Below are positions 1-64,000 of a DNA stretch of 64,000 nucleotides, in pieces. Within the stretch, counting starts at the first letter, position 1. Each line of letters begins with the position of its first letter. The DNA is from Rhodospirillaceae bacterium (lineage in GTDB: Bacteria; Pseudomonadota; Alphaproteobacteria; Reyranellales; Reyranellaceae): contig WOUR01000002.1 in the NCBI GenBank assembly GCA_009772935.1, forward strand, positions 1 to 64,000, read 5' to 3'. Position numbers and translations under genes: made by a program. The notes under the pieces are model-generated. The model worked only from the letters and a program-made list of their open reading frames with translations. It was not told where the DNA came from and made no database searches.

Positions 1-1
1 G

Positions 2-436
2 CTGGCGCAGAACGCGCAGCCTTACGGCAAGGGCTTCGACAGCTGGAACTTCTCGCGGACGAAGGAGCAGAGCGGCGTCACCAATTGCCGCGCCTTCCGC
101 CGCGTCGGCGGCCGCGACGACATCATGGCGATGCGCACCGACGGCTATTCCTATCTCAGTGTCCGCGCCGAAGGCCGCAAGGGCAAATTCCCCAATTCCA
201 TCATCGTTCCCCTGCGCGAACCGGCGAACGGCATGCAATGGGACAACACGATCGCGGCCGACGGGAAGCGCATGTGGGTGGCACTGCCGCCGGCGGCGAT
301 CGAGATCATCGCCTCGAAGGGCGGCTACAGCATGCTGCTGGGCGGCAGCGAGGATCGCGACGACGTCAACCTCGGCAAGAGTGCCCCCGCCGCCTGGAAG
401 CGCGTCAAGGAATGCGTCGTCGACTCGGGTGGCTGA
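2..436 (+). CDS. C-terminal part of an unrecognised protein, cut by the window edge
   Basis: The reading frame is open from the first bases of the window and stops at TGA 434-436, so only the last 144 residues are visible. I do not recognise the family. The visible part is mixed polar and hydrophobic with no membrane segment. It has two cysteines, one near the left end (TNCRAF) and one near the C-terminus (KECVVD), which could form a disulfide if the missing N-terminus carries a signal peptide. The stretch MWVALPPAAIEIIASKGGYSMLLGG resembles the body of small secreted proteins, which is inference only. It precedes a run of accessory genes and gene fragments. Confidence 0.6.
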   Translation: MAQNAQPYGKGFDSWNFSRTKEQSGVTNCRAFRRVGGRDDIMAMRTDGYSYLSVRAEGRKGKFPNSIIVPLREPANGMQWDNTIAADGKRMWVALPPAAIEIIASKGGYSMLLGGSEDRDDVNLGKSAPAAWKRVKECVVDSGG

Positions 437-515
437 GGGGCGCGCTCGAGCCTCTTGGTCGACGTAATCACGGCTCGCATTCCCAAATTGGCAAGACCTT
501 CCGGGCGATACCCGC

Positions 516-683
516 ATGCGGCGATCCAACAGACCTAAAGTAGGGCTTGTCCCGCTGTTGCTGGCATTTCCAGCCGCCGCCGAGCCGACTACGATTGACG
601 GAGACGCCGTCAAGCTCGATGGCGCCGTCCACAGCTGTGCGGGGAGGACTGATCGAAAATGCTACCCAGCGGCATCGTTCTGA
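516..683 (+). pseudogene. N-terminal remnant resembling a secreted nuclease-like (SNase fold) protein
   Basis: A 55-codon frame starts at ATG 516. It encodes a basic, hydrophobic leader ending in an AAA/AEP cleavage-like site, followed by TTIDGDAVKLDG. That is close to the first strand of thermonuclease-like proteins (typically I-x-DGD-T-[IL]-x-[LV]-x-G). The frame then loses similarity and stops at 681-683, inside the start of the next gene. No remaining SNase catalytic residues follow, so I read it as a truncated remnant. It could instead be a very short secreted peptide. Confidence 0.4.
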
Positions 684-1003
684 TGGTCTTGGGCGCGTTG
701 ATTGCCTTTGTCAGCTTCGGCGGCGGACTGGCGGGTTTGGGTCTTGGTTTACAAACCGGAGGATGGTGCTTCAGCTTGGGCTTCCTGCTCGCAATCGCCG
801 GTGCGATCATCAGCGCGATCCACGATCACAGGAAGGCAGTGCTTGCGGAACTCCAGAACCAGCGGCGAGACATCCGGAACGGATTCCAGTCGCTGCGGGA
901 CGAGCTGGATCGCGTGCGAGCAAATACCGAGCCACCCGCGCCGATCCCAGTCTATGGCACCGCGCCGATCAATCCCGGTGACGGCCAACTTCGGGAACCG
1001 TAG
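659..1003 (+). CDS. small two-helix membrane protein with C-terminal coiled coil
   Basis: This is a 114-residue protein of unknown function. Two hydrophobic segments (about residues 4-30, Gly-rich, and 36-54) are followed by a charged helix with heptad-like spacing (about 56-85, KAVLAELQNQRRD...LRDELDRV) and a Pro-rich tail. The architecture suggests an inner-membrane hairpin with a cytoplasmic coiled coil, perhaps phage- or island-borne. Its 5' end overlaps the tail of the preceding secreted-protein remnant. No clear Shine-Dalgarno is visible, so the start is provisional. Confidence 0.5.
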   Translation: MLPSGIVLMVLGALIAFVSFGGGLAGLGLGLQTGGWCFSLGFLLAIAGAIISAIHDHRKAVLAELQNQRRDIRNGFQSLRDELDRVRANTEPPAPIPVYGTAPINPGDGQLREP

Positions 1004-1044
1004 ACGGCCGCGGCGGAAATCTGGACGCGGCCGCAGCACAAGCA

Positions 1045-1137
1045 ATGATCGCAAGGGCCCGGCTTCTTGGGCTTGCTGCCGCCGGCCTGGCGCTCCCCGC
1101 CGCCGCCCAAACCATCACCGACGGAGCATATGTAGCC
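1045..1137 (+). pseudogene. signal-peptide-bearing N-terminal fragment
   Basis: ATG 1045 opens a frame whose first 22 residues are an excellent Sec signal peptide (MIARARLLGLAAAGLALPAAAQ), followed by TITDG. After that the frame degenerates into Arg/His-rich sequence antisense to the leftward gene ending at 1183. The TITDG start resembles the thermonuclease-like TIxDGD strand also seen in the remnant at 516. It is best read as a broken gene start, and its right boundary is arbitrary. Confidence 0.3.
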
Positions 1138-1182
1138 GAAGGTCACTCACTGCTCGTATGCCGCCGGCAGCGCCACGCCGCA

Positions 1183-1419
1183 TCACATCACCACCGCGAC
1201 GGCATAGACCTCGCCGCGTTTGGCATTGAGAAACTGCAGCACCGGGTCTGGCGCCTCGCCGAATACCAGCGTCTTCTGGTTGGGCGTCAGCTTCTTCCGC
1301 TCCCGCAGGATCTCGACGGCGCGTTCCCGATCGGCAACAGCGACGATGAAGTGCTCGGCGACGGGATCGGCGTCGCCTGGCCGAGGTGTCGACACTACGA
1401 TCTGCCAGCCCTTTGCCAT
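1183..1419 (-). CDS. small hypothetical protein, last gene of an XRE operon
   Basis: This 78-residue protein is unrecognised. It has alternating strand and helix character (WQIVVSTP... HFIVAVADRERAVEILRERKKL... LVFGEAPDPVLQFLNAKRGEVYAVAVVM), suggesting a compact alpha/beta fold. Its ATG lies one base after the stop of the XRE regulator gene, so the two are translationally coupled. Together with the gene at 1696 they form a three-gene leftward cassette typical of island or prophage cargo. Confidence 0.6.
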   Translation of the reverse strand: MAKGWQIVVSTPRPGDADPVAEHFIVAVADRERAVEILRERKKLTPNQKTLVFGEAPDPVLQFLNAKRGEVYAVAVVM

Positions 1420-1420
1420 G

Positions 1421-1693
1421 TCAACTATTATCCCCTTCGCGCGGTATCGCTGAAAACCTTTGGCCGTTCCTGGCGCGTTCGAGTTGGGCGGCCCTCTGGT
1501 CGGTGGACCAATTTGCCATGCACATCAGCCATTGTTCGTAGCCAGCGACCTGCGCCTCCGTGCCGCCTCCCTTCTCGATTAGGTGCACATCCCTGAGAGA
1601 TATGCCGGCCCCGGCCGCGATCTGGCCCCTAGTAAAACCGAGCGCGTTCCTGCGGCGCCTCAGCTGGGTGATCCGTTCGTCACGGGCGGCCAT
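1421..1693 (-). CDS. XRE-family helix-turn-helix protein
   Basis: This 90-residue DNA-binding protein contains a Cro/C1-type HTH over about residues 5-45: RITQLRRRRNALGFTRGQIA, then AGAGISLRDVHLIEKG, in which the second helix binds DNA in this family. The C-terminal part (YEQWLMCMANWSTDQRAAQLERAR) is a probable dimerisation helix. It follows the upstream gene by 2 bases and is coupled to the downstream one. It is likely an autoregulator of this small cassette. Confidence 0.75.
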   Translation of the reverse strand: MAARDERITQLRRRRNALGFTRGQIAAGAGISLRDVHLIEKGGGTEAQVAGYEQWLMCMANWSTDQRAAQLERARNGQRFSAIPREGDNS

Positions 1694-1695
1694 TG

Positions 1696-1974
1696 TTACC
1701 GCCTGTACGCCGCTGGCAGCGCCACGTAGGTGGCCAGCCCGTCCATCGTCGGCGCGCCCCCCATCTCCTTGAGTAAGCGCCGAAATCCGCCCGGGTCCAC
1801 TTCGAGGAACTTCGCGGTGTAGCCGTCGTCGGCCAGCGCGGCGGCGCGCGCCTCAGCCAGGCGTTCCCAGGCTGCGTGCGACGAGGGAAAGTCGTCGTCA
1901 GCAGCCAGGATCTCAGCGAAGTCGTCGGCGTGGATCCGGGGCAGTGGGTAAAGTGGGGCTTCGTCGGGCATCAC
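1696..1974 (-). CDS. small hypothetical protein, first gene of the XRE operon
   Basis: This acidic 92-residue protein is not recognised. It begins MMPDEAPLYPLPRIHADDF and is rich in Asp and Ala, with a predicted helix around residues 30-50. Its ATG is at 1974 and its stop lies 2 bases before the XRE gene start, so it opens the cassette. The 249 bp upstream contain no further gene but must hold the cassette promoter. Those bases include a tandem CCCCGGATTT repeat near 2113-2133. Confidence 0.55.
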   Translation of the reverse strand: MMPDEAPLYPLPRIHADDFAEILAADDDFPSSHAAWERLAEARAAALADDGYTAKFLEVDPGGFRRLLKEMGGAPTMDGLATYVALPAAYRR

Positions 1975-2223
1975 ATAGTCTCAGGCATGTATCCGCATAC
2001 TGCAGGAGATTGCCTGCCGAGGGGAAGGGACGGTCGTCCAAAGGCGCCGCGCCGATCGGCGGCCGACGGTGCCAAGCTCCTAATTTGCGAAGAACGCGAT
2101 AGGAACATTGCCCCGGATTTACCCCGGATTTCCGGTCCGTCAGGGGCCGTTTCGGGCCACTTCTGCACAGGCGCCAATTGGTCGCTTCAGAGCGAAAACG
2201 CTTTGTTTTCCAAGGGTTAAGCC

Positions 2224-2299
2224 TGGCGCTCCCTACGGGATTCGAACCCGTGTTTTAGCCTTGAGAGGGCCACGTCCTAGGCCTCTAGACGAAGGGAGC
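2224..2299 (-). tRNA. tRNA-Glu (anticodon CTC)
   Basis: The reverse strand folds into a complete cloverleaf. The acceptor stem is GCTCCCT/AGGGAGC, the anticodon stem TGGCC/GGCTA holds loop CTCTCAA (anticodon CTC, reading GAG), and the T-arm is ACGGG-TTCGAAT-CCCGT. The discriminator base is G and CCA is encoded at 2224-2226. The 3' end faces the accessory genes at 1-1974, the orientation expected when an island has integrated at a tRNA 3' end. Confidence 0.97.
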
Positions 2300-2355
2300 A
2301 TAGGGCCAGAGGCGGACTGATAGTCGAATGGCCGCGCCGACGCAACCCCGCTCGT

Positions 2356-3360
2356 TCAGTCCGGCTTCCGGCCGGCGATCCGCGACAGGACGCCGGGGAC
2401 GAAGGGGTGGACGGTCACGTCGGCGAAGCCCGCCCCCTGCAGATATCCCTTCACCTCCGATTCGGTGTGGGCGAGGCCGGTGCTGTTCTGGATGGCCTCG
2501 TTCAGGCCCCACAGAGCCGCCGAGAGGGGGCCGTTCCGGTCGTCGTGCAGGGTCTCGCCGATCAGGTGCATCTCGCCGCCCGGGACGAGGGCCTCGAAGG
2601 CCTTGGCGACCACCCGGCGGATCAGGGCGGGCTCGTACTGCGGCAGGTTGCTCGCCATGACGACGACGTCGACGCCCTCCGGGAACGCCGTCTCGGTAAA
2701 GTCGCCGGGCAGGGTGCGGACGCGGTCGGCCGCCCCGTTGGCTTCGATGTATTCGTCGGCCACCACGGTGACCGGCGGCAGGTCGAGCACGATCGCCTCC
2801 AGGCCGGGATAGGTCTTGGTGGCGACGATGCTGTAGGCGCCGGAGCCGCCGCCGAGATCGAGCATCCGTTTGCGGCCCGAGAGGTCGACGCTGCGGCTGA
2901 ACAGGCGGGCGGCGCCCATGCCGATCGAGTAGGTCGCGGCGTGATAGCGCCGTGCGTCCTCGACCGTGAAGTCGACGTAGGCGCCCAGCCGGTTCTCCTG
3001 GCTGTCGCGCAGCCGCTCGGAAAGCTCGCCGAACGCCTTCCAGCGCGGCTTGGTGAACAGGATCCACGGGCCTGCATAGCGCTCGCCGTCCTTCACCAGG
3101 AAGCGCTGGACGTCGGGTGCATTGGCGAAGCGCTCGCCGTCGCGCGACAGCAGCGTCATGGCGGCCAGCGCGGTCAGCAGGCGTTCGGCGTTGCGCTCCG
3201 AGATGCCGACGGCCCGGGCGACGGCGGGAATCGTGTCGTGCCCATGGGCGATGGCGGTGAAGATCTCCAGCTCGACCGCGGCCATCAGGGCGGCGCTCTC
3301 CCAATAGGCCTGGGCGATCTTCTGCAACCGTGTCGTGTCGAGGCGTTGGTTCGCGGTCAT
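2356..3360 (-). CDS. SAM-dependent O-methyltransferase (caffeate/hydroxyneurosporene O-MT type)
   Basis: This 334-residue protein has the two-domain architecture of the Methyltransf_2 family. An N-terminal winged-helix dimerisation domain covers about residues 10-100 (AQAYWESAALMAAVELEIFTAI, then AVARAVGISERNAERLLTALAA). The Rossmann methyltransferase domain has SAM motif I DLGGGSGAYS near 170 and the acidic residue in IVLDLPPV. Such enzymes methylate hydroxyl groups of small aromatic or polyketide substrates, and the substrate here is unknown. It is transcribed divergently from the aldolase gene at 3435. Confidence 0.85.
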   Translation of the reverse strand: MTANQRLDTTRLQKIAQAYWESAALMAAVELEIFTAIAHGHDTIPAVARAVGISERNAERLLTALAAMTLLSRDGERFANAPDVQRFLVKDGERYAGPWILFTKPRWKAFGELSERLRDSQENRLGAYVDFTVEDARRYHAATYSIGMGAARLFSRSVDLSGRKRMLDLGGGSGAYSIVATKTYPGLEAIVLDLPPVTVVADEYIEANGAADRVRTLPGDFTETAFPEGVDVVVMASNLPQYEPALIRRVVAKAFEALVPGGEMHLIGETLHDDRNGPLSAALWGLNEAIQNSTGLAHTESEVKGYLQGAGFADVTVHPFVPGVLSRIAGRKPD

Positions 3361-3434
3361 TCCGGCGTTTCCTCCCTTGTTGCCCGAGCATAGCGCGTGG
3401 GCCTAAGCTTCGTCGCCGCCGCAGGAGGACCGCC

Positions 3435-4238
3435 ATGGACATGCCGATCGCTTCCGAACTGCCGCTCACCGGCATCGACGTGCACGCGCTGCTGCCGGCC
3501 GACGGCGAATGGGTGCTGCGCCGCCAGCTCGCCGCCGCCTACCGGCTGGTCGACCATTTCGGCTGGACCGAGCTGATCTACGGTCACCTGACGGCGCGGG
3601 TGCCGGGCGAGGCGCCGCATTTCCTCATCAACCCGTACGGGCTGAACTACGACGAGGTGACGGCCTCGAACCTGGTCAAGATCGATCTCGACGGGAAGAT
3701 CGTCGAGCCGAGCCCGCATCCGGTGAACTACGCCGGCTTCGTCATCCACTCGGCGGTGCACATGGCCCATGCCGAGCGCCACAAGGTGGTGATGCACACC
3801 CACACGCGCGCCGGCATGGCGGTCTGCGCGCTGAAGGACGGGCTGCTGCCGGTGTCGATGGTCGCCACGGCGTTCCACGGCAAGCTCTCGTACCACGACT
3901 ATGAGGGGCCGAGCCTCGACCTCGACGAGCGTGGGCGGCTGCTGGCGAACCTCGGCAACAACCAGGCGATGATGCTGCGCAATCATGGGCTCCTGACGAC
4001 CGGCCGTTCGGTGCCCGAGGCCTTCCTGCGGCTCTACCGCCTGGAGCGGGCCTGCCAGATCCAGCTCGACGCGGCGGCGGCAGGGACGCTCAACGTCCTG
4101 GGCGACAATCTGGCCGCCAAGTCCGGCGCCGACATGGACCGCTTCTCGGAGATGGAGTCCGCCGTGGGGATCGGCGACCTCGAATTCGCGGCGCTCGTTC
4201 GCAAGCTCGACAAGGTCGATTCGAGCTGGCGTCACTGA
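3435..4238 (+). CDS. class II aldolase/adducin family protein
   Basis: This 267-residue protein has the class II aldolase fold used by fuculose- and ribulose-phosphate aldolases and many uncharacterised proteobacterial proteins. Visible hallmarks are GWTELIYGHLTARVPG near the N-terminus, the metal-binding pair in VVMHTHTRAG, and the second metal histidine region MMLRNHGLLTTG. The start at 3435 is supported by AGGAGG at 3423-3428. The sugar-phosphate-binding glutamate is not obvious, so substrate and true aldolase activity are open. It ends 3 bp before the convergent gene at 4242. Confidence 0.85.
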   Translation: MDMPIASELPLTGIDVHALLPADGEWVLRRQLAAAYRLVDHFGWTELIYGHLTARVPGEAPHFLINPYGLNYDEVTASNLVKIDLDGKIVEPSPHPVNYAGFVIHSAVHMAHAERHKVVMHTHTRAGMAVCALKDGLLPVSMVATAFHGKLSYHDYEGPSLDLDERGRLLANLGNNQAMMLRNHGLLTTGRSVPEAFLRLYRLERACQIQLDAAAAGTLNVLGDNLAAKSGADMDRFSEMESAVGIGDLEFAALVRKLDKVDSSWRH

Positions 4239-4241
4239 CGA

Positions 4242-4709
4242 TCACTTGAGCTTGTAGAGTGCCTTCAGGGAGCCGCTGGGCGCCTTGATGTCGGCGATGC
4301 GCCAGCCTGCGGGCGTTCTCACGAGCTCCAGCAGGACGCGCCTGGCTTCGCCGAAGTTCTGGAACGACACCCGGGCCGTCGCGGCATCGCCGCTGCCCGT
4401 CACGTCGATCGAGAGCTTCGATATTTCCCAGTCCTGGGCGTCGACGAACGGATCTCCATTCAGGGTCGGCACCTCGTTCCGGCGCTTGGCCTCACGATTG
4501 TCGCGGTCCATGGCCTGGGCGAGGGCCGGAACGAAGAACCGGGCGGTGTCGCCGTAAGGCTGTCCCTGGAAACCCTTGGCGAGATAAGGCCTGTAGAGAG
4601 TCTCCACGAAGGCCTGCGCTGTCGTCTGGGCCATCGCGCCGGTGCCGCCCAGACAGGTCGCGATCCCGCCGCCCAACAGGAAGCGGCGGCTCAATGTCCC
4701 TGCGGTCAA
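4242..4709 (-). CDS. secreted DUF3828-like protein
   Basis: This 155-residue exported protein probably starts at TTG 4709, preceded by AGGAG a few bases upstream. The N-terminus SRRFLLGGGIATCLGG, then AMAQ, is a signal peptide with a twin-arginine-like pair. The mature part (FVETLYRPYLAKGFQG... ARFFVPALAQAMDRD... SVSFQNF... WRIADIKAPSGSLKALY) matches the DUF3828/NTF2-like secreted family, usually annotated as hypothetical. It lies 17 bp downstream of the PhyH gene on the same strand and is probably co-transcribed. No catalytic residues are recognisable. Confidence 0.7.
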   Translation of the reverse strand: MTAGTLSRRFLLGGGIATCLGGTGAMAQTTAQAFVETLYRPYLAKGFQGQPYGDTARFFVPALAQAMDRDNREAKRRNEVPTLNGDPFVDAQDWEISKLSIDVTGSGDAATARVSFQNFGEARRVLLELVRTPAGWRIADIKAPSGSLKALYKLK

Positions 4710-4726
4710 GTCTCGCTCCTGCTTGC

Positions 4727-5560
4727 TTATGCGCGGAAGGTCGTGCGGTCGGTGCCCGAGTAGAGGGCCTTGGCCGACCGCTCGACGGCGTCGCGATGGG
4801 TGGCGAGCGCCGCCTCGTCGAGGTCCGCTTTCGGCGCGGGCTCGGGGTCGAAGTTCCCATAGGGATCGCGTCCGCGGACCAGGGTCGCCGAATCGCGGAC
4901 CTTGAGCTGGCGGACATGGGGCGGGATGTAGCGCAGGGCCAGCCCGATGCGGCGGTCGTCGGTCGTGTTCGGCCCCGACGCGTGGGCCAGCAGCACATGG
5001 TGCAGCGACATCTCGCCGGCCGTCAGCGGGATGTCGACCCCGGCGCCGTCGGGCACCTTCACAGCGATCTCCTGGCCGCGGCTCAACAGGTTGTTCTCGT
5101 CGAACGTATCGCGATGCTCGATCTGCTTCTTGAGGTGGCTGCCCGGCCAGAACCGCATCGCGCCGCTTTCGACGGGAGCGTCGGCGAAAGCCACCCAGGC
5201 CGTGACGACCTCGTCGGTGCTGAGGCCCCAGTAGGTCGCATCCTGGTGCCACGACACGAAGGAGGGCGAGCGCGCCTCCTTGATGAAGAAGGTGCTGCTC
5301 CAGCACAGGATGTCCGGCCCGACGATGTCCTCCACCGCATCGAGGATGGCGGGGTGGCGTGCGAGCTCGTTGGCCCAGGTGAAGAGCAGATGCACCTTGT
5401 GGCGCATGTTTCCCCCGATCGGCCCACCCGTCGCGCGTTCATGCGCCTCCAGGCGGTCGCGGCAGGCGCGCGCCTCGCCGGGGGACAGGACGCGGACCGG
5501 GAAATGGAAGCCGTCGCGGCGATAGCGCGAGACCTCGTCGGCAGTGAGACGTCTGGCCAT
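4727..5560 (-). CDS. phytanoyl-CoA dioxygenase (PhyH) family protein
   Basis: This 277-residue non-haem Fe(II)/2-oxoglutarate dioxygenase is of the PhyH type. The facial-triad motif HxD is in VSWHQDATYWG, the distal histidine is in HHVLLAHASGPN, and the 2-oxoglutarate-binding arginine is plausibly in DRRIGLALRYI. Family members hydroxylate lipids, osmolytes such as ectoine, or natural products. The substrate here is unknown, though the motif GAMRFWPGSH is shared with bacterial small-molecule hydroxylases. The gene is followed in the same direction by the DUF3828-like gene. Confidence 0.85.
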   Translation of the reverse strand: MARRLTADEVSRYRRDGFHFPVRVLSPGEARACRDRLEAHERATGGPIGGNMRHKVHLLFTWANELARHPAILDAVEDIVGPDILCWSSTFFIKEARSPSFVSWHQDATYWGLSTDEVVTAWVAFADAPVESGAMRFWPGSHLKKQIEHRDTFDENNLLSRGQEIAVKVPDGAGVDIPLTAGEMSLHHVLLAHASGPNTTDDRRIGLALRYIPPHVRQLKVRDSATLVRGRDPYGNFDPEPAPKADLDEAALATHRDAVERSAKALYSGTDRTTFRA

Positions 5561-5600
5561 GAGATCTTCCCCGGGTTGAGAACGCGAGTCTGGCGGGCCT

Positions 5601-6560
5601 TCAGAAGGCGCGCAAGAAGAGGAAAACCATCGCCGCGTAGACTGCCGAGATGAAGGCGGCGCCCAGGAGGTTGATGCGGACCTCCCGGCCTGGCGCGGGG
5701 CGCAGCCACCATCCGAAGCGACCGGCGATCCATGGCACGAGAAGGCCTGTCAGGAAGACACTGACGATGTTGCCGAGAAAGAGCGAGACGGCGAAGGGCA
5801 GATGAAGCTCCCTGTCGAGCAGGGGGGTGCCCACGAAATACCCGAACACCATCACGATCGGATAGAGCATCAGCAGGACGAGCATGTCCATTTTCCACAC
5901 CGGCAGCTGCCCGTCGGTGGGGGAAGCGTCGCGGAACCACTGTTCGAAGCCGGAGCTCGCGATGCGCGCGTGGGACTCCTCGGTAAGCGGCTCCGCTTCG
6001 CGGAGGAGGGCCTGACGAACGGGCGACTCGAGCCAGGCTCGCAGGTTGGCCTCGGTGTCGAAGCGCAGGATGGCGATGAAGTGCTCCTGCACGCCGGGCA
6101 CCGGCGGCTCGAAGCGATACCCCTGGAGACCCGGCGCCTTGGATTGCTCGGCCGCGATCCGGCGGACCCAGGCGCGGTATTCCGCTTCCTTGCCGGGCTT
6201 GACCCGGGTGGAAATGATCGTGGAGACGGGGGCCGGCCGGATGCCGTCGGCCTCGTCCTGGACGATGTGCACGTCGTCGCGGCCAACCAGCATCGGCGCG
6301 GCACCCGCGATGCGCTTCTGGCGCTCGGCCGATCCCAGCCAGCGCTGCGCATCGGCCAGGCTGGCGAAACGCTGCAGGATGACCCAGTCGACCTGAAGGG
6401 GGGGATTGGGCGGCAGGAGCTGCTGCTCGAGAAAGCCGGGGAACTGGCGGATGGTGCTGCTGGTCTCACCCTGCCAACGGGCGAAGTCCTCGTTGTGCTC
6501 GGGCCGCACGCGGGTCTGCGTCACGATGCTGACGCTGCGCGGATGTGCGGTGGATTTCAC
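5601..6560 (-). CDS. tandem antibiotic-biosynthesis-monooxygenase (ABM) domains fused to a membrane domain
   Basis: This 319-residue protein starts at GTG 6560, overlapping the stop of the molybdenum hydroxylase gene in GTGA. Two ferredoxin-like ABM domains are visible: about residues 10-95 (SIVTQTRVRPEHNEDFARWQ... FPGFLEQQLLPP) and 105-200 (STIISTRVKPGKEAEYRAWVRRI... APGLQGYRFEPP... HFIAILRFDT). The C-terminal 100 residues form about three hydrophobic helices. ABM domains act on quinone-like or haem substrates or bind small hydrophobics. Coupling to the upstream operon suggests a role connected with its substrate. Confidence 0.75.
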   Translation of the reverse strand: MKSTAHPRSVSIVTQTRVRPEHNEDFARWQGETSSTIRQFPGFLEQQLLPPNPPLQVDWVILQRFASLADAQRWLGSAERQKRIAGAAPMLVGRDDVHIVQDEADGIRPAPVSTIISTRVKPGKEAEYRAWVRRIAAEQSKAPGLQGYRFEPPVPGVQEHFIAILRFDTEANLRAWLESPVRQALLREAEPLTEESHARIASSGFEQWFRDASPTDGQLPVWKMDMLVLLMLYPIVMVFGYFVGTPLLDRELHLPFAVSLFLGNIVSVFLTGLLVPWIAGRFGWWLRPAPGREVRINLLGAAFISAVYAAMVFLFLRAF

Positions 6561-9256
6561 GACCTCGGGAGCCTGGCGAAGATGCGGTCGGGCGTGAACG
6601 GCAGATGCGCAAAGCGCACGCCGGTAGCATCGGCCAGGGCGTTGGCGATGGCCGGCGCGACCGGATTGATGCCGCACTCGCCCTGGGACTTGGCGCCGAG
6701 CGGCCCAATCGAATCGATCGTGTCGGCGAAGAAGATGTCGGTGTGCGGCGTGTCGGCGTAAGTCGGAATCCGGTAGTTGCGCACCTGCGCGTTCACCATG
6801 TGCCCCTCGTGGTGGACCATGTTCTCCGTCAGGACCCAGCCGTAGCCCATGGCGATGGCGCCATCGAGCTGGCCCCGGCACTGCATGGGATTGATCGGCC
6901 GTCCGATGTCGGCAGCATGCACGCTGTGCAGGATGCGGATCTCGCCGGTGACGCGATGGACCGCGAGCCGCACGCCCTGCACGTTGAAGGCGATGGTGCG
7001 CGGCGAGAGGTAGGCCTTGCGGGTGGCCGTGAAGCGATGGCCGACCGCGGTACCGGCGGCATAGAGCTCGCTGAGCGGGATCCGCCGATCGCCGCAGACG
7101 ACCGCGTCGCCGTCCAGCCGGCAGAGCGCCGGATCGGTGCCGGTGTGGCGGCCGGCAAAGTCGAGGATGTCCCGGCTCAGCGCCTCGGCCGTGATGTGGA
7201 CGGCCTTGCCCGCGACGACCGTGCCGGTGCTGGCGAAGGTGCCGGTGTCGTAGGGTGTGCGGTCGGTATCGGCATTGACGATGGCGATGTCGCCGGCGCG
7301 CACGCCCAGGACCGCGGCGGTCATCTGCTTGTGCGCGGTGGTGATACCGTTGCCCATTTCCGAAGAGCCGACGGCCAGGTGATAGGTGCCGTCGGCCAGG
7401 AGCTTCATCTCGGCGCCGGACCGGTGCTCGGTCGGCGGCCCGCATTCGAGCATGGCCATCGCCACGCCCGTTCCCTCGGCCCAGTCCTCGCCGTCGGGCT
7501 TCGCGCCGCCGTTGCCGCGGGCCAGCTCGCGCTCGACGATGTCGAGGCACTCAGCGATGCCATAGCTGCCGAAGCTCGCGTCGCTGGGTTCCTTCCAGAT
7601 CGATTCGATGTTGTCGCCCGGCCGCACGACGTTCTTGCGGCGCATCTCGATCGGGTCAATTCCGAGCAGACGCGCCAGCTCGTCGATGGCGCACTCGATC
7701 GCGAAGGTCGTCTGCGAGGCGCCGTAGCCGCGGAAGCCACCGCCCGGCACCATGTTCGTATAGACGGCGAAGCCGGCGCCCTTCTTGTTGTCGCAGCGAT
7801 AGGCGGCGATCGGGCTGCCCATGGCGGCGGCCAGCGTCTCGCTGCCGTGATTGCCGTAGGCGCCGGTGTTGGACACGACGCGCACGTCCATGGCGGTCAA
7901 CGCGCCGTCCCTGCGGGCACCGATCCTGACGTGAGTCGTCATCTGGTGCCGCGTGGTGGCGCCGACGAACTCGTCTTCCCGCGTCCATTCCCATTTGACG
8001 GGCCGGCCGAGCTTCATGGTGGCGAACAGGACGAGGTCTTCCGAGACCATCTCCTGCTTGCCGCCGAAACCGCCGCCGACCCGCTCGGTGAAGACATGCA
8101 GGTCGCGGCCCTTGAGGCCCATCAGGTAGCAGAGCTTCTTGTGCGCGGCGAAAGGCCCCTGTGAGCTGGTGCGGACGTGCCAGCGCCGGTCCTCGCCCTG
8201 CCACGCGATCGAGCCGTGGGTCTCGAGATGGACGTGCTGGACGCGCGAAGTCGAATAGGTCTGCTCGTGGATGACGTCGGCCTGCCCGAAGCCTTTCGCA
8301 ACGTCGCCGATCTCTCCCTGGAGGTCGCAGTAGACATTGCCGTCGCTGGTGAGGACGTCCTTGGCATGGAGGAGGGGGGCTCCCGGCTGCATGGCCTCGA
8401 CCGGGTCGAAAACAGCCGGCAGCAGTTCGTATTCGACGTCGAGCGCTCGGCAGCCGGCTTCGGCCGCGCCCTCGTTCTCGGCGACCACGGCCGCGATGCG
8501 CTGTCCGGCGAAGCGCGCGACATTGTCGAGCATGTAGGTATCGTCGGGATCGACGAGGTGATCCTCGTGCAGCGCCGTGCTGTAGAGCCGGCGCGGCACG
8601 TCTTCCCAGGTATAGACGGCGACCACGCCCGGGACCGCCAGCGCCGCCGTCCTGTCGATGCGGACGATGCGGGCATGGGCGTGGGGCGAACGCAGCACCT
8701 TGAGGTGCAGCATCCCCTCCATCGCAAGGTCCATCGTGTAGCGGGCCTTGCCGGTCAGGATGGCGTCGGTGAAGGGATTGGGCAGGCTGGCGCCGCAGGC
8801 CTTGCCCGCGACGTCCGGCTCGATGTTGGACTTGCCGTCCAGCGCGTCGGCGATCGAGCGGTAGCCGGTGCAGCGGCAGAGATTGCCCTTCAGCGCGTGG
8901 GGCAGGTCGTCTTTCTGCCCGGCGCCGAAGGCCGCCGTCGTCATGATCATGCCGGCGGCACAGAAGCCGCACTGGAAGGCCTGGGCGTCGTGAAAGGCCT
9001 TCTGGACCGGGTGCATCGTACCCTCGGGGGCGAGACCCTCGATGGTCGTGACCTGGCGTCCCTCGGCGCGGAAAGCCGGCACCAGGCAGGAGTGGAACGG
9101 CTTGCCGTCGATCCACACCGTGCAGGCGCCGCAGTCGCCCGCGTCGCAGCCTTTTTTCACACCGAAGATTTCGAGATCGCGCAGGAAGGTGCGCAGGCAC
9201 TGCCCGGGTCCGGGTTCGGCCGAGTAGGAACGGCCATTGACCAGATAGTGGCTCAT
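6557..9256 (-). CDS. molybdenum hydroxylase, fused [2Fe-2S] and Moco-binding subunits (xanthine dehydrogenase family)
   Basis: This 899-residue fusion matches a CoxS/XdhA-like small subunit joined to a CoxL/XdhB-like large subunit. The plant-ferredoxin-type cluster has C37, C42, C45 and C57 (GCDAGDCGACTVW). The helical second cluster has C96, C99, C127 and C129 (QCGFC and LCRC). The Moco domain begins near residue 165 and includes GGGFGGKQE and GGGFRGYG. The family hydroxylates purines, aldehydes or N-heterocycles using water. The start overlaps the stop of the FAD-subunit gene (ATGA), so this is an operon of FAD subunit, fused subunit and ABM protein. Confidence 0.92.
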   Translation of the reverse strand: MSHYLVNGRSYSAEPGPGQCLRTFLRDLEIFGVKKGCDAGDCGACTVWIDGKPFHSCLVPAFRAEGRQVTTIEGLAPEGTMHPVQKAFHDAQAFQCGFCAAGMIMTTAAFGAGQKDDLPHALKGNLCRCTGYRSIADALDGKSNIEPDVAGKACGASLPNPFTDAILTGKARYTMDLAMEGMLHLKVLRSPHAHARIVRIDRTAALAVPGVVAVYTWEDVPRRLYSTALHEDHLVDPDDTYMLDNVARFAGQRIAAVVAENEGAAEAGCRALDVEYELLPAVFDPVEAMQPGAPLLHAKDVLTSDGNVYCDLQGEIGDVAKGFGQADVIHEQTYSTSRVQHVHLETHGSIAWQGEDRRWHVRTSSQGPFAAHKKLCYLMGLKGRDLHVFTERVGGGFGGKQEMVSEDLVLFATMKLGRPVKWEWTREDEFVGATTRHQMTTHVRIGARRDGALTAMDVRVVSNTGAYGNHGSETLAAAMGSPIAAYRCDNKKGAGFAVYTNMVPGGGFRGYGASQTTFAIECAIDELARLLGIDPIEMRRKNVVRPGDNIESIWKEPSDASFGSYGIAECLDIVERELARGNGGAKPDGEDWAEGTGVAMAMLECGPPTEHRSGAEMKLLADGTYHLAVGSSEMGNGITTAHKQMTAAVLGVRAGDIAIVNADTDRTPYDTGTFASTGTVVAGKAVHITAEALSRDILDFAGRHTGTDPALCRLDGDAVVCGDRRIPLSELYAAGTAVGHRFTATRKAYLSPRTIAFNVQGVRLAVHRVTGEIRILHSVHAADIGRPINPMQCRGQLDGAIAMGYGWVLTENMVHHEGHMVNAQVRNYRIPTYADTPHTDIFFADTIDSIGPLGAKSQGECGINPVAPAIANALADATGVRFAHLPFTPDRIFARLPRS

Positions 9257-10068
9257 GCGAGTTCCGCCCGGATCTGCTCGGCGAGATAGTAGGTGATGTG
9301 CTGCTTGTAGGCGGCCGACCCATGCACGTCCTCAAAATAGCCGTCGGCGGGGACTGTCTCGTCGATTGTCCGGCGCAGTTCGGCGGCCGTCGGGGTGCGC
9401 TCGAAGCGCAGTTGAACGGGCCGCGGCGTTGCCGCCGTGACGGTGAGCAGGAAGTCCCGGCCATCGTCATCCACCGTCGCGACGATCAGGGCCGCCGAGC
9501 GGCCGAGACGGGTGAGGGATATCTGGCGCATGGCGTGGCGCCTTGTGAGCGCGGTCGCCGGGAGATGGATCGAGCGCAACAACTCGCCCGGCCGCAGGAC
9601 GTTCGTGTGATTGCCGGTGACGAAGTCGACGACGGGAACGGTCCGGGGCGTGCCGTCCCGCGGCCACAGGGTGCAGACTCCCTCGAGCGCGGCGGTGAGC
9701 GAGATCATGGCGCCGGCCGGCAGGGACATGACGATGTTCCCGCCGATCGTGGCGGCGTTCCAGATCTTGAACGACATCAGGAACGCATCGATGCAGTCGC
9801 GGAAGAGCGGCACGGCCTTCCATTCCGCCGGGCCCCTGAAGGCATGCAGGTCGGCCACGCGGCAGGTCGCGCCGATTTCGAGCCCGTCCGGCGTCGGAGT
9901 GAGGGATGGCCAGCCGAGGGAATCGAGGTCGATCAGCGTGTCGGTCGTGACCTGCGGCTCGGAGAAGAGCCAGGTGCCTCCCGCCAGCCAGGCATAGTTC
10001 GAGCGCCACGGGCCGACCTCGTCCGGTGAGGACGGCCGCTTCACTTCAGCGATTGTATTGAGGTTCAT
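9253..10068 (-). CDS. FAD-binding subunit of the molybdenum hydroxylase
   Basis: This 271-residue protein belongs to the CoxM/XdhC-like FAD_binding_5 family. Flavin-contact motifs are AWLAGGTWLF near the N-terminus and WNAATIGGNIVMSLPAGAM in the middle, with the C-terminal CO-dehydrogenase flavoprotein domain following. It passes electrons from the [2Fe-2S] domains of the downstream fused subunit to the final acceptor. I start it at ATG 10068 (MNLNTIAEVKRP) rather than at the in-frame ATG 63 bases further upstream, because family members begin with the PSSPDEV-type segment. It overlaps the next gene by 4 bases. Confidence 0.88.
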   Translation of the reverse strand: MNLNTIAEVKRPSSPDEVGPWRSNYAWLAGGTWLFSEPQVTTDTLIDLDSLGWPSLTPTPDGLEIGATCRVADLHAFRGPAEWKAVPLFRDCIDAFLMSFKIWNAATIGGNIVMSLPAGAMISLTAALEGVCTLWPRDGTPRTVPVVDFVTGNHTNVLRPGELLRSIHLPATALTRRHAMRQISLTRLGRSAALIVATVDDDGRDFLLTVTAATPRPVQLRFERTPTAAELRRTIDETVPADGYFEDVHGSAAYKQHITYYLAEQIRAELA

Positions 10069-10225
10069 CGATCCGGCGTCATCCAGGCCCTTCACCGTGG
10101 GACTGTCTTGTCTTGCCGGCAGCCCGTCCAACGAAAAATCGGGACGGGATCTGGATGTCGCGCACGAGCCGCGAGGCGGCTTGGCAGTGTCCGGCGACCG
10201 CTTACACCGGGGTCGCCCGGAGGGG

Positions 10226-10408
10226 TTACTTCGTGAGGATCAGCTTCTCGGAAGCCGTCACGCGCAGCCGGTAGGTGCTGGTGCCGTGGCGGATCAGGAG
10301 CTCGCGACGGCCGGCCATGAGCTGGCTGCTCTCGATGCTCGCGGCGTCGCGGTCGGGCTTCGCGCGGGAGGCTTCACCTGCGGAGTGCAACTGCATCATC
10401 TGGTCCAT
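10226..10408 (-). CDS. hemP: hemin uptake protein HemP
   Basis: This 60-residue protein ends with the HemP signature: MAGRRELLIRHG, then YRLRVTASEKLILTK. HemP is a small protein of iron and haem uptake loci and is needed for full expression of the haem receptor gene in some proteobacteria. I place the start at ATG 10408 after a GAGGCG-like Shine-Dalgarno, which gives the usual family length. No haem receptor or transporter genes flank it here, so it is an orphan copy. A Fur-type operator lies 20 bp upstream. Confidence 0.88.
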   Translation of the reverse strand: MDQMMQLHSAGEASRAKPDRDAASIESSQLMAGRRELLIRHGTSTYRLRVTASEKLILTK

Positions 10409-10427
10409 CTTCGCCTCGCTGGAGTAA

Positions 10428-10449
10428 TTGCAAGTCACTCTCATTTGCG
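10428..10449. promoter_or_regulatory. candidate Fur box upstream of hemP
   Basis: An imperfect palindrome, TTGCAA at 10428-10433 and TCATTTGCG at 10441-10449, matches the proteobacterial Fur consensus TTGCAAATGA-TTCTCATTTGCA at 18 of 22 positions by eye. It sits 20 bp before the hemP start, where Fur would block transcription in iron-replete cells. Confidence 0.65.
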
Positions 10450-10497
10450 TATTAAATGCTTGTGATGTCAATGGCAAAGGAGGCCAGCAAGGAGGAT

Positions 10498-12795
10498 TTA
10501 GCGGCCGCTGAAGGAGGGGAGCTGGTGGGCCGTCACCGCCGGCGCCACGCCATCGAAGCGCTCGATCTCGACCAGGCAGGTCTGTGCGATGCAGCCTTGG
10601 CTGAGTTTCGAGGCGCCGATATCGAGGGTCAGGGCGTTCGGGTTGCCGTGCTTCTCAAGTGGCGTATTCGAGCCGGAATCCTCGGGGTCGAACCAGGCGC
10701 CCGTCGACAGCCGGACCACGCCGCGGCGGATGCGGTCCGTCAGTCGGGCCGAGGCGAGGCAGGCGCCGCGGTCGTTGAACACGCGCAGCAGGTCGCCCTC
10801 GGCGATGCCGCGTGCGGCGGCGTCTTCCGGGTGCATCGTGACCGGCTGGCGGCCCTTGACCTTGGTCGCCTTGGCGTGGGGACTGTGGTCGAGTTGGCTG
10901 TGCAACTTGTCGGCCGGCTGGTCGGACAGCATGTGCAGCGGATAGCGCTCGGCCTTGCGGGAGCCCAGCCACTCGACCGGCTCCATCCAGGTCGCATGGC
11001 CTGGACAGTCGTCGTAGCCGAACGAGGCGATCTTCTCCGAGAAGATCTCGATCCTGCCCGATGGCGTCTTGAGCGGATGCGCCGCCGGATCTTCACGGAA
11101 CTTCGCGAGCATCACCGGGTCGGTGTTTTCTCCCGGTACCTTGGCGATACCGACGTCCCAGAACTCCTCGAACGAGGGCAGCGCTACGCCCATCTTGGCC
11201 GACTTCTGGCGCCCCTCCTCATACATGTGGGCGAGCCACTGCATCTCGTCGCGGCCTTCTGTGTAGACATCTGCGGCACCGAGACGGCGGGTGATCTCCG
11301 AGAAGATCCAGTAGTCGTCGCGCGCTTCGCCGATCGGCTCGCGCGCCTTCTTCATCGCGATAAGGAAGGGTTCGCGCCGCGCGTAGCCGATATCGTTACG
11401 CTCAAGGCCCGTCGTCGCGGGCAGCACGATGTCGGCCATCTTCGCGGCCGGCGTCCAGAACTGCTCGTTGAAGACGATGGTCTCGGGCTTCTGCCACGCC
11501 ATCCGGAGTCGGTTGAGATCCTGATGGTGATGGAATGGATTGCCGCCGGCCCAATAGATCAGTTTGATGTCGGGGTATGTGATGTCCCGCCCGTTGTAGG
11601 GGACCTTGCCGCCCGGATTGAGCAGCATGTCGGTGAAGCGCGCGACCGGGATGAAGTCGGAGACCGCGTTGGAGCCCTGCGAAAGTGTCGGCCCCGACAG
11701 CAGCGGCGCGGTGCTGCCCATGCCGTTGGTGGGGCCATAGCTCGCGCCGAACCCGCCCCCCGGCAGGCCGATCTGGCCCAACATGCACGCGAGCGTCACC
11801 AGAGCCCAGAAGGGCTGCTCGCCGTGGTGCGAGCGCTGCAGCGACCAGTTGATGTTCACCGTGGTGCGGGTCGCTGCCATCTCGCGCGCGAGCGCTCGGA
11901 TGCGCACGGCGGAGATGCCGGTGATCTTCTCGGCCCATTCCGGAGTCTTGTCCGCGAGCGAAGGCGCGAACTTGTCGAAGCCGACGGTGCATCGGTCGAG
12001 GAACTCCGGGTCGTAGAGCTTCTCGGTGTAGAGCACATGGCAGAGCGCCAGGATCATCGCGGCGTCGGTGTTCGGCCGGATCGCCAGCCACTCGATGTCG
12101 CCGCCCGTGTCGAGGTCCTCGGCAGTCGGGGTGATGTTGATGAAGCGCACGCCCTTGGCGCGCATGCCATAGAGGCCGTCCTTGAGACGATGCACCATCG
12201 CGCTGCCGGCGCTGATCTGCGCATTCTTGTGCGGCGCCCCGCCGAAGGTGACGAACAGCTTGCAATGCTCGGCCAGCACTTCCCAGGTGGTGTGCATCGC
12301 CATCAGGTCTTCCATGCTGGCCACGATATGTGGCATCAGCACGCGCGCCGCGCCGAGGCTGTAGGAGTCCTGGTGGCGCACGTAGCCGCCGAGCGCATTG
12401 AGGAAGCGATGGACCTGGCTCTGCGCATGATGGAAGCGACCCGCGCTCGACCAGCCGTAGGAGCCGCCGAAGATCGCCCGATTCGAATGCGCATCCTTCA
12501 CGCGCTTCAGCTCGCCGGCAACCAGGTCGAGCGCCTCGTCCCACGACACTTCGACGAAAGGCTCCTGTCCACGCTTGTCTGCCGCGGCGCCCGGGCCCTT
12601 CTCCAGCCAGCTCTTGCGGAAGGACGGCCGGCGGACGCGCATCCGCGCCACCTCGTCGGACAGCATGTGCAGGCCGATTGGCGAGGGATCGGGGTCCTTG
12701 GAGAAGGGATGAAGCTTCGTCGCCTGGCCCTTGTCGTCGTATTCGACTTCGTAGACGCCCCAGTGGGCGGCGGTCAGGGTACGCTGATGGGTCAT
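10498..12795 (-). CDS. bisC: molybdopterin S/N-oxide reductase, biotin sulfoxide reductase-like
   Basis: This 765-residue molybdoenzyme is of the DMSO/TMAO/biotin-sulfoxide reductase family. The protein starts directly at the Trp-containing N-terminus (TAAHWGVYEVEYDDKG) without a Tat signal, pointing to a cytoplasmic BisC-like enzyme. The segment FGGSYGWSSAGRFHHAQSQ carries the serine expected to ligand Mo in this clade. No [4Fe-4S] cysteine cluster is present at the N-terminus, as expected for BisC/DorA-type enzymes. It probably recovers methionine or biotin sulfoxide, or reduces another S- or N-oxide. The threonine aldolase gene lies 7 bp upstream and may be co-transcribed. Confidence 0.88.
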   Translation of the reverse strand: MTHQRTLTAAHWGVYEVEYDDKGQATKLHPFSKDPDPSPIGLHMLSDEVARMRVRRPSFRKSWLEKGPGAAADKRGQEPFVEVSWDEALDLVAGELKRVKDAHSNRAIFGGSYGWSSAGRFHHAQSQVHRFLNALGGYVRHQDSYSLGAARVLMPHIVASMEDLMAMHTTWEVLAEHCKLFVTFGGAPHKNAQISAGSAMVHRLKDGLYGMRAKGVRFINITPTAEDLDTGGDIEWLAIRPNTDAAMILALCHVLYTEKLYDPEFLDRCTVGFDKFAPSLADKTPEWAEKITGISAVRIRALAREMAATRTTVNINWSLQRSHHGEQPFWALVTLACMLGQIGLPGGGFGASYGPTNGMGSTAPLLSGPTLSQGSNAVSDFIPVARFTDMLLNPGGKVPYNGRDITYPDIKLIYWAGGNPFHHHQDLNRLRMAWQKPETIVFNEQFWTPAAKMADIVLPATTGLERNDIGYARREPFLIAMKKAREPIGEARDDYWIFSEITRRLGAADVYTEGRDEMQWLAHMYEEGRQKSAKMGVALPSFEEFWDVGIAKVPGENTDPVMLAKFREDPAAHPLKTPSGRIEIFSEKIASFGYDDCPGHATWMEPVEWLGSRKAERYPLHMLSDQPADKLHSQLDHSPHAKATKVKGRQPVTMHPEDAAARGIAEGDLLRVFNDRGACLASARLTDRIRRGVVRLSTGAWFDPEDSGSNTPLEKHGNPNALTLDIGASKLSQGCIAQTCLVEIERFDGVAPAVTAHQLPSFSGR

Positions 12796-12802
12796 GGCAC
12801 GC

Positions 12803-13849
12803 TCACGCTGCTTTCTTGGCGATACTCAGGAAGCGGTCGACGGACGTTTGCTCGGTGTCGAACGCCGTGACGAGGCGGTAGGCGCGCTCGCCAGGCCGGT
12901 CCGACGGCCACGGATGATACTGCGCTCCCTCGGCCTGCAGCGCATCATGCACGCGTGGCGGCAGGATGACGAAGATTTCGTTGGCGTCGACCGGGTAGAG
13001 GAGCTGTGTGCCCTTGAGCGTTGTCAGGCCGGCGACGAGGCGGCGCGCCATGCTGTTGGCGTGAGTGGCATTCGCGAGCCACAGCCCATCGGTCAGGTAC
13101 GCCTCGAGTTGGGCCGAGAGGAACCGCATCTTCGAGAAGAGGTGGCCGCTGCGCTTGCGGCGGAATTCGAACTCGCGCGCGAGGTCGGGATCGAAAAACA
13201 CCACGACCTCGGCGGCCAGGGCGCCGTTCTTGGTGGCGCCAAGGCTCAACACGTCGACGCCCGCCATCCAGGACAACTCTGCGGCCGAGCAGCCGACGAA
13301 GGCGAGGGCGTTGGCGAAACGAGCTCCGTCCATGTGCAGCTTGAGACCGTGGCGGTGGGCGGTCGTGGCGATCGAGGCGACCTCGTCGGGACCATAGACG
13401 GTGCCGCACTCGGTGGCCTGGGTGATGCTGACGGCGGCCGGCTGGGGATGGTGGACAACGCCATAAACCGGCTGGGCCAGGGCTTCGGCGAGCTTCTTCT
13501 GGTCGATTTTCCCGGCGGGGCCGGGAAGAGGGCAGAGCTTGGCGCCCGAGGTGAAGAATTCGGGCGCATTGGCCTCGTCGACCACGATATGCGCCTCGGC
13601 ATGGCAGTAGATCGACCCCCAGGACGGGGTGCAGCAGGACAGGGCGAGCGAATTGGCGGCGGTACCGGTCGCGACGGGGAACGCCACGAGGTCGGGCTTC
13701 TCGAATATCTCCCGGAGGCGGCGCTCGACCCTGTGGGTCCACTCATCGGCGCCATAGGACGGCGCCGCGCCGCCGCCGGAAAAGGCGCGCGTCACGGCCT
13801 CGAGCACGACGGGATGCGCGCCCACTTCGTTGTCGCTTCGGAAGTTCAT
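12803..13849 (-). CDS. ltaE: low-specificity L-threonine aldolase
   Basis: This 348-residue PLP enzyme belongs to the beta-eliminating lyase/threonine aldolase family (fold type I). Visible features are MNFRSDNEVGAHPVVLEAV at the N-terminus, the PLP-binding aspartate and following residues in LKLHMDGARFANAL, and the Schiff-base lysine in LSLGATKNGAL. It cleaves L-threonine or L-allo-threonine to glycine and acetaldehyde, or acts on other beta-hydroxy amino acids. It is the first gene of a leftward pair with the BisC-like gene. Confidence 0.9.
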   Translation of the reverse strand: MNFRSDNEVGAHPVVLEAVTRAFSGGGAAPSYGADEWTHRVERRLREIFEKPDLVAFPVATGTAANSLALSCCTPSWGSIYCHAEAHIVVDEANAPEFFTSGAKLCPLPGPAGKIDQKKLAEALAQPVYGVVHHPQPAAVSITQATECGTVYGPDEVASIATTAHRHGLKLHMDGARFANALAFVGCSAAELSWMAGVDVLSLGATKNGALAAEVVVFFDPDLAREFEFRRKRSGHLFSKMRFLSAQLEAYLTDGLWLANATHANSMARRLVAGLTTLKGTQLLYPVDANEIFVILPPRVHDALQAEGAQYHPWPSDRPGERAYRLVTAFDTEQTSVDRFLSIAKKAA

Positions 13850-13878
13850 GCCAGTCCTCGTACGAATGTCGTTGGAGC

Positions 13879-14217
13879 TCAGCGGCCGGCCCCGGGCGGA
13901 AACTCGATCGTGCCCAGGAGGGCGCCGCTGCGCGGGTCCACGACATAGGCGGAAGCAGGACCGCCTTGGTTTTCGACATGCACGACGAGGCGGTCGCCCA
14001 CGGCATTCATCGAGACGACTCGGGCGCCCGAGGGCAGGGCGATGCGCTCGGTGAAGCGGCCGGCGTCCGATGCTGGCGAACGGCCGGCGTTGGGCGTAGA
14101 GATGCGCCGGGCGATCTCGGCGACCGCGACGACGAAGCCCACCACGATCAGCAGGCCCATTCCGATGACCAGCACCTTCAGCCAGAGTGGTGCAGAGGCC
14201 TGAGCAGGGGACGCCAA
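13879..14217 (-). CDS. small single-span membrane protein (DUF6476-like)
   Basis: This 112-residue protein probably starts at TTG 14217, with GGAG about 6 bases upstream. One transmembrane helix (PLWLKVLVIGMGLLIVVGFVVAVAEIARRI, about residues 10-35) is followed by a soluble C-terminal domain with beta-propeller-like strands (ERIALPSGARVVSMNAVGDRLVVHVENQGG, then AYVVDPRSGALLGTIEF). This matches the small membrane proteins often found divergent from rluD in alphaproteobacteria. The function is unknown. Only 9 bp separate its start from that of rluD, so the promoters must overlap the opposite coding regions. Confidence 0.7.
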   Translation of the reverse strand: MASPAQASAPLWLKVLVIGMGLLIVVGFVVAVAEIARRISTPNAGRSPASDAGRFTERIALPSGARVVSMNAVGDRLVVHVENQGGPASAYVVDPRSGALLGTIEFPPGAGR

Positions 14218-14226
14218 GAAAACTCC

Positions 14227-15198
14227 ATGAGCGACGCCGGTCGCCACACCGTGACCTTCGACGAGAGCGCCACCGGCGAACGGCTGGACCGCGCGCTGGC
14301 TGCTGCGTTGCCTTCCCTGACGCGAAGTCGCGTCAAGGCGCTGATCGAGGGCCGCTGCGTAGCGCTTGCGGGAGGTGAGACGATAGAAGAGCCGTCCCGC
14401 AAGGTCAAAACGGGCGATGTGGTCATCGTCGATATCCCGGAGCCCGAACCGGCCGTTCCGCAGGCCCAGGACATGGCACTGGAGATCCTGTTCGAGGACA
14501 CAGATCTGCTGGTTTTGAACAAGCCGGCCGGAATGGTGGTCCATCCGGCCCCCGGGAATCCGGACCGTACACTGGTCAACGCCCTGCTGGCCCATTGCGG
14601 CGACAGCCTGTCCGGCATCGGTGGCGTGCGCCGGCCCGGGATCGTCCACCGGCTCGACAAGGACACGTCTGGGGTCATGGTCGTGGCCAAGAACGATGCG
14701 ACCCACCATGCGCTTTCCAAGCTGTTTGCGGCCCACGACCTTGAGCGCATCTATACGGCCCTGGTCTGGGGCGCCCCCAAGACCCCACGCGGGACGGTCG
14801 AGGAGGCGCTGGGACGGCACCCGGTCGATCGCAAGCGCATGGCGGTGCGCAAGACGGGCGGCCGGGCCGCCTTCACAGAATATTGGCTGGAGAAGCGCTT
14901 CGGGCCGCCTCTGGCGCCGATCGCAAGTCTCGTGGGCGCCAAGCTTGGGACAGGTCGGACCCATCAGGTCCGTGTCCACATGGCCCATATCGGCTGCCCG
15001 GTGGTGGGAGACCCGGTCTACGGCCGCAAATCCCGCAACGGCGGTGCACCCGAGGCGTTGAAAGTATTCCCTCGGCAGGCTCTTCACGCATCTGTGCTCG
15101 CCTTTCGACATCCAAAGACGGGGGAGAACGTAAGATTTGCCACAGAATTGCCTGAAGACTTCAGGAAGTTGGTCGGAACGCTGAACAGCGTTAAGTAA
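14227..15198 (+). CDS. rluD: 23S rRNA pseudouridine synthase RluD
   Basis: This 323-residue RluA/RluD-family enzyme has an N-terminal S4 RNA-binding domain (about 18-75: RLDRALAAALPSLTRSRVKALIEGRCV). The catalytic motif HRLDKDTSG places the catalytic aspartate at D144, and the C-terminal motif is GRTHQVRVHMAHIGCPVVGDPVYG. RluD makes pseudouridines in helix 69 of 23S rRNA. The gene is immediately followed by rpoH, a common alphaproteobacterial order, but a structured 140-bp leader with its own operator separates them. Confidence 0.93.
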   Translation: MSDAGRHTVTFDESATGERLDRALAAALPSLTRSRVKALIEGRCVALAGGETIEEPSRKVKTGDVVIVDIPEPEPAVPQAQDMALEILFEDTDLLVLNKPAGMVVHPAPGNPDRTLVNALLAHCGDSLSGIGGVRRPGIVHRLDKDTSGVMVVAKNDATHHALSKLFAAHDLERIYTALVWGAPKTPRGTVEEALGRHPVDRKRMAVRKTGGRAAFTEYWLEKRFGPPLAPIASLVGAKLGTGRTHQVRVHMAHIGCPVVGDPVYGRKSRNGGAPEALKVFPRQALHASVLAFRHPKTGENVRFATELPEDFRKLVGTLNSVK

Positions 15199-15252
15199 AG
15201 CCCTCAATACCCGAGGGGAATAGTAGGAATTAGATATTGACCCGAGGGCATT

Positions 15253-15268
15253 CCGACTTCACAGTCGG
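15253..15268. promoter_or_regulatory. short hairpin directly before the CIRCE element
   Basis: The perfect inverted repeat CCGACT-TCAC-AGTCGG ends 2 bp before the CIRCE-like operator. There is no T-tract, so it is not an ordinary terminator for rluD. It may be part of the rpoH leader structure or a second protein site. Confidence 0.4.
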
Positions 15269-15270
15269 AC

Positions 15271-15297
15271 TTAGCAGTCGGGGGACGAGAGTGCTAA
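15271..15297. promoter_or_regulatory. CIRCE-like HrcA operator upstream of rpoH
   Basis: The inverted repeat TTAGCAGTC-N9-GAGTGCTAA differs from the canonical CIRCE (TTAGCACTC-N9-GAGTGCTAA) at a single base and has the exact 9-bp spacer. CIRCE is the operator of the heat-shock repressor HrcA. It ends 44 bp before the rpoH start, so HrcA would repress the heat-shock sigma factor gene. Confidence 0.85.
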
Positions 15298-15341
15298 ATG
15301 CTCGTTCACCGGCGATCCCGCGTACGAAAGGGGGAGTAGCC

Positions 15342-16262
15342 ATGAGTGCAGCCACCGCAAACCTTCCCGCCCTGCCGTCGTCTCTGACGCCCGAGGGCAA
15401 TCTCAGCCGTTACCTGTCGGACATCCGGAAGTTTCCCCTGCTGGAACCGCAGGAAGAATTCATGCTGGCCAAGCGTTGGCGCGAGCACGGTGACAGCAAG
15501 GCCGCGCATCGCCTGGTCACCAGCCACCTGCGCCTGGTGGCGAAGATCGCCATGGGGTACCGCGGCTACGGCCTGCCGGTCGCCGAGCTGATCTCCGAGG
15601 GCAACGTCGGCATGATGCAGGCGGTGAAGCGGTTCGACCCGGACCGAGGCTTCCGCCTCGCCACCTATGCCATGTGGTGGATCCGCGCCTCAATCCAGGA
15701 ATACATCCTGCACAGCTGGTCGCTCGTGAAGATGGGCACCACGGCGGCGCAGAAGAAGCTGTTTTTCAACTTGCGCAAGCTCAAGGGCCAGATGCAGGCC
15801 ATCGAGGAGGGCGACCTGACGCCCGAGCAGGTGACCAAGATCGCCACCCGGCTCGGCGTGCCCGAGGAGGAGGTGGTGAACATGAACCGCCGCCTCGCCG
15901 CGCCCGATTCGTCGCTCAACGCCCCGGTAAAGGCCGAGGGCGACATGGAGTGGCAGGACTGGCTGGTCGACGATGCGCCCAACCAGGAAGCCCGGCTGGG
16001 AGAGAGCCAGGAGCTGGGCCAGCGCAAGGGCATGCTGGCCGCAGCCCTGAAGCAGCTCACCGACCGCGAACGCCACATCATCGTGGAGCGGCGTCTGGTC
16101 GACGAGCCGAAGACGCTCGAGGACCTGTCGTCCAAGTACGGCATCAGTCGCGAGCGGGTGCGCCAGATCGAGGTGCGCGCCTTCGACAAGCTGCAGAAGG
16201 CCATGAAGAACATGGTCGTCGAGGCGGCCGCCCGGCCGACGACCCAGCCGGCGCGCGGCTGA
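15342..16262 (+). CDS. rpoH: RNA polymerase heat-shock sigma factor RpoH (sigma-32)
   Basis: This 306-residue group 3 sigma factor directs RNA polymerase to heat-shock promoters. Region 2 has SHLRLVAKIAMGYRGYGLP and the core-binding/-10 helix FRLATYAMWWIRASIQEYIL. The RpoH box QKKLFFNLRK (about 137-146) is diagnostic against other sigma-70 members. Region 4.2 has LSSKYGISRERVRQIEVRAFDKLQKAM. ATG 15342 follows GGGGAG by the right spacing. Upstream in-frame codons lie in the operator region and are untranslated. Regulation by HrcA is suggested by the CIRCE-like element. Confidence 0.96.
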   Translation: MSAATANLPALPSSLTPEGNLSRYLSDIRKFPLLEPQEEFMLAKRWREHGDSKAAHRLVTSHLRLVAKIAMGYRGYGLPVAELISEGNVGMMQAVKRFDPDRGFRLATYAMWWIRASIQEYILHSWSLVKMGTTAAQKKLFFNLRKLKGQMQAIEEGDLTPEQVTKIATRLGVPEEEVVNMNRRLAAPDSSLNAPVKAEGDMEWQDWLVDDAPNQEARLGESQELGQRKGMLAAALKQLTDRERHIIVERRLVDEPKTLEDLSSKYGISRERVRQIEVRAFDKLQKAMKNMVVEAAARPTTQPARG

Positions 16263-16287
16263 GCGACGAGAAACGTTTCGTACGGTA

Positions 16288-16311
16288 GGCTCCCGGAAAC
16301 ATCCGGGAGCC
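16288..16311 (+). promoter_or_regulatory. 10-bp hairpin that buries the Shine-Dalgarno of the next gene
   Basis: GGCTCCCGGA-AACA-TCCGGGAGCC is a perfect 10-bp stem with a 4-base loop, 26 bp after rpoH and ending 4 bp before ATG 16316. Its 3' arm contains GGGAG (16305-16309), the only good ribosome-binding site for the enoyl-CoA hydratase gene. It may act as a translational gate, or as a weak terminator without a T-run. Confidence 0.6.
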
Positions 16312-16315
16312 CGCC

Positions 16316-17164
16316 ATGACGACGTCGCCGATCCTCTACGAGAACTTGCCGGGCGGAATCGCCCGCATCGTCCTCAACCGGCCCGACACCCGCAACGCGC
16401 AGGACACGGCGTTCCTCTATGCGCTGAACGACGCCTTCGACCGCGCCGCTCACGACGACCCCGTAAAGGTCATCGTGCTGTCGGCCAATGGCCCGCACTT
16501 CTCCTCGGGTCATGACCTGCGCGAGGTCGACGGGCACGGCAACATGTCCAGGCACGACACCGTCGGCACCTGGGGCGGCTTCGGCAAGCCCGGTGCCGAG
16601 GCGCAGTACGCGCGCGAGCAGGAGATCTACCTCGGCTTCTGCGAGCGCTGGCGCAACATTCCCAAGCCGACGCTGGCGCTGGTCCACGGCAAGGTGATGA
16701 TCGGCGGGCTGATGCTGATGTGGCCCTGCGACCTCATCGTTTGTTCGGAGGACGCCGAGTTCCTCGACCATTCGGTAGCGATGGGCGTGGGCGGTGCCGA
16801 GTTCTTCGCCCATCCCTGGGAGATGGGCATCCGCAAGGCCAAGGAATTTCTGTTCACGGCCGACTGGATCAAGGCGACCGAGGCGCATCGCCTGGGAATG
16901 GTGAACCATGTCGTCCCGCGCGCTGAACTCGAACCCTTCGGCCTAGCGATGGCCGAGCGCATCGCCCAGAAGCCGCTATTCGCCCTGAAGCTCGTGAAGC
17001 AGGCCATAAATGCGGCGCAGGACGCACAGGGCCGGGTCGGCGCCATGCAGACCTCGTTCGCGCTCCACCACCTGGCCCATGCCCACAACATGCTGGCGCA
17101 CGGCAAGCTGGTCGACCCGACCGGTCTGATGCCGGCCATCAAGAAGCACGAGAAGGCGAGCTAG
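16316..17164 (+). CDS. enoyl-CoA hydratase/isomerase family protein
   Basis: This 282-residue crotonase-fold protein has LNRPDTRNAQDTAFLYAL near the N-terminus, the oxyanion-hole region FSSGHDLREVDG, and the second oxyanion segment KVMIGGLMLMWPCDLIV. The usual hydratase glutamate pair is not conserved: the equivalent region reads LDHSVAMGVGGAEFF. The exact reaction (hydratase, isomerase or hydrolase) is therefore uncertain. The ribosome-binding site lies inside a stable hairpin. Confidence 0.85.
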   Translation: MTTSPILYENLPGGIARIVLNRPDTRNAQDTAFLYALNDAFDRAAHDDPVKVIVLSANGPHFSSGHDLREVDGHGNMSRHDTVGTWGGFGKPGAEAQYAREQEIYLGFCERWRNIPKPTLALVHGKVMIGGLMLMWPCDLIVCSEDAEFLDHSVAMGVGGAEFFAHPWEMGIRKAKEFLFTADWIKATEAHRLGMVNHVVPRAELEPFGLAMAERIAQKPLFALKLVKQAINAAQDAQGRVGAMQTSFALHHLAHAHNMLAHGKLVDPTGLMPAIKKHEKAS

Positions 17165-17227
17165 GACGAGCCGGCACCTAGCTGCCCGGCGAGGGTGCCG
17201 CGGAACCGCGGTGCCTTCACGTCCGAG

Positions 17228-18214
17228 TTAGCCCAGGCTCGGATCGACCACCAGAATGGTCTTTCCCGTTCCGTCACCGGAGAGCGCATACTTAAGCGCT
17301 TCGCGGTATTCGCCGAAGGGGAAGGTTCTGCCGACCGGCACATCGAGTTCGCCCTTCGCGACCCAGGCGAGCAGTTCCTCGAGGTCGCTGGCGGCGGCTT
17401 CGGCCTCGAACACGGCGCTGAACTGGCGATAGTCCACGCCGATCACGGCTGCCCCCTTGAGCAGTGGCAAATTCACCGGCAAGGCCGGTATCTCGCCGCC
17501 GGCGAAACCTACGACGAGGTATCGCCCGCGCCATCCAAGCGACCGGAATGCAGGCTGCAGCAGAGCGCCGCTTACCGGATCGAAGACGACGTCGATGCCG
17601 CTCGGCGCCGCCGCCTTTAGCCGGTCCCGCCATCCTTCGACGGCCCGGTCTAGGGTGACTCCCGCACCTGCCTGTTCAACGGCGGCGCGTTTCTGCTCGG
17701 TCGAGGCGACACCAATGACCTTCGCGCCGAGTAACCGACCGATTTGGACGGCAGCCAATCCGACGCCGCCGGCAGCGCCGATCACCACCAGGGTCTCCTC
17801 GGCTTTGAGTACAGCGCGATCGCGAAGGCCGTGCAGGGCGGTGCCGTAGTTGACACGAAATCCAGCGGCCTGGCTCATGCTCATCCGGTCAGGTATGCGC
17901 CTGACCGCCCGTCCCGAGGCGATCGCGTACTCTGCAAAGGCGCCGTGCGCCTGCGCCAGGACACGCTCTCCTATTGCGAATCCCGTGACCCCTGGCCCCA
18001 GCGCATCCACCAAGCCCCCGATCTCGGCACCGGGCACGTGAGGCAGGGACGGCTTGACCTGGTAGCGGCCAAGCGCAACCAGAGCGTCGACGTATCCGAC
18101 CCCGCAGGCGGCGACCTTGATACGGACTTCGCCCTCGCCTGGCTGGGGCGCAGGCAGCTCGACGAGTGCATAGTTGTCGATGGAGCTGAGATCAGTGGTC
18201 TGTGCGGCCTTCAT
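17228..18214 (-). CDS. NADPH:quinone oxidoreductase-like zinc-free MDR protein
   Basis: This 328-residue medium-chain dehydrogenase/reductase of the quinone oxidoreductase branch has the N-terminal GroES-like domain PHVPGAEIGGLVDALGPGVTGFAIGERV and the nucleotide-binding motif VVIGAAGGVGLAAVQIGRLLGAKVIGVAST. The catalytic zinc cysteines of alcohol dehydrogenases are absent. It reduces enones or quinones with NADPH, or acts as an enoyl-CoA reductase-like enzyme. It lies 12 bp downstream of the alpha/beta hydrolase gene on the same strand and is likely co-transcribed with it. Confidence 0.88.
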   Translation of the reverse strand: MKAAQTTDLSSIDNYALVELPAPQPGEGEVRIKVAACGVGYVDALVALGRYQVKPSLPHVPGAEIGGLVDALGPGVTGFAIGERVLAQAHGAFAEYAIASGRAVRRIPDRMSMSQAAGFRVNYGTALHGLRDRAVLKAEETLVVIGAAGGVGLAAVQIGRLLGAKVIGVASTEQKRAAVEQAGAGVTLDRAVEGWRDRLKAAAPSGIDVVFDPVSGALLQPAFRSLGWRGRYLVVGFAGGEIPALPVNLPLLKGAAVIGVDYRQFSAVFEAEAAASDLEELLAWVAKGELDVPVGRTFPFGEYREALKYALSGDGTGKTILVVDPSLG

Positions 18215-18226
18215 CGAGACGAACCT

Positions 18227-19120
18227 TCATTGCTGCACGCGGTAGCCGATCCGCTCGAAGAACTTCGAGATCTCCGCGGCGGCCAGATCGGGCTGCTCGT
18301 AGTGAACGAAGTGACCGGCATCCTCCGCGATGCCGGCTTCCACGTCTTCGAAATAGTTTCCGACGACGTCGATCCAGGCCGACTTCAGCACCGGGTCGTG
18401 GCGGCCCCAGAGGACGCGCGCGGGCTGGGTGATCAGGGGCGGCTTGGGCGCGGTTCCGGCCATGACCGCGAGGCGGCCGGCATTCTGCGAGATGTACCAG
18501 TTGAAGCCGCCCTGGAGGTTGCCGGGACGCAAGAAGTTGTCGACCCAGCGCTCCAGCACGCCGTCGAACGCGTCCTTGCGATGGCACCAGTGGGTCAGGA
18601 AATGCCGGAAGTAGGCCCGGCATGTGTCTCGTGATGCTCCGACGATGACGGGTGCGAACGGCATCTGGTGGAAGGTCTGGTACCAGATCTCGTTGATCTG
18701 TTCGGGGTCGCGCCAGCGTGCGCCGACGCCGTGGGTGCCGCAGTTGAAGAAGAACAGCCCGGCCACCCGCTCGGGATGCCTGATCGCCAGCCGCTGCATC
18801 ACATAGGCGCCGACATCGTGGCCGACGAAGCCCGCCCTGGCGATGCCCAGCCGGTCGAGGAGGGCCACGATATCGTCGGCCAGCACGTCGGGGCCGGCCT
18901 GATCCGAAGCTCCGGTGGCGGGATTGCCGCTTTCGCCGAAGCCGCGGAAGTCCGGCGCGATCAGCCGGAAGCGATCGGGCAGTCGTTCGAACATCGGCTC
19001 CCAGGTCGCCCAGAATTCGGGCCAGCCGTGCAGAAGGAACAACGGCGCGCCTCTGCCGGCCTCGGCCACATGGGTCGGAAAACCGCGCGTCTCGACGAAA
19101 GCGTGCCTGACCTCGCGCAT
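18227..19120 (-). CDS. alpha/beta hydrolase, epoxide hydrolase type
   Basis: This 297-residue protein has the oxyanion motif FLLHGWPEFWATWEPM, the nucleophile aspartate in GFVGHDVGAYVMQRL, the charge-relay acid in LWGRHDPVLKSAW, and the catalytic histidine in DAGHFVHYEQPD. The Asp nucleophile and HGWPE point to an epoxide hydrolase or haloalkane/fluoroacetate dehalogenase. It sits between a ThDP enzyme and a quinone oxidoreductase on the same strand with short gaps, suggesting a three-gene catabolic operon. Confidence 0.88.
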   Translation of the reverse strand: MREVRHAFVETRGFPTHVAEAGRGAPLFLLHGWPEFWATWEPMFERLPDRFRLIAPDFRGFGESGNPATGASDQAGPDVLADDIVALLDRLGIARAGFVGHDVGAYVMQRLAIRHPERVAGLFFFNCGTHGVGARWRDPEQINEIWYQTFHQMPFAPVIVGASRDTCRAYFRHFLTHWCHRKDAFDGVLERWVDNFLRPGNLQGGFNWYISQNAGRLAVMAGTAPKPPLITQPARVLWGRHDPVLKSAWIDVVGNYFEDVEAGIAEDAGHFVHYEQPDLAAAEISKFFERIGYRVQQ

Positions 19121-19134
19121 GTCGAACCTCTCCG

Positions 19135-20808
19135 TCAGCCCTTCTTCACCATGGCCTCGATCAGCGTCGGACCGTCGGTCCGCGCCAGCGCCCGGTCGAG
19201 GGCGGCGTCGAAGCCCTCCGCCGTGTCGACCCGCTCGGCCGGCAGGCCGAAGCCCTCGGCGATCATCGCGATGTTCATCGGCGGATCGTTGAAGTCCATG
19301 CCGATCGGTCTGTCGTTGCCATGGAACAACTTCAGGCGGTTCTTGAGGATCTGGTAGCCCTCGTTGTTGGTGATCAGGAAGATGACCGGCAGCTTCTGGT
19401 TGGCCGCGCTCCAGATCGCCGAGATCGAGTACATGGCGCTGCCGTCGCCGATCACCGCCACGACGCGGCGCTTCGGCTCCGCGATCTGCACGCCGACCGC
19501 GGCGGCGATGCCCCAGCCGATGCCGCCGCTCACATTGCCGAAGAAGCTGTTGCGGTCACGGAAGGGGAAGTAGCTCGGCAAGGTCGCGGTGCTGGTGAGG
19601 CCTTCCTCGACGATGATGGCGTCCTTCGGCAGCTTGTCGCTGAGACGCATCATGAGCCATTCGGCGGGCAACGGCCCGCCCGCCGGCGTCGCGACCCTGG
19701 CAGCCTTCTGCGCGCGCTGGGCGCTCCAGTTGCGCGTCGCGATCTCGGCCAGCGAAGCCTTGGCCTTCTCGGCGAGCTTGGCGCCGCCCAGCTTCTTCAG
19801 CAACGGCACCAGAGCCTTCAGCGTCTCCTTCACATCGGCGCGCAGCGCGATCTCGGCCGGGAAGTTCTTGCCCATCTCCCAGTCGCGCAGGCCGATCATC
19901 GCTACCTTAGTGGTCTCGGGCAGCGGCTCGGTCTCGCTCCACACCGACATCTTCAGCACATCGGAGCCGACGCAGAGCATCAGGTCGTAGTCGGAAAGCA
20001 CGCGACGCACGTACTTCTGGTCGCGGTTCAGCGCGCCGAGATAGGCGGGATGCTCGGAGGGGAAGTGCGCGCCCCAGGCCACCGTCTGCTGCAGCACCGG
20101 CGCGCCCAGCGTCTCGGCCAGCTCGGTGGCCTCGGCAAAGGCGTCCGACGTGGCAATCTCGTGGCCGGCCAGGATCACGGGCCTCTTGGCCGAAAGCAGG
20201 CGCCCTGCCAGCTGTTCCAGCGCCGCGTCGCTCGGCCGTACCGCCGTGTCGACGCGGGTCACCTCGCCCATGTCGATGGCGGCTTCGTTGTTCAGGATGT
20301 CGCCCGGCAGCGAGATGAAGACCGGCCCGGTCGGCGCGGTCATCGCGACCTTGGCGGCGCGGCGCAGGATGCGCGGCAGGTCCTCGATGCGGTTGACCTC
20401 GGTGGCCCATTTCACGACCGGCTGGGCGATCGGGACCAGCGGCGCGTAGAGCAGGGGCTCGGTGAGCCCGTGGCCTTGCTCCTGCTGACCGGCAGTCACG
20501 ATCATCGGCGTGCCCGACATCATCGAGGTGTAGATCGACCCGATCGCGTTGCCGAGGCCGGGTGCCACGTGGACGTTGCAGGAGACCAGCTTGCCGGAGG
20601 CCCGCGCATAGCCGTCGGCCATGGCGATCACGACGGCTTCCTGGAGGGCCAGCACGTACCCCATCTCCGGGGCCGAGGAGAGGGCATGCATGATCGGCAG
20701 CTCGGTCGTACCGGGATTGCCGAACATCTTGGTGACGCCCTCGTCCTTCAGCACGCGCAGGAAGGCATCGCGGCCGGTGATGGTGTTGGGGACGTTTGCG
20801 TCGGGCAT
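19135..20808 (-). CDS. thiamine-diphosphate enzyme, acetolactate synthase/benzoylformate decarboxylase family
   Basis: This 557-residue enzyme starts at ATG 20808, behind AGGAGG. The N-terminal Pyr domain has FGNPGTTELPIMHAL and the catalytic glutamate in LALQEAVVIAMADGYARA (about E57). The central domain follows. The C-terminal PP domain has GNVSGGIGWGIAAAVGVQ and the ThDP/Mg motif GDGSAMYSISAIWSA, then NN about 30 residues later. FGNPGTTE is typical of benzoylformate decarboxylase-like enzymes, which act on 2-oxo acids. The substrate is unknown. It is the first gene of a leftward operon with the hydrolase and the MDR reductase. Confidence 0.88.
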   Translation of the reverse strand: MPDANVPNTITGRDAFLRVLKDEGVTKMFGNPGTTELPIMHALSSAPEMGYVLALQEAVVIAMADGYARASGKLVSCNVHVAPGLGNAIGSIYTSMMSGTPMIVTAGQQEQGHGLTEPLLYAPLVPIAQPVVKWATEVNRIEDLPRILRRAAKVAMTAPTGPVFISLPGDILNNEAAIDMGEVTRVDTAVRPSDAALEQLAGRLLSAKRPVILAGHEIATSDAFAEATELAETLGAPVLQQTVAWGAHFPSEHPAYLGALNRDQKYVRRVLSDYDLMLCVGSDVLKMSVWSETEPLPETTKVAMIGLRDWEMGKNFPAEIALRADVKETLKALVPLLKKLGGAKLAEKAKASLAEIATRNWSAQRAQKAARVATPAGGPLPAEWLMMRLSDKLPKDAIIVEEGLTSTATLPSYFPFRDRNSFFGNVSGGIGWGIAAAVGVQIAEPKRRVVAVIGDGSAMYSISAIWSAANQKLPVIFLITNNEGYQILKNRLKLFHGNDRPIGMDFNDPPMNIAMIAEGFGLPAERVDTAEGFDAALDRALARTDGPTLIEAMVKKG

Positions 20809-20910
20809 ACATTTCCTCCTCGAGAAGGGCGCGAGGGTAGCGTGCCGCCGTGGCTCGTGAAATGATCGAGTGCATGACGGTTGGAAGACCACGCGCGATG
20901 CGAAAAGCCC

Positions 20911-21771
20911 GTGACGGATCTTGAGCGAAGAGTTGCCGGCCTGACGTGCTGGCGCGGCCTGGTGAAGATGGCACCGCTGCTGGGCGGGCTGACCAACCTG
21001 TCGTACGTCGTCGAAGACGCCGGCGAGAAGTTCGTCGTGCGCATCGGCGACGACATTCCGGTCCACCACGTCTTCCGTGATCGCGAGCGCGCTGCGTCGA
21101 TCGCCGCCCATGCCGCGGGCCTGTCGCCTGAAGTCGTTCACACCGAGCCCGGCATTCTCGTGATGCGTCACGTCGAGGGGCGGACCTTCACCGAAGCCGA
21201 TCTGCGCTTGAATATCCAGCGCCTCGTTCCGCTGTTGCAGACATGCCATCGGTTTGTCGGCACGCATCTCGCCGGTCCTCCGAACTTCTTCTGGGTCTTC
21301 CACGTAATCCGCGACTACGCGCGTACGATCAGGGAATCGGAAAGCCCGTTCGCCATCGACGTGCCGCGCTACCTGGAGGTGAACCGGGTGCTCGAAGCGG
21401 CACAGGTGCCGATGCCTATCGTCTTCGGTCATCACGACCTGCTGCCGGGCAATGTGATGGACGATGGCAGCCGCCTCTGGCTGATCGACTGGGAATATGG
21501 CGGCTTCGGCACGGCCCTGTTCGACCTGGCCAACCTGTCGGCGAACGGCGCCTTCGGCGATTCCGAGGATAAGGCCCTCCTGGATGCCTATTTCGAGGGC
21601 AAGGTCCCGGCCGACCTGCGCCGCGCCTTCCAGGCCATGAAGGCGGCCAGCGCCCTGCGCGAAGCCATGTGGGCCATGGTGTCCGACATTCACCTGCGGA
21701 TCCCCGACGCCGACTACAAGTCGCATGCGCGGGACTATCTCAAGCGCTTCGAGGAATTGATGGCCCGCTGA
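20911..21771 (+). CDS. aminoglycoside/choline kinase-family phosphotransferase
   Basis: This protein kinase-like phosphotransferase has about 286 residues. Its glycine-rich region is APLLGGLTNLSYVVED, the catalytic loop is FGHHDLLPGNVMDD (Brenner motif H-x-D-L-x-x-G-N), and the Mg-binding motif is LWLIDWEYGG. The fold is shared by choline, ethanolamine and thiamine kinases, and the LSYVV and IDWEYGG segments are closest to choline kinase-like LicA proteins. I prefer GTG 20911 (VTDLERRVAG). TTG 20881 is an in-frame alternative. It is divergent from the ThDP enzyme. Confidence 0.82.
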   Translation: MTDLERRVAGLTCWRGLVKMAPLLGGLTNLSYVVEDAGEKFVVRIGDDIPVHHVFRDRERAASIAAHAAGLSPEVVHTEPGILVMRHVEGRTFTEADLRLNIQRLVPLLQTCHRFVGTHLAGPPNFFWVFHVIRDYARTIRESESPFAIDVPRYLEVNRVLEAAQVPMPIVFGHHDLLPGNVMDDGSRLWLIDWEYGGFGTALFDLANLSANGAFGDSEDKALLDAYFEGKVPADLRRAFQAMKAASALREAMWAMVSDIHLRIPDADYKSHARDYLKRFEELMAR

Positions 21772-21812
21772 TTGCATGTCGCTTCCGGGGAGCTGACTTC
21801 AGGAGCACATGC

Positions 21813-23423
21813 ATGAGCCTTCGCCGATTCCGTCTCGCCGTGGCACTGGCCGCCGCGTCCTTGCTGCATCTGTCGGCGGCGCAGGCGCAGGAGAAAACGC
21901 TGCGCATCGCCATGACGGCGTCGGACATTCCGACGACCACGGGCATGCCGAACAACGGCTTCGAGGGCATGCGCTTTCTCGGTTTCCCGATCTTCGAAGG
22001 CCTGATCCTGTTCGACCTGTCGAAGTCGGATCAGCTCGCAACCCTGCGGCCGGGCCTTGCCGAAAGCTGGAAGCAGGCGCCGGACGACAAGAAGACCTGG
22101 ATCTTCAATCTCCGTAAGGGCGTGAAATTCCACGACGGCACCGACTTCAACGCCGACGCGGTGATCTGGAATCTCGAGCGCATCTTCAACAAGGACAGTG
22201 CGCAGTTCGAGGCCAACTCCGCTGGCATCATGCGCTCCCGCGTGCCGATTCTCGCGGGCTACAAGAAGATTGACGACAATACGGTTGCGCTCACCACGAC
22301 CGTCGTCGCCTCGTACTTTCCATGGATGGTGCCGTACATCCTCACCGCTTCGCCGACACAGTGGGAGAAGGCCGGCAAGGATTGGAACAAGGTCGGCGCC
22401 GCTGGTGGCGCCGGCACCGGACCGTTCAAGATCACCAAGGTCGTGCCGCGTCAGTCGGTCTCGCTGGGCCGCAACGACGGGTACTGGGATGCCGGAAAGA
22501 AGGCCAAAGTCGATGCGGTCCTGCTGTTGCCGATCCCCGAGGCCAACACGCGCCTGGCGGCGCTGCGCTCCGGGCGGGTCGACTGGATCGAGGTGCCGCC
22601 TCCGGATGGTATCCCGTCGCTGAAGCAGGCGGGGTACGTGATCTCCACCAACTCCTACCCACACGTCTGGCCGTGGTTCTACAACATGGCCGCCAAGAAC
22701 AGCCCGCTGGCCGACGTCCGCGTGCGCCAGGGGCTGAACTACTGCATCGACCGCGGCGCCATCGTCTCGATGCTGAACGGTACCGCCGAGCCGTCCGTCG
22801 GCTGGCTGAAGCCCACGGATGCCGCGTTCGGCAATCCGGTGAACAGGTACACGTTCGATCCGGCCAAGGGCAAAAAGCTGCTGGCCGAGGCCGGATTCAC
22901 GCCGCAGAAGCCGCTCTCGTTCAAGGTCATGATCTCGACCTCGGGCTCGGGTCAGATGCTGCCGCTGCCGATGAACGAGGCGTTGCAGGAGAACCTGAAG
23001 CAAGCCTGCGGTGTCGACGTCCAGGTCGATGCCGTGGAATGGCAGGTGCTGCTGAACGCCAGCCGCGCCACGCCCGATGCACCCTCTCTAAACGGGGCGA
23101 TGGCTCTCAACGTGAGTTCACCGTCCAGCGACGTCGGCATGATGTACCGCTACTTCGCCGCGGCGAATTTCTCGCCCATGGGCTCCAACTTCGAGCAGTG
23201 GAACGACGAGAAGTTCGAAACGGCGCTCAAGACCCTGGCGGAAGCGACCGACGAAGCGACGATCCTGCAGAACTTCAAGGTGGCGCACGAGAGGCTGGTC
23301 GACAATCCGCCGTGGCTCTACATCGTGCACGATCTCAATCCGCGCGCCTTCAACAAGAACGTGCAGGGCTTCGTCCCGGCGCAGTCCTGGTTCGTCGACC
23401 TGACGAACGTCAGTGTGAAGTAA
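21813..23423 (+). CDS. ABC transporter solute-binding protein, family 5 (dipeptide/oligopeptide type)
   Basis: This 536-residue periplasmic binding protein starts at ATG 21813, behind AGGAG (21801). The signal peptide is MSLRRFRLAVALAAASLLHLSAAQAQ. SBP_bac_5 hallmarks include LRPGLAESWKQAPDDKKTWIFNLRKGVKFHDGTDFNADAVIWNLERI and, near the end, ERLVDNPPWLYIVHDLNPRAF. No permease or ATPase genes flank it, so it is an orphan component serving a transporter encoded elsewhere. Likely ligands are peptides, sugars or opine-like compounds. Confidence 0.9.
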   Translation: MSLRRFRLAVALAAASLLHLSAAQAQEKTLRIAMTASDIPTTTGMPNNGFEGMRFLGFPIFEGLILFDLSKSDQLATLRPGLAESWKQAPDDKKTWIFNLRKGVKFHDGTDFNADAVIWNLERIFNKDSAQFEANSAGIMRSRVPILAGYKKIDDNTVALTTTVVASYFPWMVPYILTASPTQWEKAGKDWNKVGAAGGAGTGPFKITKVVPRQSVSLGRNDGYWDAGKKAKVDAVLLLPIPEANTRLAALRSGRVDWIEVPPPDGIPSLKQAGYVISTNSYPHVWPWFYNMAAKNSPLADVRVRQGLNYCIDRGAIVSMLNGTAEPSVGWLKPTDAAFGNPVNRYTFDPAKGKKLLAEAGFTPQKPLSFKVMISTSGSGQMLPLPMNEALQENLKQACGVDVQVDAVEWQVLLNASRATPDAPSLNGAMALNVSSPSSDVGMMYRYFAAANFSPMGSNFEQWNDEKFETALKTLAEATDEATILQNFKVAHERLVDNPPWLYIVHDLNPRAFNKNVQGFVPAQSWFVDLTNVSVK

Positions 23424-23430
23424 GTTAGAT

Positions 23431-23537
23431 TCGTCGTCCCGAGCGGAGCGCCGCAGACGTGTAGTCGAAGGACCTCTTTTCCGGCACCCGATCCGTTGAA
23501 AGTAAAAGAGGCCCTTCGGCTACGCTCAGGGCGACGG
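23431..23537. repeat. REP-like inverted pair (BIME-like) in a convergent gap
   Basis: The left arm (23431-23480) reads GTCGTCCCGAGCGGAGC at its start and GAAGGACCTCTTTT at its end. The right arm (23504-23537) is its reverse complement with small differences and lacks a 14-base insertion. The same arm signature, CCC-GAGCG-A-C-GA-GGACCT, recurs at 62813-62940. Such elements are dispersed palindromic repeats and may also act as bidirectional terminators between convergent genes. Confidence 0.7.
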
Positions 23538-23544
23538 AATATCG

Positions 23545-23805
23545 TCAACGCACGCAGAGCTTCGGGATCTTCGACAAGACCTCGATCGAGCAGACTTCGG
23601 TCGGGAATAGGGCCCAGACGGCGGCAAGGATGACCGCGAGGAAGACGAAGGGCCGGAGGACGCGAAACACTACCGGCAGGAGCAGCTGCAGCACCCAGTA
23701 GCCGACGAGCAGCCCGATGACCACCGCGAGCACGCGGTACTGCATGCTCCAGCTGTCCCAGGGACCCAAGTTTGCCCGCGCGAGCAGTTCATTTAAGTAT
23801 TCCAC
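23545..23805 (-). CDS. small membrane protein downstream of purA
   Basis: This 86-residue protein probably starts at GTG 23805, 2 bases after the purA stop. Two hydrophobic helices (RVLAVVIGLLVGYWVLQLLLPVVF and FVFLAVILAAVWALF) are followed by a short tail with two cysteines (EVCSIEVLSKIPKLCVR). I do not recognise the family. Tight spacing indicates translation with purA, although no clear Shine-Dalgarno is seen and MQYRV could be an alternative internal start. Confidence 0.6.
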   Translation of the reverse strand: MEYLNELLARANLGPWDSWSMQYRVLAVVIGLLVGYWVLQLLLPVVFRVLRPFVFLAVILAAVWALFPTEVCSIEVLSKIPKLCVR

Positions 23806-23807
23806 GA

Positions 23808-25100
23808 TCAGTCGCGGAACGGATCGGTCATCAGGATCGTGTCCTCGCGCTGCGGGCTGGTGCTGAGCAGCGCCACGGGGCAGCCGACCAGTTCCTCGAC
23901 TCGCCGCACGTACTTGATGCAGGTCGCCGGCAGCTCGGCGAAGGAGCGCGCCCCGCGCGTGCTCTCGCTCCAGCCCTCGAACTCCTCCCAGATCGGCTTC
24001 AGCTTGGCCTGTGCACCCATGGTGAAGGGAAAGCGCTCGATGCGCTTGCCGTCGAGCTCGTAGCCGACGCAGACCTTGATGACCTTCTCGCCGTCGAGCA
24101 CGTCGAGCTTGGTGAGCGCGATGCCGTCGATGCCGTTCAGCTTGACTGCCTGCCGCACCATCACCGCGTCGAACCAGCCGCAGCGCCGGCGCCGGCCGGT
24201 GTTGGTGCCGAACTCCATGCCGCGATCGCCCAGTCCCTGGCCGACAGCGTCGGTCAGCTCGGTGGGGAAGGGGCCGTCGCCGACCCTCGTGGTGTAGGCC
24301 TTGGCAATGCCCAGCACGTAGCCGACCGAACCGTTGCCCATGCCGCTGCCGATCATGGCCTGCGCCGCCACCGTGTTGGACGAGGTGACATAGGGATAGG
24401 TGCCGTGATCGATGTCGAGCATGGTGGCCTGCGCGCCCTCGAACAGGATGCGCTTGCCGGCGGCGCGCAGCCCGTCGAGGCGTTCCCAGACATCTTCCGC
24501 GAAAGGCAGGAGCTTCGGCGCGAGTTCCAGCAACTCGGTCGTCAGCTGGACCGGATCGATGGTCGGCTGGCCGAGCCCTTTGCGCAGCGCATTGTGATGC
24601 GCCAGCAGCGTATTGACCTTGAGCGGTAGCATGTCCGGTTCGGCGAGATCGCCGACACGGATGGCGCGGCGCCCGACCTTGTCCTCGTAGGCCGGGCCGA
24701 TGCCGCGGCGCGTCGTGCCGACCCGGATCACGCCGGGCGCATCCTCGCGCCACCCATCGAGGTCGCGATGCAGGGGCAGGATCAGCACCGCATGGTTGGC
24801 GATCTTCAGGCTGGCCGGCGTCACCGACAGGCCCTGCGCGGTGACTTTCCGCACTTCCTCGAGGAAGTGCCAGGGGTCGATAACCACGCCGTTGCCGATG
24901 ATCGAAAGCTTGCCCGGGCGCACTACGCCGGACGGCAGCAGGGCCAGCTTGTACGTCTGGTTGCCGATGACCAGCGTATGGCCGGCATTGTGACCACCCT
25001 GGAAGCGCACCACGACCTCGGCGCGCTCGCTCAACCAGTCGACGATCTTGCCTTTGCCTTCGTCGCCCCACTGGGCGCCGATCACTGCCACATTGGCCAT
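23808..25100 (-). CDS. purA: adenylosuccinate synthetase
   Basis: This 430-residue enzyme converts IMP, aspartate and GTP to adenylosuccinate, the first committed step to AMP. The N-terminal P-loop-like motif is [11 protein letters not shown] (W11-D21), the IMP-binding segment is [14 protein letters not shown], and the C-terminal PurA motif is [19 protein letters not shown], then [26 protein letters not shown] 25100 follows AAGGAAAATGA. hisZ lies 117 bp upstream on the same strand, so histidine and purine biosynthesis genes are adjacent. Confidence 0.97.
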
Positions 25101-25217
25101 TTCATTTTCCTTCGGCCGGTTCCCTTCAGACACGAAAACGCCTCCCCGGGGCCGGTTCCGGAGAGGCGTGATGTCGGATAGCACTTCCCCCCGCCCGGAG
25201 CGAGGCGAAATGCATCC

Positions 25218-26381
25218 TCAGAGAGGAACAGCCTGTCCGTCGATCAGGGCATGGCTGCAACGCAGCCGCTTCGCTTCGGCCCGCGGCTCGGTCACTGCGA
25301 CGACAGCGCGCACGACGGCATAGCCCTTCGCCTGCCAGTGCGTGGCATCAGCCCACCGCGTTCCCATCCCGACATAGAGCCGGGGCCGTTCCGGCGGCGG
25401 CTCGGAGGCGGCCAGCACTGCGTCCATGTAGACGGTGAAGCCGGTTGCCGGTTCGCTGACCCCGTCTTCGGGATAACCGGCGGAATAACGCCCGCCCCGT
25501 GCCAGCTCCTCACGGCCCTTGAGGGCGAACACAGAGAAGGAGACGCCCGTCTGGTACTCCAGGCCGCGATACTCCACCGGATCGATCGTCAGTGGCAGGT
25601 CGGGCTCCGCCGCGAGGACGAGCTTCACGACGTCGGCGAGGCGGGCTGCCTCAGCGGCGGCTGCCTCCGGCAGTTCCAGCCTCGCGAGCTGCTCGATGCC
25701 CTTGTCGGCAGGCCCGGCGGCGCGCAGGAGGCCGGCGAAGAGATCCGCCACCTTCCTGTCGTCGGTGGCCTTGGCGATGCCGCCCTCGTCCTTGCGATCG
25801 AGCGCCCGCCGCAGGCGGTTCAGCGCCTCGCCGGACTGCTTCAGGCCGTTTGCCACGGCGGCGACCAGAGTCGGCAGGTTGAGATCGACAGTCAGGTCGG
25901 AAACGCCGATGGCGCGCAGCGTATCGACCGCCAGCAGGACGGCTTCGGCATCCGCCTCCGCACTGTCGACGCCGATCAGCTCGGTGCCGACCTGGGCGAA
26001 CTGCCGCTCGGGCTTGAGCGCGCTGCCCCGGACGCGGATCACGTTGCCGCCGTAGGAAAGGCGCAGCGGCCGGGGTTCGTGCTTCAGGCGGGTCACGGCG
26101 ATGCGCGCGACCTGGACGGTCATGTCCGGCCGCACGCCCATCATGCGCTGCGAGACCGGGTCCATGAGGCGAAAGGTCTGCGAGGCGAGCGCGGCGCCCG
26201 GTCCGCCCAGCAGCGATTCCTCGAATTCGACCAGTGGCGGCTTCACCCGCTCGTAGCCGAACGCGGCGAAGCGCTCGATGGCGACGTCTATTGCGCGTGC
26301 TTCGCGCGCCGCGTCGGGAGGCAGGAGGTCGGCAAGTCCTGCCGGCAGAAGGCCGCGATGGTCGTTGTCATTGGACGTCAT
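25218..26381 (-). CDS. hisZ: ATP phosphoribosyltransferase regulatory subunit HisZ
   Basis: This 387-residue HisRS-like protein lacks the tRNA anticodon-binding domain, as HisZ proteins do. Class II motifs remain: LPPDAAREARAIDVAIERFAAFGYERVKPPLVEFEESL, then FRLMDPVSQRMMGVRPDMTVQVARIA and ERQFAQVGTELIG. The C-terminal GREELARGGRYSAGYPED replaces the catalytic region. HisZ partners the short HisG to allow histidine feedback inhibition. hisG is not visible here. It heads the leftward hisZ-purA-membrane gene operon. Confidence 0.93.
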   Translation of the reverse strand: MTSNDNDHRGLLPAGLADLLPPDAAREARAIDVAIERFAAFGYERVKPPLVEFEESLLGGPGAALASQTFRLMDPVSQRMMGVRPDMTVQVARIAVTRLKHEPRPLRLSYGGNVIRVRGSALKPERQFAQVGTELIGVDSAEADAEAVLLAVDTLRAIGVSDLTVDLNLPTLVAAVANGLKQSGEALNRLRRALDRKDEGGIAKATDDRKVADLFAGLLRAAGPADKGIEQLARLELPEAAAAEAARLADVVKLVLAAEPDLPLTIDPVEYRGLEYQTGVSFSVFALKGREELARGGRYSAGYPEDGVSEPATGFTVYMDAVLAASEPPPERPRLYVGMGTRWADATHWQAKGYAVVRAVVAVTEPRAEAKRLRCSHALIDGQAVPL

Positions 26382-26483
26382 GGTGCCGCTTGATAGCCGA
26401 TTGCGCCGTCCTTGGGGAGACGGATGGCAGGGGCGATAGGGCCGCTCGTTTTCCCGCCGCGCATGGGCTATTGCTCCCCGGCT

Positions 26484-27440
26484 ATGAGTTCCGCACCCCG
26501 TCCGGCCGTTTCCGTGGTCGCGCCCTGCTACAACGAGCAGGACGCGCTGCCTGAATTCCTGCGCCGGGTCGGCGCCGTCCTGGACGGCGTCGGCGGCACC
26601 AGCGAAATCGTGCTGGTCGACGACGGGTCTCGCGATCGCACGTGGGATGTCCTGGCGGATGCGGCAGGCCGCGATCCGCGCATCGTCGCGGTCCGCCTGA
26701 TGCGCAATCACGGCCATCAGCTGGCGCTCACCGCCGGTCTCTCGGTATGCCGAGGCGAACGCATCCTGATCATTGACGCCGATTTGCAGGATCCGCCCGA
26801 ACTGTTGCCCGACATGATGGCGCTGATAGATCAGGGGGCCGACGTGGTCTACGGCCAGCGGCGCCAGCGCGAGGGCGAGAGCCTGTTCAAGCGCGCCACC
26901 GCCGCCGCCTTCTATCGCCTGATCGCCCGCCTGACCGATGTGCAGATCCCGCCCGATGCCGGCGACTTCCGGCTTGTGACACGGCGGGTGCTCGACCTGC
27001 TGCTCGCCATGCCCGAGCGCCACCGCTTCATTCGCGGCATGGTGGCCTGGATCGGCGGACGGCAGGTGCCATTGGTCTATGATCGCCACGCGCGGGTGGC
27101 GGGCGAGAGCAAGTATCCCATCGCCAAGATGGTCCGCTTCGCCGCCGACGCGATCACCTCTTTCTCCGTCGTGCCGCTGATGGCCTCGATGACCATCGGC
27201 TGGATCATGGCGGCCCTGGGATTCGGCTTCTTCGTCTACTCGATCGTGGGCTGGTGGGGCGGTCACACGCTGCCGGGCTGGACCTCGCTGATGGCCGCGG
27301 TCGGCCTGCTGGGCGGCATGCAGTTCTTGATGCTGGGCATCATCGGTGCCTATCTCGGCCGCCTCTACGACCAGAGCAAGGGACGGCCCCTGTTCATGAT
27401 CCGTGACATCGTCGGTGGCCCGAAGGGGGAGCCGTCGTGA
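26484..27440 (+). CDS. family 2 glycosyltransferase with two C-terminal membrane helices
   Basis: This protein of about 318 residues resembles dolichyl/undecaprenyl-phosphate glycosyltransferases (GtrB/ArnC/DPMS type). GT-A motifs are SVVAPCYNEQDALPEFLRRV, VLVDDGSRDRTWDVL and LIIDADLQDPPELLPDM (the DxD equivalent). RLVTRRVLDLLLAMPERHRFIRGMVAW is characteristic of the polyprenyl-phosphate class. Two hydrophobic helices lie at about 230-300. It would charge undecaprenyl phosphate with a sugar at the inner membrane. The following genes start within 4 and 7 bases, so three genes form one unit. Confidence 0.88.
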   Translation: MSSAPRPAVSVVAPCYNEQDALPEFLRRVGAVLDGVGGTSEIVLVDDGSRDRTWDVLADAAGRDPRIVAVRLMRNHGHQLALTAGLSVCRGERILIIDADLQDPPELLPDMMALIDQGADVVYGQRRQREGESLFKRATAAAFYRLIARLTDVQIPPDAGDFRLVTRRVLDLLLAMPERHRFIRGMVAWIGGRQVPLVYDRHARVAGESKYPIAKMVRFAADAITSFSVVPLMASMTIGWIMAALGFGFFVYSIVGWWGGHTLPGWTSLMAAVGLLGGMQFLMLGIIGAYLGRLYDQSKGRPLFMIRDIVGGPKGEPS

Positions 27441-28180
27441 GCGCGTCGGATCCGCAATCCTGGTCGGGCGAGCCGGCGGAGTTCGACGACTACGCGGCCG
27501 AGTACGAGGGCGGCCTCGACAATCCCATCAAGCGCCTGTTGGGCAGCTCGCCTGACCAGTTCATTGCGGTGAAGGCGCGCTGGCTGCTGCGCCGGGAACC
27601 CGCACTGCGGACCGGCGGGCTTTCGGTGCTGGATTATGGCTGCGGCATCGGCAGCCTGATGCGCGTCCTGATCGGGCTCGGCGCCAAGGCGGCCTTCACC
27701 GGTTGTGACATCTCGACCGGCATGCTGCGCCAGGTCGAACGGCGCTGGCCGCGCGACCTGGGCGCGCCGCCGAAACTGGCGCCGCAGCAGGGCGCCCGCA
27801 CGCCCTTCGCCGACGCATGCTTCGACATCGTCATGATCAGCGCCGTGCTGCACCATGTTCCGGTCGAGGATCGGCCGGCGGTCTATGCCGAACTCGGCCG
27901 CGTGCTCAAGCCGGGCGGTCGCATCTACGTCTTCGAGCACAATCCCCGAAATCCGCTGGTGCGGTACGTCACGGCCCGCACGCCGATCGACCAGAACGCC
28001 ATTCTGCTCGACGCGAGCGAAGTGCGGCACGGCCTGCTCGACGTGGCGCGCTACACGCTCGATACCGACTACCTGATGTTCATGCCGCCCGGCCTGGCTT
28101 TCCTGCGCGGCATCGATCCCCTGCTGGCTTGGCTGCCGATGGGAGGGCAGTATGCCATCAGGGCCCGAAAGGCCGCCTGA
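27437..28180 (+). CDS. class I SAM-dependent methyltransferase
   Basis: This 247-residue protein has SAM motif I SVLDYGCGIGSLMRVLIGLG, an acidic post-I residue in FTGCDISTGML, and the motif II/III region FDIVMISAVLHHVPVEDRPAVYAELGRVLKPGGRIYVFEHNP. The start GTG overlaps the glycosyltransferase stop (GTGA), so the two are coupled. The context suggests methylation of a glycan or lipid intermediate, which is inference. Confidence 0.88.
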   Translation: MSASDPQSWSGEPAEFDDYAAEYEGGLDNPIKRLLGSSPDQFIAVKARWLLRREPALRTGGLSVLDYGCGIGSLMRVLIGLGAKAAFTGCDISTGMLRQVERRWPRDLGAPPKLAPQQGARTPFADACFDIVMISAVLHHVPVEDRPAVYAELGRVLKPGGRIYVFEHNPRNPLVRYVTARTPIDQNAILLDASEVRHGLLDVARYTLDTDYLMFMPPGLAFLRGIDPLLAWLPMGGQYAIRARKAA

Positions 28181-28186
28181 GGAGGG

Positions 28187-29872
28187 ATGCGCCGTGACCC
28201 TGGTCGGCCACAAGCACTGGTGACGAGGACAGCGCCAGCCTGGCAGCTCCTGCTGGTGTTCGCATTGTCCCTAATGGTGCTCTGCGGCCTGATCGGCTCG
28301 CTTCAGAACGTCCACATCATCAGTTCCAACGGGATGTACAAGAGCATCCAGGCCGAGCCCTGGATCGCGAGCCCGTCGACCGCGCGGCTCGACCCATCGA
28401 ACTACCTGTTCTTTCCCTTCTATGGCGTCAGCGCTCGATTGCTCGACATGCTGGGTATCCTGCGCGGCGTGCCGTGGAAGCAGTTCGCCTATCTCAATGC
28501 CTTTTGGGCGAGCCTCGGCACGGTCGTCGTCTACGCCTTTGTCCATCGTCTCACGGACAGGGTAGGCGTTGCCGCATTGTCGTCGGTGTTCCATCTGGGC
28601 TGCGGCTTCGTTCTGCTGCTCTCGGTCATCAGCGAAGACATCATGCCGGGCTACGTCTTCGTGCTGACCTCGATGGCGCTGGCCGGACTCTGGTTTGACC
28701 GGCCGACATGGAAGCGGATTGCGATCGTCGGGGTGCTGTTCACCCTGGGCTGGCTGATCGAATGGCGGCTGATGTTCCCGACCCTGCCGGCGCTCGTGCT
28801 GGCTCTGCTGGTGGCGCCCGAGCCGATGCGGCGACGCCTCGGCCATGTGCTCGTGCTGGCGGCCTCGATCCTCGCGACATCGGGCATAGTCCAGCTCTCC
28901 TGGGAAGGACACAACGGCGCCATCGGCCTGCACGATATCCTGTGGACCGGGAAGGGCGTGGCCACAGGCTGGGCGGGCCTGAGCTGGGACAAGGCCTGGA
29001 TGATGCTGTCCGGCGTCGGGAACTACCTGCTGCTGGTCGGCGGTTTCGTCGATCCTCGGTCGGCGAGGGAAGCCTTGCTCCCGCTGTCGCTCTCGGTGGT
29101 CGTGCAGGCCGCGATCTTCATCGCGAGCGTGATCCTCCTATGGCCGCGCCGGCGCGAGCCGCGGCTGCGCGCGGTCGCCATTGTCTTCCTCGGCACGTTG
29201 GGGGCGGGGCAAGTCTTGAACTTCTACTCGCAGCCGCAGGACCCGCAGATGCAGCTCAACGTTATGCCGTGGCTCACCGTGGCCTGGGCGCTGCTGCTCG
29301 CGGCGCTGCTGCCGTCGCGGCGCGGCATTGCCGTCATGCTTGCGGTCCTGTCGTTAGCGCCGCTCGCCTGGAACGTGTCGGCGCTGGCCAAATGGCGAGG
29401 CGACGACCCGCGCTGGGTGGCGGCGACGGCGGCGCTGGAGAAGCGCTTTCCGCCGGACTCGAGCGTCTTCCTCTATTTCGGCTACGAGCCGATCACGACG
29501 TGGAAGTACGCGCTGTGGAGCCGCACCTGGGATTGGGACAACAAGGCCGCGGTCCCGCCGGCACCGTCCGCCGATCCGAAGTTCAAGTGGATCGCCGTCA
29601 ATGCCGGTGCGATTCGCCACCCCGGCTGGACGGGGCCCGAGCACGCGGCGGCGCTGAAGCGGGACATCGATCTGGCACTGGACCGCGGCTACCGCGTCAT
29701 CGTCTCCGACATGTGGGCGTGGTCCCAAGATGTGCTGGCGGCCTATCTCGGCACCGTCGCCGCCGCCGGTCGCAGCGCTGCGATCTACCGCATGCTGCAC
29801 GACGACTTCCGCGCGACCGAGGTGTTCAGGGATCCGGTCGCCGGCGCCTATTACGAATTGCAGCGCCGCTGA
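28187..29872 (+). CDS. polytopic membrane protein, possible GT-C-type glycosyltransferase
   Basis: This 561-residue protein has about ten hydrophobic segments between residues 17 and 410 and a soluble C-terminal domain (about 420-560). The layout resembles GT-C glycosyltransferases that use polyprenyl-phosphate sugars, and the adjacent GtrB-like gene would supply such a donor. A DPS segment at SPSTARLDPSNYLFFPFYG follows the first helix, where GT-C enzymes keep an acidic catalytic residue. Family membership is not proven. GGAGG is only one base from ATG 28187, so a start slightly downstream is possible. Confidence 0.6.
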   Translation: MRRDPGRPQALVTRTAPAWQLLLVFALSLMVLCGLIGSLQNVHIISSNGMYKSIQAEPWIASPSTARLDPSNYLFFPFYGVSARLLDMLGILRGVPWKQFAYLNAFWASLGTVVVYAFVHRLTDRVGVAALSSVFHLGCGFVLLLSVISEDIMPGYVFVLTSMALAGLWFDRPTWKRIAIVGVLFTLGWLIEWRLMFPTLPALVLALLVAPEPMRRRLGHVLVLAASILATSGIVQLSWEGHNGAIGLHDILWTGKGVATGWAGLSWDKAWMMLSGVGNYLLLVGGFVDPRSAREALLPLSLSVVVQAAIFIASVILLWPRRREPRLRAVAIVFLGTLGAGQVLNFYSQPQDPQMQLNVMPWLTVAWALLLAALLPSRRGIAVMLAVLSLAPLAWNVSALAKWRGDDPRWVAATAALEKRFPPDSSVFLYFGYEPITTWKYALWSRTWDWDNKAAVPPAPSADPKFKWIAVNAGAIRHPGWTGPEHAAALKRDIDLALDRGYRVIVSDMWAWSQDVLAAYLGTVAAAGRSAAIYRMLHDDFRATEVFRDPVAGAYYELQRR

Positions 29873-29879
29873 CTCGACG

Positions 29880-29976
29880 CGCGACAATCTCTCCACATTG
29901 ACGGCACATCTGCGGGCTCGTATACGGGCCGCGGGCCACGCTCCCCCACCGGAGTGCATTTCTTCTGTAAGGGAGA
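29880..29976 (+). promoter_or_regulatory. candidate serC leader RNA with Shine-Dalgarno-sequestering stem
   Basis: The 110-bp leader contains a hairpin GGCTCG-TATA-CGGGCC (with one G-T pair). CTCCC at 29941-29945 can pair either with the nearby GGAG (29951-29954) or with GGGAG (29971-29975), the serC ribosome-binding site. A conserved serC leader motif is described upstream of alphaproteobacterial serC-serA operons, its last stem covering the ribosome-binding site. The context fits, but I have not matched the consensus. Confidence 0.45.
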
Positions 29977-29982
29977 ATGACA

Positions 29983-31152
29983 ATGACGAAGCCGTCTCTG
30001 CGTCCCGCGCGTCCCGATTTTTCTTCGGGCCCCTGCGCCAAGCGTCCGGGTTGGACACCGGAAGTTCTCAAAGATGCCGCCGTCGGGCGGTCCCATCGTT
30101 CGAAGCTCGGCAAGAAGAAGATTGTCGAAGCCGTCGATCGTACGCGCGCGATCCTCGGCATCCCGGCCGACCATCGCATCGCCATCGTTCCCGCGTCCGA
30201 CACCGGCGCGGTCGAAATGGCGCTGTGGTCGCTGCTCGGCGCCCGCCCGGTCGACATGCTGACCTGGGAAAGCTTCGGCGAGGGCTGGGTCACCGACGTG
30301 GTGAAGCAGCTCAAGCTCAAGGACGTGCGCACGCTCAAGGCGCCCTACGGGCAGATCGCCGATCTGAAGGCCGTCGATTGGACGCACGATGTCGTCTTCA
30401 CCTGGAACGGTACGACCTCCGGCGTGAAAGTCCCCAACGGCGACTGGATCGCCGACGATCGCCAGGGCCTGGCGATCTGCGACGCGACATCGGCCGTCTT
30501 CGCGATGGATCTGCCGTGGGCCAAGCTCGATGTCGTGACCTGGTCCTGGCAGAAGGTGATGGGCGGCGAGGGCGCGCACGGCATGCTCGTCCTGTCGCCG
30601 CGCGCCATCCAGCGGCTGGAAAGCTACACGCCGGCTTGGCCGATGCCAAAGATCTTTCGCCTCACCTCGGGTGGCAAGTTCTCGGAGGCCATCTTCAAGG
30701 GCGACACGATCAACACGCCGTCGCTGCTCTGTATCGAGGACGCGATCGACGGCCTGAAGTGGGGCGAGAGTGTCGGCGGGCTCAAGGGCCTGATGGCGCG
30801 TTCCGAGGGCAATCTCGGCGTGCTCGAGACGTTCGTCGAGACCCGCCCGTGGGTGGCCTTCCTCGCGGCCGACAAGGCGATCCGCTCCAACACCTCGGTC
30901 TGTCTCGTGATAAAGGCGCCGTGGTTCACCGCGCTGCCGCCCGACAAGCAGGCTGCCGCAGCCAAGAAGATGGGCGACCTGCTCGAGACCGAGAAGGCGG
31001 GCTACGACGTCGGGTCCTATCGCGACGCCCCGCCGGGCCTGCGCATCTGGTGCGGAGCCACGGTTGAGCAGGCCGACCTCGAAGCGCTGCTGCCGTGGCT
31101 CGACTGGGCCTACGGCGAGATCGAGCGCGAGTTCGGCGCGAAAGCCGCCTGA
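29983..31152 (+). CDS. serC: phosphoserine aminotransferase
   Basis: This 389-residue class V aminotransferase belongs to the alphaproteobacterial SerC branch. It starts with [20 protein letters not shown], has the substrate-binding [12 protein letters not shown], and the Schiff-base lysine lies in [19 protein letters not shown]. It makes 3-phosphoserine from 3-phosphohydroxypyruvate and glutamate. ATG 29983 has better spacing to GGGAG than the in-frame ATG at 29977. serA follows after a 93-bp palindromic spacer, giving the two consecutive steps of serine synthesis in one operon, in reverse order of the pathway. Confidence 0.95.
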
Positions 31153-31166
31153 TACTTCATCGGACC

Positions 31167-31217
31167 GCGCCACTCCAGTGGCGGTCTTGAATCATGATTG
31201 CGCCACTGGAGTGGCGC
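31167..31217. repeat. nested palindromes between serC and serA
   Basis: Two 17-bp arms (31167-31183 and 31201-31217) are exact reverse complements separated by 17 bp. Each arm is itself a hairpin (CGCCAC-TCCA-GTGGCG and CGCCAC-TGGA-GTGGCG) whose loops are mutually complementary. The spacer contains the perfect palindrome AATCATGATT. The region can fold as two short hairpins with kissing loops or one long stem, 14 bp before the serA ribosome-binding site. Confidence 0.8.
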
Positions 31218-31245
31218 GCTCCCCCGACTTGAGGAGTGTTTAGCA

Positions 31246-32829
31246 ATGGCAAAGCCCAAGGTTCTCATTTCCGATGAGCTGTCCCCCCGCGCCGTCGAGA
31301 TCTTCTCGGAACGCGGTTGCGACGTCGATTTCAAGCCGGGCCTGAAGCCGGCCGAGCTGCGCGAGATCATCGGCAACTACGAGGGCCTGGCGATCCGCTC
31401 GGCCACCAAGGTGACGGCCGAGGTTCTGGCCGTGGCCAAGAAGCTCAAGGTCGTCGGCCGCGCCGGCATCGGCGTCGACAATGTCGACATCAAGGCCGCG
31501 ACCTCGCACGGCGTCGTCGTGATGAACACGCCGTTCGGCAATGCGATCACCACCGCCGAGCACGCCATCGCCCTGATGTTCGCCGTCGCCCGCCAGGTGC
31601 CGGAGGCCAATGCCAGCACCCAGGCCGGCAAGTGGGAAAAGAACAAGTTCATGGGCACCGAGCTCAGCTTCAAGACGCTGGGCCTGATCGGCTGCGGCAA
31701 CATCGGTTCGATCGTCGCCGAGCGCGCCATCGGCCTCAAGATGCGCGTCGTGGCCTACGACCCGTTCCTGAGCGACCAGCGCGCCACCGAGCTCGGTGTC
31801 GAGAAGGCGACTCTGGAGCAGGTGCTGGCCCGCGCCGACTTCATCACGGTGCACACGCCGCTCACCGAGCAGACGAAGAACATCCTTTCCCGCGCCAACC
31901 TGATGAAGACGAAGAAGGGCGTGCGCATCGTGAACTGCGCGCGCGGCGGCCTGGTCGACGAGTTGGCGGTGCGCGACCTGCTGGTCTCGGGCCACATCGC
32001 AGGTGCGGGCTTCGACGTGTTTGTCGAGGAGCCGGCCAAGTCGAACGTCCTGTTCGGCGCGCCCAACCTCGTCTGCACGCCGCACCTTGGCGCCTCGACG
32101 GTTGAGGCCCAGGAGAACGTCGCCCTGCAGGTCGCCGAGCAGATGGCCGACTACCTGTTGACAGGCGCGGTCACCAACTCACTCAACATGCCGAACGTTT
32201 CGGCCGAGGATGCTCCGAAGCTGGCGCCGTTTCTCGACCTTGCCGAGAAGCTCGGCGCGTTCGCCGGTCAGCTCACGGACACCGACATCAAGGCCGTCTC
32301 GATCGAGTACGAGGGGCAGGTGGCGAAGCTCAACGTCAAGCCGCTGACCCAGGTCGCGCTGATGGGCGTGCTGCGCCCGCAGCTCACGTCGGTCAACATG
32401 GTCAATGCGCCGGTGATCGCCCGCGAGCGCGGCATCGAGGTGGCCGAGGTCAAGCACGAGCGCGAGACCGACTACAATTCGATGATCCGCCTCTCGGTCA
32501 CGACCGAGAAGTACACGCGCTCGGTCACGGGCACGCTGTTCGGCGGCAAGCATCCGCGCATCGTCGAGATCAAGGGCATCGAGATCGACGCCGAGTTCGC
32601 GCCGCACATGCTCTACATCACCAACGACGACAAGCCGGGCTTCATCGGCCGCCTCGGCACGCTGCTGGGCGAGGGCAAGGTCAACATTGCCACCTTCCAC
32701 CTCGGCCGCGACAAGCCGGGCGGATCGGCCATCGCACTGGTTCAGGTCGACCAGCCGATCTCGCCCGCGCTGATGGGCAAGATCGTCGGCATCGAAGGCG
32801 TGGTGCAGGCCAAGGCACTGGGCTTCTAG
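31246..32829 (+). CDS. serA: D-3-phosphoglycerate dehydrogenase
   Basis: This 527-residue long-form SerA starts at ATG 31246 behind GAGGAG. The order is: substrate domain; NAD-binding Rossmann domain with GLIGCGNIGSIVAERAIGLKM; catalytic region with VNCARGGLVDE and the histidine in CTPHLGAST; an intervening ASB domain (about 320-450); and a C-terminal ACT domain (MLYITNDDKPGFIGRLGTLLGEGKVNIATFHLGR), the usual site of serine feedback. It oxidises 3-phosphoglycerate to 3-phosphohydroxypyruvate, the substrate of the SerC encoded just upstream. Confidence 0.97.
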   Translation: MAKPKVLISDELSPRAVEIFSERGCDVDFKPGLKPAELREIIGNYEGLAIRSATKVTAEVLAVAKKLKVVGRAGIGVDNVDIKAATSHGVVVMNTPFGNAITTAEHAIALMFAVARQVPEANASTQAGKWEKNKFMGTELSFKTLGLIGCGNIGSIVAERAIGLKMRVVAYDPFLSDQRATELGVEKATLEQVLARADFITVHTPLTEQTKNILSRANLMKTKKGVRIVNCARGGLVDELAVRDLLVSGHIAGAGFDVFVEEPAKSNVLFGAPNLVCTPHLGASTVEAQENVALQVAEQMADYLLTGAVTNSLNMPNVSAEDAPKLAPFLDLAEKLGAFAGQLTDTDIKAVSIEYEGQVAKLNVKPLTQVALMGVLRPQLTSVNMVNAPVIARERGIEVAEVKHERETDYNSMIRLSVTTEKYTRSVTGTLFGGKHPRIVEIKGIEIDAEFAPHMLYITNDDKPGFIGRLGTLLGEGKVNIATFHLGRDKPGGSAIALVQVDQPISPALMGKIVGIEGVVQAKALGF

Positions 32830-32842
32830 GCCCACCAGCGGC

Positions 32843-32884
32843 GGGCGCGCGACTGGGTCGCGCCCACCGGGACGATCGTCCCGG
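32843..32884. terminator. tandem hairpins between convergent serA and sulfatase genes
   Basis: GGGCGCG (32843-32849) pairs with CGCGCCC (32859-32865). It is followed by the perfect 18-bp palindrome CCGGGACGATCGTCCCGG (32867-32884). The pair fills the 60-bp gap between two convergent genes, as expected for a bidirectional terminator, although neither side has a T-run. Confidence 0.5.
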
Positions 32885-32889
32885 CGGCT

Positions 32890-34647
32890 TCAGAGATCGA
32901 TCTGGTCGAGGCCCCAGGTGATGCCGGCGATGTCGGGCAACTCGCGCCCGTCGTCCCTGCCGATCTCGGCCTTGATCAGCGCCGACAGCTTGCCGTTCAT
33001 CGCCAGGATGACCTCGGCGTTGGCCTTGCGGTCAATCGCGAGATTGTTCATCTCCGCCGGATCCGCGGCTAGATCGTAGAGTTCGACGTCGTTCCACTTG
33101 AACAGCTCGTCGATCGACGCGGGATCGTTGTGGTCGAGCGGCGAGAAGTAGCGCGTGAACCGGTAGCGGCCGTCGAAGGCGGAGCGGACATGGCCGCGCT
33201 TCTTGAGATCGGGCCGGAACCCCTGTCGCTTGGCTTCTTCCTTCGGGTCCTTGCCGGCCATGACCATCTTGGCGGCGAAGTCGAAGACCGAGGCGTCGTT
33301 GCTGGCGAGCCCGCTGTAGGTGAACAGGGTCGCGGGGCGCGCTGCGTCGATCGCCTGGCTGGCCGGATTGGCCAGGAGCGGGGACAGGTCCTGGCCGGGC
33401 AGCACCCGCCCGGCGAGTTCTGCGGCACGATCGGCTTTCACGCCGGCCATGGAGAACATGGTGGGCAGCAGGTCGATATGGCTACTGAGCGACTTGCATT
33501 GCTGGCCGCCCTTGACGTCGGGATGGATGATGTAGAACGGCAGGTGATTCGTCTGCCGGTAGGCGAACGGGCCCTTGCCGCGCAGCCCGTGAGCACCCGC
33601 CATCTCGCCATGGTCCGAGGTGAAAATGACGATTGTATTCTGGTCGAGCTGGAGTGCCTCCAGCTCGGCGAGCAACGCCTCGATCGAGCGGTCCACATTG
33701 CGGATGCAGTTGAGATAATAGTCGTTGAAGCGCCTCCAGCGGGCTTCCTCAGGCTGAATGTGACCCAGGATATGGTCCCAGACGCGATCGAACTCACCAT
33801 GCGCCCTGGGACGACCCGGCGCGTCGAACGGCTGGCGCAGAGTGTCGGGGACGGGAACGTCCCAGGTCGTCTGGTATAGCTTGTGCTCGGGGGCGCGGGC
33901 CGCATGGAGGCGCAGCTTGCCGGTGTCCTGCACGTTTTCGCCCGGCGCGTCGGTGTTGAAGTACATGACATCGTGCGGATTGACGAAGCTCACATACATG
34001 CACCAGGGCTTGCCGTCGTCGCTCAGCGGACGGCCCTTGGTGCGCAGCCAGTTGATGGCACTGCCGGCTGTGATGTGATCGAAGCTGTAGCCGCCCAGCG
34101 TGTGGCCGATCAGGTCGCCCGGTGAGAAATTGTCGGCGAAGCCATATTTTTCCATGTGAGGCGTCATGAACTTGTCGACGGAGCCCGTGTCGAAGTCCCG
34201 GCTCAGGTGCCACTTGCCCTTGTAGGCGGTGTAGTAGCCCGCCTTCCGCAGCATCTGGCCCGAGGTCGGCGCCGCAAGGTCGCGCATCCAGGGTACGTCG
34301 AGATTTTCGAACATGCCGTTGTTTGCGGTCTGCAGGCCGGTCACGATCACTGACCGCGACGAAGTGCACATTGTCGCCGGGCACTGGTGGTTGGTGAAGG
34401 TCGTGCCAGTGCGCTCCAGGCGCTCGTGGCCCGGCAGCGACAGGCCCTTCGGCCACTTGTCATGGAAGCGTTCCTGGTCGGTGAAGACGAACAGGATGTT
34501 CAGGGGCCCGCGGCCGCGCGAGACCGTGGGGGCCGTACCCTGCGCCTGCGCCATCTCGACGGGCGCGGTAAGTAGAGAGGCCGAGGCCACGGCGGCGGAG
34601 GATTTCAGGAAGGTACGTCGTGTCGTCGTCTTCTGGAAAATGGTCAT
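32890..34647 (-). CDS. Tat-exported sulfatase family protein
   Basis: This 585-residue type I sulfatase-fold protein has the N-terminal twin-arginine signal TTTRRTFLKSSAAVASASLL. The metal-binding start is ILFVFTDQER. The formylglycine motif region MCTSSRSVIVTG (C94-T-S-S-R98) has Ser where Pro or Ala is usual, but Cys and Arg are kept. Further metal ligands lie in VIFTSDHGEMAGAHG. It probably hydrolyses a sulfate or phosphonate ester in the periplasm after cysteine-to-formylglycine conversion. It is divergent from a TetR gene, which may regulate it. Confidence 0.85.
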   Translation of the reverse strand: MTIFQKTTTRRTFLKSSAAVASASLLTAPVEMAQAQGTAPTVSRGRGPLNILFVFTDQERFHDKWPKGLSLPGHERLERTGTTFTNHQCPATMCTSSRSVIVTGLQTANNGMFENLDVPWMRDLAAPTSGQMLRKAGYYTAYKGKWHLSRDFDTGSVDKFMTPHMEKYGFADNFSPGDLIGHTLGGYSFDHITAGSAINWLRTKGRPLSDDGKPWCMYVSFVNPHDVMYFNTDAPGENVQDTGKLRLHAARAPEHKLYQTTWDVPVPDTLRQPFDAPGRPRAHGEFDRVWDHILGHIQPEEARWRRFNDYYLNCIRNVDRSIEALLAELEALQLDQNTIVIFTSDHGEMAGAHGLRGKGPFAYRQTNHLPFYIIHPDVKGGQQCKSLSSHIDLLPTMFSMAGVKADRAAELAGRVLPGQDLSPLLANPASQAIDAARPATLFTYSGLASNDASVFDFAAKMVMAGKDPKEEAKRQGFRPDLKKRGHVRSAFDGRYRFTRYFSPLDHNDPASIDELFKWNDVELYDLAADPAEMNNLAIDRKANAEVILAMNGKLSALIKAEIGRDDGRELPDIAGITWGLDQIDL

Positions 34648-34750
34648 GGCTCGGAGCCCTGGTTTGGTGATCGCCGCCAACGGTGGCCAAAATTGAATGC
34701 ACCCTCCAAATTTGAGCGACAAGTTAAAAAAAAGTAATCAGGTCCGCGAC

Positions 34751-35395
34751 ATGAAGAAGCTCCCTCGACCGCAACGAGAGGCGTCTGTTGCCAGGATGCC
34801 CAAGCGCGAACGCACGCGGCGCCAGATCATCGAGGCTGCAATCGAGGTGATGGCGGAGCAGGGGGCTGCGAAGGCGGCGGTCCAGGAAATCGCCGCGCGC
34901 GCAAAAGTGACGACGGGCACCTTCTACAATCATTTCACGAGCAAGGCGGAGATCGTCGAGGCGGTCGCCGGGTGGTTCTCGACCACGATGCTGGAGGCGG
35001 CGCAGGAAGCCCACCTGGCCCTGCACACTGGGGCCGAGCGAACGGTCGATGGTTGCCGGCGCTATCTCCAGATCGCCCGGGAAAGCCCCCCGACGGCGAT
35101 GTTGATCCTCGAACTCGCAACGACCTCGCCCCGGATGCTGCAGGCGATCGGCAGGTTCGTGCTGGCCGACGTGAGGTTGGGCGTCCGCCAGAGGGACTTT
35201 ACGATCTTCGGCGAGCAGGCGGCCGTGGACCTCGTCCATGGCTACATCATGCTCGCCATGCGCCACATTGCGTCCCGTCAGCCGCCGTCGAGCTACGAAC
35301 GCTCGGTCATCGCGACCATTCTCCAGGGCCTCGGATTGCCGTCGCAGCGGGCGCTGTCCCTGGCCGACGGAAAGGCGGGCCGCGGAAAGTCTTGA
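34751..35395 (+). CDS. TetR-family transcriptional regulator
   Basis: This repressor has about 214 residues. The N-terminal HTH is RERTRRQIIEAAIEVMAEQGAAKAAVQEIAARAKVTTGTFYNHFTSKAEIVEAV (about 16-70), the classic TetR_N signature. The C-terminal ligand-binding domain is divergent. ATG 34751 is chosen because it gives a normal N-terminal extension. ATG 34697 and ATG 34796 are alternatives, and none has a strong ribosome-binding site. It is divergent from the sulfatase gene across about 100 bp and followed by a small membrane protein, so either may be its target. Confidence 0.88.
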   Translation: MKKLPRPQREASVARMPKRERTRRQIIEAAIEVMAEQGAAKAAVQEIAARAKVTTGTFYNHFTSKAEIVEAVAGWFSTTMLEAAQEAHLALHTGAERTVDGCRRYLQIARESPPTAMLILELATTSPRMLQAIGRFVLADVRLGVRQRDFTIFGEQAAVDLVHGYIMLAMRHIASRQPPSSYERSVIATILQGLGLPSQRALSLADGKAGRGKS

Positions 35396-35473
35396 TCGCC
35401 GGATCGGCCTGCAGGACGGTGGGAGGGGCCCAACGGATCATTGCCGAGCGGTCATCGCGGGAGGGGGAGAGAC

Positions 35474-35902
35474 ATGGCGTCCGCGCGAAGCAGTACGTAT
35501 CGCACCATGGCAGGTTTCCTGGTGGCGCCGATGATGCCGGCGCTCGTTCTTGCGGGCGTGGTGCTCGCCGCCGGCGGCGATTCGCAGACGCTCGGCTATG
35601 CCGCGTTTGCGGGCTACATTTCCTATCCATTCGCCCTGTTCGTCGGCGTGCCGGCATACTTGTTCATGCGCCGCAAGCGCTGGGATGGGGTGCGGGCCTA
35701 TGCTCTCGCAGGGCTGGCGCTGGGACTGACGTTTCTCGCCCTGTTTGCCGGCCTGGCGGGTTTCGACGGCGACGCGGCCGATCCGGCCTGGCTGAACCTG
35801 CTGTCCAACCTGGCCGTCATGCTGCCCTTCGTTCTGGCCTGTGCAGTGGTTTCGTCCGTTGTGTTCTGGTTGATCGCGCGACCCGACCTTCAGCGAGTGT
35901 GA
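35474..35902 (+). CDS. four-helix membrane protein
   Basis: This 142-residue integral membrane protein starts at ATG 35474, behind GGGGGAGAGAC. Hydrophobic helices are at about 12-34 (MAGFLVAPMMPALVLAGVVLAA), 42-62 (GYAAFAGYISYPFALFVGVPAYLF), 73-95 (AYALAGLALGLTFLALFAGL) and 110-135 (LLSNLAVMLPFVLACAVVSSVVFWLIA). I do not recognise a family and infer no function. It lies between the TetR regulator and the selenoprotein pair, with a 109-bp gap carrying a palindromic operator-like site after it. Confidence 0.65.
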   Translation: MASARSSTYRTMAGFLVAPMMPALVLAGVVLAAGGDSQTLGYAAFAGYISYPFALFVGVPAYLFMRRKRWDGVRAYALAGLALGLTFLALFAGLAGFDGDAADPAWLNLLSNLAVMLPFVLACAVVSSVVFWLIARPDLQRV

Positions 35903-35969
35903 TGTCCGAACGAAGCCTTCATCTGCCTCATATCGCTATTAGAAGATATCCGTCGTGCGGTGTGCGGGC

Positions 35970-35985
35970 GGGACGTTAACGTCCC
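35970..35985. promoter_or_regulatory. perfect 16-bp palindrome before the selenoprotein pair
   Basis: GGGACGTTAACGTCCC is an uninterrupted 16-bp palindrome ending 26 bp before ATG 36012. Its size and position suit a dimeric regulator's operator. It could also be a transcribed hairpin, but a zero-loop palindrome favours a DNA site. Confidence 0.5.
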
Positions 35986-36011
35986 TGTCTCTCAAACGAC
36001 GAGGTTCCGCG

Positions 36012-36566
36012 ATGCCCCGTGTCAGCGAGATCGAGGAGGATGGCGGCGACGCCATTCTCAAGGCCGTCTTCGACCGGCAGCGCGAGATGTTCGGCGGCTT
36101 GCTGAACCCGACCAAGGTCATGGCGCATTGCCCGCCGATCCTGAAGGCGGCCGGCATGCTCGGCCAGTCGATCGAAGAGTCCGGCCTCCTGCCGAAGGGC
36201 CTGCCCGCATTGCTCTATGTGCGTGTTGCGACGATCAACGGCTGCCCGTTTTGAATCGATATCAATTCCAGCCGTGTGCTGGAAACGACGGAAGGCGGGA
36301 TGGAGAAGCTGGCCGAGGTCACGGCCTGGCGCGAGAGCAGGTTGTTCAGCGAGGCCGAGCGGCTGGCACTCGAATATGCGGAGCGGATCACCTACACCGA
36401 CCGCAAGGTCGACGAGGCGCTGGTCGATGACCTGGTGAAGTACTTCAGCGAGGCGCAGATCGTCGAGCTTACGGCGGCCATTGCGATGGAGAACTTCCGC
36501 TCGAAGTTCAATCCGGCCCTGGGAATCGAGGCACAGGGCTTCTGCATGGTGCCAAAACGCGGTTAG
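36012..36566 (+). CDS. carboxymuconolactone decarboxylase/AhpD-like selenoprotein with in-frame UGA (Sec81)
   Basis: Reading through TGA 36252-36254 gives a continuous 184-residue protein. Residues 70-85 then read VRVATINGCPF-Sec-IDIN, matching the AhpD/CMD motif NGC-x-[FY]-C-x-D/x-[HN], with selenocysteine in place of the second cysteine of C78-x-x-C81. Downstream residues (SSRVLETTEGGMEKLAEVTAWRESRLFSEAERLALEYAERIT) are intact, typical CMD-family sequence, so the gene is not decayed. CMD/AhpD-like proteins are thiol peroxidase-type redox proteins, and Sec forms of AhpD/CMD families are known. A bacterial SECIS-like hairpin follows the TGA. It is first in a two-gene unit with a second TGA-containing gene 32 bp downstream. 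Confidence 0.82.
36252..36284 (+). promoter_or_regulatory. candidate bacterial SECIS element of the CMD-like gene
   Basis: After TGA 36252-36254, TTCCAGC (36266-36272), loop CGTGT (36273-36277) and GCTGGAA (36278-36284) form a perfect 7-bp hairpin. The loop begins 18 nt after the TGA and has G as its second base. This fits the known bacterial SECIS rules (short stem, small apical loop with an early G, 16-37 nt from the UGA). Confidence 0.75.
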
Positions 36567-36598
36567 ACTGGCGGCAACGACAGAAGCCGGTGGAAACG

Positions 36599-37456
36599 AT
36601 GACCGAGACCGTCCGCTATATGGAGCGCACGAGGGACTACTACCGCGCCCTCGGCTATCCGTCCGACTATGTGTGGGCGCGGTTCGAAGCGGTTCCCTTC
36701 GCGAACCTCGCCAAGCCCCTGTCACAGTCGAGGATCGGCCTCGTTACGACCGCAAGTCCGCCCGACCTCGGCAACCGCGATGCGTCCGGCAGGCGGCAGG
36801 TCTGGTCGGGCGAGATCTCGGCGGCGCCAGACAGGCTCTTCACCGACAACCTCGCCTGGGACAAGGAATCGACGCATACCGACGACCGGGCGAGCTTTCT
36901 TCCGATCGAAGCTGTTCAGCACTGGGCAGACGAGGGCGTGGTCGGTGGTCTGGCGCACCGGTTCCACGGCGTCCCGACCGAGTACAGCCAGCGCAAGACG
37001 ACGGAACTCGATGCGCCGCAGGTCCTGGCGCGATTGCGCGCCGACGGCGCCGATGTGGCATTGCTCTCCCCGCTTTGACCCGTCTGCCACCAAACCGTGA
37101 GTTTGGTCGCCCGTCACCTCGAGGCCAACGGACTGCCGACAGTGATCGTCGGCTCCGCCTTCGACATCGTCGAGTATTGCGGCGTGCCGCGTTTCCTATT
37201 CACGGATTTCCCGCTGGGCAATCCGTGTGGCCCGCCGTGGCGGCAGGACCTGCAGCGCAAGATCGCAGAGCAGGCGCTGGATCTCGTGCGCGATGCCGAT
37301 GTGTCGCGCACCACACGCAAGTCGGATGTGCTCTGGCCGTCCGACGACGACTGGCACCCGCGCTATGGGCGCGTAAAGCCGGAGGATGTCGAGCGCCTCA
37401 GAGCACTGGGCGAAGAGAGGCGGCGCAAGCATTCAGAGGCACGGAAGCCGGGGTAG
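36599..37456 (+). CDS. GrdB/PrdB-like (glycine/sarcosine/betaine reductase B family) selenoprotein with in-frame UGA (Sec160)
   Basis: Reading through TGA 37076-37078 gives a 285-residue protein. Around the TGA the sequence is GADVALLSPL-Sec-PVCHQTVSLVARHLEANGLPTVIVG, which matches the U-x-x-C centre of GrdB/PrdB (Sec160, Cys163). The C-terminal FTDFPLGNPCGPPW corresponds to the HPLGNP segment of that family. Both halves are intact and in one frame. Clostridial GrdB and PrdB are catalytic selenoproteins of amino-acid reductases. This short proteobacterial version has no partner subunits nearby, so its reaction is unknown. GTG 36590 is an alternative start. It is co-oriented with the CMD-like selenoprotein gene. 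Confidence 0.82.
37076..37107 (+). promoter_or_regulatory. candidate bacterial SECIS element of the GrdB-like gene
   Basis: After TGA 37076-37078, ACCAAAC (37089-37095), loop CGTGA (37096-37100) and GTTTGGT (37101-37107) form a perfect 7-bp hairpin whose loop starts 17 nt after the TGA. Loop and geometry nearly copy the hairpin after the first TGA (CGTGT, 7 bp, 18 nt), although the stems are unrelated in sequence. Confidence 0.75.
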
Positions 37457-37471
37457 AGCGGTCCGCGACCG

Positions 37472-38449
37472 CTACTCCATCTGGACGTTGAGCTCGCGCA
37501 GCTTCTTGCCCCAGAAGGCGTGCTCGTCGGCGACGAACTTGGTGAACTGGGCGCGGGTCCGGTCGGGCGGCATTTCCAGCCCGTCGCGAGCCAGCGCCTC
37601 CCCCCATTTGGGATTCTTCATCGCTTCCTTGGTCGCCTTCTCGATCTTGTCGAGGATGTCGGGCGGCGTCTTGGCTGGTGCGAACAGGCCCTGCCAGCTG
37701 GTGACGACGACGTCGATCCCCTGTTCCTTCAGGGTCGGCACGTCCGGCATGGAACTGACGCGCTTGTTGCCGGTCACCGCCAGCGCCTTGAGGTTGCCGC
37801 CCTTGACCTGCGAGACCGCCGGCGGCAGCGACGAAAAGTTCATGGTGATCTGGCCGCTGATGACGTCGGCCACCGCCGGTCCGGTGCCCTTGTAGGGCAC
37901 GTGGGTGATCTTGATGCCGGCCGCTTCCGCAAACAGTGCACCCGCGAGGTGGTTGTTGCCGCCCACACCCGACGACGAGAAAGTGAGCTTCTCGGGATCC
38001 TTCTTGGCCATCGCTACCAGCTCGGCCGCATTCTTTACCGGCACCTTGTTCCCCACGACCAGCACGTACTGGTAGTCCGTGATCTGGCAGATCGGCGCCA
38101 GCGAGGCGAGGGTGTCGATCATGCCCTTCTGGACGTATGGATTGATGATCACGTTGGTGCCGACGGCGACGAACAGGGTCTGGCCGTCGGGTTTGGCATT
38201 CGCGACGGCGCGCAGGCCGATCGAGCCTGCGGCGCCCCCCTTGTTCTCGATGATGATCTGCTGGCCGATCACCGGTGTCATGACGTGCGCGAGCTCGCGG
38301 GCATTGATGTCGGTGCTGCCGCCGGCGGCGTAGCCCACCACGAAGGTCACCGGACCGGCCGGCCAGGCCGCCTGAGCGTGCAGGGTCGACGGCAGGATCA
38401 GGGACGAGCCGCCGAGCGCCAGGGCGTGGCGACGGGAAATGGGGAACAT
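37472..38449 (-). CDS. tripartite tricarboxylate transporter substrate-binding protein (TctC/Bug family)
   Basis: This 325-residue periplasmic receptor starts at ATG 38449 behind GAGGAAG. The signal MFPISRRHALALGGSSLILPSTLHAQA contains a twin-arginine-like pair. Bug-family motifs are VTFVVGYAAGGSTDINAREL, IIENKGGAAGSIGLRAVANAKPDGQTL and ITHVPYKGTGPAVADVISGQI. TctA and TctB membrane genes are absent, which is common for the expanded Bug families. It lies 94 bp downstream of the tricarballylate dehydrogenase-like gene, suggesting the pair captures and oxidises a carboxylate. Confidence 0.92.
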   Translation of the reverse strand: MFPISRRHALALGGSSLILPSTLHAQAAWPAGPVTFVVGYAAGGSTDINARELAHVMTPVIGQQIIIENKGGAAGSIGLRAVANAKPDGQTLFVAVGTNVIINPYVQKGMIDTLASLAPICQITDYQYVLVVGNKVPVKNAAELVAMAKKDPEKLTFSSSGVGGNNHLAGALFAEAAGIKITHVPYKGTGPAVADVISGQITMNFSSLPPAVSQVKGGNLKALAVTGNKRVSSMPDVPTLKEQGIDVVVTSWQGLFAPAKTPPDILDKIEKATKEAMKNPKWGEALARDGLEMPPDRTRAQFTKFVADEHAFWGKKLRELNVQME

Positions 38450-38543
38450 GCTTCTTCCTCCTGTACGCGCGCGGTTCATCCGCGTCGTGTAACCTCAGTT
38501 TGATGCGACCTTGAGGCCAATTCCAGCGGGCGGCAAGCGGCGC

Positions 38544-40034
38544 TCAGTTCTTCCCCGTGACGTAGCGGCCGGCGCCATCGCCCGCGAGCTTGCCCAGCAC
38601 CGCGCCGGAGACCAGCCCGGTGCCGCCGGGATAGTTGTGGTAGAACAGCCCGCCGACCAGCTCGCCCGCGGCGAACAGCCCGGGGATCGGATGGCCGTCA
38701 GTGCTCTCGACCTCGCCCTCGTTGCTGATCTTCAGGCCACCAAAGGTGAAGGTGAGGCCGCAGGTCACGGCATAGGCTTCAAAAGGCCCCTGGTCGATCG
38801 TATTGGCCCAGTTCGTCTTCGGCACGGCGAGGCCCCGCGTGCCGCGGCCGTCCTTGATCGCCGGATTGAACGGCACCTCGGTCATTACCGCCGCGTTCCA
38901 TTCCTTGATGGTCTTGAGGAACTGCTGCTCGTCGACGCCTTCCAGCTTCTTCGCCAGTTCCTCGATCGTGTCGGCGCGGACCTTGGTCATGCGCTTGATG
39001 CGGTATTCGTCGCGCAGCTTGTCGAGCACCTTCGAATCGAAGATCTGCCACGCGAACTGCTGCGGCTGGGCCAGGATCACCGCTCCGTACTTGGCGTAGG
39101 TGTAGTTGCGGAAGTCCGCGCCCTCGTCGACGAAGCGGAGCCCGTTGGCGTTCACCATGATGCCGAGCGGGTAGGAGTGCTTCTGGAAATTGTCGCCGAC
39201 GTCGAGGTCGCCGAATTCCGGCGCATTCATGTCCCAGCCGACGGCGTGGCCGCCCGACCAGTTGCCGTGCGGCTTGGCGCCGATCGCCAGCGCCATGTTG
39301 ATGCCGGCGCCGGTGTTGAACCGCGTGCCGCGCACCTTGGCGAGATCCCAGGTCGGCCCGAGATAGCGGGTGCGCATCTCAGCGTTGCTCTCGAAGCCGC
39401 CGCAGGCCAGCACCACCGCCTTGGCGCCGATCCTGATCTTGCGGCCTTTGTGGCGGGCGATGACGCCGCGCACGACGCCATCTTCCTCGATCAGCGACAC
39501 TGCCGCCGTCTCATAGTGGATGGGGATGCCGGCCTTGATCGCAGCCTTGTGCTCGAGATCGACGAGGCCCGGTCCGCCGCCCCAGGCCTCGACCGCCAGG
39601 CCGCCCCAGAACTTGTACTTTCCGTTCACCTTGAAGGCCTGACGGCCGTACGAGGGCTGGAAGCGCACGCCCTTGGAGCGCATCCACTTCATGGTCTCGA
39701 AGCTGCGACCGATCAGGATGTCGGTCAGTTCTGGGTCGCAGCGGTAGTTGGTCACACGGCCCATGTCGTCGAGATACTGGTCGGCGGTATAGCTGCCGAA
39801 ATCGACGTCGCGCTTTTCGTCCTCGGTGAGGTCGTAGAGCTGTACCAAGTCATCGACGCCATGGAAGACTACGCGCATGGCGCCGGCCGTGTAGGTGCTG
39901 TTGCCGCCGCGCTCGGCCTCGGGAGCCGCCTCCAGCATGGCCACCGACGCGCCCGTCTCGCGCGCCGCCAGGGCCGCGCACGCCGCCGCGTTTCCAGCAC
40001 CCACCACCAACACATCGACCTGAAAATCGTCCAC
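38544..40034 (-). CDS. tcuA: FAD-dependent tricarballylate dehydrogenase-like flavoprotein
   Basis: This 496-residue protein of the fumarate reductase/succinate dehydrogenase flavoprotein superfamily has the N-terminal FAD motif VDVLVVGAGNAAACAALAARE, ERGGNSTYTAGAMR, and the C-terminal FAD segment IPGLFAAGELVGGLFYHNYPGGTGLVSGAVLGKLAG. The absence of the covalent-flavin histidine motif and the match to GGNSTYTAGAMR favour a TcuA-like soluble dehydrogenase that oxidises tricarballylate to aconitate. The TcuB electron-transfer partner is not nearby, so the substrate assignment is moderate. Confidence 0.8.
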   Translation of the reverse strand: MDDFQVDVLVVGAGNAAACAALAARETGASVAMLEAAPEAERGGNSTYTAGAMRVVFHGVDDLVQLYDLTEDEKRDVDFGSYTADQYLDDMGRVTNYRCDPELTDILIGRSFETMKWMRSKGVRFQPSYGRQAFKVNGKYKFWGGLAVEAWGGGPGLVDLEHKAAIKAGIPIHYETAAVSLIEEDGVVRGVIARHKGRKIRIGAKAVVLACGGFESNAEMRTRYLGPTWDLAKVRGTRFNTGAGINMALAIGAKPHGNWSGGHAVGWDMNAPEFGDLDVGDNFQKHSYPLGIMVNANGLRFVDEGADFRNYTYAKYGAVILAQPQQFAWQIFDSKVLDKLRDEYRIKRMTKVRADTIEELAKKLEGVDEQQFLKTIKEWNAAVMTEVPFNPAIKDGRGTRGLAVPKTNWANTIDQGPFEAYAVTCGLTFTFGGLKISNEGEVESTDGHPIPGLFAAGELVGGLFYHNYPGGTGLVSGAVLGKLAGDGAGRYVTGKN

Positions 40035-40081
40035 GCCTCGCTCCTCGATTTCGGCACCAGATTTGCACTACAATAGGCCTA

Positions 40082-40729
40082 ATGGGTGATCGTTTCGACC
40101 GTCTTGCGACCCGGCATGCAAATGTCGAGGTCCTGCTACGCCGTCCCGGCATCGGGCACAATAACGGGCCGACCTTCGACATGTCGTGGGGGGCCTGGGT
40201 CTGGCGCCGCGCCGCCGCCAAAGCCTGGAAGTCGCCCAGCCCAGAAGTCGCGAAAATGCGTGGCCGGCGGGCGGAACGTCTCGGGATCACCTACAAGGAA
40301 CTGACCGCCGCTCTCATGAACACCGGCGCCAATCTGGGGGCCGCGGTGCTGCCGTTGTCGCTGGCTGCCCGGGTGCGTCGCGGACCCAATCGCGAGATCA
40401 TCGTCGAAGCCCGCAATTCCGTAGCGGCGCTGGTCGCAAAGTTCAGTGGCCGGCTGTTTCTGCTGGGCGATATCGATGCCGTACCGGCTCTTACCGAAGA
40501 GGAGCGCGCCCAGTTCCTGTCGACCGTCAACCGCGCCTTCGATGGCAAGTTCGAGGCGGTCGGCTGGGGCCATGACGGGAAGGCGCTCCGCACGATGCTC
40601 AAGGCAAATGCAGTTCCGCACCAGGAGGCGTTCCTGGTGGGAGCCGGCGTCGGCCATCAGGTGCTGGGCGAGGCTGCCGGCTTGCCGTTCACCAAGGATA
40701 TCGATACGTGGCTCGCCCCGGCGGGGTGA
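40082..40729 (+). CDS. hypothetical protein
   Basis: This 215-residue protein is not recognised. The N-terminus has RRPGIGHNNGPTFDMSWGAWVWRRAAAKAW; GIGHNNGP motifs recur in alphaproteobacterial proteins of unknown function. A central hydrophobic patch (ALMNTGANLGAAVLPLSLAARV) might be a single amphipathic or membrane helix. The C-terminal half (GRLFLLGDIDAVPALTEEERAQFLSTVNRAF... AFLVGAGVGHQVLGEAAGLPF) looks globular. It is divergent from tcuA with 47 bp between starts and 15 bp upstream of the CoA-transferase gene. Confidence 0.6.
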   Translation: MGDRFDRLATRHANVEVLLRRPGIGHNNGPTFDMSWGAWVWRRAAAKAWKSPSPEVAKMRGRRAERLGITYKELTAALMNTGANLGAAVLPLSLAARVRRGPNREIIVEARNSVAALVAKFSGRLFLLGDIDAVPALTEEERAQFLSTVNRAFDGKFEAVGWGHDGKALRTMLKANAVPHQEAFLVGAGVGHQVLGEAAGLPFTKDIDTWLAPAG

Positions 40730-40744
40730 GGTATTTGATGGGAC

Positions 40745-41935
40745 ATGACCTCATCGTTTGAACCGCCTCTCAAGGGCGTCCGCGTCGTCGAACTCACCCA
40801 CACGATCCTGGGCCCGTCCTGCGGCATGATCCTGGCCGACCTCGGTGCCGAGGTAATCAAGGTCGAGCCGGTCGACGGTGACCGTACACGCAAGTTGCGC
40901 GGCTTCGGCGCCGGCTTCTTCGGCTACTTCAACCGCAACAAGAAGAGCCTGGCGCTCGATGCCGATTCGCCCGAGGGCCGCAAGGTGCTGGTGAAGTTGC
41001 TCGAGAAGGCCGACGTGCTGATCGAGAACTTCGCACCGGGCTCGATGGCCAAGCGGAAGCTCGCGCCGGCGGACCTCGAGAAGATCAACCCACGCCTCGT
41101 CTATTGCTCGCTCAAAGGCTTCCTGCCGGGGCCGTACGAAAAGCGCCCGGCGCTCGATGAGGTCGTACAGATGATGGGCGGGCTCGCTTACATGACCGGC
41201 CCCAGCGGCCGGCCGCTGCGCGCCGGCACCTCGGTAATCGACATCGTGGGCGGCATGTTCGGCGCCTTCGGGACCGTGCTGGCGCTGAAGCAGCGCGACC
41301 GAACGGGGAAGGGCGGTCTGGTCGAGAGCGCGCTGTTCGAATCGGTCGTCTTCCTGATGGGCCAGCATCTTGCGATCACGGCGATCAACGGCGCTGCGCC
41401 GCCGCCGATGCCGGAGAGGGTGAGCTCGTGGGCGGTCTACGAGATTTTCAACACCGCCGACGAACTGCAGGTTTTCATCGGCATCACCAGCGACGGCCAG
41501 TGGAAGCGATTCTGCGAGTTCTTCAAGCAGCCCGAGCTGGCGGCCGACCCGAAGCTCGCCACCAATAACCTGCGCATCGAGGCGCGGCCGTGGCTGGTGC
41601 CCAAGGTAGCCGCGGTGTTCAAGGCCTACACCAAGGAGGCGCTGGAGCAGATGTGCCTGGAGGCAGACATCTCCTATGCGCCGGTCGCCCGGCCGCAGGA
41701 CCTGTTCGACCATCCGCACCTTCTGGCCAATGGCTCGCTGGTGCCGACGACCCTGCCGGGCGGCGTGCAGACCCGCCTGCCGCTGCTGCCTTTCCAGATG
41801 ATGGGCTGGCGGCCGCCGCTGGTCTCCAATCCACCGGAGGTCGGCCAGCACAATGACGAGGTGCTGTCGGAGATCGGCTACGACCCTGCGGGCATCTCAG
41901 GGCTGAAGACGGCCGGGCTGCTTGGACCCAAATAG
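40745..41935 (+). CDS. CaiB/BaiF family (type III) CoA-transferase
   Basis: This 396-residue enzyme transfers CoA between carboxylic acids. Family hallmarks are LKGVRVVELTHTILGPSCGMILADLGAEVIKVEP at the N-terminus, FGYFNRNKKSLALDADSPEGRKVLVKLLEKADVLIENFAPG, and the catalytic aspartate in YEKRPALDEVVQMMGGLAYMTG. The substrate is unknown. Related carboxylate genes (a TctC-type receptor and the TcuA-like dehydrogenase) lie just upstream on the other strand. It is probably co-transcribed with the preceding hypothetical gene. Confidence 0.92.
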   Translation: MTSSFEPPLKGVRVVELTHTILGPSCGMILADLGAEVIKVEPVDGDRTRKLRGFGAGFFGYFNRNKKSLALDADSPEGRKVLVKLLEKADVLIENFAPGSMAKRKLAPADLEKINPRLVYCSLKGFLPGPYEKRPALDEVVQMMGGLAYMTGPSGRPLRAGTSVIDIVGGMFGAFGTVLALKQRDRTGKGGLVESALFESVVFLMGQHLAITAINGAAPPPMPERVSSWAVYEIFNTADELQVFIGITSDGQWKRFCEFFKQPELAADPKLATNNLRIEARPWLVPKVAAVFKAYTKEALEQMCLEADISYAPVARPQDLFDHPHLLANGSLVPTTLPGGVQTRLPLLPFQMMGWRPPLVSNPPEVGQHNDEVLSEIGYDPAGISGLKTAGLLGPK

Positions 41936-41958
41936 CGGCCACTCGAGAAGACACTCCG

Positions 41959-42831
41959 TCAGATCCGCCCGACGTCTTCCAACGAGCGCACGATATGGTC
42001 GTGCAGGCGGTGGGCCGGGGCGCGGAGGCCCCGCGCGGCGAGCAGGGCGATCTCGGTGTCGTGCAGGTCGGGCAGCATGGAGCGTCGGTCGACCACGGTA
42101 AGTCCGGAGGGCACCATGTCCTTGGGCAGGACCGTTACGCCGAGACCGGCCTTCACGGCTGCATGCTGGCCGGCCAGCGAGGCACAGCTATAAGCGATCC
42201 GCCAGCGGCGGCGTGCGCGATTCAGGGAATCGGTAGCGCGCTTGCGGTAGACGCAAGGCGGCGGCGAGACGACGAGGGGCAGCGGCCCCTCCTCGGGCAG
42301 CACCAGTTGACCAGCCGCGACCCACACCAGCGGCTCGCGCCACACGCGAACGCCCCGGTTGGAGCGTTCGGGCTCGCGCTTGACCAGCACGAGGTCGAAC
42401 GCGCCCTCGCGGAAACGTTGGACGAGAGTCAGCGTGAGATCGCACGTCACCTCGAGCTGCACAGCCGGATAGGCCTGAGCGAAGCGGGCCAGAACCTGCG
42501 GCAGGTAGCTGGTCGCGAAATCCTCCGGCGTTCCAAGCCGCACGGTCCCGGCCAGCGCGGGCTGCGACAGGCTGGCAACCAGGCGATCATTCAGTTCGAG
42601 CATCTGGCGGGCATGCGGCAGTAGCGCGTCACCCTCGGCGGTCAGTCGGACGTGCCGCGTGGCGCGGTCCAGGAGGCGTTTGCCCAGTCCATCTTCGAGG
42701 CGCTTGATCTGCAGGCTGAGGGTTGACTGGCGGCGCAACAGTGTTTCGGCAGCACGGGTGAAGCTGCCGAGGTCGGCAACCGTCACGAAGGCACGCAGGA
42801 GATCGACGTCGAGGTTGAGCAGCTGGGTCAT
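41959..42831 (-). CDS. LysR-family transcriptional regulator
   Basis: This 290-residue regulator has the N-terminal HTH LDVDLLRAFVTVADLGSFTRAAETLLRRQSTLSLQIKRLEDGLGKRLLDRATRHVRLTAEG (about 6-68), the standard LysR signature with QSTLS in place of QSAVS. It is followed by a periplasmic-binding-like effector domain. It is divergent from the SbtA-type permease with 96 bp between starts and a palindrome in the gap. It is therefore the likely regulator of that permease and of itself. Confidence 0.92.
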   Translation of the reverse strand: MTQLLNLDVDLLRAFVTVADLGSFTRAAETLLRRQSTLSLQIKRLEDGLGKRLLDRATRHVRLTAEGDALLPHARQMLELNDRLVASLSQPALAGTVRLGTPEDFATSYLPQVLARFAQAYPAVQLEVTCDLTLTLVQRFREGAFDLVLVKREPERSNRGVRVWREPLVWVAAGQLVLPEEGPLPLVVSPPPCVYRKRATDSLNRARRRWRIAYSCASLAGQHAAVKAGLGVTVLPKDMVPSGLTVVDRRSMLPDLHDTEIALLAARGLRAPAHRLHDHIVRSLEDVGRI

Positions 42832-42853
42832 GATTTATCAATTTTCCAAAATA

Positions 42854-42869
42854 ATAGTTCGCCAACTAT
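42854..42869. promoter_or_regulatory. candidate LysR-type operator between divergent genes
   Basis: ATAGTT-CGCC-AACTAT is a perfect inverted repeat with the AT-rich, symmetrical form of LysR sites, 23 bp from the regulator start. Near-identical direct repeats TATCAATTTTCC and TATCAATTTCCC flank it on both sides. Confidence 0.55.
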
Positions 42870-42927
42870 CAATTTCCCGGTCAATGCGCCACCGCCTAAT
42901 GGAGGACACCGAAAACGCCGAGGCCCC

Positions 42928-43896
42928 ATGTCCTTCTTCGATCTCGCCGGCCAGAACATCCTCTCGCCGATGGTCCTGTTCTTCGTGCTCGGCGCTGCCC
43001 TCAGTCTTGCCCGCTCTGACCTCTCCATCCCCGGGTCGGTGGCGAAGCTGCTGTCGCTTTATCTGATGATGTCGATCGGTTTTCGCGGCGGCGTCGAGGT
43101 CGCCCATCATGGATTCTCCGCGACCCTTGTGGCCGCGCTGACCGCGGGCGTGATGCTGTCCTTCGTCATTCCGTTCGTGGCCTTCGTGCTGCTGCGCGCC
43201 GCCACACGACTCTCGGTTCCCGACGCGGCCTCGGTGGCCGCTCACTACGGCTCGATCTCCGCCGTTACGCTGGTCGCCGTCACCAGCGCACTCGGCCAGC
43301 TCGGTATCCCGTTCGAGGGCTACATGATCGCCGTTGCGGCGGCGATGGAGACGCCCGCGATCCTGAGCGCACTCTTCCTCGCGCGGGGCGGACAGGGGCA
43401 GGGGCGGGGAAGCGAACTGGTCCGTGAGATCCTGCTGAACGGAGCGGTCGTCATGCTGCTGGGCTCGTTCCTGATCGGCGTCGTCACCGGCGACCGGGGA
43501 CAGGTGCTGCTGAAGCCTTTCCTCGTCGACGCCTTTCCTGGCTTCCTCTGCCTGTTCCTGCTCGACATGGGATTGGTGGCCGGCCGGGGCCTGCGGGACG
43601 AACGGAGGTTGCTGTCCTTTCGGTTGGGAGTGTTCGCCATGGTGATGCCACTGATCGGCGGTGCGTTTGCGGCGTTGCTGGCGCCCCGGATCGGATTGTC
43701 GACCGGCGGTATCGCGGTCTTCATCACCCTCGCAGCCTCGGCTTCCTACATCGCGGTACCAGCGGCGATGCGGCTCGCTCTGCCGCAGGCCCAGGCCGCG
43801 ATTCCGCTTACGCTCTCGCTCGGCGTGACCTTCCCCTTCAACCTGTTGCTGGGCATTCCTCTCTACATTGCTGTGGCGCGCTGGGTCGGCGGATGA
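42928..43896 (+). CDS. sbtA: sodium-dependent bicarbonate/anion permease, SbtA family
   Basis: This 322-residue integral membrane protein has about ten helices. Segments typical of the SbtA/DUF897 family are ILSPMVLFFVLGAALSLARSDLSIPGSVAKLLSLYLMMSIGFRGGVEV, SVAAHYGSISAVTLVAVTSAL, and ITLAASASYIAVPAAMRLALPQAQAAIPLTLSLGVTFPFN. SbtA in cyanobacteria is a Na+/bicarbonate symporter. Many proteobacterial homologues have unknown ions. No SbtB PII-like partner gene is adjacent. Confidence 0.88.
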   Translation: MSFFDLAGQNILSPMVLFFVLGAALSLARSDLSIPGSVAKLLSLYLMMSIGFRGGVEVAHHGFSATLVAALTAGVMLSFVIPFVAFVLLRAATRLSVPDAASVAAHYGSISAVTLVAVTSALGQLGIPFEGYMIAVAAAMETPAILSALFLARGGQGQGRGSELVREILLNGAVVMLLGSFLIGVVTGDRGQVLLKPFLVDAFPGFLCLFLLDMGLVAGRGLRDERRLLSFRLGVFAMVMPLIGGAFAALLAPRIGLSTGGIAVFITLAASASYIAVPAAMRLALPQAQAAIPLTLSLGVTFPFNLLLGIPLYIAVARWVGG

Positions 43897-43947
43897 GCGA
43901 GCGGCAGAGGGTGTTTGCGTCCGGAATTATCCACAGATTGCGCGCAA

Positions 43948-43962
43948 GAACATATCTGGAAC
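43948..43962. promoter_or_regulatory. LexA (SOS) box of recA
   Basis: GAAC-ATATCTG-GAAC is an exact alphaproteobacterial SOS box (GAAC-N7-GAAC, equivalent to GTTC-N7-GTTC), 154 bp before the recA start. A further inverted repeat, AGAAC-ATTA-GTTCT, follows at 43971-43984. recA is thus DNA-damage inducible through LexA. Confidence 0.88.
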
Positions 43963-44115
43963 TTGTGTCAAGAACATTAGTTCTATCAGAGGGTTATTTG
44001 TTCGATTGCCGGATGGAACAAAATGGGTACATTGGCGCCACCAGACATTCGAACCTGCGGCGGACTTATCCGCATTGCCGCTCCTGACAGGGGCATGGGA
44101 AGAAGGAGAAAGCCA

Positions 44116-45186
44116 ATGTCGGCGATGCTCAAGGTGGTCGAAAAAGAAGGCATGGAAAGCAAGAACAAGGCGCTGGACGCCGCTCTCGCCCAGATCGAGC
44201 GCGCCTTCGGCAAGGGTTCCATCATGAAGCTGGGCCAGCGCGAGGCGCTGGAGATCGAATCGATCTCGACCGGCTCGCTGGGCCTCGACATCGCGCTGGG
44301 CATCGGCGGCCTGCCCAAGGGCCGCATCGTCGAAATCTACGGTCCGGAAAGCTCGGGCAAGACGACGCTTGCTCTGCACGTCATCGCGGAGGCGCAGAAG
44401 AAGGGCGGTTCCTGCGCCTTTGTCGACGCCGAGCACGCGCTCGATCCGGGCTATGCCAAGAAGCTGGGCGTCGACATCGGCAACCTGCTGATCTCGCAGC
44501 CCGACGCCGGCGAGCAGGCGCTCGAGATCGCCGACACGCTGGTGCGCTCCGGCGCCATCGACGTGCTGGTGATCGACTCGGTGGCCGCTCTCGTGCCGCG
44601 CGCCGAACTCGAAGGCGAAATGGGCGATTCCCTGCCGGGCCTGCATGCTCGCCTGATGAGCCAGGCGTTGCGCAAGCTCACTGCCTCGATCTCCAAGTCC
44701 AACACGCTGGTGATCTTCATCAACCAGATCCGGATGAAGATCGGTGTCATGTTCGGCAGTCCCGAGACGACGACGGGCGGCAATGCGCTGAAGTTCTACG
44801 CCTCGGTTCGCCTCGACATACGCCGCATCGGCGCGCTCAAGGACAAGGACGAGGTCGTTGGCAACGCCACGCGCGTCAAGGTCGTGAAGAACAAGGTGGC
44901 GCCGCCGTTCAAGGTCGTCGAGTTCGACATCATGTATGGCGAGGGCGTCTCCAAGGCCGGCGAACTGATCGACCTCGGCGAAAAAGCCGGCGTCGTCGAG
45001 AAATCGGGTTCTTGGTACTCCTACGACGGCACCCGCATCGGCCAGGGCCGCGAGAACGCCAAGAATTACCTCAAGGAGCACCCCGAGGTCGCCAATGCGA
45101 TCGAGAACAAGGTGCGTGCCAACGCCGGCATTCTGGCCAACGTCCTGATGGATGGCGGCAAGGAAGAGGACGACGACGAGGAATAG
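44116..45186 (+). CDS. recA: recombinase RecA
   Basis: This 356-residue RecA starts at ATG 44116 behind AAGGAGA. The Walker A motif is [17 protein letters not shown] (about 74-90), Walker B is [22 protein letters not shown], loop 2/ATP-cap region is [38 protein letters not shown], and the tail is acidic ([10 protein letters not shown]). It catalyses homologous pairing and LexA self-cleavage. A 218-bp leader with an SOS box precedes it and a strong terminator follows. The gene is monocistronic. Confidence 0.98.
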
Positions 45187-45218
45187 CGGACCCCGATCCC
45201 CTGTCTCCGGGTCCCTAA

Positions 45219-45262
45219 GGGCGGTACCGCACCCCACGCGCGGTACCGCCCATTTTCTTTTT
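45219..45262 (+). terminator. Rho-independent terminator of recA
   Basis: GGGCGGTACCGC (45219-45230) and GCGGTACCGCCC (45240-45251) form a perfect 12-bp stem with a 9-base loop, followed by the T-rich tract ATTTTCTTTTT. Confidence 0.9.
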
Positions 45263-45296
45263 GAGCGCCAGAAACGCCCAAAAAGAAAATGGGCGG
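45246..45296. terminator. second, overlapping inverted repeat in the recA convergent gap
   Basis: An 18-bp arm at 45246-45263 (CCGCCC followed by the T-tract) is the exact reverse complement of 45279-45296, with 15 bases between. It shares its left arm with the 3' arm and T-tract of the recA terminator, and on the minus strand places a T-tract after the Cys-cluster gene. The two folds are mutually exclusive. Confidence 0.75.
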
Positions 45297-45297
45297 A

Positions 45298-45993
45298 TCA
45301 GCTTTTTCGCGACATCCCCTTCAGAAACCGCTGGATCCACTCCGGCCCCGTGCGCCGGGCGCCGGCCCCGGGGCGGCGCTTCGCCCAGTCCATCAGCAGC
45401 GCCAGCGGAAACCAGTCCTCGCGCTCGTCCTGCAGGCCGCGCGCTGCCAGCGAGACCTTGGGGACGGGCACCGGCGCCACCCCTTCCTGCGCGGGCCCGG
45501 CGCAGAGTTCCGCTGGCGAGGTGACGAGATACTCGCGGCAGACCAGCGGCCGATCAGGATGGATGGAGCAGCTCTCCTCCTCGAGGAAGGGGCAGGGGAT
45601 GCCCAGCGCGAAATAGGCGGTCGAAAGCTCCCGGTCGGGCCGCCCCTTGCGTTCCTTGAGGTCTGCGGCGGCGAGGGCGACCTCGGCGGCAGCGAAGCGG
45701 TCTTCCAGCACGGCGCGCCGCTCCGCCGGCAGGGCTGCGACCGTCGACAGCAGCCGTTCAGCCTCCGTGCGCGAGATCGGCACGAGCTGGCGGCAGCAGG
45801 CCCCGCAGCCCTTGCGGCAGGAGATCGCCTTGCCGGCCTCGGCGGCCGCGACCACGGCGTTGACCAGACCCTGCAGGGCGGGGACGACGTCCGCCGCCGG
45901 CACCGGGCCGCTCGGTACGGTGATCGGATGGACGACCCGTAGGTCGCCCACGGAAAGGCGAAGAGTGGCGGTAGAATGGGCCTCGGCGGCCAT
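45298..45993 (-). CDS. YkgJ-family cysteine cluster protein
   Basis: This 231-residue protein starts at ATG 45993 behind GGGGAA. The cysteine cluster is [24 protein letters not shown] (about 75-98), with further cysteines in [34 protein letters not shown]. This C-x3-C-x2-CC ... C-x7-C-x8-C pattern is the CxxCxxCC/YkgJ family, thought to bind zinc or iron. Its cellular role is not established. It is convergent with recA. Confidence 0.87.
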
Positions 45994-46049
45994 TTCCCCT
46001 GGGCTCCCTGTTCTGGACTTGGCGGGCGGGCGCACGCTACAAGGCCGGC

Positions 46050-48715
<2,666 letters not shown>

Positions 48716-48719
<4 letters not shown>

Positions 48720-49060
48720 AGCCCGCGATCGCCCTCGTGCTGGCGGCGGCGGCGATGTCGGCCTGCGCGCCGAAGGATTTCTCCAAGGAAGGCGCCGACG
48801 CCGAGCAGTTCACCAAGGACGAAGGACTGTGCCGCACCCAGGTTCGCGCGAGGGCGCAGCAGGAGCGCAACATCGACGACCAGCGGCGGGCCACCTTCTC
48901 GGCCGAGCGCGAGCGCTACGGCCAGCAGGGTCTCTACTCCGACATGGCCAACCAGGGTTACAAGTTCAATTACGAGCGCATGATGGCGAACTGCATGGAG
49001 GCGCGTGGCTGGGCGCCCAAGCAGAACGGGCCCATCCCCATGCCGAAGCTCACCTGGTGA
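48716..49060 (+). CDS. small lipoprotein coupled to alaS
   Basis: This 114-residue predicted lipoprotein has the signal [17 protein letters not shown] with a lipobox ending at C17. The mature part is charged and helical ([49 protein letters not shown]) with one later cysteine (NCMEARGW), so a single disulfide C40-C94-like pair is possible. The function is unknown. ATGA overlap with alaS implies translational coupling. Confidence 0.75.
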
Positions 49061-49061
49061 C

Positions 49062-49352
49062 ATGGACGCGCTGACCGTATTCCTTCTCTATCTGGCCAGC
49101 GGCGCTGCGACGTTCCCCCTCACCATCATGCTGGTGCGCAGCGTGGTGTCGGTGGCGGCGCCGGCGCGCGCCACGCCTGCGTTTCACCAGCGCCTGGACA
49201 ATGCCACGGGCTGGTCGATCACCGTCTGGATCCTGGGCGTCTTCGTCTTCTATGCGACGGCCATCCTGATGGAGCGGCAGAAGCCCTGCGAGGAACAGCG
49301 GACCAACCAGCTCACCTACGAGTGCAAGAAGTTCCTGGGCGCCATCAAGTAG
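49062..49352 (+). CDS. small two-helix membrane protein
   Basis: This 96-residue protein starts 1 base after the lipoprotein stop (ATG 49062). Helices are at about 3-24 (LTVFLLYLASGAATFPLTIMLV) and 46-66 (GWSITVWILGVFVFYATAILM). The C-terminal tail has two cysteines (PCEEQRTNQLTYECKKF). It is unrecognised. The last 8 bases overlap the 3' end of the convergent gene at 49345. Confidence 0.65.
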   Translation: MDALTVFLLYLASGAATFPLTIMLVRSVVSVAAPARATPAFHQRLDNATGWSITVWILGVFVFYATAILMERQKPCEEQRTNQLTYECKKFLGAIK

Positions 49353-50649
49353 GGCGGCGCCATTTCGAAAGCGCCATCCACACGCCGCGCGCCGCGAACT
49401 CCACGAGGGTGCCGAACAGGACCAGGATGAAGGCGTTAGCCGGGACGGCATACAGGTGGCTGGGCAGCGCCAGCATCGCCTGGGCGAGGAAGAGGCCGAG
49501 AAACGCGAGCGACACGGCCTCGATCGGCAGACCCTGCGGAAAACCGACGCGCCGCCACAGGCCGAACCAGGTTGCCAGCACCAGGTGCACCAGACCGATC
49601 GCCAGGACGATTCCGAAGGGTGGACCGGGCTGCATGGTCTGCGCGGTGAGCAACTGCAGGGCTTTCTCCCAGTAGATGCGCGCGACTTCAACCGGGTCCT
49701 CGACGATGCGTGCGAGGTAGAGCTTCCACATCAGGCGGAAATACTCGGGCGAGCAGTAGAGGACTCCGGCCCGGTCGGCCAGCTCCGCACCGTGCTCGTC
49801 GTGGTAGCGGATACCCCACTTGTTCTCGACGAATCCGAGGCCGAGATAGAGCGTATGCGACAGGCCGTGAGTCTGCAGCCGCTCGGCGGGCGCCATGGGA
49901 AAGGCCGCATCGCGCGCCATCGTGGCCCATTTGGGAGCAAGCAGCGCCCCCGTCGCGAGTACGGCGATGAGTGCCAGGCCAGGCAGGAGGCGCGCCGGTC
50001 GCGGCCGCTGCAGGGCCATCGCGGCCAGTGCGCCGAGAGTGAGCGCAAAACCCATCAGGCCGATCGATTCGCGGACCAGCGTCACCACGGCCAGGGCCGC
50101 GATCCCGCCCGCGATCCAGCCGCGGTTGCTGCGGGTCACGATCGCCAGCGGCAGGATGCCGGCGAGGCTCACCATGCCGATGAAAGCCCAGTGCGGCGAG
50201 GTGCCCATCCAGCCGAGGAACTCGATCGGCCCCTTCAGCAACAGCACGATCGATGTGATCCACGCCCGCAGCGAGAACAACAGCGCCGCCAGGGCCACGA
50301 GGCCGATCGTGTTGAGGAGTGTGGTAAGCCGCGCGACGTCGACCAGGGTGGCAGGCGCGCCTGTCATCGCCGCCCAGGCGCTGAGCAGCAGGGCGTGGCC
50401 GGGATCGTCGGCGATCGCCCGTTCGGAGATCGGGATCAGCCGGCCATCCTCGCAGACCGCCAGCCAGACGCCGCGCGATACCGTGCACTCCGTGCTGGCG
50501 AGCCAGATATTGGTGGCCTCCCACTCGGACGGCATGATGTCGGCGAGATGGCCGTAGCGCCGCACATCCTCGAATGTGCGTCCGAACTGACCGGCCACCA
50601 ACACCGCCACGCAAATCGCGAAGGCGAGCCACCTCAGCGCCGATCCCAT
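49345..50649 (-). CDS. polytopic membrane protein of unknown function
   Basis: This 434-residue protein has about ten hydrophobic helices, first MGSALRWLAFAICVAVLVAGQFG and last NAFILVLFGTLVEFAARGVW. A long loop after the first helix contains two cysteines (STECTVSRGVWLAVCEDG). The layout resembles the membrane protein at 28187 and other glycan-handling GT-C-like proteins, but no diagnostic motif is seen, so no function is assigned. It overlaps the convergent small gene by 8 bp and is divergent from the lipoprotein gene at 50742. Confidence 0.7.
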   Translation of the reverse strand: MGSALRWLAFAICVAVLVAGQFGRTFEDVRRYGHLADIMPSEWEATNIWLASTECTVSRGVWLAVCEDGRLIPISERAIADDPGHALLLSAWAAMTGAPATLVDVARLTTLLNTIGLVALAALLFSLRAWITSIVLLLKGPIEFLGWMGTSPHWAFIGMVSLAGILPLAIVTRSNRGWIAGGIAALAVVTLVRESIGLMGFALTLGALAAMALQRPRPARLLPGLALIAVLATGALLAPKWATMARDAAFPMAPAERLQTHGLSHTLYLGLGFVENKWGIRYHDEHGAELADRAGVLYCSPEYFRLMWKLYLARIVEDPVEVARIYWEKALQLLTAQTMQPGPPFGIVLAIGLVHLVLATWFGLWRRVGFPQGLPIEAVSLAFLGLFLAQAMLALPSHLYAVPANAFILVLFGTLVEFAARGVWMALSKWRRPT

Positions 50650-50741
50650 CCGTTCTCCCGCGTCCCCCTGCGGACTCTACGGTCCGCCCGCGGGCGACAT
50701 CTAGACCGGGACGTGAAAGCCAAGCAATAGCGCGCTAGGAT

Positions 50742-51164
50742 ATGTGGATGTTCGCCAAGCCGCTCCTCGCGGTCTTCGCCCTCCTGACGCTGCTGCCAGG
50801 CTGCGAGACGCGGGCCGAACGCGAAGCCTCGTTCGACAGGCAGCTGCGTGCCATGGCCGGCGCGCCGGAAGCCGGCCTTCTGCGCAGCATGGGCCGCATT
50901 CCCGACAACACCTACCAGCTCGAGGACGGCGCCAAGATCCTGCAATGGCGGTGGGACACGTCCTACATCGATCCCGGCATGCCGCCGATGTATCAGCGCT
51001 TCGGCGGCTGGGGCTGGGGTTGGGGCGGCGGTGTTTGGATTCCGATGGGTGGCTTTCCGCCGACCCTGGTGCGCCAGAGCTGCATCGTCGAATGGACGAT
51101 GGTGTCGGGCTCGGCGCAGGGGTATCGCTGGCAGGGCGCAGGCTGCCAGAAGGTCACGCCCTGA
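50742..51164 (+). CDS. small secreted lipoprotein with Gly/Trp-rich stretch
   Basis: This 140-residue predicted lipoprotein has the signal MWMFAKPLLAVFALLTLLPGC (lipobox LPGC, Cys21; ATG 50748 gives an equally good signal). The mature protein has a striking FGGWGWGWGGGVWIP stretch near residue 90 and two later cysteines (QSCIVEW, AGCQKV) that could pair. This is the general pattern of small alphaproteobacterial envelope lipoproteins, function unknown. A strong terminator follows. Confidence 0.75.
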   Translation: MWMFAKPLLAVFALLTLLPGCETRAEREASFDRQLRAMAGAPEAGLLRSMGRIPDNTYQLEDGAKILQWRWDTSYIDPGMPPMYQRFGGWGWGWGGGVWIPMGGFPPTLVRQSCIVEWTMVSGSAQGYRWQGAGCQKVTP

Positions 51165-51170
51165 AAAAAA

Positions 51171-51208
51171 GCCGGCCGGTTCTTCTGCGAAGATCCGGCC
51201 GGCCTTTT
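51171..51208 (+). terminator. Rho-independent terminator after the lipoprotein gene
   Basis: GCCGGCCGG (51171-51179) pairs with CCGGCCGGC (51195-51203), and the inner TCTTC/GAAGA extends the stem across a T-T mismatch. An A-run precedes and CTTTT follows, so it can terminate both this gene and the convergent PRC-barrel gene. Confidence 0.9.
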
Positions 51209-51220
51209 CGGGAAGCGTGC

Positions 51221-51583
51221 TTACCAGTAGGTCGGAACGCCGTAGTACTTGTCGACCTGACGGCCGTAGTCCGGTGTCCAGCTGAAGGTCTCCGCGTCGT
51301 CGTAGGTCGGCGCGCCTTCCAGGACCTTCCTGTCGAGCGCCACGACATAGCCGCCCTGGCGCTCGTCGTACTTCAGCGTCGACCATGGCAGCGGATGGTG
51401 CTTCTCGCCGATGCCGAGGAACCCGCCGAACGACATCACAGCATAGATGGCGCGGCCGCTCACCTTGTCGATCATGATGTCCTCGACGGTGCCGAGCTTG
51501 TCGCCCTGGAGATTGTAGACGTCGGTGCCGGTGACGCGCTCGGCCGCGATCAGGTTCCTCGGCGTCAGGGTAAGGTCGGTCAT
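51221..51583 (-). CDS. PRC-barrel domain protein
   Basis: This 120-residue protein starts at ATG 51583 after AGGAGA. The PRC-barrel fold is visible in ERVTGTDVYNLQGDKLGTVEDIMIDKVSGRAIYAVMSFGGFLGIGEKHHPLPWSTLKYD. The C-terminus is Tyr/Asp-rich (YDDAETFSWTPDYGRQVDKYYGVPTYW), a form common in stress-associated alphaproteobacterial PRC proteins. The family binds partners in photosynthetic reaction centres and ribosome maturation. The specific role here is unknown. Confidence 0.88.
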   Translation of the reverse strand: MTDLTLTPRNLIAAERVTGTDVYNLQGDKLGTVEDIMIDKVSGRAIYAVMSFGGFLGIGEKHHPLPWSTLKYDERQGGYVVALDRKVLEGAPTYDDAETFSWTPDYGRQVDKYYGVPTYW

Positions 51584-51677
51584 CGCTCTCTCCTGTTCGA
51601 TGGTTGGGGTGCCTGAGGAACGCAGGCTCGCCCGGCCAGTTGCGGGAGGTCGCGAAGACGTCACATTCCGGCGCTCG

Positions 51678-51956
51678 TCATTCGGCCGACTTGCGCAACC
51701 TTTCGCCGACGGCGGCGACCATCGCCTCGTAGGAGGAGAGGTCCCGGGTGGCGGCGGCGCGCGGCAGGGCGCTGTAGCGCTGGCGCCCGAAGTCCGTCAG
51801 GCGCGCGACGCCGGCGTCGATCTCGACCAGCGCCAGCGATTTCAGGCGCATGAGGTCTCGCGGCGCCAGGTCCTTCATCGGAGAAATGCCCAGTGCGACA
51901 CGGCGCAGGGTCACTTCCTCGTTGGGACTGAGTGGAGCATCCAGGCTGCGTGACAT
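51678..51956 (-). CDS. small hypothetical protein with possible winged-helix fold
   Basis: This 92-residue protein is SPNEEVTLRRVALGISPMKDLAPRDLMRLKSLALVEIDAGVARLTDFGRQRYSALPRA in its core. The helix-helix-wing pattern (RDLMRLKSLALVEIDAGVARLTDFGRQRY) resembles a small winged-helix domain of the type seen in short alphaproteobacterial hypothetical proteins. I assign no function. It lies 94 bp upstream of the PRC-barrel gene on the same strand. Confidence 0.6.
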   Translation of the reverse strand: MSRSLDAPLSPNEEVTLRRVALGISPMKDLAPRDLMRLKSLALVEIDAGVARLTDFGRQRYSALPRAAATRDLSSYEAMVAAVGERLRKSAE

Positions 51957-52136
51957 CGTCTTCCCCTCACATAACTAGAGGCCCATTCCAGCCTGAAGGG
52001 CAAGTTCAACAGGCCGCATCCGCGGTGCGGTTTCCCCTTTCGACGTTAACTAGCTGACGGAAGCGGCGCTGGCGTGACGCCAGCTGTGACATTGCTGCGA
52101 CCGAAGCGCTGTTTCACAAGCGCGGCGCCGTAAATG

Positions 52137-52523
52137 TCAGGCGCGTGAATGTGCGTGGAAGACCTTGCTGTCGATCCGCCAGTCGCTGTTGCGCCGGACC
52201 ATCACGAAAAAGTCCGTGTAGCGCGTGCCGCGCCAGTCGAGCGCTTCCAGTCGCGCCATCGCGGCGCTGCCCGCCGTCTCGATCGACACGACGCGCGCCT
52301 GCAGGGCGAGGGCGGGGCCGCCCCTGGCGACGGCATCGCAGAACTCGCCGAGACTCCAGGTCACCGGCTTGCCGCCATAGCTGCCGCTCACGCGGGCGCC
52401 CTCGGCGAAGGCCGAGCGCAGCAGGGCGATGTCGCCGTTCCGTGCGCCGTCGATGTAGCGCTGCAGCGTCTCCAAAATCGCGCCGGCGGTGGCGAAGCTC
52501 TCGATCTCATCGTTCTGGGTCAT
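52137..52523 (-). CDS. SnoaL/NTF2-like domain protein
   Basis: This 128-residue protein starts at ATG 52523 behind AGGAGG. The NTF2-like fold is visible in AILETLQRYIDGARNGDIALLRSAFAEGARVSGSYGGKPVTWSLGEFCDAVARGG and the end SDWRIDSKVFHAHSRA, characteristic of the putative lumazine-binding/SnoaL-like family. The function is unknown and it may bind a small hydrophobic ligand. It is divergent from the Lrp/AsnC regulator, which is a plausible controller. Confidence 0.82.
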   Translation of the reverse strand: MTQNDEIESFATAGAILETLQRYIDGARNGDIALLRSAFAEGARVSGSYGGKPVTWSLGEFCDAVARGGPALALQARVVSIETAGSAAMARLEALDWRGTRYTDFFVMVRRNSDWRIDSKVFHAHSRA

Positions 52524-52647
52524 GTCGGCCTCCTGTGAAGGAGGGCTACAGTCCGACGATAAGGGGCGGCATGTCCTTGCGTTCATGCCCTTACCAACCG
52601 TGATCGTTGGCATGATATTGCGTGAACAGAAGAGGGAGAGCCGACAA

Positions 52648-53130
52648 GTGCCAAACCAAGACCTCGACACCATCGACCGGCGCATTCTGGCGGCACTGCA
52701 GGGCGACGGCCGCCTGAGCAACGTCGAACTCGCCGACAGGGTTGGCCTCTCGCCGTCGCCCTGCCTGCGGCGGGTCAACCGGCTGGAGCGCGAGGGCTAT
52801 GTCGAGGGCTACCGCGCGATGCTCGGCCGCAGGCAGATCGGCCTCGGGCTCACCGTGTTCGTCGGGGTGAAGATCGAAGGCCATGCCGACGATCGCGCCA
52901 CGGCTTTCGAGGAGGAGGCCGTGGCCTGTCCGGAAGTCGTCGCCTGCCACATGGTCGCCGGCGACGCCGACTATCTGCTCGAAGTCACCGTGCCCGACCT
53001 CGACGCCTACCAGCGCTTCCTGGTGGGCAAGCTCCTCAACCTGCCGCTGGTGCGCGAGGTGAAGAGCACCATCGCGATCCAGACCCTGAAGGCAGGCGCC
53101 GTCCTGCCGCTGGCGCATCTGGCGCCGTAG
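52648..53130 (+). CDS. Lrp/AsnC-family transcriptional regulator
   Basis: This 160-residue protein starts at GTG 52648 after GGGAG. The HTH domain is LDTIDRRILAALQGDGRLSNVELADRVGLSPSPCLRRVNRLEREGYVEGYRAML (about 5-58). The RAM/AsnC ligand domain includes VACHMVAGDADYLLEVTVPDLDAYQRFLVGKLLNLPLVREVKSTIAIQTLK. It senses amino acids or related small molecules. An upstream in-frame ATG at 52612 lacks a ribosome-binding site. It is divergent from the SnoaL-like gene across 124 bp. Confidence 0.92.
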   Translation: MPNQDLDTIDRRILAALQGDGRLSNVELADRVGLSPSPCLRRVNRLEREGYVEGYRAMLGRRQIGLGLTVFVGVKIEGHADDRATAFEEEAVACPEVVACHMVAGDADYLLEVTVPDLDAYQRFLVGKLLNLPLVREVKSTIAIQTLKAGAVLPLAHLAP

Positions 53131-53142
53131 GCGGACTCAACC

Positions 53143-54432
53143 TCACCGTTGGGAAAGTGAGCGGATGAAATCGGATACGGAAAACACCAGCCAGGTATTT
53201 TCCGCGACGAATCGGCGACGAGCGGTGTCGGCATCGTGATCGCCTGCCCGCACGGCGATGATCGCCAACTTTTTCCTGTCCGGCGAAAGCACCGCCTCTA
53301 TTCCGGGCTCTACGCCAACAAAAGTCGGCGTTTCGGTGGTCAGGCAGGCGGTATCGCTATACTCCCACATCGCCTCTCGTCGTGAGGCAACGAGGTAGTC
53401 GCATCCTCTGGAGCCTAGAGCGAGCACCAACCGTTCGCTGATCAAGGGTGGTATCGGTGGCGAATGTACATCGAAGAACACAGAGGTCACGGCGCCGCAA
53501 AGACTGCCGGTGGGCCGGGTCTCGACGTTGAAGCCGCACTTGATGAACTCGAAAACATTTTCATGAGGCGACCAACCGCTCAGTATTGCATGAGCTTCCC
53601 AGACCTCGACGGAGACAGGGGCGTACCACCTCGCGCTTACGGCCGGGGCCGCTATGACTCTGGAGGCGCCACTTCTGGTATCCACCATCGCGAGCTTCAA
53701 CTCTGCATTGGATACGATCCGCGTATCGGATCGCGTCGGCGGCCAAAAAAGAAGCGCAACACGATTTTGGTTCACCGCGGCATTCGCGACGACCGCGTTT
53801 TCCGATATCGAGGGAAGCAGGGCATAGAGCTTCAGAGGTTTGTTGCCGCCTGGATCCTCAAGGTCGATATACTGGACATCCCCCAAGTCGATTTTCTCCG
53901 CATCCTTTGTCGCAACCACCAGACTCCGGCCGCTGGAATCGACGCCTAGAACGACGACCCCGGCCGCAAGCGTGACTCGGGTGTTCGAATCGAGGTCATC
54001 GAACACCACGTTACTGGTGCGCAGGCTGACGGGCTCGACAGAAACGATCGCCGCACCTGTCGCGGAACAGGCAAGCAATTTGCGCGCTCCCTCCAGGTCC
54101 CGGGTCCAGGTTCGACTCGTTTTCAGGTCGGTGTAGTTCAGGCTGGTCCGTTGACCTTTTGGACTCTCACCAACAACGACGGCGGAAACGAGAGTGTCCG
54201 GCCCACACCAAACGACATCGTAACTGGGCGTTTGTATCTGTTGCGAGATCGGCTTTGCCAACTCCAGAAGAGCTTCTGTCTTGAGCTGGGCATGAGAGTC
54301 TGGAGAGCAAAAACAGAAGATTGCAGCCAGGGCAAATAGCAGGAACGGAAGTCCGCCTGATGTCCCAGGCGGACTTCTTTTCGCGAGACCGACAAGCATC
54401 GCAGTAGCCTTGCGACTGAGTCCGTCTGTCAT
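53143..54432 (-). CDS. secreted hypothetical protein with beta-propeller-like repeats, atypical base composition
   Basis: This protein of about 429 residues has an N-terminal hydrophobic segment (GLPFLLFALAAIFCFCSPDSHAQ) that could be a signal peptide after a long basic lead. The mature part is mostly short beta-strand repeats with Asp/Ser turns (SYDVVWCGPDTLVSAVVVGESPKGQRTSLNYTDLKTSRTW; VATKDAEKIDLGDVQYIDLED), like WD40/DPP-type propeller proteins that read peptide substrates, but with no catalytic triad seen. Codon choice is visibly less GC-biased than in neighbours, suggesting transfer. It is convergent with the Lrp gene. Confidence 0.6.
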   Translation of the reverse strand: MTDGLSRKATAMLVGLAKRSPPGTSGGLPFLLFALAAIFCFCSPDSHAQLKTEALLELAKPISQQIQTPSYDVVWCGPDTLVSAVVVGESPKGQRTSLNYTDLKTSRTWTRDLEGARKLLACSATGAAIVSVEPVSLRTSNVVFDDLDSNTRVTLAAGVVVLGVDSSGRSLVVATKDAEKIDLGDVQYIDLEDPGGNKPLKLYALLPSISENAVVANAAVNQNRVALLFWPPTRSDTRIVSNAELKLAMVDTRSGASRVIAAPAVSARWYAPVSVEVWEAHAILSGWSPHENVFEFIKCGFNVETRPTGSLCGAVTSVFFDVHSPPIPPLISERLVLALGSRGCDYLVASRREAMWEYSDTACLTTETPTFVGVEPGIEAVLSPDRKKLAIIAVRAGDHDADTARRRFVAENTWLVFSVSDFIRSLSQR

Positions 54433-54484
54433 TGCTTTACCCCGGTGCCCTGGCACCGGTGCGCATAGTGCCCAATCCCGACAC

Positions 54485-55714
54485 CTATTCAGCCGCGCGC
54501 ACGCCTTGCGTCGCGCTTTGAGCGGCAGGCGCGATGCCCTTCATCGTGCCGCCGTAGCGGTCGGTGAAGGCGGTGGTGTCGATTTCGTCCAGCTCGATCT
54601 CGCGGTTCAGCACGCGCTCCTTCCACTTCAGGAGCGCAGGGTGCGCCTCCTGGAACTCCGGCATCACTTCCTTCGCGAACAGCTCCAGCGATTCGCAGAT
54701 GTCCTCGTGGCGGTTCTTGCCGGCCTGGTTCAGCAGCACGACCTGGTCGATGTTCGACTCCTGGAACTTCTTCAGCTTGCGCCGGATCGTGTCGGGCGAC
54801 CCGATCAGCCCGCCGCGCAGCGAGGCCGCGTGCTGCTCCGGGTTGGCCTTCTTCCACTTCTCGTACTCTTCCCACATGTTGACCGTGCCGGCGGCCGGCC
54901 GCCGCCGGTCGGCCGACTGGCCGTAGAAGCGCAGCGCGAACTGGAAGAAGGTGTCGCCGTCGGCGCGGGCGCGCGCCTCCTCGTCGGTCTTGGCGCACAT
55001 GAAGAAGCTGACCAGCGCGATGTTGGGATTGGTGTTGTAGTCGGCGAGCTTCTTCTGCCGCTTCACGAAGGCGTTATAGTAGGCGTGCACCCAGGCATGC
55101 GCGGCGTCGGCCGAGACGAACTGGAAGCCCAGCGCCCCCATGCCCCATTCGCCGGCCTTGGTCAGCGTCTGCAGCTGCGAGCAGGCGACCCAGAGCGGCG
55201 GGTGCGGCTTCTGCAGCGGCTTCGGCACGACCATGCGGAGCGGGATGTTCCAGACCTTGCCCGCATGCTCGCTGGGCCCGTCCTTGAACATCGGCATGAT
55301 GGCGCGGACCGCTTCCTCGAAGATCTCGCGCTTGTTCTCCATGGTGACACCGAACGGCTCGAGCTCGGTGATCGAGGCGCTCTCGCCCATGCCGAATTCG
55401 CAGCGCCCGTTCGACAGCAGGTCGAGCGTCGCGACCCGCTCGGCCACGCGCGTCGGATGGTTGGTCGTCACCTGGAAGATGCCGTGGCCGAGGCGGATGT
55501 TCTTCGTCCGCTGGCTCGCCGCCGCGAGGAACGATTCAGGCGAGGGCGAGTGGGAATACTCTTCGAGGAAGTGATGCTCGACCTGCCACGCATGATCGTA
55601 GCCCAGCCGGTCCGCCAGCTCGACCTGGTCGAGCGCGTTCTGATAGAGCCGATGCTCGTCGCCGGGCGCCCACGGGCGGGGCAGCTGCAGTTCGTAGAAG
55701 ATGCCGAATTTCAT
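54485..55714 (-). CDS. LLM-class flavin-dependent oxidoreductase
   Basis: This 409-residue bacterial luciferase-like monooxygenase starts at ATG 55714 behind GGAGGGA. The TIM-barrel family signature is MKFGIFYELQLPRPW, then AWQVEHHFLEEYSHSPSPESFLAAASQRTKNIRLGHGI and LDLLSNGRCEFGMGESASITELEPFGV. The C-terminal GGLIGSPDTIRRKLKKFQESNIDQVVLLNQAG is the conserved LLM tail. It uses reduced flavin from an unlinked reductase to oxidise an unknown substrate. Confidence 0.92.
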   Translation of the reverse strand: MKFGIFYELQLPRPWAPGDEHRLYQNALDQVELADRLGYDHAWQVEHHFLEEYSHSPSPESFLAAASQRTKNIRLGHGIFQVTTNHPTRVAERVATLDLLSNGRCEFGMGESASITELEPFGVTMENKREIFEEAVRAIMPMFKDGPSEHAGKVWNIPLRMVVPKPLQKPHPPLWVACSQLQTLTKAGEWGMGALGFQFVSADAAHAWVHAYYNAFVKRQKKLADYNTNPNIALVSFFMCAKTDEEARARADGDTFFQFALRFYGQSADRRRPAAGTVNMWEEYEKWKKANPEQHAASLRGGLIGSPDTIRRKLKKFQESNIDQVVLLNQAGKNRHEDICESLELFAKEVMPEFQEAHPALLKWKERVLNREIELDEIDTTAFTDRYGGTMKGIAPAAQSATQGVRAAE

Positions 55715-55829
55715 GGCGGTCCCTCCTTTTGGGGAGAGCATGACGGACAATGGACCCGCCGCAAGAGGGGCGTCCTCTTATTTCGCTCCTTGACGCGACA
55801 TTGGGGCGGTCCTGAACTAGAAGCGCGGC

Positions 55830-56354
55830 ATGACCAGCCAGAAGATCACGCTCGCCGTCACCCAGTCCGCCGACCTTCCCGCCTTCAAGAGGGAGTTGCA
55901 GGAAGCCTTCGCCGTGGCCGTCATCGAGGAATTCGGTGCGCTTCCGGATGGCCCGATCCCTTCGGACGAAGACCTCGACGCCTCGATGGCCGCACCGGGC
56001 GCCGTCACCCTGCGCATCCTCGCCGAAGGCCGCAAAGTCGGCGGTGCGGTGGTCACGATCGACGAAGCCACCCACCGCAACGCGCTGGACCTCTTCTTCA
56101 TCTCGGTCGGGGGCCATGGAAGGGGCATGGGCCACGCGGCCTGGCAGGCCATCGAGGAGAGGTATCCCGACACCCTCGTGTGGGAGACGCACACACCGTA
56201 CTTCGAGAAGCGCAACATCCACTTCTACGTCAACAAATGCGGCTTCAGGATCGTCGAGTTCTTCAACCGGCATCACCCCGACACGCATCGACCGGGCCCC
56301 GACGATCTGCCCGGTGACGGGGACGGATTCCGCTTCGAAAAGGTGATGCGATAG
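55830..56354 (+). CDS. GNAT-family N-acetyltransferase
   Basis: This 174-residue protein has GNAT strands VTLRILAEGRKVGGAVVTIDEATHRNALDLFFISVGGHGRGMGHAAWQAIEERYP, in which GGHGRGMGHAAW replaces the usual acetyl-CoA-binding Q/R-x-x-G-x-G/A loop. The later THTPYFEKRNIHFYVNKCGFRIVEFF is the conserved GNAT NxxxxxFYxKxGF end segment. The acceptor substrate is unknown. It is divergent from the LLM oxidoreductase. Confidence 0.88.
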   Translation: MTSQKITLAVTQSADLPAFKRELQEAFAVAVIEEFGALPDGPIPSDEDLDASMAAPGAVTLRILAEGRKVGGAVVTIDEATHRNALDLFFISVGGHGRGMGHAAWQAIEERYPDTLVWETHTPYFEKRNIHFYVNKCGFRIVEFFNRHHPDTHRPGPDDLPGDGDGFRFEKVMR

Positions 56355-56580
56355 GCCGGATGGCACCGGCGCGTTCGGCCTCGACGGGCTGTTGCGGCGT
56401 GTTTCTGCATGTGCCGATAAGAAATATCGGCCCGCCAGCGGTATCAGGGTACCGCTTCGGGAGCTGCGACTCTCAATTCGAATGATTCGTTTGTTTCGTC
56501 CGTTTCGTTTATTCGCCGGAATCCCGCTTTTCGGCAGCCTGCCGATCCATAGACTCACGAACATATCACATTGTCCGGCG

Positions 56581-56814
56581 GTTGCGCAGCTCCTGGCCGG
56601 AGACCTCCCCAAAGTCCTCGTCTTGGCGCTCGCGGAACGCGCCGCCGCCAACGGCCGCAGCGCCGAGGCTGAGAGCCGCCTAATTCCTGAAGAGGCTCTG
56701 AGCAGCAGCCGCAACGAGTTCCGCAACCGCGCCGTGCGCCTGCGTCCCGCGATTGCCGGCCAGATCCACGGCGAATCGGCCGACCTCATCCACGAGGATC
56801 GCGACTCGAGATGA
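56581..56814 (+). pseudogene. decayed VapB/FitA-type antitoxin
   Basis: From codon 56581 the frame reads VAQLLAGDLPKVLVLALAERAAANGRSAEAESRLIPEEAL and ends SADLIHEDRDSR, an unmistakable FitA/VapB ribbon-helix-helix antitoxin. The position of its initiator is GTT (56581-56583), not a start codon, and no ribosome-binding site precedes it. The only upstream in-frame ATG (56482) would add 33 unrelated residues. Its TGA overlaps the toxin ATG, as in intact modules. Confidence 0.75.
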
Positions 56815-57062
56815 CGATCGTCGTCGACGCCTCGATCGCGCTGAAGTGGGCGCTGGAGGAGCCGGGTAGTGATGCGGCAGAGGCGCTGTTGGAGAAGGAT
56901 CTGGTAGCTCCCTCACTGTGGTTGGAGGCCGGGAACACCCTGTCGCGCCGCGCGGCCTGTAAAGAGCTGCGGCAACCGGAAAACATGGAGCGATTGACAG
57001 ATCTCACTAAAGCGCCGGTCGCGAGGGTACCCCCTTGCACGCAAGGTCCGACATTTCCCTGA
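56811..57062 (+). pseudogene. truncated VapC PIN-domain toxin
   Basis: MTIVVDASIALKWALEEPGSDAAEALLEKDLVAPSLWLEAGNTLSRRA is the N-terminal half of a VapC RNase with the first catalytic aspartate (D6) and the mid-domain glutamate. VapC proteins are about 130 residues. Here the frame keeps similarity for about 72 residues, then ends at 83, losing the remaining acidic metal ligands. It is therefore a non-functional remnant. The truncation point lies next to the low-GC segment beginning near 57065. Confidence 0.8.
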
Positions 57063-57126
57063 GAGTTGCCGCGATGGGCGCAGATGGTCTTCCGCCGAAG
57101 ATGATCGAGTGGGGGCCGTGTTCTCT

Positions 57127-57717
57127 CTAGTTCCGGAACAGGGGGTGACTACTCGGAGGCGGATAAACTATCATTTGCCGAAATATATCGCGCCATGCCT
57201 TCTCTGCGTCCCCCGATAGGTGGCCTCCTAGAAGTGCCCCGTACATGTTCAACAGAGACGACGTGAAGGCACATTTTTGGACGAAGGCCTTCATCGTCTC
57301 AACGGTATGAGCTGCGGTACTCTGCGCCAAGAAATTTGGTGGCACTAGCGTTAGGCCAGTCAAGGTGGCACCTTTTTCTGTCATGTGTACGTCCTGAACG
57401 GTGTGCCAGTGAACTATTTCATTTCTTTGCCCATCAAGACCGCCAACTAACGATTGGGCCTGCTTCCAGAAGTCGGGGTAAGGGTTTCCAACTGAAGCCT
57501 TCATTAGCTCTTCTATGATTCGTAGACGTGTCCTGGTGTTGGATATCCGGAAGAAGATTGTACCGGCCGTCCGAGATGGCATGCTTCCGAATTGAGCCAT
57601 CAAAGCGCACAATGCCTGTTCTAGGTTCGCGTATGCTTGGATAGCGTGGCCACGCTGAGCCCATAGGGGGTGTGTAGCCGCTTGCCTGTCAATGTCAGAA
57701 AAATCGAGTGTCGCCAT
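57127..57717 (-). CDS. hypothetical protein with HEPN-like Rx4H motif
   Basis: This 196-residue protein starts at ATG 57717, after a GGAGAGG-type site. It is largely helical: AYANLEQALCALMAQFG, RTRLRIIEELMKASVG, then DGQRNEIVHWH, containing R98-N-E-I-V-H103, the Rx4H pattern of HEPN RNase/nucleotide-binding domains. HEPN assignment rests on motif and helicity only, because similar RNEIVH segments occur in non-toxic helical proteins. The gene has lower GC and different codon use from its surroundings and lies directly behind a truncated vapC, consistent with inserted DNA. Confidence 0.6.
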   Translation of the reverse strand: MATLDFSDIDRQAATHPLWAQRGHAIQAYANLEQALCALMAQFGSMPSRTAGTIFFRISNTRTRLRIIEELMKASVGNPYPDFWKQAQSLVGGLDGQRNEIVHWHTVQDVHMTEKGATLTGLTLVPPNFLAQSTAAHTVETMKAFVQKCAFTSSLLNMYGALLGGHLSGDAEKAWRDIFRQMIVYPPPSSHPLFRN

Positions 57718-57844
57718 ACTCAAGTCCTCTCCCAAGCTCGACCCGGTTTTTCAGCGGATTTTTGAATTTATGCCCGCGAGGCCTCTGCAACCCAAAGGCG
57801 GGTCGCGACGCGACTCAATATGGGTTGGCAAGCCGAAGTAGGAG

Positions 57845-58003
57845 TTACGAAAGTCCCAGAAGAGCACGGATTCCGTACACCGCACCAGCTGTGGAGCAGA
57901 TCAGCAAGAAAATCTTCAGGTTGCCAATCAAGTCCAGAACAATGGGCTCCAAAACTCCACAAAATAGGGCCAGCGACATTGCGAATGTCGCTCCGTCAAA
58001 CAC
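57845..58003 (-). CDS. very small membrane protein candidate
   Basis: A 52-codon frame from GTG 58003 (or 44 codons from ATG 57979) encodes a hydrophobic peptide: MSLALFCGVLEPIVLDLIG, NLKIFLLICSTAGAVYGIRALLGLS. Two membrane-spanning stretches are separated by a short charged turn. No ribosome-binding site is convincing and I recognise no family, so it may be spurious. It occupies an otherwise empty gap of lower GC. Confidence 0.3.
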   Translation of the reverse strand: MFDGATFAMSLALFCGVLEPIVLDLIGNLKIFLLICSTAGAVYGIRALLGLS

Positions 58004-58132
58004 TTGTTCAATGAAATGCTTATTGTTGCCGGTGCCTCGAGGCTTTCGATATGCTTGGACGCAATGAGCGACTACCAGATAGCCTGCGCGCTACTCTGCT
58101 GATGCGTGAGGCGCTAGCCTTAGCCCTTAAAC

Positions 58133-61100
58133 CTATTCCGCCGCCGCCTTCATCGCCTCCGGGTTGCGCCACTGGTGGAGCAGGTCGGCTTCCTTCTTCT
58201 TGGCCTTCGCGAGGTGCGCGTCCTTCACGTGGCCGTAGCCGCGGATGTCGTCGGGGATGGAGGCGAGCTTGATCGCGAGCGCGTGGTTCTGCGCTGAGAG
58301 AGCAGCCAGCAGTTCGGCGATCAGCGCCTCGTAGTCGGTGATCAGCTTGCGCTCGGTCTTGCGTTCCTCGGTGTAGCCGAACACGTCGAACGCCGTGCCG
58401 CGTAGGCCCTTGAGCCTGGCCAGCAGGCGGAAGGCCGGGAGCATCCAGGCGCCGAACTCCTGCTTGATGAGCTGGCCGGTCTGCGGGTCGCGGCTGGAGA
58501 AGAGCGGCGGGGCGAGGTGGAACTTGAGCTTGTAGTCGCCCTCGAACTGCTTGCTGAGGCCGGCCTGGAAGGCGGCCTCGCTGTAGAGGCGGGCGACCTC
58601 GTACTCGTCCTTGTAGGACAGGAGCTTCGCGTAATAGAGCGCCACGGCCTCGGCGAGGCCCGTCTGGCCGATCTTCTGCTCGGCGGCGCGGACCTTGTCG
58701 ACCAGCGCCTTGTAGCGCTGGGCAAGGGCGGCATTCTGGTAGCCGGTCAGGTGCTTCGTGCGCGAGGCCACGATCTCGTCGAGCGTCTTGGGCTGCGTGC
58801 GCGTGAAGGCGACGACGTTGGCTTTGGTCTCCTTCGGCGCGACCATCTTCTCGACCGCGGCGCGGTCGTGGGCGGCGCGGCGGCCCCAGCGGAAGGCCGC
58901 CAGGTTCATCGGCACGGCGGCGTCGTTCAGCTCGATGGCGCGCTCGATCGACTCGTGGCTGAGCGGGATGAAACCCTTCTGGTAGGCATAGCCCAGCACG
59001 AACATGTTGGTGGCGATCGAATCGCCCATCAGGGACGTGGCGATGCCGGTGGCGTCGAGGAACTCGACCGCGTCGGCGCCGGCCGCGGCCTCGACCGAGA
59101 GCTTCAGCGTGTTGGCCGGGAAGGCGAGGTCGGGATGGCGGGTGAACTCGCCGGTGATGGTCTCGTGCGTGTTCACGACGGCGTGCGAGACGCCGGGCTC
59201 GAGGCTCGCCAGCGCGCCGGGGCTGGCGCTGACGACCAGGTCGCAGCCCAGCAGCACGTTGGCGCCGCCCGCGGCCAGGCGCACCGCGTGCAGCGCCTCG
59301 GGGGTGGCGCCGATGCGGACATGGCTGATCACCGCGCCGCCCTTCTGCGCCATGCCGAGCTGGTCGAGCACGGTCGCGCCCTTGCCCTCGATATGGGCCG
59401 CCATGCCCATGATGGCGCCGATCGTCACGACGCCGGTGCCGCCGATGCCGGTGATGAGGACGCCGTAGGGCTTGTCCTCGACCGACGGCAGTGTCGGCGC
59501 GGCCGGCATCTCGGGCTCGGCAGGCTTTGCCGCGGTGTCGGTCTTCGTCGCCGTGACCGCCTTGCCCTTGCGCAGCGATCCGCCCTCGACCGAGACGAAG
59601 GAGGGGCAGAAGCCGTTCTGGCAGGAGAAGTCCTTGTTGCAGGACGACTGGTCGATGGCGCGCTTGCGGCCGAACTCCGTCTCGACCGGCACGACCGAGA
59701 GGCAGTTCGATTTCACCGAACAGTCGCCGCAGCCCTCGCACACCGCTTCGTTGATGAAGAGGCGCTTGTTGGGATCGGGGAAGGTGCCGCGCTTGCGGCG
59801 TCGGCGCTTCTCGGCGGCGCAGGTCTGGTCGTAGATCAGGACCGACACGCCCTTGACCTCGCGCAGCTCCCGCTGGACCTCGTCGAGCTGGTCGCGGTGG
59901 TGGAAGGTGACGCCCGGCGCCCACGGCGTGCCGACCGGATACTTGTCCGGCTCGTCGCTCACCAGCGCGATGCGGCGCACGCCCTCGGCATGGACCTGCT
60001 GGCTGATCGTCCAGGGATGGACGTTGCCGTCGTGCGGCTGGCCGCCGGTCATGGCCACGGCGTCGTTGTAGAGGATCTTGTAGGTGATGGTGGTGTTGGT
60101 CGCGACCGCGTGCCGGATCGCCAGATAGCCCGAATGGAAATAGGTGCCGTCGCCCAGATTCTGGAAGACGTGCGGCATGTCGGTGAAGTGGCTGGCGCCG
60201 ACCCAAGGCACGCCCTCGGCGCCCATGTGGGTGAAGGTCTTGGTGTTGCGCTCCATGCCGATGGCCAGCGTGTGGCAGCCGATGCCGGCCATCGCCATCG
60301 AGCCGTCGGGCACCTTGGTCGAGCTGTTGTGCGGGCAGCCGGAGCAGAAATAGGGGACGCGGGCGAGGCCGGCCTCGTTGCGCACCTGGCGGCCGGCGCG
60401 GCGCTTCAGCGCCTGGAAGCGCTCCTTGGTCCGGCTGCTGAACGTGTCGAGGCCGAAGCGGGCGACGATGGCCGAGGCGATCTCGAAGGGCGTCAGCTCG
60501 CCGTCCGTTTTGAGCAGCATCTGGCCGCGCTCGTCGGTCTTGCCGACCACGACGGGGCGGCGGTCGGCCGGGGCGTTGAACAGCGCGTCCTTGAGCTGCT
60601 GTTCGATCAGGTTGCGCTTCTCCTCGATGACGAGGATCTCACGCTTGCCGGCGGCGAAGGCGGTGGCGCCTTCGGTCTCCAGCGGCCAGACCATGCCGAC
60701 CTTGTAGATGGCGAGGCCGAGCGCCTCGGCCTCCGCGTCGCCGATGCCCAGCTCGTCGAGCGCCTGGCGCACGTCGAGATAGGACTTGCCGACGGTGACG
60801 ATGCCGAAGCGCGCATCGGGGCGCCCCAGCATCAGCCGGTCGAGCTTGTTGGCGCGCCAGTAGGCCAGCGCCGCCGGCTGCTTCACCGTGACGACGCGGC
60901 GCTCCTGGCCCAGCCAGTCGTCGGGCCAGCGGATGTGCACGCCGTCGGGCGGCAGCACGAAATCGGTGGGGGTGTGGATCTCGACCCGGTGCGGGTCGAC
61001 GTAGACCGAGGCCGAGCTGTCGACCGTCTCGCTCAGGACCTTGAAGGCGACCCAGAGGCCGGAATAGCGCGACATCGCGAAGGCGTGCAGGCCCCAGTCG

Positions 61101-61636
61101 AGATATTCCTGGACGCCGGCGGGGTGGATGACCGGCATGCCGGCCGACATGAAGGCAGGCTCGCTCTGGTGGGCGACGGTGGAGGATTTCGCCATGTGGT
61201 CGTCGCCCGCGAGGGCCACGACGCCGCCGTGCTTCGAGGTGCCGGCATAGTTGGCGTGCTTGAAGACGTCGCCCGAGCGATCCACGCCGGGGCCCTTGCC
61301 GTACCACATCCCGAACACGCCGTCGTAGCGCGCGCCGGGGTAGAGATGGATCTGCTGGGTCCCCCACAGGGCGGTGGCGGCCAGGTCCTCGTTGGTTCCG
61401 GGCTGGAACTCGATATGGCTCTTCTTGATGAATTTCTTGGCCTGCCAGAGGGCCTGGTCGAAGCCCCCGAGAGGAGAGCCGCGATAGCCGGAAATGTAGC
61501 CGCCGGTGTTCAGTCCGGCCGCCACGTCGCGCTGGCGTTGCATCATCGGGAGGCGCACCAGCGCCTGCGTCCCGGTGAGGTAAACGCGTCCGCGTTCGAG
61601 AACGTACTTGTCGTCCAGGGTCACCGCGAGGGACAT
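58133..61636 (-). CDS. indolepyruvate ferredoxin oxidoreductase, fused alpha-beta (IorAB-like)
   Basis: This 1167-residue enzyme decarboxylates aryl or branched 2-oxo acids to acyl-CoA. In order it has the N-terminal pyruvate-ferredoxin-type domain ([24 protein letters not shown]), the TPP-binding domain with [31 protein letters not shown] and [17 protein letters not shown], the iron-sulfur segment [19 protein letters not shown], and the gamma-type domain ([52 protein letters not shown]). The single-chain form of about 1150 residues is the aerobic proteobacterial type in Phe/Tyr/Trp or branched-chain catabolism. ATG 61636 follows GGGAGG. Confidence 0.95.
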   Translation of the reverse strand: [1167 protein letters not shown]

Positions 61637-61810
61637 GGCAACCTCCCTGACATTTCAATATGGGGACGGTAGCGACGTTTGCACGCGTCGGGCAATGCGG
61701 AAGGCGATCGGGTCTGAAAAACGACGGTTTAGGTCAGGGCGACCGGGGCGGCACCCCCTCGCCGTTTCACGGTGTCACCTTCGAATGAAATGTTGTAAGC
61801 GTCCGCCGCC

Positions 61811-62785
61811 ATGTCTTCGATTCTCGTTACAGGTGTCGCCGGGTTCGTCGGCTCGCACGTCGCCCGCGCCCTGCTGGCGCGGGGCGAGTCGGTCGTCGGG
61901 ATCGACAATTTCAGCGACTATTACGATCCGGTCCTGAAGTTCGCCCGGCTGAAGCCGCTGCGCGAGACGGCCGGATTCACCTTCGTCGAGGGCGACATCT
62001 CCGACCGTAAAACGATGATGGGGCTGGCCGACCGCCACGGCGATCTCGACCGGATCGTCCACCTGGCGGCCCAGCCGGGCATCCGGCACTCCAAGATCGA
62101 CCCCTATATCTATGTGCAGACCAACGTGATGGGGCATCTCGTCCTGCTGGAGCTGGCGCGCCGGCTGGGGCAGCAGATCCGGCACCTGGTCTATGCCTCG
62201 TCGTCGTCGGTCTATGGCGGCAACGACAAGATCCCCTTCGCCGTCGGCGACCGGGTCGACCATCCGGTGTCCCTGTACGCCGCCACCAAGCGCTCCGGCG
62301 AGCTGATGACCGAGACCTACGTGCACCAGTACGGGCTCAAGGCGACCGGCCTGCGCTACTTCACGGTCTACGGGCCGTGGGGGCGGCCCGACATGTCGCC
62401 GTACATCTTTGCCCGGGCGATCCACGAGGGCCGCACCATCCCGCTCTATCACCACGGCAAGCTGAAGCGCGACTTCACCTATGTCGACGACATCGTGGCC
62501 GGAACCCTGGCGGCGCTCGACCGGCCGCCGGAGACGGCCGGGCATCGGCTCTACAATCTCGGCGGGTCGCGCAGCGAGGAGATCCTCGACGTCATCGCCC
62601 TGTTCGAGAAGGCGCTGGGCCGGAAGGCCGTCATCGAGCTGAAGCCCGGCGAGCCCGGCGACATGCAGGAAACCGCCGCCGACATCGACGCCACGACCCG
62701 CGACTTCGGCTGGACCCCCAAGGTCACCGTCGCCCAGGGCATCCCGCTCTTCGTCGACTGGTTCAAGGCCTACAATCGTCTCTGA
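61811..62785 (+). CDS. NAD-dependent sugar epimerase (UDP-glucuronate 4-epimerase-like)
   Basis: This 324-residue extended short-chain dehydrogenase has the NAD motif ILVTGVAGFVGSHVARALL, IDNFSDYYDPVLKFARL (typical of UDP-glucuronate 4-epimerases), the catalytic Ser/Thr in YASSSSVYGGNDKIPF, and Y-x3-K in SLYAATKRSGELM. The C-terminal RDFTYVDDIVAGTLAALDRPP and LKPGEPGDMQETAADI also match this subgroup. It supplies UDP-galacturonate for surface polysaccharide. A GCCGAGC-GAA-GCTCGGC hairpin follows directly (62786-62802). Confidence 0.9.
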   Translation: MSSILVTGVAGFVGSHVARALLARGESVVGIDNFSDYYDPVLKFARLKPLRETAGFTFVEGDISDRKTMMGLADRHGDLDRIVHLAAQPGIRHSKIDPYIYVQTNVMGHLVLLELARRLGQQIRHLVYASSSSVYGGNDKIPFAVGDRVDHPVSLYAATKRSGELMTETYVHQYGLKATGLRYFTVYGPWGRPDMSPYIFARAIHEGRTIPLYHHGKLKRDFTYVDDIVAGTLAALDRPPETAGHRLYNLGGSRSEEILDVIALFEKALGRKAVIELKPGEPGDMQETAADIDATTRDFGWTPKVTVAQGIPLFVDWFKAYNRL

Positions 62786-62812
62786 GCCGAGCGAAGCTCG
62801 GCGGCTGAAGAA

Positions 62813-62940
62813 GGCGAAAGGTCTCTCGCTTACGCTCCAGGGGGGTACCCCGCCCGCGATGCCAATTTTGATGGGATTTGCGCAGTGCGCCGATCAAGCA
62901 AACGGTGTCATCCCGAGCGTAGGCGAGGGACCTTTACCTC
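62813..62940. repeat. second REP-like inverted pair
   Basis: The left arm (62813-62846) is GAAAGGTCTCTCGCTTACGC, then TCCAGGGGGG. The right arm (62905-62940) reads TCATCCCGAGCGTAGGCGAG, then GGACCTTTACC, its approximate reverse complement. The arms share the CCC-GAGCG-A-GCGAGGGACCT core with the element at 23431-23537. Confidence 0.65.
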
Positions 62941-62960
62941 ACGCGATCAGGGAAGACAGG

Positions 62961-63506
62961 ATGAGGAAGCGGCGGTTCATCCTCACCGGGGCGCCGGGGG
63001 CGGGGAAGACGGCGGTGGTGCGGCAACTCGAGATCGACGGTTTCTCCGTGGTCGAGGAGGCGGCGACTGACGTCATTGCCCTCGACCAGGCCAGGGGCGT
63101 CGCCGAACCCTGGACCGACCCGGGCTTCACCGACCGGATCGTGGCGCTGCAGCGGCAGAGGCGCCTGGCGGCGACCGGAGAGGTCCAGTTTCACGACCGG
63201 TCCGCCTTCTGCACCGAGGCGCTGGCGACGTTCCTCGGGCATCCGCTTCCCGCCCTGCTGCGTACTGAAATAGAGGAGTTGAAGCGTTCGGACTTCTACG
63301 AGCGCCGCGTCTTTTTTCTCCGCTTGATGGGCTTCATCGCTCCCACGGCGGCGCGGCGCATCGGGCTGGAGGACGCAAGGCGGTTCGAGGCGGTGCATGA
63401 ACGCACCTATCGTGCGCACGGCTTCGAGCCGGTCTTTCTCGAACCGGCAAGCGTGGTAGATCGGGTGGCCGCGATCCGCCGCCATCTCGAGGCCCGATCC
63501 CTCTAG
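62961..63506 (+). CDS. AAA-type P-loop NTPase (predicted ATPase)
   Basis: This 181-residue protein starts at ATG 62961 (MRKRRFILTGAPGAGKTAVVRQL), with the P-loop GAPGAGKT at residues 10-17. EVQFHDRSAFCTEALATFLG carries a possible Walker B-like acidic segment. Bacterial members of this AAA_28-like family are small NTPases or kinases of unknown substrate. Upstream in-frame codons overlap the REP-like repeat and are unlikely to be coding. Confidence 0.85.
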   Translation: MRKRRFILTGAPGAGKTAVVRQLEIDGFSVVEEAATDVIALDQARGVAEPWTDPGFTDRIVALQRQRRLAATGEVQFHDRSAFCTEALATFLGHPLPALLRTEIEELKRSDFYERRVFFLRLMGFIAPTAARRIGLEDARRFEAVHERTYRAHGFEPVFLEPASVVDRVAAIRRHLEARSL

Positions 63507-63556
63507 CCACGTAGCAGGTCGCGCCCCATATCAGGGACGACGCAGGGAGTTTGTGG

Positions 63557-64000
63557 ATGAACGTTGTGCTGGGCGATCTGCCGACCTGGAATCTGGCCGA
63601 CCTCTATTCGAGCCCGGGCGGGACGGATCTCGACGCCGACCTGAAGCGTGCCGCCGCCGAGGCGGATGCCTTCGCCAAGGATTACGAGGGCAGGATCGTC
63701 GGCCTCGACGGCAAGGCGCTGGGCGGCGCGATCGTCCGCCTCGAGGCGATGAGCGACCTGCTGGGCCGGATCGGCTCCTACGCCCAGCTCTATTCCGCCC
63801 AGGACCTGTCCGACCCCGAGCGCAGTCGCTTCGCGCAGGACATTTCCGAGAAGCTGAACGATATCGGCTCGAAGCTCCTGTTCTTCCGGCTCGAAATCAA
63901 CAAGATCGAGGATGCCGATCTTGCCGAGAAGCTGAAGGCGCCGGAACTTGCCAAGTACGGGCCATGGCTGCGCGACGCGCGCCTGTTCCGGCCGCACCAG
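63557..64000 (+). CDS. pepF: oligoendopeptidase F, N-terminal part (runs off the window)
   Basis: The first 148 codons from ATG 63557 remain open to the window end. The sequence LPTWNLADLYSSPGGTDLDADLKRAAAEADAFAKDYEG, then LGRIGSYAQLYSAQDLSDPERSRFAQDISEKLNDIGSKLLFFRLEINKI, is the helical N-terminal domain of M3B metallopeptidases (PepF). The HExxH zinc site lies further downstream, outside the window. PepF cleaves cytosolic oligopeptides. Confidence 0.9.
   Translation, partial: MNVVLGDLPTWNLADLYSSPGGTDLDADLKRAAAEADAFAKDYEGRIVGLDGKALGGAIVRLEAMSDLLGRIGSYAQLYSAQDLSDPERSRFAQDISEKLNDIGSKLLFFRLEINKIEDADLAEKLKAPELAKYGPWLRDARLFRPHQ

Follow-up and report, generated by a model that had tools for sequence, protein, structure and literature searches.

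Two adjacent genes on the forward strand of the window (the whole 64,000-nucleotide stretch of DNA analysed here) are each interrupted by an in-frame TGA. The first, P1 (36012–36566, +), encodes a predicted CMD/AhpD-fold (YciW-like) selenoprotein of 184 residues with Sec at position 81; the second, P2 (36599–37456, +), whose ATG lies 32 bases past the stop codon of P1, encodes a predicted PrdB/GrdB-like selenoprotein of 285 residues with Sec at position 160 (UPVC). The reading frame of P1 extends from the ATG at 36012 to a TAG ending at 36566, and its single interruption is the TGA at 36252–36254 (+). Translating this codon as U yields the 184 residues and the context INGC78-P-F-U81-IDIN, which places Sec at the second position of C78-P-F-U81. 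The product consists of one CMD domain (PF02627; 31.3 bits, above the gathering cut-off of 23). A first-pass annotation of this DNA had described a frame open on both sides of the TGA, a CMD protein resulting from read-through, and a TGA occupying the second Cys of a C-x-x-C motif; all of this agrees with the present analysis (NGCPF-U-ID, with Cys in homologues). As it also anticipated, standard ORF calling divides P1 into two fragments (35955–36254 and 36276–36566). Because standard gene callers cut both P1 and P2 at the UGA, proteins of this kind readily go missing from annotation.

A scan of genome contigs identified 62 relatives of P1. At the aligned codon, 57 related loci (58 with the window) carry TGA, and none carries TAA or TAG; the TGA-bearing loci span Alpha-, Beta-, and Gammaproteobacteria and Rokubacteria. 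Cys is encoded at this codon in three relatives from the scan (L079, L080, and L083) and is also found at the Sec81 position in homologues L135–L141. Across the order, 69 matches to P1 (62–100% identity), each with exactly one TGA, were found in 68 of 76 genomes, and cultured carriers include Reyranella massiliensis 521, R. soli, R. aquatilis, Enhydrobacter aerosaccus, and Vineibacter terrae. The genome from which the window stems has Reyranella as its closest relatives, and the nearest homologues of P1 (92–93% identical) are those of Reyranella MAGs. As it is a 6.0-Mb draft of 124 contigs (98.5% complete), the TGA could in principle be a sequencing or assembly error confined to one contig, in which case re-sequencing would reveal TGC or TGT at 36252–36254, as the first-pass annotation had pointed out. 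However, the same TGA is present in single-contig and type-strain assemblies (R. massiliensis 521, R. soli, R. aquatilis, and E. aerosaccus). Its recurrence in 57 other loci shows that it is not a sequencing error; independent genomes thus refute this explanation, the probability of which is practically nil.

The part of P1 past the TGA is evidently maintained. Compared with 18 relatives (dS 0.18–0.76), codons 82–182 have dN/dS values of about 0.11–0.25, that is, they are under purifying selection, which argues that this part is translated. A gene broken at codon 81 by a nonsense mutation, the remainder of which is decaying, would likewise be left as two fragments by standard translation stopping at the TGA. 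Yet the TGA is kept in 57 other loci from several classes, selection downstream of it is purifying, and a covarying SECIS follows it (see below). The conserved TGA and the conserved downstream frame therefore refute a pseudogene, which we regard as very improbable; that a random nonsense mutation was unlikely had already been surmised, and the occurrence of TGA, never TAA or TAG, at 57 related loci bears this out. Alternatively, the TGA could be a true stop and the downstream half could be synthesized as a second polypeptide from its own GTG at 36276. Although an ORF at 36276–36566 exists, no codons of the region are more invariant than those directly past the TGA, the CxxU motif would stay incomplete, and the Cys homologues are single uninterrupted proteins, which makes two separate polypeptides highly unlikely.

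In bacteria, SelA, SelC, and SelD make Sec-tRNA, and SelB binds a hairpin after the UGA, which leads to insertion of Sec instead of termination. The four corresponding genes, which the first-pass annotation had proposed to look for, are all present in the host genome: selA (564.7 bits) and selB (387.9 bits), both scoring over their cut-offs, lie together with the gene for tRNA-Sec (selC; 71.5 bits) on contig C61, and selD (287.9 bits) lies on contig C4. A few kilobases upstream of selA, selB, and selC, contig C61 (locus L089) also carries a formate dehydrogenase alpha gene with an in-frame UGA (RIUHGP), followed by a hairpin with an AGUCU loop at a distance from the TGA similar to that in P1. 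Within the order, 69 of 76 genomes have selA. No selA match was obtained from five of the 68 with a Sec form, which is ascribed to incompleteness, as all five are drafts; one betaproteobacterial Sec-form genome, also a draft, is likewise without a match. The frame of P1 would also be open if UGA were reassigned (e.g., to Trp or another near-cognate residue) or read through without selenium. But many genes of the group end in TGA, which means that UGA is a stop elsewhere, and the full sel machinery, the Cys at the TGA position in homologues, and the SECIS after the TGA all speak against such decoding, leaving it hardly credible.

The SECIS hairpin of P1 (36266–36284, +; UUCCAGC-CGUGU-GCUGGAA) is positioned 11 nt past the UGA and comprises a 7-bp stem and a 5-nt loop, CGUGU, of which G and U are invariant. 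The bacterial SECIS pattern given in PMC1088965 and PMC4607533 is a small apical loop containing guanosine. Among relatives, the stem varies in a compensatory manner (UUCCGUC/GACGGAA, UUCCGCG/CGCGGAA, UUCCCUC/GAGGGAU, and others): 87.8% of cells are paired, with two-sided changes in five of the seven pairs (42 distinct sequences), compared with 32–56% when the partner is moved by one to three columns. RNAalifold produced a weak consensus on all P1 sequences, partly because five relatives (L070, L073, L076, L077, and L082) use a shifted register with a 4-nt loop; the hairpin was, hence, judged on the named structure rather than on that consensus. The loop in the P1 gene of L066 is AGUCU, as in the formate dehydrogenase SECIS of the host genome. 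When the window was scanned for hairpins (stem of at least 6 bp, NGU loop, 10–12 nt after a TGA), 3 of its 1426 TGA trinucleotides, both strands included, passed, two of which are the TGAs of P1 and P2. The third, at 47940 on the minus strand, was dismissed as a chance occurrence, its frame having more TGAs on both sides. An Rfam scan of the window reported only a tRNA and a serC leader, with no SECIS family at threshold. Run on the genome, a covariance model of the P1 SECIS matched nothing but P1 itself (next best E = 1.8) and is thus too gene-specific for listing the selenoproteome. Together, the sel genes, the recurrent TGA, the covarying SECIS, and the purifying selection past the TGA support what the first-pass annotation had called a probable selenoprotein; judged by sequence, P1 is almost certainly a genuine selenoprotein gene.

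The evidence for P2 is of the same kind. Its TGA (37076–37078, +) lies in the context LLSPL-U-PVC-HQTV and is predicted to be read as Sec; this TGA, the SECIS elements, and the complete set of sel genes had all escaped the first-pass annotation. The SECIS hairpin of P2 (37089–37107, +; ACCAAAC-CGUGA-GUUUGGU) follows 10 nt past the UGA. In relatives and paralogues keeping the Gln and Leu encoded here, CAA is invariably accompanied by TTG and CAG by CTG, a coupling of synonymous codons that is explained by an RNA stem and not by the protein. In the alignment, 98.7% of cells are paired, versus 16–36% when slid, and dN/dS past the TGA is 0.17–0.28, indicating purifying selection. Within the order, 74 of the 76 genomes contain relatives of P2, almost all of which carry one TGA. 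The protein matches PrdB of D-proline reductase (TIGR04483; E 1.2e-19, residues 34–234) and, more weakly, GrdB (PF07355). It has kept the U-x-x-C of PrdB, but its score of 70.7 bits is far under the TIGR04483 cut-off of 300; by its sequence, P2 is a member of a family related to PrdB, not PrdB itself. A search for PrdA gave no match in the genome, nor in any control genome, so that its absence is not claimed. The structure model of P2 is confident (pLDDT 87.0), and a Foldseek search with it returned no significant match among solved structures.

Counting P1, P2, the formate dehydrogenase gene, and four further PrdB-like genes in which a TGA is followed by a hairpin, the host genome contains at least seven Sec genes, five of them PrdB-like, which characterizes Reyranella, within the Alphaproteobacteria, as a selenoprotein-rich lineage. 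The four additional PrdB-like genes are located on C107 (one), C62 (a tandem pair), and C48 (one). One copy of the C62 pair has UPLD, with Asp for the second Cys. Directly after this pair lies a glutaredoxin gene (PF00462; L129, 5340–5636, −), a hint at an electron donor. The copy on C107 is followed by a CoA-transferase gene.

The best family match of P1 is NF053654 (GroundWater_YciW, NCBIfam; 126.7 bits, residues 1–176), a model which matches all 19 aligned relatives of P1 as well. P1 shares length and domain with the proteins of this family, described as "YciW-related (seleno)protein," but scores far under the curated cut-off of 310 and, therefore, belongs to a related but distinct clade. 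Against the peroxidase-related enzymes of TIGR01926, it reaches 33.7 bits, under the curated cut-off of 81.8. The earlier designation "CMD/AhpD-like" holds for the fold and can be refined to the YciW/"peroxidase-related" branch; it does not extend to the proton relay of AhpD, the Glu and His of which are absent. With the AhpD-like selenoproteins (COG2128/TIGR01926) from the Sargasso Sea and GOS data, P1 has in common, going by their description, the CMD fold, the CxxU motif, and a bacterial SECIS. By profile search and tree, the YciW-like Cys proteins, including those of the enterobacterial type, belong to the family of P1. They differ from it in having Cys instead of Sec (CxxC, mostly with Asn at the AhpD His position), and the six sampled genomes of the enterobacterial-type family do have selA. 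We take the enterobacterial-type group to be E. coli YciW.

Sec and Cys forms are cleanly separated. In a tree of 74 sequences, all 57 Sec forms fall on one side of a single branch (100/100), with not one Cys form among them. Of the genomes checked, selA was present in 16 of 17 with a Sec form and absent from 11 of 17 with a Cys form; the six Cys-form genomes with selA all belong to one family (f50). A Sec clade of the AhpD fold that, as sampled, never reverts to Cys is a good subject for studying what Sec does beyond Cys.

As for the novelty of these proteins, Sec-containing AhpD-like CxxU and PrdB UxxC proteins have been on record from marine metagenomes since 2005 (PMC1088965 and PMC2398784), and the reviews PMC9312934 and PMC13188914 list both among selenoproteins, so that the first-pass annotation was right in stating that Sec forms of AhpD/CMD-like families are known. 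A search of the open-access literature for Reyranella together with selenoproteins returned nothing relevant. Thus, the families of P1 and P2 are already known, and what was not found described, in the passages of these sources or in the family libraries searched, is the Reyranella branch, the pairing of P1 with P2, and the Sec-rich lineage.

The AlphaFold model of P1 is all-helical (pLDDT 88.6, pTM 0.82). Its top Foldseek match is PA0269 (2ijc; TM 0.86 by target length), and further matches are AhpD-like proteins, among them the debrominase Bmp8. P1 shares with PA0269 and AhpD of Mycobacterium tuberculosis the same helix-hairpin with a CxxC/CxxU centre. The activity of AhpD depends on a proton relay of five residues, Glu118, Cys130, His132, Cys133, and His137 (PMC3141380). 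P1 has Ala66, Cys78, Phe80, Sec81, and Asn85 instead, that is, only the two chalcogen positions are kept. With the relay Glu and His absent, what we claim for P1 is the fold and a redox centre of the selenol/thiol type, not canonical AhpD chemistry. The Cys members of the clade also lack the relay Glu and His, which makes their absence a trait of the clade; the idea that Sec replaced Cys after the relay had been lost was dropped for the same reason. Cys178, in a QGFC motif, is invariant in the 19 aligned members, Sec and Cys forms alike, and may act as resolving residue, in a region where the confidence of the model is low.

From these features, a route from gene to function can be proposed. 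SelA, SelC, and SelD of the host, the genes for which were found, would make Sec-tRNA, and SelB would bind the hairpin present on the P1 mRNA after the UGA, leading to Sec insertion rather than termination. The product would be an all-helical oxidoreductase of the AhpD/CMD fold with a C78-x-x-Sec81 centre, and its role is likely that of a selenol/thiol oxidoreductase or peroxidase. Sec81 would attack an oxidized substrate, for example a peroxide, disulfide, or sulfenic acid. The resulting selenyl-sulfide would be resolved by C78 or the conserved C178, and glutaredoxin or thioredoxin would serve as electron source; we give this course of the reaction about an even chance. P2, PrdB/GrdB-like and with U-x-x-C as its centre, would be made as a selenoprotein in the same way as P1.

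P1 and P2 are adjacent not only in close relatives (L024–L030, L033, and L081) but in the more distant genome G039 (72% and 69% identity) as well, and the two genes likewise stand side by side in R. aquatilis. In most other Reyranella, P1 stands alone, and the genes downstream of it, on the other strand, encode a binding protein of the TctC type and a flavoprotein. An obligate P1–P2 operon as a general rule was therefore rejected; the two proteins might function jointly, but P1 must also work alone. In the window, both are probably on the same transcript; a sigma-70 scan revealed no promoter-like site. Conceivably, though we consider it rather doubtful, P1 would be a CxxU adaptor passing electrons from selenium to selenium to P2 as UxxC reductase, an alphaproteobacterial analogue of the pair GrdA (CxxU) and GrdB (UxxC) of glycine reductase. 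The available text of PMC1088965, PMC2398784, PMC9312934, and PMC13188914 mentions other adjacent selenoprotein genes (Prx/SelW, Prx-like/AhpD-like, and grdA-grdB); a pair of the P1–P2 type was found neither there nor in the family libraries searched. The PrdB-like P2 matches no solved structure, and the two-gene locus offers a concrete system for testing.

Several observations were made alongside. The rokubacterial P1 (L082, 5241–5401) has kept TGA and SECIS and loses the frame soon after, through a frameshift or an assembly error. In three MAGs labelled Rhizobium (L041), Asaia (L042), and Klebsiella (L068), P1 groups with that of Reyranella or Betaproteobacteria, and the taxon labels look wrong on this basis. 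More distant AhpD-like paralogues (36–38% identity) with one TGA each occur in the same genus (G046:C152:8515–9003 and G026:C162:32536–33048). In a Burkholderiales MAG (L064), a second ORF with an AhpD domain, on the minus strand, has a TGA in frame where CxxC has its second Cys (LGCNYUGNQ), and a possible SECIS, judged by eye, lies ∼13 nt past it. Finally, a serC leader RNA (RF00517) is located at 29929–29981 of the window, upstream of serC and serA, and this serine-pathway block is found upstream of P1 in many relatives, too.

Follow-up and report, generated by a model that had tools for sequence, protein, structure and literature searches.

A reading frame interrupted by a TGA codon in the window, the stretch of 64,000 nucleotides analysed here (contig C14 of the 6.0-Mb genome G000, which is 98% complete), raises two questions: does this codon end translation or encode an amino acid, and what kind of protein would result if it is read through? 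The initial annotation had described a GrdB/PrdB-like gene with an in-frame TGA at positions 36599 to 37456, and its extent as one gene was confirmed. On the plus strand, a single frame of 285 codons runs from an ATG at 36599 to a TAG stop at 37454-37456 with one TGA (37076-37078) as codon 160, and a weak Shine-Dalgarno-like sequence, GGTGGA, is located ahead of the ATG (36589-36594, same strand). That such a frame is open across the TGA far exceeds what is expected by chance. Around codon 160, the deduced protein reads ...LLSPL-U-PVCHQTVSLVARHLE...FPLGNPCG... or, over a longer stretch, ...ADVALLSPL-U-PVCHQTVSLVARHLEANGLPT...FTDFPLGNPCG.... Judged from the sequence and from homologues, this is a stand-alone gene for a PrdB-like selenoprotein of 285 amino acids with the motif UPVCHQT, in which Sec160 and its partner Cys163 (codon 37085-37087) form a U-x-x-C centre followed by His164-Gln165. 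The partner cysteine is invariant in an alignment of 60 family members.

Decoding of the TGA codon

Orthologues with 80-87% identity to the window gene were detected in Reyranella records, R. aquatilis among them, and the R. massiliensis orthologue is 71% identical; the source of the window is accordingly a Reyranella. In the Reyranella genomes searched, TGA occupies this codon in all 30 orthologues (the window gene counted), never TAA or TAG; in every case the frame remains open past the TGA to a proper stop. The two parts of the frame are equally constrained, with Ka/Ks values of 0.387 5' and 0.377 3' of the codon. A wider set of 81 homologous genes, representing 79 loci from Alpha-, Beta-, and Gammaproteobacteria, Chloroflexota, Rokubacteria, Hydrogenedentota, and Syntrophaceae, contains TGA (45), TGC (31), or TGT (5) at this position, that is, cysteine codons in 36 of 81 genes and no other codon. 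Among the homologues, none was found that ends at the TGA and lacks the C-terminal half, an arrangement which the initial annotation had regarded as speaking against its proposal. Selenocysteine at the U-x-x-C centre, as suggested there, is in accordance with the TGA in 30/30 orthologues and with TGA or Cys as the only states in the wider set. On these comparative grounds, the TGA at 37076-37078 is almost certainly decoded as selenocysteine.

A bacterial SECIS stem-loop was assigned to positions 37086-37110 of the plus strand on the basis of covariation, a low synonymous rate, and erosion in Cys alleles. It is composed of a 7-bp stem (37089-37095 paired with 37101-37107), a loop CGUGA (37096-37100) that has the conserved apical G, and two more pairs beneath, and the stem with its CGUG-type pentaloop begins 10 nt 3' of the TGA. 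In 34 sequences, 22 of them distinct, 98% of the pair cells are standard pairs; two-sided changes occur at four pairs, and the covariation was matched in 0 of 500 shuffles. The synonymous rate is 0.11 at codons +6 to +11 versus 0.3 to 0.7 in adjacent intervals. Since single-sequence folding of this region gave a free energy that is not significant (z -0.09), the SECIS element is argued from covariation. The seven stem pairs are all kept in 37 of 45 TGA alleles versus 1 of 36 Cys alleles (Mann-Whitney p 9e-14, a value that is optimistic because the sequences are related).

The initial annotation had also made selenocysteine dependent on the presence of sel genes, and SelA, SelB, SelD, and tRNA-Sec were all found in the genome. 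Contig C61 combines formate dehydrogenase genes with SelA (565 bits), SelB (388 bits), and tRNA-Sec (71.5 bits), while SelD is the C-terminal portion of an oxidoreductase-SelD fusion of 741 amino acids (285 bits, cut-off 125). SelB scored above cut-off in 23 of 25 genomes with TGA alleles versus 4 of 25 with Cys alleles (Fisher p 7e-8, uncorrected for relatedness); the two exceptional TGA genomes, L076 and L094, are both metagenome-assembled. As a side observation, in the SelD fusion (L057 274-2499) a pyridine nucleotide-disulfide oxidoreductase domain precedes SelD, and the protein also matches TIGR04369 'fusion_not_SelD' with 498 bits (cut-off 700).

Two other readings of the codon have to be weighed. 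Translation with table 11 yields ORFs of 162 and 119 amino acids, as if the TGA were a genuine stop leaving a pseudogene, or a truncated protein and an independent C-terminal ORF beginning at GTG 37097. The exclusive retention of TGA over TAA and TAG, the same Ka/Ks on either side, the conserved SECIS element, and the cysteine at the Sec codon of selB-poor relatives make this very improbable. The open frame by itself would equally permit TGA to specify some other residue, for instance Trp, through reassignment of the code or suppression. However, reassignment is ruled out by the ordinary use of TGA as the final stop in 12 of the 30 orthologues; moreover, Cys is the sole alternative residue at the Sec column and the Sec machinery is present in the genome, so that such a reading is improbable in the extreme. 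Both readings are refuted by the comparative data.

Relationship to PrdB and GrdB

The curated model matched best by the window protein is PrdB, TIGR04483 (E 1.2e-19, residues 34-234, 70.7 bits, cut-off 300), which is matched by 60/60 members of the alignment. GrdB-type models (PF07355, TIGR01917/8, NF040794/5) yielded 23-33 bits and none of their cut-offs (65-800) was reached; no match was obtained to Pfam at 0.001. The Terrisporobacter PrdB match has an E value of 1e-12, and for PrdB of Terrisporobacter and Peptoclostridium the identity is 24% with Sec and Cys in register (U-G-T-C-H versus U-P-V-C-H). The superfamily relationship claimed initially is borne out by the TIGR04483 match, but the double name GrdB/PrdB has to be narrowed: by sequence comparison, the nearest characterised relative is PrdB (238 aa), the Sec subunit of D-proline reductase, ahead of GrdB, and the curated cut-off is reached for neither.

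The PrdB proteins of Clostridium and Terrisporobacter, with Sec likewise encoded by UGA, share with the window protein the homology over residues 34-234, the U-x-x-C-H arrangement, and a PxGxx segment that follows the Sec helix. They differ in their motif, UGTCHRS instead of UPVCHQT, and in their length of about 240 amino acids; the window family has the conserved segment YMxRTRxYYxxLGY at its N-terminus in addition and extends further at the C-terminus. No PrdA or PrdC gene adjoins the window gene. GrdB, GrdF, and GrdH (PF07355, TIGR01918), protein B of glycine, sarcosine, and betaine reductase, belong to the same superfamily and have Sec at the aligned column, but they measure about 430 amino acids, possess an extra N-terminal half and another Sec motif, and form a complex with GrdE-type subunits. 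Members 42-47% identical to the window protein, encoded on alphaproteobacterial plasmids, carry the NCBI name 'glycine/sarcosine/betaine reductase selenoprotein B family protein'. This is a name only, and one such protein, WP_207415257.1 from Roseomonas, has Cys instead of Sec at the column.

PrdB and GrdB act with a pyruvoyl subunit, PrdA or GrdE (PF09338). The PF09338 profile detected PrdA/GrdE in three of three control records, but no such protein in the genome harbouring the window gene or in 39 other family-carrying genomes, which upholds the initial statement on missing partners as far as the GrdE/PrdA type is concerned. Clear PrdB homology over nearly the entire length and the common U-x-x-C-H would be expected of a true subunit of D-proline (or glycine/betaine) reductase whose PrdA/GrdE partner is distant or unrecognised and encoded elsewhere in the genome. 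Given the outcome of the profile searches and scores far short of the PrdB cut-off, this explanation is quite improbable. The window protein is not considered PrdB because its score is far under the cut-off, it has the extra N-terminal segment, and PrdA/GrdE is missing from the genome. Very probably, it is a PrdB relative working without PrdA or GrdE, and the names PrdB and GrdB are therefore both unfit. In one of the records compared, that of Peptoclostridium acidaminophilum (prdB at L168 4977-5690), a PF09338-matching stretch is located just 5' of prdB (258999-260039 of the record); it is unnamed in the annotation as listed, the gene table being incomplete.

Paralogues and gene neighbours

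The genome contains five members of the family with one TGA apiece: the window gene, C107:112154, two on C62 (14752 and 15629), and C48:6053. The C62 genes are a tandem pair of PrdB-like selenoprotein genes (14752-16393; L022 4645-6400), the second of which, C62b, reads U-P-L-D-H and has lost the partner Cys. Tandem pairs of this kind were also observed in L094 and in Reyranella G008 and G025. The C48 copy (L021 5963-7132) has UPAC and carries about 150 additional C-terminal residues that have no Pfam name; selenoproteins of its type are present in most Reyranella. The initial annotation had proposed a tree of PF07355-type proteins on which alphaproteobacterial members with Cys or TGA at the Sec column are noted. 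A tree of the family revealed a window-type subfamily that is mostly Sec, with a nested Bradyrhizobium Cys clade, and a C107-type subfamily that is mostly Cys, with Sec in Reyranella, Rokubacteria, and Chloroflexia. The Sec/Cys label requires at least three changes on this quick tree, which has several open forks. The C107-type paralogue constitutes a natural experiment, a Sec/Cys switch inside one genus: most Reyranella have TGA, five (L161-L165) have TGT or TGC, and in those five the stem is eroded.

The gene upstream, on the plus strand at 36012-36566, encodes an AhpD/CMD-like selenoprotein with a CPF-U motif (TGA 36252-36254) and ends 32 bp 5' of the window gene. It has its own SECIS-like stem-loop, TTCCAGC-CGTGT-GCTGGAA (36266-36284, plus strand), with a loop of the same CGTG type as in the window gene, and TGA is found in nearly all Reyranella genomes searched. 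This selenoprotein gene is also real. Its product scored 126.7 bits against NF053654 'YciW-related (seleno)protein' (cut-off 310). The initial description of the window gene as directly downstream of a first TGA gene is correct for the window, but the pairing is confined to the nearest species. In most Reyranella the AhpD/CMD-like gene is located away from the orthologue of the window gene, and a general operon of the two was rejected.

With the five family members, the AhpD-like gene, and FdhA, which is a selenoprotein as well (UHGPTVASLGPTFGRGAMTN), at least seven selenoprotein genes are present in the genome. The published definition of 'selenoprotein-rich' is six or more selenoproteins, and the group consists otherwise mostly of anaerobes (PMC5029168); this alphaproteobacterium falls within it. 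In the literature collection searched, no relevant paper on Reyranella selenoproteins was found.

No fixed partner of the window gene was recognised, as neighbours vary across orthologues and species. Downstream in the window are genes for a TctC-type solute-binding protein (37472-38449, minus strand), which is convergent and on a separate transcript, a TcuA-like FAD dehydrogenase (38544-40034, minus strand), and, 3.3 kb away, a CoA-transferase of family III (40745-41935, plus strand). Because these genes are convergent or distant, the block was not accepted as functional context. The situation is different for the C107 paralogue (L166 5903-8111), which is followed after 7 bp by a CoA-transferase III gene in the same genome, and such pairs, in Sec and Cys forms, exist in Reyranella, Rokubacteria, Rhodospirillales, Marinosulfonomonas, Belnapia, and others. 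The CoA-transferase III of the window shares only about 31% identity with the enzyme encoded in the operon of that paralogue. A gene for a TPR protein lies directly 3' of three Bradyrhizobium Cys orthologues and one Reyranella orthologue and also beside the C62 pair, but it is only a hint, since most Reyranella have that gene elsewhere. A serC leader RNA motif (RF00517, 46 bits) was noted at 29929-29981 of the window, ahead of a serC-like gene.

Possible reaction and earlier records of the family

An AlphaFold2 model of the window protein is confident (pLDDT 92.9, pTM 0.92). It places Sec160 after a strand (153-157) and just ahead of a helix (161-176), a typical position for a nucleophile. Residues Y7, Y15, D96, R198, and N208 are conserved far from the motif. 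A PDB sequence search with the family profile gave no credible relative, Foldseek gave no match better than E 0.01, and VIA-align gave generic Rossmann-like/LacI-core matches only, with Z up to 9.1. As these structural matches are generic, the fold was not used to assign a function.

On the comparative sequence evidence, the gene almost certainly makes a full-length selenoprotein, SelB and tRNA-Sec decoding UGA 160 as Sec under the direction of the downstream stem-loop, and this single-subunit PrdB relative very probably operates without pyruvoyl PrdA/GrdE. According to the mechanism proposed here, Sec160 would attack an electrophilic centre, carbon or heteroatom, in a small carboxylic acid or in its CoA ester; Cys163 would resolve the Se adduct to give the reduced product and a selenenylsulfide, and cellular thiols would regenerate the latter. 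The reaction would correspond to the PrdB half-reaction on a substrate that can react without activation as a Schiff base; without PrdA it is putative, because PrdB itself requires PrdA. The most likely chemistry to be suggested from the sequence, at somewhat less than an even chance, is that of a selenol/thiol (UxxC) reductase which breaks a bond in a small acid or in the corresponding CoA ester. Such a substrate is favoured by the kinship with PrdB and by the association of the sister subfamily with a CoA-transferase, but the CoA-transferase operon is a property of the paralogue subfamily and not of the window gene, which counts against the acid/CoA reading. That GrdB-type Sec proteins may break carbon bonds in compounds besides amino acids, and that the substrates of the superfamily may accordingly exceed amino acids, is suggested by FarB, a GrdB-like selenoprotein tied to fluoroacetate reduction; it differs in having a FarE partner and in coming from an anaerobe, and its function was inferred from transcriptomics (PMC10838667).

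The main alternative would be a selenoprotein for general thiol redox reactions or peroxide detoxification, whose UxxC cycles between selenol/thiol and selenenylsulfide together with the CxxU AhpD-like neighbour. UxxC is a common redox motif, a role of this kind should produce identical marks in the sequence, and the AhpD-like gene is in close proximity in the window and adjoining in the nearest species. Most of the genus has lost this pairing though both genes remain, the model is a Rossmann-like alpha/beta sandwich whose best matches (of moderate Z only) are not thioredoxin-like, and the five residues conserved far from the motif suggest a specific substrate pocket. Such a general role is regarded as rather unlikely. 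For the reductase proposed above, the whole explanation, a full-length single-subunit selenoprotein related to PrdB with the chemistry given, is reasonably probable. That pyruvoyl-independent, single-subunit Sec reductases act in aerobic bacteria on small carboxylic acids or CoA esters, with five Sec paralogues in one genome, is a tentative suggestion; if true, it would be a type of reaction not described for any PrdB/GrdB relative.

Reyranella is an aerobic bacterium of soil and water. With the family now placed in the cultured species R. massiliensis and R. aquatilis and a close Cys form, about 65% identical, in Bradyrhizobium, the function of this type of selenoprotein in aerobic bacteria becomes testable in culturable strains; a clean Sec/Cys comparison is available inside one genus, and one subfamily is tied to a CoA-transferase. 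New are the definition of a partner-free subfamily with controls, the expansion to five Sec paralogues within a single genome, and the Sec/Cys swaps with SECIS decay. The kind of family was already known, because relatives named by NCBI and a UxxC 'PrdB' of marine data precede it. Sargasso Sea data contained 42 UxxC 'Proline reductase PrdB' selenoprotein genes, explained via the clostridial D-proline reaction (PMC1088965, 2005), and in the GOS data, where UxxC 'PrdB' was among the commonest ocean-water selenoproteins, 235 Sec and 110 Cys forms were assigned to pfam07355 (PMC2398784). These marine proteins of ocean surface bacteria agree with the window family in UxxC and in having many Sec and some Cys forms, but they were named by similarity, and the text available from these papers gives neither partner nor subfamily (PMC1088965, PMC2398784). 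Compared by description and UxxC motif, they are likely to be the same as the window subfamily. Since the relatives studied have no PrdA, the name PrdB is unlikely to reflect their function. Among the homologues, TGA-bearing relatives were found in apparently marine metagenome-assembled genomes (L079, L083, L097, and L101).
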